NCBI GenBank assembly: GCA_030831135.1
Contig: JAURLR010000047.1
Location: 1 to 11,217, forward strand
Source: Alphaproteobacteria bacterium
GTDB taxonomy: Bacteria; Pseudomonadota; Alphaproteobacteria; UBA6615
DNA: 11,217 bases
Direction: 5' to 3'
A program made the position numbers and the translations under genes. Below are positions 1-11,217 of the stretch, in pieces. The notes beneath the pieces were generated by a model. The model made no database searches and was not told where the DNA came from. It worked only from the letters and a program-made list of their open reading frames with translations. Positions within the stretch are counted from its first letter, which is position 1. The number at the start of each line of letters is the position of its first letter.

Positions 1-150
1 AACCCTCTCCGCCCTTCAGGGGGGAGAGGGTGGCGCGCTCTTGCGCGCCGGGTGAGGTGGGTGGTGGTGTCACGACACGACCTATCCCGGCATCCTCTTG
101 GCGACCCCCACCTCACCCCGACCCTCTCCTCCCGGGAGGAGAGGGGGAGG
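1..150. repeat. Inverted pair of REP-like palindromic elements (BIME-like), cut by the left edge
   Basis: Two GC-rich palindromic modules face each other. The left module has a stem ACCCTCTCC (2-10) with GGAGAGGGT (23-31), then a second stem GGCGCGC (32-38) with GCGCGCC (43-49) around loop TCTT, then GGGTGAGGTGGG (50-61). The right module begins with the exact inverse of that last block, CCCACCTCACCC (107-118), and continues into a perfect 24-nt palindrome at 122-145 whose arm is CCCTCTCCTCCC. A 45-nt spacer (62-106) separates them and contains a small GTGTC/GACAC hairpin (67-78). CCCTCTCC...GGAGAGGG plus GGGTGAGG is a widespread intergenic repeat in GC-rich proteobacteria. It probably lies between an upstream gene outside the window and the permease, and could act in mRNA 3'-end stabilisation or termination. 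The repeat is directly visible; the role is inferred. Confidence 0.85.
146..150 (+). promoter_or_regulatory. Shine-Dalgarno of the permease, supplied by the repeat arm
   Basis: GGAGG sits immediately after the perfect palindrome at 122-145 and 6 nt before GTG 157. It stays outside the predicted hairpin and so should be accessible. This site decides the start against the upstream ATG at 52. Placement is seen; use is inferred. Confidence 0.6.
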
Positions 151-156
151 TGTTTT

Positions 157-1860
157 GTGCCCGCACATAGCTCCTCCCCCCTGCGCTGGTTTCCGGTAAT
201 CACGCTCGTGCTGCTGCTCGGGCCGGTGCTGGCCGGGCTGATCGGGACGGTGCTGCCGGCCTTTGGGTATCTGCCCGCGCTGGGCGGTGACACGTTCAAT
301 CTCGAACCCTGGCGCGCGCTGCTGGACGCCCCGGGCATTGGCGAATCCGTGCGCCTGTCCCTTGTCACGGGGCTGGGCGTGACCGTTTTGTCCTTCGCCG
401 TGGTGATACTCTTCGTGGCGGGCTGGCACGGCACCCGCGGATTTGCGCGTATCCAGCGGTTTCTTTCGCCGTTGCTATCCGTCCCCCATGTGACCATTGC
501 CTTCGGGCTGGCCTTTTTGCTGGCCCCGTCCGGCTGGATATTCCGGCTAACCTCGCCCTGGCTGACCGGGTTTGACCGTCCGCCGGACTTCATCATCGTG
601 CAGGACCCCGACGGGCTGACCTTCATGCCCGGGCTGGCGGTGAAGGAAATTCCGTTCCTGTTTCTGATGACCCTTGCCGCCATCGGGCAGGTCGATGCGG
701 CTCGCACCCGGACCATGGCGCGAACCCTGGGCTACGGCGCAACCACGGCCTGGCTGAAAGCGGTCTTCCCGCTGGTCTATCGCCAGATCCGCCTGCCGGT
801 CTTTGCCGTTCTGGCCTATTCGGCCTCGGTGGTGGATGTGGCCATCGTCCTCGCGCCCTCCACGCCGCCGCCGCTGGCCGTGCAGTTGCTGCGCTGGTTC
901 AACGATCCCGAGCTGGCCATGCGTTTTGTGGCTTCGGCGGGTGCGGTGCTGCAGCTGGGCATCGTCCTCACCGTATTCGCGGCATGGTGGCTCGGAGAGC
1001 GCATGGTCGCTTGTCTGGGCCGCATCTGGATCCGTCGGGGCAGCCGTGGTCGGCGCGATGGTGCTGTGCGTTATGGCGCGGCGGGCGGCCTGACGCTCAG
1101 TTTTCTGGCGGCCTTTCTCGGGCTGGCCAGCATGGCGATCTGGTCGATCTCCGGGCGCTGGCGGTTTCCCGATGCTTTGCCCGCACGCCTTTCCCTCGAT
1201 CCCTGGATCACCAATGCACCCCGTCTCGGGGAGGCGAGCATGAACACCGCCACGGTGGGCATTGTCGCTGCGCTGGTCGGGCTGGTGCTGGCCGTTGGCT
1301 GCCTGGAGAACGAATCCCGTTTCGGCAAGCCCGCCTCAGGCCGGGCGCTGATCCTGCTGTATATCCCGCTGCTGATCCCGCAGATCGCCTTCCTCTTCGG
1401 CAGCCAGGTCCTGCTGGTGATGACCGGCCTCGACGGGGCCTGGGTGGCGGTGGTCTGGGCGCATCTGCTGTTTGTCCTGCCCTATGTGTTTCTCTCGCTC
1501 GCCGATCCCTACCGCGCCTGGGATTCACGCTACGCCCGCGCGGCGCGCTGTCTGGGCGCTTCGCCGCTGCGAGTTTTCTGTCGGGTGAAACTGCCGATGC
1601 TGCTGCGTCCGATTCTGGTGGCAAGTGCTGTCGGCTTTGCCGTTTCGGTGGGCCTCTATTTGCCGAGCCTGTTTGCAGGTGCCGGCCGGGTCGATACCCT
1701 GACAACGGAAGCTGTCGCGCTGGCCTCAGGTGCGGATCGCCGGGCCATCGGGGTTTATGCGTTGGCCCAGATGACCCTGCCGTTCCTGGCCTTCGTGCTG
1801 GCGGTGGCCGTCCCGGCATGGCTGTATCGCAATCGCAAGGGGTTGCGGGTCACCGCTTGA
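157..1860 (+). CDS. ynjC: Two-domain ABC transporter permease, YnjC/thiamine-permease-like
   Basis: This is an inner-membrane permease of 567 aa with two fused binding-protein-dependent transport domains. The first spans roughly residues 10-300 and the second 310-560, each with several hydrophobic segments. Each half carries an EAA-type loop that docks on the ATPase: ARTLGYGATTAWLKAVFPL at about residues 187-205 and AARCLGASPLRVFCRVKLP at about 463-481. Length and architecture fit the fused permeases of the YnjBCD and ThiBPQ type, and the second half reads most like YnjC. The substrate is unknown; YnjC is annotated as putative thiamine-type transport. I chose GTG at 157 because GGGGGAGG (143-150) lies 6 nt upstream and hydrophobic sequence starts soon after. 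An ATG at 52 would translate the REP-like repeat into a low-complexity leader. No binding protein or ATPase follows, so those partners are probably upstream of the window. Start choice is less sure than family. Confidence 0.87.
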   Translation: MPAHSSSPLRWFPVITLVLLLGPVLAGLIGTVLPAFGYLPALGGDTFNLEPWRALLDAPGIGESVRLSLVTGLGVTVLSFAVVILFVAGWHGTRGFARIQRFLSPLLSVPHVTIAFGLAFLLAPSGWIFRLTSPWLTGFDRPPDFIIVQDPDGLTFMPGLAVKEIPFLFLMTLAAIGQVDAARTRTMARTLGYGATTAWLKAVFPLVYRQIRLPVFAVLAYSASVVDVAIVLAPSTPPPLAVQLLRWFNDPELAMRFVASAGAVLQLGIVLTVFAAWWLGERMVACLGRIWIRRGSRGRRDGAVRYGAAGGLTLSFLAAFLGLASMAIWSISGRWRFPDALPARLSLDPWITNAPRLGEASMNTATVGIVAALVGLVLAVGCLENESRFGKPASGRALILLYIPLLIPQIAFLFGSQVLLVMTGLDGAWVAVVWAHLLFVLPYVFLSLADPYRAWDSRYARAARCLGASPLRVFCRVKLPMLLRPILVASAVGFAVSVGLYLPSLFAGAGRVDTLTTEAVALASGADRRAIGVYALAQMTLPFLAFVLAVAVPAWLYRNRKGLRVTA

Positions 1861-1925
1861 CAGAACGGGCTGCGAAACGGCCCACTGCGCCTGAAAAATC
1901 TGACTGTTATCCTCAGGGGGAAACC

Positions 1926-2579
1926 ATGAAACTCTTCGGCTACTGGCGCTCACTCGCCGCCTTTCGCGTCCGCATCGCTCTCAACCTCAAGGGCCAGCCC
2001 TTCGAGGTAATCTCGACCGATCTGATCAAGGGCGAACAGTTCGCCCCTGAATACCTGAAAATCAATCCGCAAGGCGTGGTGCCCGCGCTGGTCACTGATA
2101 GCGGTGAAGCGCTCACCCAGTCCATGGCGATCCTCGAATATCTCGACGAGGCCTATCCCGAGCCCGCTTTGCTGCCCAAAGACCTGCTGGCCCGTGCCCG
2201 TGTGCGCGCGCTCTGCATGATTATGGTTGCCGACATGCACCCGCTCGTGGTGCCGCGTATCCGCAAATATATCACCCAGGATCTCGGCCACAGCGAGGAA
2301 GAGCTCGGCACGTGGATTGGCAACTGGACCGCCAAGGGTCTGGAGGCTGTTGAAAAGCATCTGGCCGAGGACGGTCATTCGGGCAAGTTCTGCGAGGGCG
2401 ACAATGTCACCATGGCCGATCTCTGTCTGGTCCCGCAGGTCGGTGCCGCAGCGCTCTTCAAAATTCCGCTGGACCCCTATCCCAACGCCAAGCGGATTTT
2501 CGATGAATGCATGAAGATCCCCGCCTTTTTCGACGCCCGCCCGCAGGCCCAGCCGGACTTCCCCGAGGACATGAAATAG
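1926..2579 (+). CDS. maiA: Maleylacetoacetate isomerase / zeta-class glutathione S-transferase
   Basis: This cytosolic GST-fold protein of 217 aa has an N-terminal thioredoxin-like domain (about 1-80) and a helical C-terminal domain (about 90-217). Zeta-class signs are Y-W-R-S at residues 6-9 followed by RVRIALNLKG, the NPQGVVPAL cis-Pro segment, QSMAILEYLDE glutathione contacts, and a C-terminal AQPDFPE tail. The family usually isomerises maleylacetoacetate to fumarylacetoacetate in tyrosine or homogentisate breakdown, using glutathione. The active-site motif normally reads S-S-C/A-x; here it reads S-L-A-A, keeping the first serine but replacing the second with leucine. The start has an excellent ribosome site, AGGGGGAAACC-ATG. 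No hppD, hmgA or fahA is nearby, so a catabolic role rests on homology alone. It lies 65 nt after the permease and 10 nt before the next gene, suggesting co-transcription with at least the latter. Confidence 0.87.
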   Translation: MKLFGYWRSLAAFRVRIALNLKGQPFEVISTDLIKGEQFAPEYLKINPQGVVPALVTDSGEALTQSMAILEYLDEAYPEPALLPKDLLARARVRALCMIMVADMHPLVVPRIRKYITQDLGHSEEELGTWIGNWTAKGLEAVEKHLAEDGHSGKFCEGDNVTMADLCLVPQVGAAALFKIPLDPYPNAKRIFDECMKIPAFFDARPQAQPDFPEDMK

Positions 2580-2589
2580 GAAACACGTT

Positions 2590-3639
2590 TTGGGCTTGGT
2601 GTCCCGGTTTCTGTCGGGTTGCGGCGCGGCGATATTCGTACTTGTCGTTCTGTTCCTGATCACCGCTACGCCGGTACATGCGGATCGCGGATTCGATCCG
2701 GGTCTGTTGGACAAGGCCGTCGCGCAGGCCCGGTCGCTGGAACGTCTCAACAGCTTGATCGTGGCCCGTGACGGAAAAATCGCCTTTGCGGAATCCTTTC
2801 ACGGACGGGGTCTGGATACGCCGGTCAACATCAAGTCCGTTTCCAAGTCCGTCATTGCTGCCCTGGTGGGTATTGCAATTGACCGTGGGCTTCTCGATGG
2901 GCCCGATCAGGCCATTGATTTGCTGTTCGATCCGCAGGTTTCCAACGCAGCCGATGGCCGGATAACCGGCATCACCATTGGCAACCTGCTGTCGATGCAG
3001 GCGGGTTTAGAGCGAACTTCCGGACGCAATTATGGCCGCTGGGTCCAGAGTGACAACTGGGTGGATCATGTGCTTTCCCGCCCCTTTGTGGACGTGCCGG
3101 GCGGCGGGATGCTGTATTCGACCGGCAATTCGCACCTGCTCTCGGCGATCCTGACCCGCGTCAGTGGACGCAGCACGCTGGCCCTTGCGCGTGAGTGGCT
3201 CGGCGATCCTCTCGGTATCGACATTCCGGCCTGGGACCGCGACCCCCAAGGAATTTATCTGGGCGGGAACAACATGGCCATGACGCCGCGCGCCTTGCTG
3301 CGGTTTGGTGAATTGTTCCGGCGCGGTGGTGAATATGAGGGCCGGCGTATCCTGCCGGAATCCTGGGTGGAAGCCTCAGGGGCGCCGCGCACCCGCTCGG
3401 TCTTTTCAGGTGATGGTTACGGCTATGGCTGGTTCCTGCGAAACGTGGGTGGTGGACACACCGCAGCTTATGCACGCGGGTTTGGTGGCCAGTACGTCAT
3501 CGTCATCCCGACCCTGGCCATTACGGTGGTGGTCACCTCGGACACGGACACCCGCCTGCGCGTGGATGGCTATGGCGATTCACTCTGGTCGCTGATTGAG
3601 GATGGGCTGGTTCCCGCGGCAATGGCGGCTGGCCGTTAG
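2590..3639 (+). CDS. Exported serine hydrolase, beta-lactamase/6-aminohexanoate-dimer hydrolase (S12-like) family
   Basis: This 349-aa hydrolase begins with a signal peptide: hydrophobic core at residues 9-27, likely cut after the VHA motif near residue 31, so it probably acts in the periplasm. The penicillin-binding/class C fold is indicated by the nucleophile motif S83-V-S-K86 (SxxK), Y176-S-T for the second catalytic motif, and GFGGQ at 297-301, the third-motif region typical of NylB-like relatives. The family contains beta-lactamases, D-Ala-D-Ala carboxypeptidases, esterases and amidases, and sequence alone does not settle the substrate. There is no ATG: TTG 2590 is chosen because AGGAAA (2578-2583) is well spaced, while TTG 2596 and GTG 2599 remain possible. 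It starts 10 nt after the GST gene, so the two are probably one operon. The end is followed by 73 nt without a convincing terminator. Confidence 0.87.
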   Translation: MGLVSRFLSGCGAAIFVLVVLFLITATPVHADRGFDPGLLDKAVAQARSLERLNSLIVARDGKIAFAESFHGRGLDTPVNIKSVSKSVIAALVGIAIDRGLLDGPDQAIDLLFDPQVSNAADGRITGITIGNLLSMQAGLERTSGRNYGRWVQSDNWVDHVLSRPFVDVPGGGMLYSTGNSHLLSAILTRVSGRSTLALAREWLGDPLGIDIPAWDRDPQGIYLGGNNMAMTPRALLRFGELFRRGGEYEGRRILPESWVEASGAPRTRSVFSGDGYGYGWFLRNVGGGHTAAYARGFGGQYVIVIPTLAITVVVTSDTDTRLRVDGYGDSLWSLIEDGLVPAAMAAGR

Positions 3640-3712
3640 GGTGCGTTGGACCCTGTCCGCAAAGAATCCAAAAATGGCACCGTCCCGTGATAGTGCAGGA
3701 CGCAGGCCAGAC

Positions 3713-4273
3713 TTACCAGTACCGGACCTTGCCCACATCGACATGGACAAAGCCGGACTTCGGATAATAGCCGACGCCACCGAGTTTCAGGGATTTTGCG
3801 ACCTTGTGCACGGTGCGCAGGTCGCGATCGGGCAGGGACATGTCGATGGCCATGCCCTGCATGTGCAGGCTCTTCTTGGCGACGCCGCCGCTCTTGGCCG
3901 CCAGAGCAGCGTTGGTCTTGGGCGAGCGATAGCCCGAGACCAAGCGATAGGGTGCGTTGGTGCCCAGCTTACGGCGCAGGGACTGGAGCAGGTCGATGAC
4001 CCGCACATCGATCGGATAGACTTCATCGGTGCGGAAGTCGCGCAGCACGACGTTGATCTCACCCAGGGCGTCATTGATATAGCGGCCCTTTTCCCAATAG
4101 GCGGTTTTGACCTTTTCGCCGGTGTGCATGTTGTGCAGGGCGACGGTGCGCACCTGCGGCCCGATCGCGGCATTGGCGATACCGGGCAGGATGAAGGGGG
4201 TGGCGAAAGCCGCGGCGCCGATGAGGAAACGGCGGCGGTCAGGGTGCGGGCGGTTCCCGCTATCCGATGTCAT
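3713..4273 (-). CDS. mepK: Tat-exported DUF882 / M15-type murein endopeptidase, MepK (YcbK)-like
   Basis: This 186-aa protein carries a twin-arginine signal: DRRRFL at residues 12-17, a hydrophobic stretch to about 32, and an ANA cleavage site near 35. The mature part is a compact DUF882/peptidase M15 domain. Zinc ligands are visible as S-L-H137-xxxxxx-D144 and V-H177-V-D179, and SGYRSP at 113-118 is the usual family motif. In E. coli the relative MepK (YcbK) is a murein endopeptidase that opens cross-links, including 3-3 ones, and its gene lies beside ycbB (ldtD). Here the next gene upstream is also a YcbB-like transpeptidase, 121 nt away on the same strand. Function is inferred from family and this conserved neighbourhood. 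ATG 4273 is the only start compatible with the Tat signal; its ribosome site is weak. Confidence 0.88.
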   Translation of the reverse strand: MTSDSGNRPHPDRRRFLIGAAAFATPFILPGIANAAIGPQVRTVALHNMHTGEKVKTAYWEKGRYINDALGEINVVLRDFRTDEVYPIDVRVIDLLQSLRRKLGTNAPYRLVSGYRSPKTNAALAAKSGGVAKKSLHMQGMAIDMSLPDRDLRTVHKVAKSLKLGGVGYYPKSGFVHVDVGKVRYW

Positions 4274-4394
4274 GGCTCACGCGCGTCATGTCCATGTCCT
4301 ATTCTTGCAGCACGGCCTCAACGGACCGTTAAGATGGTTAATTAGCCGGAATTCCGATGCCTCGCATCTGAAATATTAAGGCAATTGTGTGGCT
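4274..4394 (-). promoter_or_regulatory. AT-richer gap between ldtD-like and mepK-like genes, with short palindromes
   Basis: This 121-nt gap is clearly AT-richer than its flanks. It contains TTAAGATGGTTAA (4329-4341; minus strand TTAACCATCTTAA), a perfect palindrome CGGAATTCCG (4347-4356) and a small hairpin GATGC-CTC-GCATC (4356-4368). TTAACCAT resembles a CtrA half site of Alphaproteobacteria, but the second TTAA is 5 nt away instead of the canonical 7. The gap may hold a separate promoter for the peptidase gene; no clear -35/-10 pair is visible. There is no T-tract that would make the hairpin a terminator. Confidence 0.3.
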
Positions 4395-6047
4395 TCAGGT
4401 CTTCCGGGCCGAGAGAGCCTTGGCCAGGGCGCTGTCGCGGTCATAGATGTCCTGACGGAAATTGACCGTGCCGTCTTCCGAGGTCCAGGCGGTAAAATAG
4501 GTCAGGTGAACCGGTACTGGGGTCGCAAGTCGGACGATCCGGGTGTCCTTGCCTGCGATGGCCTGCTGAATGTCTGCGCGGTCCTCCCAGCCGGTCTGGT
4601 TGTTGAGGACAAAGGCGGCGAGATCGAGCGGACGCTCCACCCGGATACACCCCGAACTGAAGGTGCGCAGGGTGCGCCCGAACAATTCGCGCGCGGGTGA
4701 ATCATGCAGGTAGACATCGTGCTTGTTGGGAAACATGAACTTGACGCTGCCCAGTGCATTTTGCGGTCCCGGGTTCTGGCGCAACTTGTAGGGGAATCGT
4801 CCGGGCCCGAGCGCGGACCAGTTGATCGCAGCCGGGTCGAGGGTCTGCGCATTGGCGCCCCAACCGTCGAGAACACTGAACCCGGCGCTGGCGACATAAT
4901 TCGGGTCAGCGATGATTTTCGGCAGCACATCATTCGCCGCAATCTTCGGCGGCACGTGCCAGAACGGATTGAGTTCAAGATAGGAAATCCGGTCCGAGAA
5001 CACCGGTGTGCGGCGATACTGTTTGCCGACCACGACCCGCATCTCGCTGCGAATGCGCCCGTTCTCGATCCTCTGCAACGAAAAGGCGGCGATATTGACG
5101 AGAACATGCCGTTCGCCGAGATCGTCGGGCATCCAGCGCCAGCGTTCCATGTTGAGCATGATCTGCTCGATCCGCGCATCCACACTGACTTTCAGGGCAG
5201 CGATCGTGGCGCGACCGACGACACCATCCGGGTCGAGACCATGCCGCTTCTGGAAAACGATGGTGGCCTGTTCGAGGGTGTCATCGAAGGTTTCGGATTC
5301 AATACCTGAACCCAGCAGATCAATCGTGGCCGCCAGCCGCGCCCGCAGGGCAGACACTCGGGGGCCGGAATCGCCCAGGGTCAGCTTGGGGCCATCGGGA
5401 ACGGTCGGCCAATCACCCGCTGCGGCAACCCGACGATAGGCCGCGAGGCTGTCGCGCAGGTTGCGGTAGACCGGATTGGCCGGGGTGTATGCCGTGACAA
5501 CGCGGCGCAGATCCGCCGCTGTGGCGATGGCGTCCAGCGCGGCCCGCCGGTCGATCACCGCATTGGCGACAAACAAATCAGGATCGAGGCGTGACGGCGA
5601 AACGCGCCCTGTGCGCAGGTCACCGAGAAAGTGGAGGATCGCATCCGACATGGAGATCTCGAACTGCGCTGCTTCTCCGGCGTCGGCAAATTTATCGGGC
5701 AGCGGTGTCACGGCGGCGAGATAGTCATCCGGGTTCAGGCCATCCCGGTCTGCGGTGCGCAGCAGATCCCGTGCGGCCTGCGCCTTGTCATTGGGTTTGG
5801 CCTTTGTCACCCAGACGGCCGGAAATTCACGTGCGCCGTAAAAATCACGAATGGCGACGAGCCGCTCGGTCGCTGGATCCGTCCCTGCCGCGCCCACAGT
5901 GGCGGCGAGTTGAACTTGCAAGGCGCGGGCGTCGTCATCCAGCGCCTGCGCAGGCTGAAGGAAAGCCGTCAACGCAAGCAGCAGGGTTGTGATCAGGATG
6001 AAAGCAGAGAGGCCCGGCGTGCGGGTGGTACGAAGAACGGTTTGCAT
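4395..6047 (-). CDS. ldtD: L,D-transpeptidase, YcbB/LdtD-like, with peptidoglycan-binding domain
   Basis: This is a periplasmic or membrane-anchored 550-aa enzyme that makes 3-3 (mDAP-mDAP) cross-links in peptidoglycan. Residues 1-36 form a signal or anchor with hydrophobic core 13-30. The YcbB-type N-terminal scaffold covers about 40-210, and a PG_binding_1 repeat covers about 222-287 (LGDSGPRVSALRARL through DGVVGRATIAAL). The YkuD catalytic domain spans about 313-510, with H448 in VYLHDS and the nucleophile C467 in RTFSSGCIRVERP. Length is close to that of YcbB proteins (about 600 aa) and all hallmark residues are present. ATG 6047 has AAGGG 5 nt upstream. Its gene follows the oxidoreductase by 50 nt and precedes the M15 peptidase gene by 121 nt on the same strand, suggesting a cell-wall-remodelling unit. 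No truncation or frameshift is seen. Confidence 0.92.
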   Translation of the reverse strand: MQTVLRTTRTPGLSAFILITTLLLALTAFLQPAQALDDDARALQVQLAATVGAAGTDPATERLVAIRDFYGAREFPAVWVTKAKPNDKAQAARDLLRTADRDGLNPDDYLAAVTPLPDKFADAGEAAQFEISMSDAILHFLGDLRTGRVSPSRLDPDLFVANAVIDRRAALDAIATAADLRRVVTAYTPANPVYRNLRDSLAAYRRVAAAGDWPTVPDGPKLTLGDSGPRVSALRARLAATIDLLGSGIESETFDDTLEQATIVFQKRHGLDPDGVVGRATIAALKVSVDARIEQIMLNMERWRWMPDDLGERHVLVNIAAFSLQRIENGRIRSEMRVVVGKQYRRTPVFSDRISYLELNPFWHVPPKIAANDVLPKIIADPNYVASAGFSVLDGWGANAQTLDPAAINWSALGPGRFPYKLRQNPGPQNALGSVKFMFPNKHDVYLHDSPARELFGRTLRTFSSGCIRVERPLDLAAFVLNNQTGWEDRADIQQAIAGKDTRIVRLATPVPVHLTYFTAWTSEDGTVNFRQDIYDRDSALAKALSARKT

Positions 6048-6061
6048 GATGACCCTTATAT

Positions 6062-6071
6062 GGGACGTCCC
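6062..6071. promoter_or_regulatory. 10-bp palindrome GGGACGTCCC upstream of the L,D-transpeptidase gene
   Basis: A perfect GGGACGTCCC palindrome, extended to 14 nt with one mismatch, lies in the 50-nt gap between the oxidoreductase stop and the transpeptidase start, about 15 nt before its ATG. It could be a small operator or an accidental palindrome. There is no adjacent sigma-70-like promoter that I would defend. Confidence 0.25.
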
Positions 6072-6097
6072 GTCCGATTTTCATAGCCGCGCGGGAT

Positions 6098-6718
6098 TTA
6101 TTCGGCCCTCGCAGCCCCCACCGCATCCATGAACTGCACCAGCACGTCGTAGGGCTGTGCCCCGACGACGCCCTGACCATCCGCGACATAGGTGGGAACA
6201 CCGGTCACGCCATATCCCTGTGACTTGGCCCAGTCGGCATCGACCGCATCTTTGAAGGTGCGGTTTTCCAGCACGTCGCGCGCGGCAGTGCCATCCAGCC
6301 CGACGCTTTCGGCAATGCTGACCAGCAGGTCGATATCAGCGATGTTCTTCTGATCCACAAAATAGGCCTGATAGAGCTTCATGTGGATCGCATCGCCACC
6401 CTGCTGGGTGTCGGCCCACTTGCCGAGTTCCTGGGCGAGCCGGCTGTTATAGGTGTGGGTGCGCTGGGCGTAGGGCAGGCCCTCTTCATCCATCAACCCC
6501 TTCATGCGCGCATACATGGCTTCCGGGTCGTAATCGCGCCCGGCGAACAGCTCTTCCAGCGACTTGCCTTCCATCGGCGTATCGGGATGCAGTGGAAAGT
6601 GGACGTTCTGGATTTCAACGTCATAGGCGGCTTTCAGTTTTTCAACACGCACGGTGCTGAGATAACACCAGGGTCAGACGTAGTCGGAGAAGACCTCGAG
6701 AATCTTGGGATCGGACAT
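6098..6718 (-). CDS. Candidate selenoprotein: FrnE/DsbA-like thiol oxidoreductase with U-P-W-C active site (in-frame TGA)
   Basis: Reading from ATG 6718 gives 14 codons ending in EVFSDYV, then TGA (6674-6676), then PWCYLSTVRVEKLK and an uninterrupted frame to TAA at 6098. FrnE-type members of the DsbA family carry FSDYVCPWCYLG at this place, so the TGA replaces precisely the first, attacking Cys of CPWC. Decoded as Sec, the protein is 206 aa, usual for the family, with U15-P-W-C18, an inserted helical domain, the cis-Pro loop GVTGVPTYV (P175) and the C-terminal VVGAQPYDVLVQF segment. It lacks a signal peptide, so it probably acts in the cytoplasm as a dithiol/selenol oxidoreductase or isomerase. 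A caller treating TGA as stop would begin at GTG 6652 and lose the active site. A hairpin after the TGA fits a bacterial SECIS. Alternatives are a nonsense mutation or sequence error from TGC/TGT. The ribosome site is weak (GAAAG, 8 nt spacing). Confidence 0.72.
6642..6660 (-). promoter_or_regulatory. Putative bacterial SECIS hairpin downstream of the TGA
   Basis: In the minus-strand mRNA, UCAGCAC (6660-6654) pairs with GUGUUGA (6648-6642), giving 7 bp including one G-U pair, and closes a 5-nt loop CGUGC. The loop starts 20 nt after the UGA and has G as its second base. As I recall the published bacterial SECIS model, it needs an upper stem of at least 4 bp, an apical loop of 3-14 nt with a G in the first two positions, and a 16-37 nt UGA-to-loop distance. 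All three are met. A 19-nt hairpin of this kind can arise by chance, so it is supportive and not proof. Confidence 0.5.
6674..6676 (-). other. In-frame TGA, putative selenocysteine codon 15
   Basis: The minus-strand codons read GAC TAC GTC TGA CCC TGG TGT TAT, that is D-Y-V-[TGA]-P-W-C-Y. The codon aligns with the nucleophilic Cys of the thioredoxin-fold CxxC. Other genes here, such as the permease and the regulator, end normally with TGA, so TGA is a stop in this genome and special recoding would be needed. Confidence 0.7.
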
Positions 6719-6812
6719 GGAGCTGTCTTTCGGTTGAGAATATCTGATGTGACCATAGCAGAGATTCGCCGGGTTGTTTACGGTTGGGCGAACCTGAAAC
6801 CCGGAGCCCACC
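6719..6812. promoter_or_regulatory. Divergent intergenic region between the oxidoreductase and GlcG-like genes
   Basis: This 94-nt gap must hold the start signals of both divergent genes. The plus-strand gene has GGAG (6803-6806) 6 nt before its ATG. TTGAGA near 6734 and AT-rich ATATCTGAT follow in the plus direction, but no good -10 lies at the right distance. I cannot assign a promoter to either side with confidence. Confidence 0.3.
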
Positions 6813-7256
6813 ATGTCTGACCTGACCGTCCCCTCCCGCAAGCTGACCCATAACGGGGTGCGCAAGCTGATCGACGCTGCCGTTGATGCCGCCAATGAGA
6901 TGGGGGTGCCCATGGGGATCGCCGTTGCCAATGATGGCGCACGGATCATCGGCTATCTGCTGATGGACGGTGCGCGAATCCTGGCCCAGGACTCCGCCAG
7001 CGCAAAAGCCATGACAGCGGCCAGCCACCGGATGCCGACCCACGCCATCGACTACAATATCGGCATGGGGCTGTCGGTCTCCACCCAGGGCAAGGTGCTG
7101 CCCCTGCGTGGCGGGGTGCCGATTGTCATCGACGGCTACTGCGTGGGCGGGATCGGCTGTGGCTCAGGCACCGGCGAGCAGGATCTGATTGTGGCGAAGG
7201 CCGCGTTGGCCGCCATCGGTGCGGAAATCCCCGATGACGATGTGAGCGAAGGCTAG
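6813..7256 (+). CDS. GlcG/HbpS family protein (heme-binding-like domain)
   Basis: This small 147-aa single-domain protein covers the whole GlcG/HbpS (DUF336, PduO-C-like) fold. Typical features are the N-terminal LTHNGVRKLIDAAVDAANEM helix, the GVPMGIAVANDGA strand, a central run SASAKAMTAASHR, and the glycine-rich end LPLRGGVPIVIDG then VGGIGCGSGTGEQDLIVAKAAL. There is no signal peptide, so a cytoplasmic location is expected. Members bind heme or cobalamin-type ligands or are found with glycolate oxidase genes; the ligand here is unknown. ATG 6813 follows GGAG with 6-nt spacing. The TAG stop overlaps the stop of the convergent pump gene in one CTAG. It is divergent from the thiol oxidoreductase gene, which may or may not mean shared control. 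Confidence 0.87.
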   Translation: MSDLTVPSRKLTHNGVRKLIDAAVDAANEMGVPMGIAVANDGARIIGYLLMDGARILAQDSASAKAMTAASHRMPTHAIDYNIGMGLSVSTQGKVLPLRGGVPIVIDGYCVGGIGCGSGTGEQDLIVAKAALAAIGAEIPDDDVSEG

Positions 7257-8491
7257 TCGGTCACCGCGCGCGGGCGCGGGACGACCATCACGACAAAGGC
7301 CAGCAGACAAAGCGCGGTGCTGGCAAACATCACCAGGGCCACCTGCAGGAAGGATGTCTGGACCAGAGAAGCCATGACGACCGTGCTCACGAACCCGGCC
7401 CCCATCTGGAGGAACCCGCCCAGTGCGGCGGCGGATCCGGCGGCGGCCGGCTCCACGGCTGTCAGCGCTCCGGCCAGGCTGTTGGGGATCAGGAAGCCCG
7501 ATCCGCAAGAGTAGAAGGCCAGCGGCAGGATCAGGGTATAGGGTGAGTCCAGACCCGTGAGGGGCAGCAACACCAGTACGGAGGTGCCCGCCACGGCCAT
7601 ACTGCCGCCGATCCAGATCATGCGCCGGCGCGATACGCGCTGGGACATGCGGCTGGAGATGAAGTTCCCAATGATATAGCCGATGGGGACTGCCATGATG
7701 AAATAGCCGAGCTGTTCGACCGGAACCCCCATGATGACGATCAGCGCGAAAGGTGCGCCGGCCAGGAAGGCCTGGAAGGCTGCGCCCATAAACGCTGACG
7801 AGAAGCTGTAGCCCATGAACTTCCCCATGGCGCACAGCCGCAGATAGGTCCGGGTCAGGGAGATTACATGGGTGTAGCGCCGGGCTGAAACCGGCAGTGT
7901 TTCGCTCAGGGTCAGCATGGTGGCGATCAGGGTCAGTCCGCCGAGGAGAGCGGTGAACAGGAAACTCGACTGCCATCCGAAGGCGGTTTCGAGCTGTCCA
8001 CCCACTAGCGGCGCAAGCATGGGCGCGACCGCAAGCGACATGCCCAGATAGGCCATCGCCCGGGTAGCTGCCGGGCCGTCGGTCGTGTCGCGCACGATGG
8101 CGCGGCCGACAACAAGACAGGCACACCCGCCGATGGCCTGCACCATGCGGGCAGCGATCAGGATGTCGATGGTTGGTGCGGCGGCACAGGCAAGACTGCC
8201 CAGGGTAAACAGGACCAGTCCTGCAATCAGGGGCGTGCGGCGGCCAATGGCATCGGAAATCGGCCCGACCACGAGCTGCGCGATGGCGAACGCACCCAGA
8301 TAGGCCGAGACGGTCATCTGGACCATTGCCTGGCTCGTGTCCAGATCGCCGGCCATCGAGGGCAGGGATGGCAGGAAGATCGTGATTGCCACCTGGCTGG
8401 TCACCATTAGGGCGACCAGCAGCGCCATGGGCGCGCGTGGTGTCTCGTCGCTGGAGGTGAGCGGAAGGTCGGGCTTTGGCATGTGGTTCAC
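7253..8491 (-). CDS. MFS multidrug efflux transporter, Bcr/CflA (DHA1) family
   Basis: This inner-membrane proton-driven exporter of 412 aa has the hydrophobicity of a 12-helix major facilitator. Family marks are the first helix with TIFLPSLPSMAGDL, MFS motif A GPISDAIGRR at 76-85, the Bcr/CflA stretch RMVQAIGGCACLVVGRAIVRD at 115-135, and AVAPMLAPLVGGQL in helix 5 with the downstream FGWQSSFLF. Relatives export bicyclomycin, chloramphenicol, sulfonamides or small peptides; the substrate here cannot be told. The start may be GTG 8491 or ATG 8482, three codons later; neither has a strong ribosome site. The gap to the divergent lipoprotein gene is only about 40 nt. No regulator gene is linked in the usual divergent way. 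Confidence 0.92.
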   Translation of the reverse strand: MNHMPKPDLPLTSSDETPRAPMALLVALMVTSQVAITIFLPSLPSMAGDLDTSQAMVQMTVSAYLGAFAIAQLVVGPISDAIGRRTPLIAGLVLFTLGSLACAAAPTIDILIAARMVQAIGGCACLVVGRAIVRDTTDGPAATRAMAYLGMSLAVAPMLAPLVGGQLETAFGWQSSFLFTALLGGLTLIATMLTLSETLPVSARRYTHVISLTRTYLRLCAMGKFMGYSFSSAFMGAAFQAFLAGAPFALIVIMGVPVEQLGYFIMAVPIGYIIGNFISSRMSQRVSRRRMIWIGGSMAVAGTSVLVLLPLTGLDSPYTLILPLAFYSCGSGFLIPNSLAGALTAVEPAAAGSAAALGGFLQMGAGFVSTVVMASLVQTSFLQVALVMFASTALCLLAFVVMVVPRPRAVTD

Positions 8492-8530
8492 AAATGCGAG
8501 AATAGGGTCAGGACAGTTCAGGAGCGCCCC

Positions 8531-8992
8531 ATGCGTATTGCAGCACGCCGATTTTCAAGCCTACGCCTGTTGGCACCTTTTGTCGTGCTGGCACTGACCG
8601 GTTGTGTCGCGCCTGCTGCAACCCTGCTATCACCTGCGATCACGGGCGCACCTGCGGTGGCCGACTTCCTGGGTGAAGGGACAAGCGACAGCTACTGGGT
8701 GGCGCGCCGGGTCGATGTGGTAATTGCGGTCCGCGACACCGCGGCACGATTTGATCTGCAAATTCGCCGCGAAGGCGACAATCCCGAGCGGACTCTTCTG
8801 GTGCTGGCCGATCGTCGCGACGAGACCTTGCGCCTGCGGATCGAGGATCGCAGTGAAGCCCTGACCTATGTCCGCTTTACCGGGTCACCGGGTATGGCGC
8901 GGCTGGTGAGCCGGCAAATGGCCGAAGAGCTTCGTGCGGCCGGTGCGTTTCTGGTCGATTGGAACACCGAGCCCGGCGCGGTCGTGAAGTAG
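8531..8992 (+). CDS. Small putative lipoprotein of unknown function
   Basis: This 153-aa protein starts with a lipoprotein signal: RR at residues 6-7, hydrophobic core 11-21, and lipobox L22-T-G-C25, so Cys25 is probably lipidated. The residue after Cys is Val, not Asp, so outer-membrane sorting is likely if the organism follows the E. coli rule. The mature part has alternating strand-like stretches (YWVARRVDVVIAVRD, RFDLQIRRE, RTLLVLADRR, LRLRIEDR) and a final helical segment MARLVSRQMAEELRAAG. I do not recognise the family. ATG 8531 is chosen because AGGAG (8520-8524) is 6 nt upstream and the lipobox falls at the right distance; the longer frame from GTG 8483 would place residues before the signal. 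It ends 6 nt before the stop of the convergent regulator gene. Confidence 0.8.
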   Translation: MRIAARRFSSLRLLAPFVVLALTGCVAPAATLLSPAITGAPAVADFLGEGTSDSYWVARRVDVVIAVRDTAARFDLQIRREGDNPERTLLVLADRRDETLRLRIEDRSEALTYVRFTGSPGMARLVSRQMAEELRAAGAFLVDWNTEPGAVVK

Positions 8993-8998
8993 CTGTCC

Positions 8999-10054
8999 TC
9001 AGGGGGCGGCTTCGAGGTCAAACGGGACCCCGCCGAGAATCCGCATCAGTTCGAGCTGGTTGCGCGCGCCGGTTTTGGCGAGCAGGCGCGAAATATGGGT
9101 GCGCACCGTGCGGATTCCGAGCCCTGCGGCGTCGGCATAATCCCCGGGGCTTTGCCCGGCAGCCAGCGCCTGGGCGACCCGGCATTCCGCAGGGGTGAAC
9201 CCGAAAACCGTTCGCAGCAGACCATCAGGCAGGCCACGGGCACGGTTGGGGTCGCACAACAGCAGTGCGACAGCCGGCCCGCGGACCGAGACCGGTAGAT
9301 GTTCGATCCGCCCCTGTCCGCCCGGCAGGGGAACGGCAATGATCGTGAGCGGCAGCCCTTTGGCGCGGCGAATGGTGATGGCGCCCGCCGGGGACAGGCC
9401 GGACCCCGTCGCGGTAGCGATGGTGTTGGCGATCAGCCGGTTGGCGTTTGTGGCGTTGTCTGGGCTGTCGAAGGTGATCTGCCGCTCGCGCAGATTGATC
9501 CCGTTGCCGGGGTCGGACACCATGTCCTCGGCCGCCGGGTTGAGCATCAGAACGCTGCCGGTGACATCGAGGAAAATCACGCCGGTCGTGCTGTGTCCGA
9601 CCAGCAGGTCCTGACCCTGATGTTCGGCCTGCTGGAGGGCCCGGCGCATATGGATTTTCATGGCCTGTGAGAGATGCGGCGTCAGGCGCTGCATCAATGC
9701 GATCTCCGCCGGGCTGGCATGGTCCTGCCCCAGCGGGCGCTGCACCGAGAACACGCTGAACAGTTCGGCATTGTTGATCAGGTTCGCGGACAGAAAATAC
9801 TTGTAGCCCTGCGGGATCATGAAATCGTTGTAGAATTCGTCCCGGTCGATCTCGGCCTCGCTCAGCATGTCATGGTCGAAACTGACATACCCCTCGGGCT
9901 GGGCTTCACCGAAGGCCGAGCGGGGCGACACGGCCGCGTAGTGATCCACATAGAGCTTGAGCGCCTCTTCCGAAGCACCCTCATTGCGAAAAAAGACCGG
10001 TCTTCCGGTCTTTTTCTCCAATACTTCGAAATGCGTGAAATCGGAATCGAACAT
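8999..10054 (-). CDS. LuxR-type HTH transcriptional regulator (frame interrupted upstream by an amber codon)
   Basis: The uninterrupted frame gives 351 aa from ATG 10054. The C-terminus is a LuxR/FixJ-type helix-turn-helix at about 285-341, with FTPAECRVAQALAAG, then GLGIRTVRTHISRLLAKTGARNQLELMRIL. The middle (about 150-265) looks like a PAS-like sensor (GVIFLDVTGSVLMLNPAAEDM), and the N-terminal part is of the kind seen in large proteobacterial LuxR-type regulators. The ligand is unknown. ATG 10054 has no ribosome site, and the same frame continues upstream to ATG 10153 with clear family sequence, broken only by TAG at 10082-10084. The real gene therefore likely spans 8999-10153 and is either a pseudogene, read through, or restarted internally. 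It diverges from the racemase gene, which it might control. An intrinsic-terminator-like hairpin lies within codons 12-22 of this frame. Confidence 0.82.
   Translation of the reverse strand: MFDSDFTHFEVLEKKTGRPVFFRNEGASEEALKLYVDHYAAVSPRSAFGEAQPEGYVSFDHDMLSEAEIDRDEFYNDFMIPQGYKYFLSANLINNAELFSVFSVQRPLGQDHASPAEIALMQRLTPHLSQAMKIHMRRALQQAEHQGQDLLVGHSTTGVIFLDVTGSVLMLNPAAEDMVSDPGNGINLRERQITFDSPDNATNANRLIANTIATATGSGLSPAGAITIRRAKGLPLTIIAVPLPGGQGRIEHLPVSVRGPAVALLLCDPNRARGLPDGLLRTVFGFTPAECRVAQALAAGQSPGDYADAAGLGIRTVRTHISRLLAKTGARNQLELMRILGGVPFDLEAAP
9989..10015 (-). terminator. Intrinsic-terminator-like hairpin inside the regulator gene
   Basis: The minus-strand arm AAAAAGACCGG pairs perfectly with CCGGTCTTTTT around the 4-nt loop AAGA, an 11-bp stem including a 6-bp GACCGG core. 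The second arm ends in a run of six T on the minus strand, and the plus strand has five T after the core. It has the form of a bidirectional rho-independent terminator but lies in coding sequence (LEKKTGRPVFFRN), 67 nt downstream of the amber codon. It may act when the mRNA is not covered by ribosomes. Confidence 0.5.
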
Positions 10055-10153
10055 CCGGCCAACCGTGCGGAGCGCGTCCGGCTAGAAAGATTCGCTCAGG
10101 GTTGCGGCGTAGATTTTTTCCAGCGCCTGACTGAACTGTGCCTCATCCACCAT
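10055..10153 (-). pseudogene. Original N-terminus of the LuxR-type regulator, split off by TAG at 10082-10084
   Basis: From ATG 10153 the frame reads MVDEAQFSQALEKIYAATL, then SESF, TAG, PDALRTVGR and joins MFDSDF of the downstream frame without any shift (99 nt, 33 codons). Relatives commonly begin with a helix of the form FxxxLxxIYxAAL...WPxxL, so the TAG stands where Trp (TGG) is expected. GGGAG (minus strand) lies 8 nt before ATG 10153, a better initiation site than that of ATG 10054. Both observations say this segment is genuine protein N-terminus. Whether the gene is dead, read through or misread in the assembly cannot be told. Confidence 0.65.
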
Positions 10154-10378
10154 GGGCCGGGCTCCCTTGCTTGTCTGCACAACAAAGCCTGCCCCGTGAC
10201 CGGACACACCGCAAGCGGGAATGGATCAAATCAAGGTGTGCGGGACAGGCGGGCACCATGCGCTCCGGCCTCGCCCGCAATTCCTTCTGCTGGGGAGAAG
10301 AGCGAAAACCGCCGTCTTGACCGTTGCGCTGCCCGGCCTTACCCAACATGCTAACGACGATTTTTCAGGGGAGAAACC
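10154..10378. promoter_or_regulatory. Divergent promoter region between the LuxR-type regulator and the racemase gene
   Basis: This 225-nt gap has no credible small gene. Near the regulator start is TTGT-CTGC-ACAA (10171-10182), a dyad that could be an autoregulatory operator. CACACC (10205-10210) and GGTGTG (10235-10240) form a further inverted pair 24 nt apart. On the plus strand TTGACC (10317-10322) and a weak TACCCA (10340-10345), 17 nt apart, could be a promoter about 30 nt before the racemase start. These are sequence observations; none is proven functional. Confidence 0.3.
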
Positions 10379-11217
10379 ATGTCGAACGCAACTGAAACGC
10401 GAAGCGGGCCGCTGGTCGGTCTGAAGGTGGTGGAACTGGCCGGGATCGGGCCGGGGCCGTTTGCCGCGATGCTGCTCGCCGATCTGGGGGCCGATGTGGT
10501 GCGGATAGACCGGCCCGCCGATGCGGGGCTTGGCGTGCCGCGGGGCTACGAATTCGATCTCGCCAGCCGGTCGCGCCCGTCGGTGGCGGTGGACCTGAAG
10601 CATCCGGATGGTGTCGAGACCGTGCTGAAACTGGTCGAGAGCGCCGATGTGCTGATCGAGCCCTTCCGTCCCGGCGTTACCGAGAAGCTCGGCCTTGGTC
10701 CCGATGACTGCATGGCCCGCAATCCGAAACTGGTCTATGCGCGGATGACAGGGTTTGGCGGCACCGGGCCGCTGGCCAAGGTCGCCGGGCACGACATCAA
10801 TTATTGCGCGTTGTCAGGCGCACTGCATGCCATCGGCCCCGCCGAAAAGCCGGTACCTGCCCTGAATCTGGTCGGTGATTATGGCGGCGGGGCGCTCTAT
10901 CTGGCCTTCGGGGTGATGGCCGCGATCTACGAGGTGCAGCGCAGCGGGGAAGGCCAGGTGGTCGATGCGGGCATGGTGGACGGCGCGGCCAGCCTGATGA
11001 TCCCGATCTACGGGTTGCATGCCTCGGGCTATTTCACCGATCAGCGCGCGAGCAACATCCTCGATGGCGGTGCGCCCTTCTATGACGCGTTCGAATGCGC
11101 CGATGGCAAGTTCGTCTCCATCGGGTCGATCGAGAAGAAGTTCTATGCGCTGCTGCTCGAAAAGCTGGGGCTGGAAAACGAGGACCTGCCCGACCAGATG
11201 GACCGGTCGCGCTGGCC
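10379..11217 (+). CDS. Alpha-methylacyl-CoA racemase, family III CoA-transferase fold (partial, runs off the right edge)
   Basis: The first 279 codons are visible, with no stop before the window ends. The CaiB/BaiF (family III CoA-transferase) fold is shown by [29 protein letters not shown] at residues 15-43 in pieces, [15 protein letters not shown] at 94-108, and [13 protein letters not shown]. The AMACR subgroup is marked by GHDINY with H138, LVGDYGGG with D167, and GSIEKKF with E252. These match the spacing of the catalytic His, Asp and Glu of mycobacterial MCR. It should interconvert 2R and 2S forms of 2-methylacyl-CoA thioesters in branched-chain lipid or sterol side-chain degradation, in the cytosol. 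ATG 10379 has AGGGGAG 5 nt upstream. The missing C-terminal part is about 80-100 residues by family length. Confidence 0.9.

Follow-up and report, generated by a model that had tools for sequence, protein, structure and literature searches.

A candidate selenocysteine-containing FrnE/DsbA-like oxidoreductase with a U-P-W-C site in an uncultured alphaproteobacterium

DsbA-like proteins with a UxxC site were reported as selenoproteins in 2005, when nine sequences from the Sargasso Sea (COG2761) were presented with their SECIS elements in Figure 3 of that paper (PMC1088965). A DsbA-like selenoprotein is also found in a 2006 survey (PMC1794560), in the GOS data as 'DsbA 1' (63 in a table cited here without its column heading; PMC2398784), in 41 organisms in 2016 (PMC5029168), and in reviews of 2022 and 2026 (PMC9312934, PMC13188914), the latter of which lists it as 'form 1'. 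These UxxC selenoproteins are commoner in marine samples (PMC1088965, PMC2398784, PMC9312934, PMC13188914). FrnE is among the names given to a cytoplasmic subfamily of DsbA proteins. In vitro, the FrnE of Deinococcus radiodurans acts as a disulfide isomerase and reduces insulin, and the corresponding mutant shows sensitivity to both cadmium and diamide (PMC8945050). The titles and abstract openings of the literature searched contain no bacterial selenoprotein under the name FrnE.

Here we describe a gene in a window of 11,217 nt, the whole stretch of DNA analysed, from the draft genome of an uncultured alphaproteobacterium. We conclude, with a probability of about 0.95, that this gene encodes a FrnE/DsbA-like thiol oxidoreductase with a predicted selenocysteine (Sec) as its attacking residue (U15-P-W-C18). 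The features of the locus are as follows.

6098..6718, minus strand: frnE-type candidate selenoprotein gene, 206 codons with TGA read as Sec, ATG start, TAA stop
6674..6676, minus strand: in-frame TGA, codon 15, predicted Sec at position 1 of U-P-W-C (the first Cys of CPWC)
6665..6667, minus strand: Cys codon 18 of UPWC, from the translation, presumed resolving thiol
6642..6660, minus strand: SECIS-type hairpin with a 7-bp stem, nt 17-23 pairing with nt 29-35 as counted from the T of TGA
6649-6653, minus strand: hairpin loop of 5 nt, CGUGC
6194..6196, minus strand: codon 175, Pro of the conserved T-G-V-P-T, an invariant column of a 30-sequence alignment, which we take to be the cis-Pro loop of the thioredoxin fold
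6098..6652, minus strand: open reading frame (ORF) reported by conventional annotation, 184 aa with a GTG start at 6652, from the mechanical ORF list
6813..7256, plus strand: divergent neighbour, HbpS-like protein (PF03928), adjoining the gene in close relatives only

Translation of 6098-6718 on the minus strand gives a single FrnE/DsbA-like frame of 206 residues, MSDPKILEVFSDYV*PWCYLST...RAE*, in which the TGA is the sole internal stop. The read-through protein matches Pfam DSBA (PF01323) over residues 7-196 with an E value of 5.5e-37 and 127.9 bits against a cut-off of 25.6, and therefore the family sequence is intact on either side of the TGA. This bears out the preliminary description of the locus, in which the TGA was placed exactly at the attacking Cys of CPWC in an otherwise intact gene. 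Codon 18 is the only Cys codon of the frame, with none downstream of residue 18. With the read-through protein as query, no NCBIfam model scored over its cut-off and one gave a sub-threshold match. The neighbours of the gene in the window were found in 13 of 98 loci, 3 duplicates among them and all in close relatives; in these 98 loci, with flanks of at most about 1.5-3 kb, the gene neighbourhood offers no functional clue.

The AlphaFold2 model of the protein, obtained with 30 sequences, has a mean pLDDT of 91.3 and a pTM of 0.87. Its best PDB matches are five entries of D. radiodurans FrnE (TM 0.85-0.88, query-normalised; 32-33% identity), and S. coelicolor SCO1869 is also among the best solved matches. 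The sequence search likewise gave D. radiodurans FrnE as the best solved relative, with an E value of 9.9e-24. The first strand of the model starts at residue 5, which therefore would leave no room for a signal peptide, and the protein is probably cytoplasmic as judged from the model. Because the best match in both fold and sequence has reductase and isomerase activities, the most likely role by analogy would be that of a cytoplasmic reductase/isomerase with Sec as the attacking residue.

An orthologue with one TGA was found in 20 of 95 genomes, the window's own and its relatives, in a search with the read-through protein. Nineteen of these belong to the 24 genomes of the window's family, its own included, and all 19 orthologues in the family carry the TGA. 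Sixteen are full-length, two (in genomes G017 and G002) are cut by contig ends, and the one in G001 is fragmented by frame breaks. Outside the family, a TGA orthologue is present in a single genome of the 95, G034, from another family of the same class. Matches of about 30% identity, taken as paralogues, are mostly without a stop among the matches listed, the exceptions being a TAG in G037 and a TAA in G002.

A set of 110 loci was composed of the best 80 of 156 confirmed loci from named genomes and 30 loci from the 95-genome search, from which L034, with codon 15 outside its coverage, was dropped. In the remaining 109 loci the site-15 codon is TGA in 59 and Cys in 50 (27 TGC and 23 TGT), with no other codon, and the Cys/TGA alternation that the preliminary description had proposed looking for in homologues is thus observed. 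Removal of four duplicates (L115-L118) and of L186, which contains N, left 55 TGA and 49 Cys sequences. One database protein outside the 109-locus set, P0020, has Arg at the Sec/Cys site (DYVRPWCYLST), which would be either an altered TGA or a sequencing slip. The TGA forms occur in MAGs labelled Alphaproteobacteria, Acidobacteria, Rokubacteria, Deltaproteobacteria, OM182 and Pseudomonadales, labels that may be wrong.

A stem-loop after the UGA with a G in its small apical loop is a feature of bacterial SECIS elements (PMC1088965), and the 7-bp stem with loop CGUGC downstream of codon 15 has this form. Across the 55 TGA sequences (44 distinct), 98.7% of the hairpin cells are paired and 11 cells show a two-sided change. 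Within the 44 distinct sequences, pair 21-31 is U-A in 34, C-G in 9 and U-G in 1, pair 19-33 is A-U in 39, U-A in 2 and unpaired in 3, and pair 20-32 is unpaired in 1. The percentage paired, the number of cells with two-sided change and the covariation score were each as high in 0 of 500 shuffles, which ignore relatedness. The two-sided changes fall at only 2 of the 7 stem pairs, a count reached by 41 of 500 shuffles, and the same holds for further pair types (41 of 500). In the Cys orthologues, 39 of the 49 Cys sequences after exclusion of 10 distant paralogues (34 distinct), the same positions are 54.2% paired, no better than shuffles.

Predicted folds follow the same division. When nt 10-48 were folded, the first 9 nt being omitted as a rough stand-in for the nucleotides assumed to be held by the ribosome, the hairpin came out as the best fold for 54 of the 55 TGA sequences and for none of the 39 Cys sequences. 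The corresponding numbers for nt 1-45 are 40 of 55 and 0 of 39, and with nt 1-48 the hairpin is best in 43 of 55 TGA sequences. The window's own sequence, folded over all 48 nt, slightly favours a different hairpin (-8.1 versus -7.8 kcal/mol), the conserved one having a probability of ~0.4. At the third positions of codons 20-24 the entropy is 0-0.68 bits in the TGA forms as opposed to 1.28-1.67 bits in the Cys forms. At the protein level, LSTxRIE or similar follows U-PWCY, and LGDNRVK or similar is found in most Cys forms. It is noted that L140 and L141, two TGA forms, have a stem pair mirrored from A-U to U-A together with a Ser-to-Cys substitution in the protein, which hints that keeping the RNA stem takes precedence over keeping the residue. 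A 45-position covariance model built from the 55 TGA sequences matched the window's own genome only here, with 72.6 bits; the model includes the codons of the protein motif and therefore carries little information on other selenoprotein genes. Rfam produced no match in the window at gathering scores, and none on the contig with selA and selB at E values up to 1.

The window's genome (G000) is a draft of 2.38 Mb in 389 contigs, 84.57% complete with 1.84% contamination. It carries selB (462.4 bits) and selA (555.9 bits), both over their cut-offs and adjacent on a 3.5-kb contig, C109, with selA truncated by the contig start. Neither tRNA-Sec nor a full selD was found over the cut-offs in this draft assembly, and the five sub-cut-off tRNA-Sec matches are tRNA-Ser, Gly, Ser, Phe and His genes according to ARAGORN. 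Contig C328 opens with the last 21 codons and the stop of selD, recognised by eye from resemblance to the SelD end of the same-genus genome G004. On C365 the tRNA-Sec gene can be followed for its first 16 nt, which run into an integrase gene. When 19 kb around the sel genes of G004 was matched to the window's genome, C328, C365 and C109 followed in order with two gaps, at 2016-4387 and 13056-14022 of that G004 stretch; the first gap contains in G004 an oxidoreductase-SelD fusion (1995-4343) and most of the tRNA-Sec (4308-4403). The sel genes that the preliminary description had named as a check are thus present in this 84.6%-complete draft as selA and selB, with selD visible as its last 21 codons and tRNA-Sec as 16 nt. 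The absence of selB, selC and selD from a complete genome, which that description had set against its own reading, is so far not what this incomplete draft, with its 16 nt of tRNA-Sec, shows. A genome devoid of Sec machinery was rejected as an explanation, considering that selA, selB, the end of selD and the start of selC were all found.

Of 36 genomes, 22 have selB and 21 have selD over the cut-off. For the 24 genomes of the family the counts are 20 with selB and 18 with selD over the cut-off, and 18 with a tRNA-Sec scoring above 64 bits. Matches to tRNA-Sec below ~52 bits in relatives were distrusted (ARAGORN called 11 loci as 8 tRNA-SeC and 3 tRNA-Ser). Within the family, the TGA form of frnE occurs in 18 genomes with selB and 1 without, as against 2 with and 3 without for genomes lacking the TGA form (Fisher p 0.018). 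The link is weaker for selD and for tRNA-Sec, with p 0.078 in both cases. The TGA form is present without selB over the cut-off in G021 and G034, and Sec genes are present without the TGA form in G012 and G020.

Two selD genes of relatives should be mentioned here. In G004, selD (L195:1995-4343, minus strand) is a 782-aa pyridine-nucleotide-disulfide oxidoreductase-SelD fusion. The NCBIfam 'fusion_not_SelD' model also scores this fusion, below the cut-off, and the automatic name may mislead. Oxidoreductase-SelD fusions are already known (PMC2398784). The G022 bin (7% contamination) holds a selD with a 776-aa frame as well as a second selD with one in-frame TGA (L095, G022:C88:2112-3044; 415 bits), which is possibly a Sec-containing SelD.

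The interrupted tRNA-Sec raises the alternative that the gene does encode a selenoprotein in its lineage, in a strain whose Sec decoding was lost when a mobile element cut selC. On C365 of G000, the sequence goes from an upstream hydrolase gene through the 16 nt of tRNA-Sec into the integrase gene (Arm-DNA-bind_3, Phage_int_M). Such a loss would be consistent with the failure to find a tRNA-Sec over the cut-off, or a second exact copy of the 16 nt, in the assembly. However, the same-genus G001 carries the same element end (95.5% identity over 776 bp), where an 11.8-kb insert (G001:C17:180356-192179) lies between two 16-bp repeats with one mismatch between the copies, and the second repeat forms the 5' end of a complete tRNA-Sec, with selD after it. 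Moreover, selB and the visible parts of selA and selD are open frames in G000, and the assembly gap coincides with the expected place of selC and selD. Because the element end is the same and is followed in G001 by tRNA-Sec and selD, the window's genome likely resembles G001, with a complete tRNA-Sec and selD beyond the element. We infer an intact tRNA-Sec in this genome and consider the loss of Sec decoding in the strain unlikely.

The integrative element with the phage-type integrase has its site at the 5' end of the tRNA-Sec gene, both in G001 and in the window's genome (G000:C365, 8669 to the contig end); the selC islands of E. coli use the 3' end. In G003 (L078/L210) and G022 (L079/L211), two contigs each terminate in a copy of tRNA-Sec, and the same tRNA-Sec site may be variable in those populations too.

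A less probable alternative is that the UGA is a true stop, with a 14-residue peptide and a 184-aa protein re-initiated at GTG 6652 as the products. The GTG ORF does exist, and the preliminary description was right that the conventional product is 184 aa and lacks the redox centre: the ORF begins at residue 23, without U15 and C18. Many database entries hold this form. Among the 120 best database relatives listed, 34 (counted by eye) are 184-185 aa long, matching the ORF without the active site, and the 4 of them inspected all start at the same GTG or its equivalent. On the other hand, U-P-W-C and the upstream codons are conserved, TGA exchanges with Cys, the hairpin is retained only with TGA, and the GTG start falls within the hairpin loop. 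The model further suggests that a thioredoxin-fold protein deprived of the active-site motif and the first strand would probably not function. Taken with the conservation of the site, these points make termination at codon 15 very improbable.

The TGA could also be a sequencing or assembly error, or a fresh nonsense mutation in a decaying gene, and the draft, metagenome-type assembly in 389 contigs would allow for this. The same TGA, however, is found in 19 genomes of the same family and at 55 distinct loci overall, in MAGs with diverse labels. Selection was assessed on the codons downstream of the TGA, the 14 upstream codons being too few for a test of their own. In ungapped comparisons with six TGA orthologues, dS is 0.76-1.30, dN 0.043-0.252 and omega 0.056-0.193, and the downstream codons are under purifying selection. 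A pseudogene or an error was rejected on the conservation of the TGA and on this selection, unless many assemblies share one and the same error, and we give it only a slight chance. Reassignment of UGA, for example to Trp, was rejected as having a negligible chance, with the TGA in ordinary use as a stop (the final stop of 3 of 9 window genes checked, those of a permease, a YkuD and a LuxR-type protein, the rest ending in TAG or TAA), with window genes that end in TGA matching Pfam families without reading one, with Cys and never Trp in place of TGA in all non-TGA loci of the 109, and with the selA-selB pair present.

The reading of the gene as encoding a selenoprotein, already put forward in the preliminary description, is supported by the TGA/Cys alternation, by a hairpin confined to the TGA forms, and by selA-selB and the end of selD in the same genome. 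We infer the insertion of Sec itself at codon 15. During translation, SelB with Sec-tRNA(Sec) would bind the hairpin spanning nt 14-32 after the UGA, and Sec would be inserted at the UGA in place of termination. The selenolate of U15 would then attack substrate disulfides to form a mixed selenenyl sulfide, which Cys18 would resolve. This chemistry is a proposal, as is a catalytic direction as reductase or isomerase, by analogy with D. radiodurans FrnE.

The history of the site was examined in a tree of 102 of the 104 rows, with two short rows left out and C substituted for the TGA. The best tree needs four Sec/Cys changes, two of which are required by branches with strong support, and support is weak at several of the deep forks. 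A single group contains 36 Cys rows; the TGA row L177 branches closest to it, followed by L124 and L133, also TGA rows. Three other Cys rows, L136, L167 and L175, cluster with seven TGA rows. If ten distant Cys paralogues are taken to mark the far side of the tree, a single Sec gain and three losses fit, again with several weak deep forks. L167, a Cys form from a Caenispirillum MAG, retains LNTGRIE together with a damaged hairpin. We propose, with confidence evenly divided for and against, that Sec is ancestral in this FrnE clade and that Cys forms such as those of marine SAR116 and Rhodospirillales go back to independent reversions from Sec to Cys, of which the best tree has three. The hairpin would have imposed LSTxRIE on the protein, a constraint released to LGDNRVK in the large Cys clade, and a damaged remnant of it would persist in the Caenispirillum Cys gene.

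If Sec is indeed ancestral, the family would offer a clean natural record of a bacterial lineage leaving selenium dependence. The 55 TGA and 39 Cys orthologues, with their matched hairpin contrast, provide a test bed for Sec/Cys exchange and SECIS constraint. The 184-185-aa entries among the best database relatives listed (34 of 120) also indicate that an active-site selenoprotein is still being lost in annotation.

We have compared the predicted protein with three sets of known relatives. FrnE of D. radiodurans (DR_0659; PDB 5cnw, 5cp1) has the same fold with the active-site motif aligned, and has Cys where the window protein has the predicted Sec. It also has a C-terminal CXXXXC (PMC8945050), which is absent in the window protein with its U15 and C18 only. 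Of the features of the FrnE subfamily, the N-terminal UxxC in a DsbA-like domain is thus present and the C-terminal CXXXXC is not; the latter is not obligatory, since many members possess it but not all (PMC8945050). The Cys orthologues, 39 loci mostly from marine Rhodospirillales and SAR116 MAGs, are 48-67% identical to the window protein and full-length with the same CPWC site, and differ in having Cys for Sec, no hairpin, and mostly an LGDNRVK-like sequence for LSTxRIE. In the described DsbA-like selenoprotein family (COG2761/PF01323), the Pfam family, the position of Sec in UxxC and the SECIS element after the UGA are all as here, and no difference in kind was found, the 2005 sequences being compared by their description only. 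The window member comes from an uncultured alphaproteobacterial genome with its Sec genes partly visible. DsbA-like UxxC selenoproteins have been in print since 2005, and the family is therefore not new; the gene described here would be an added member of it.
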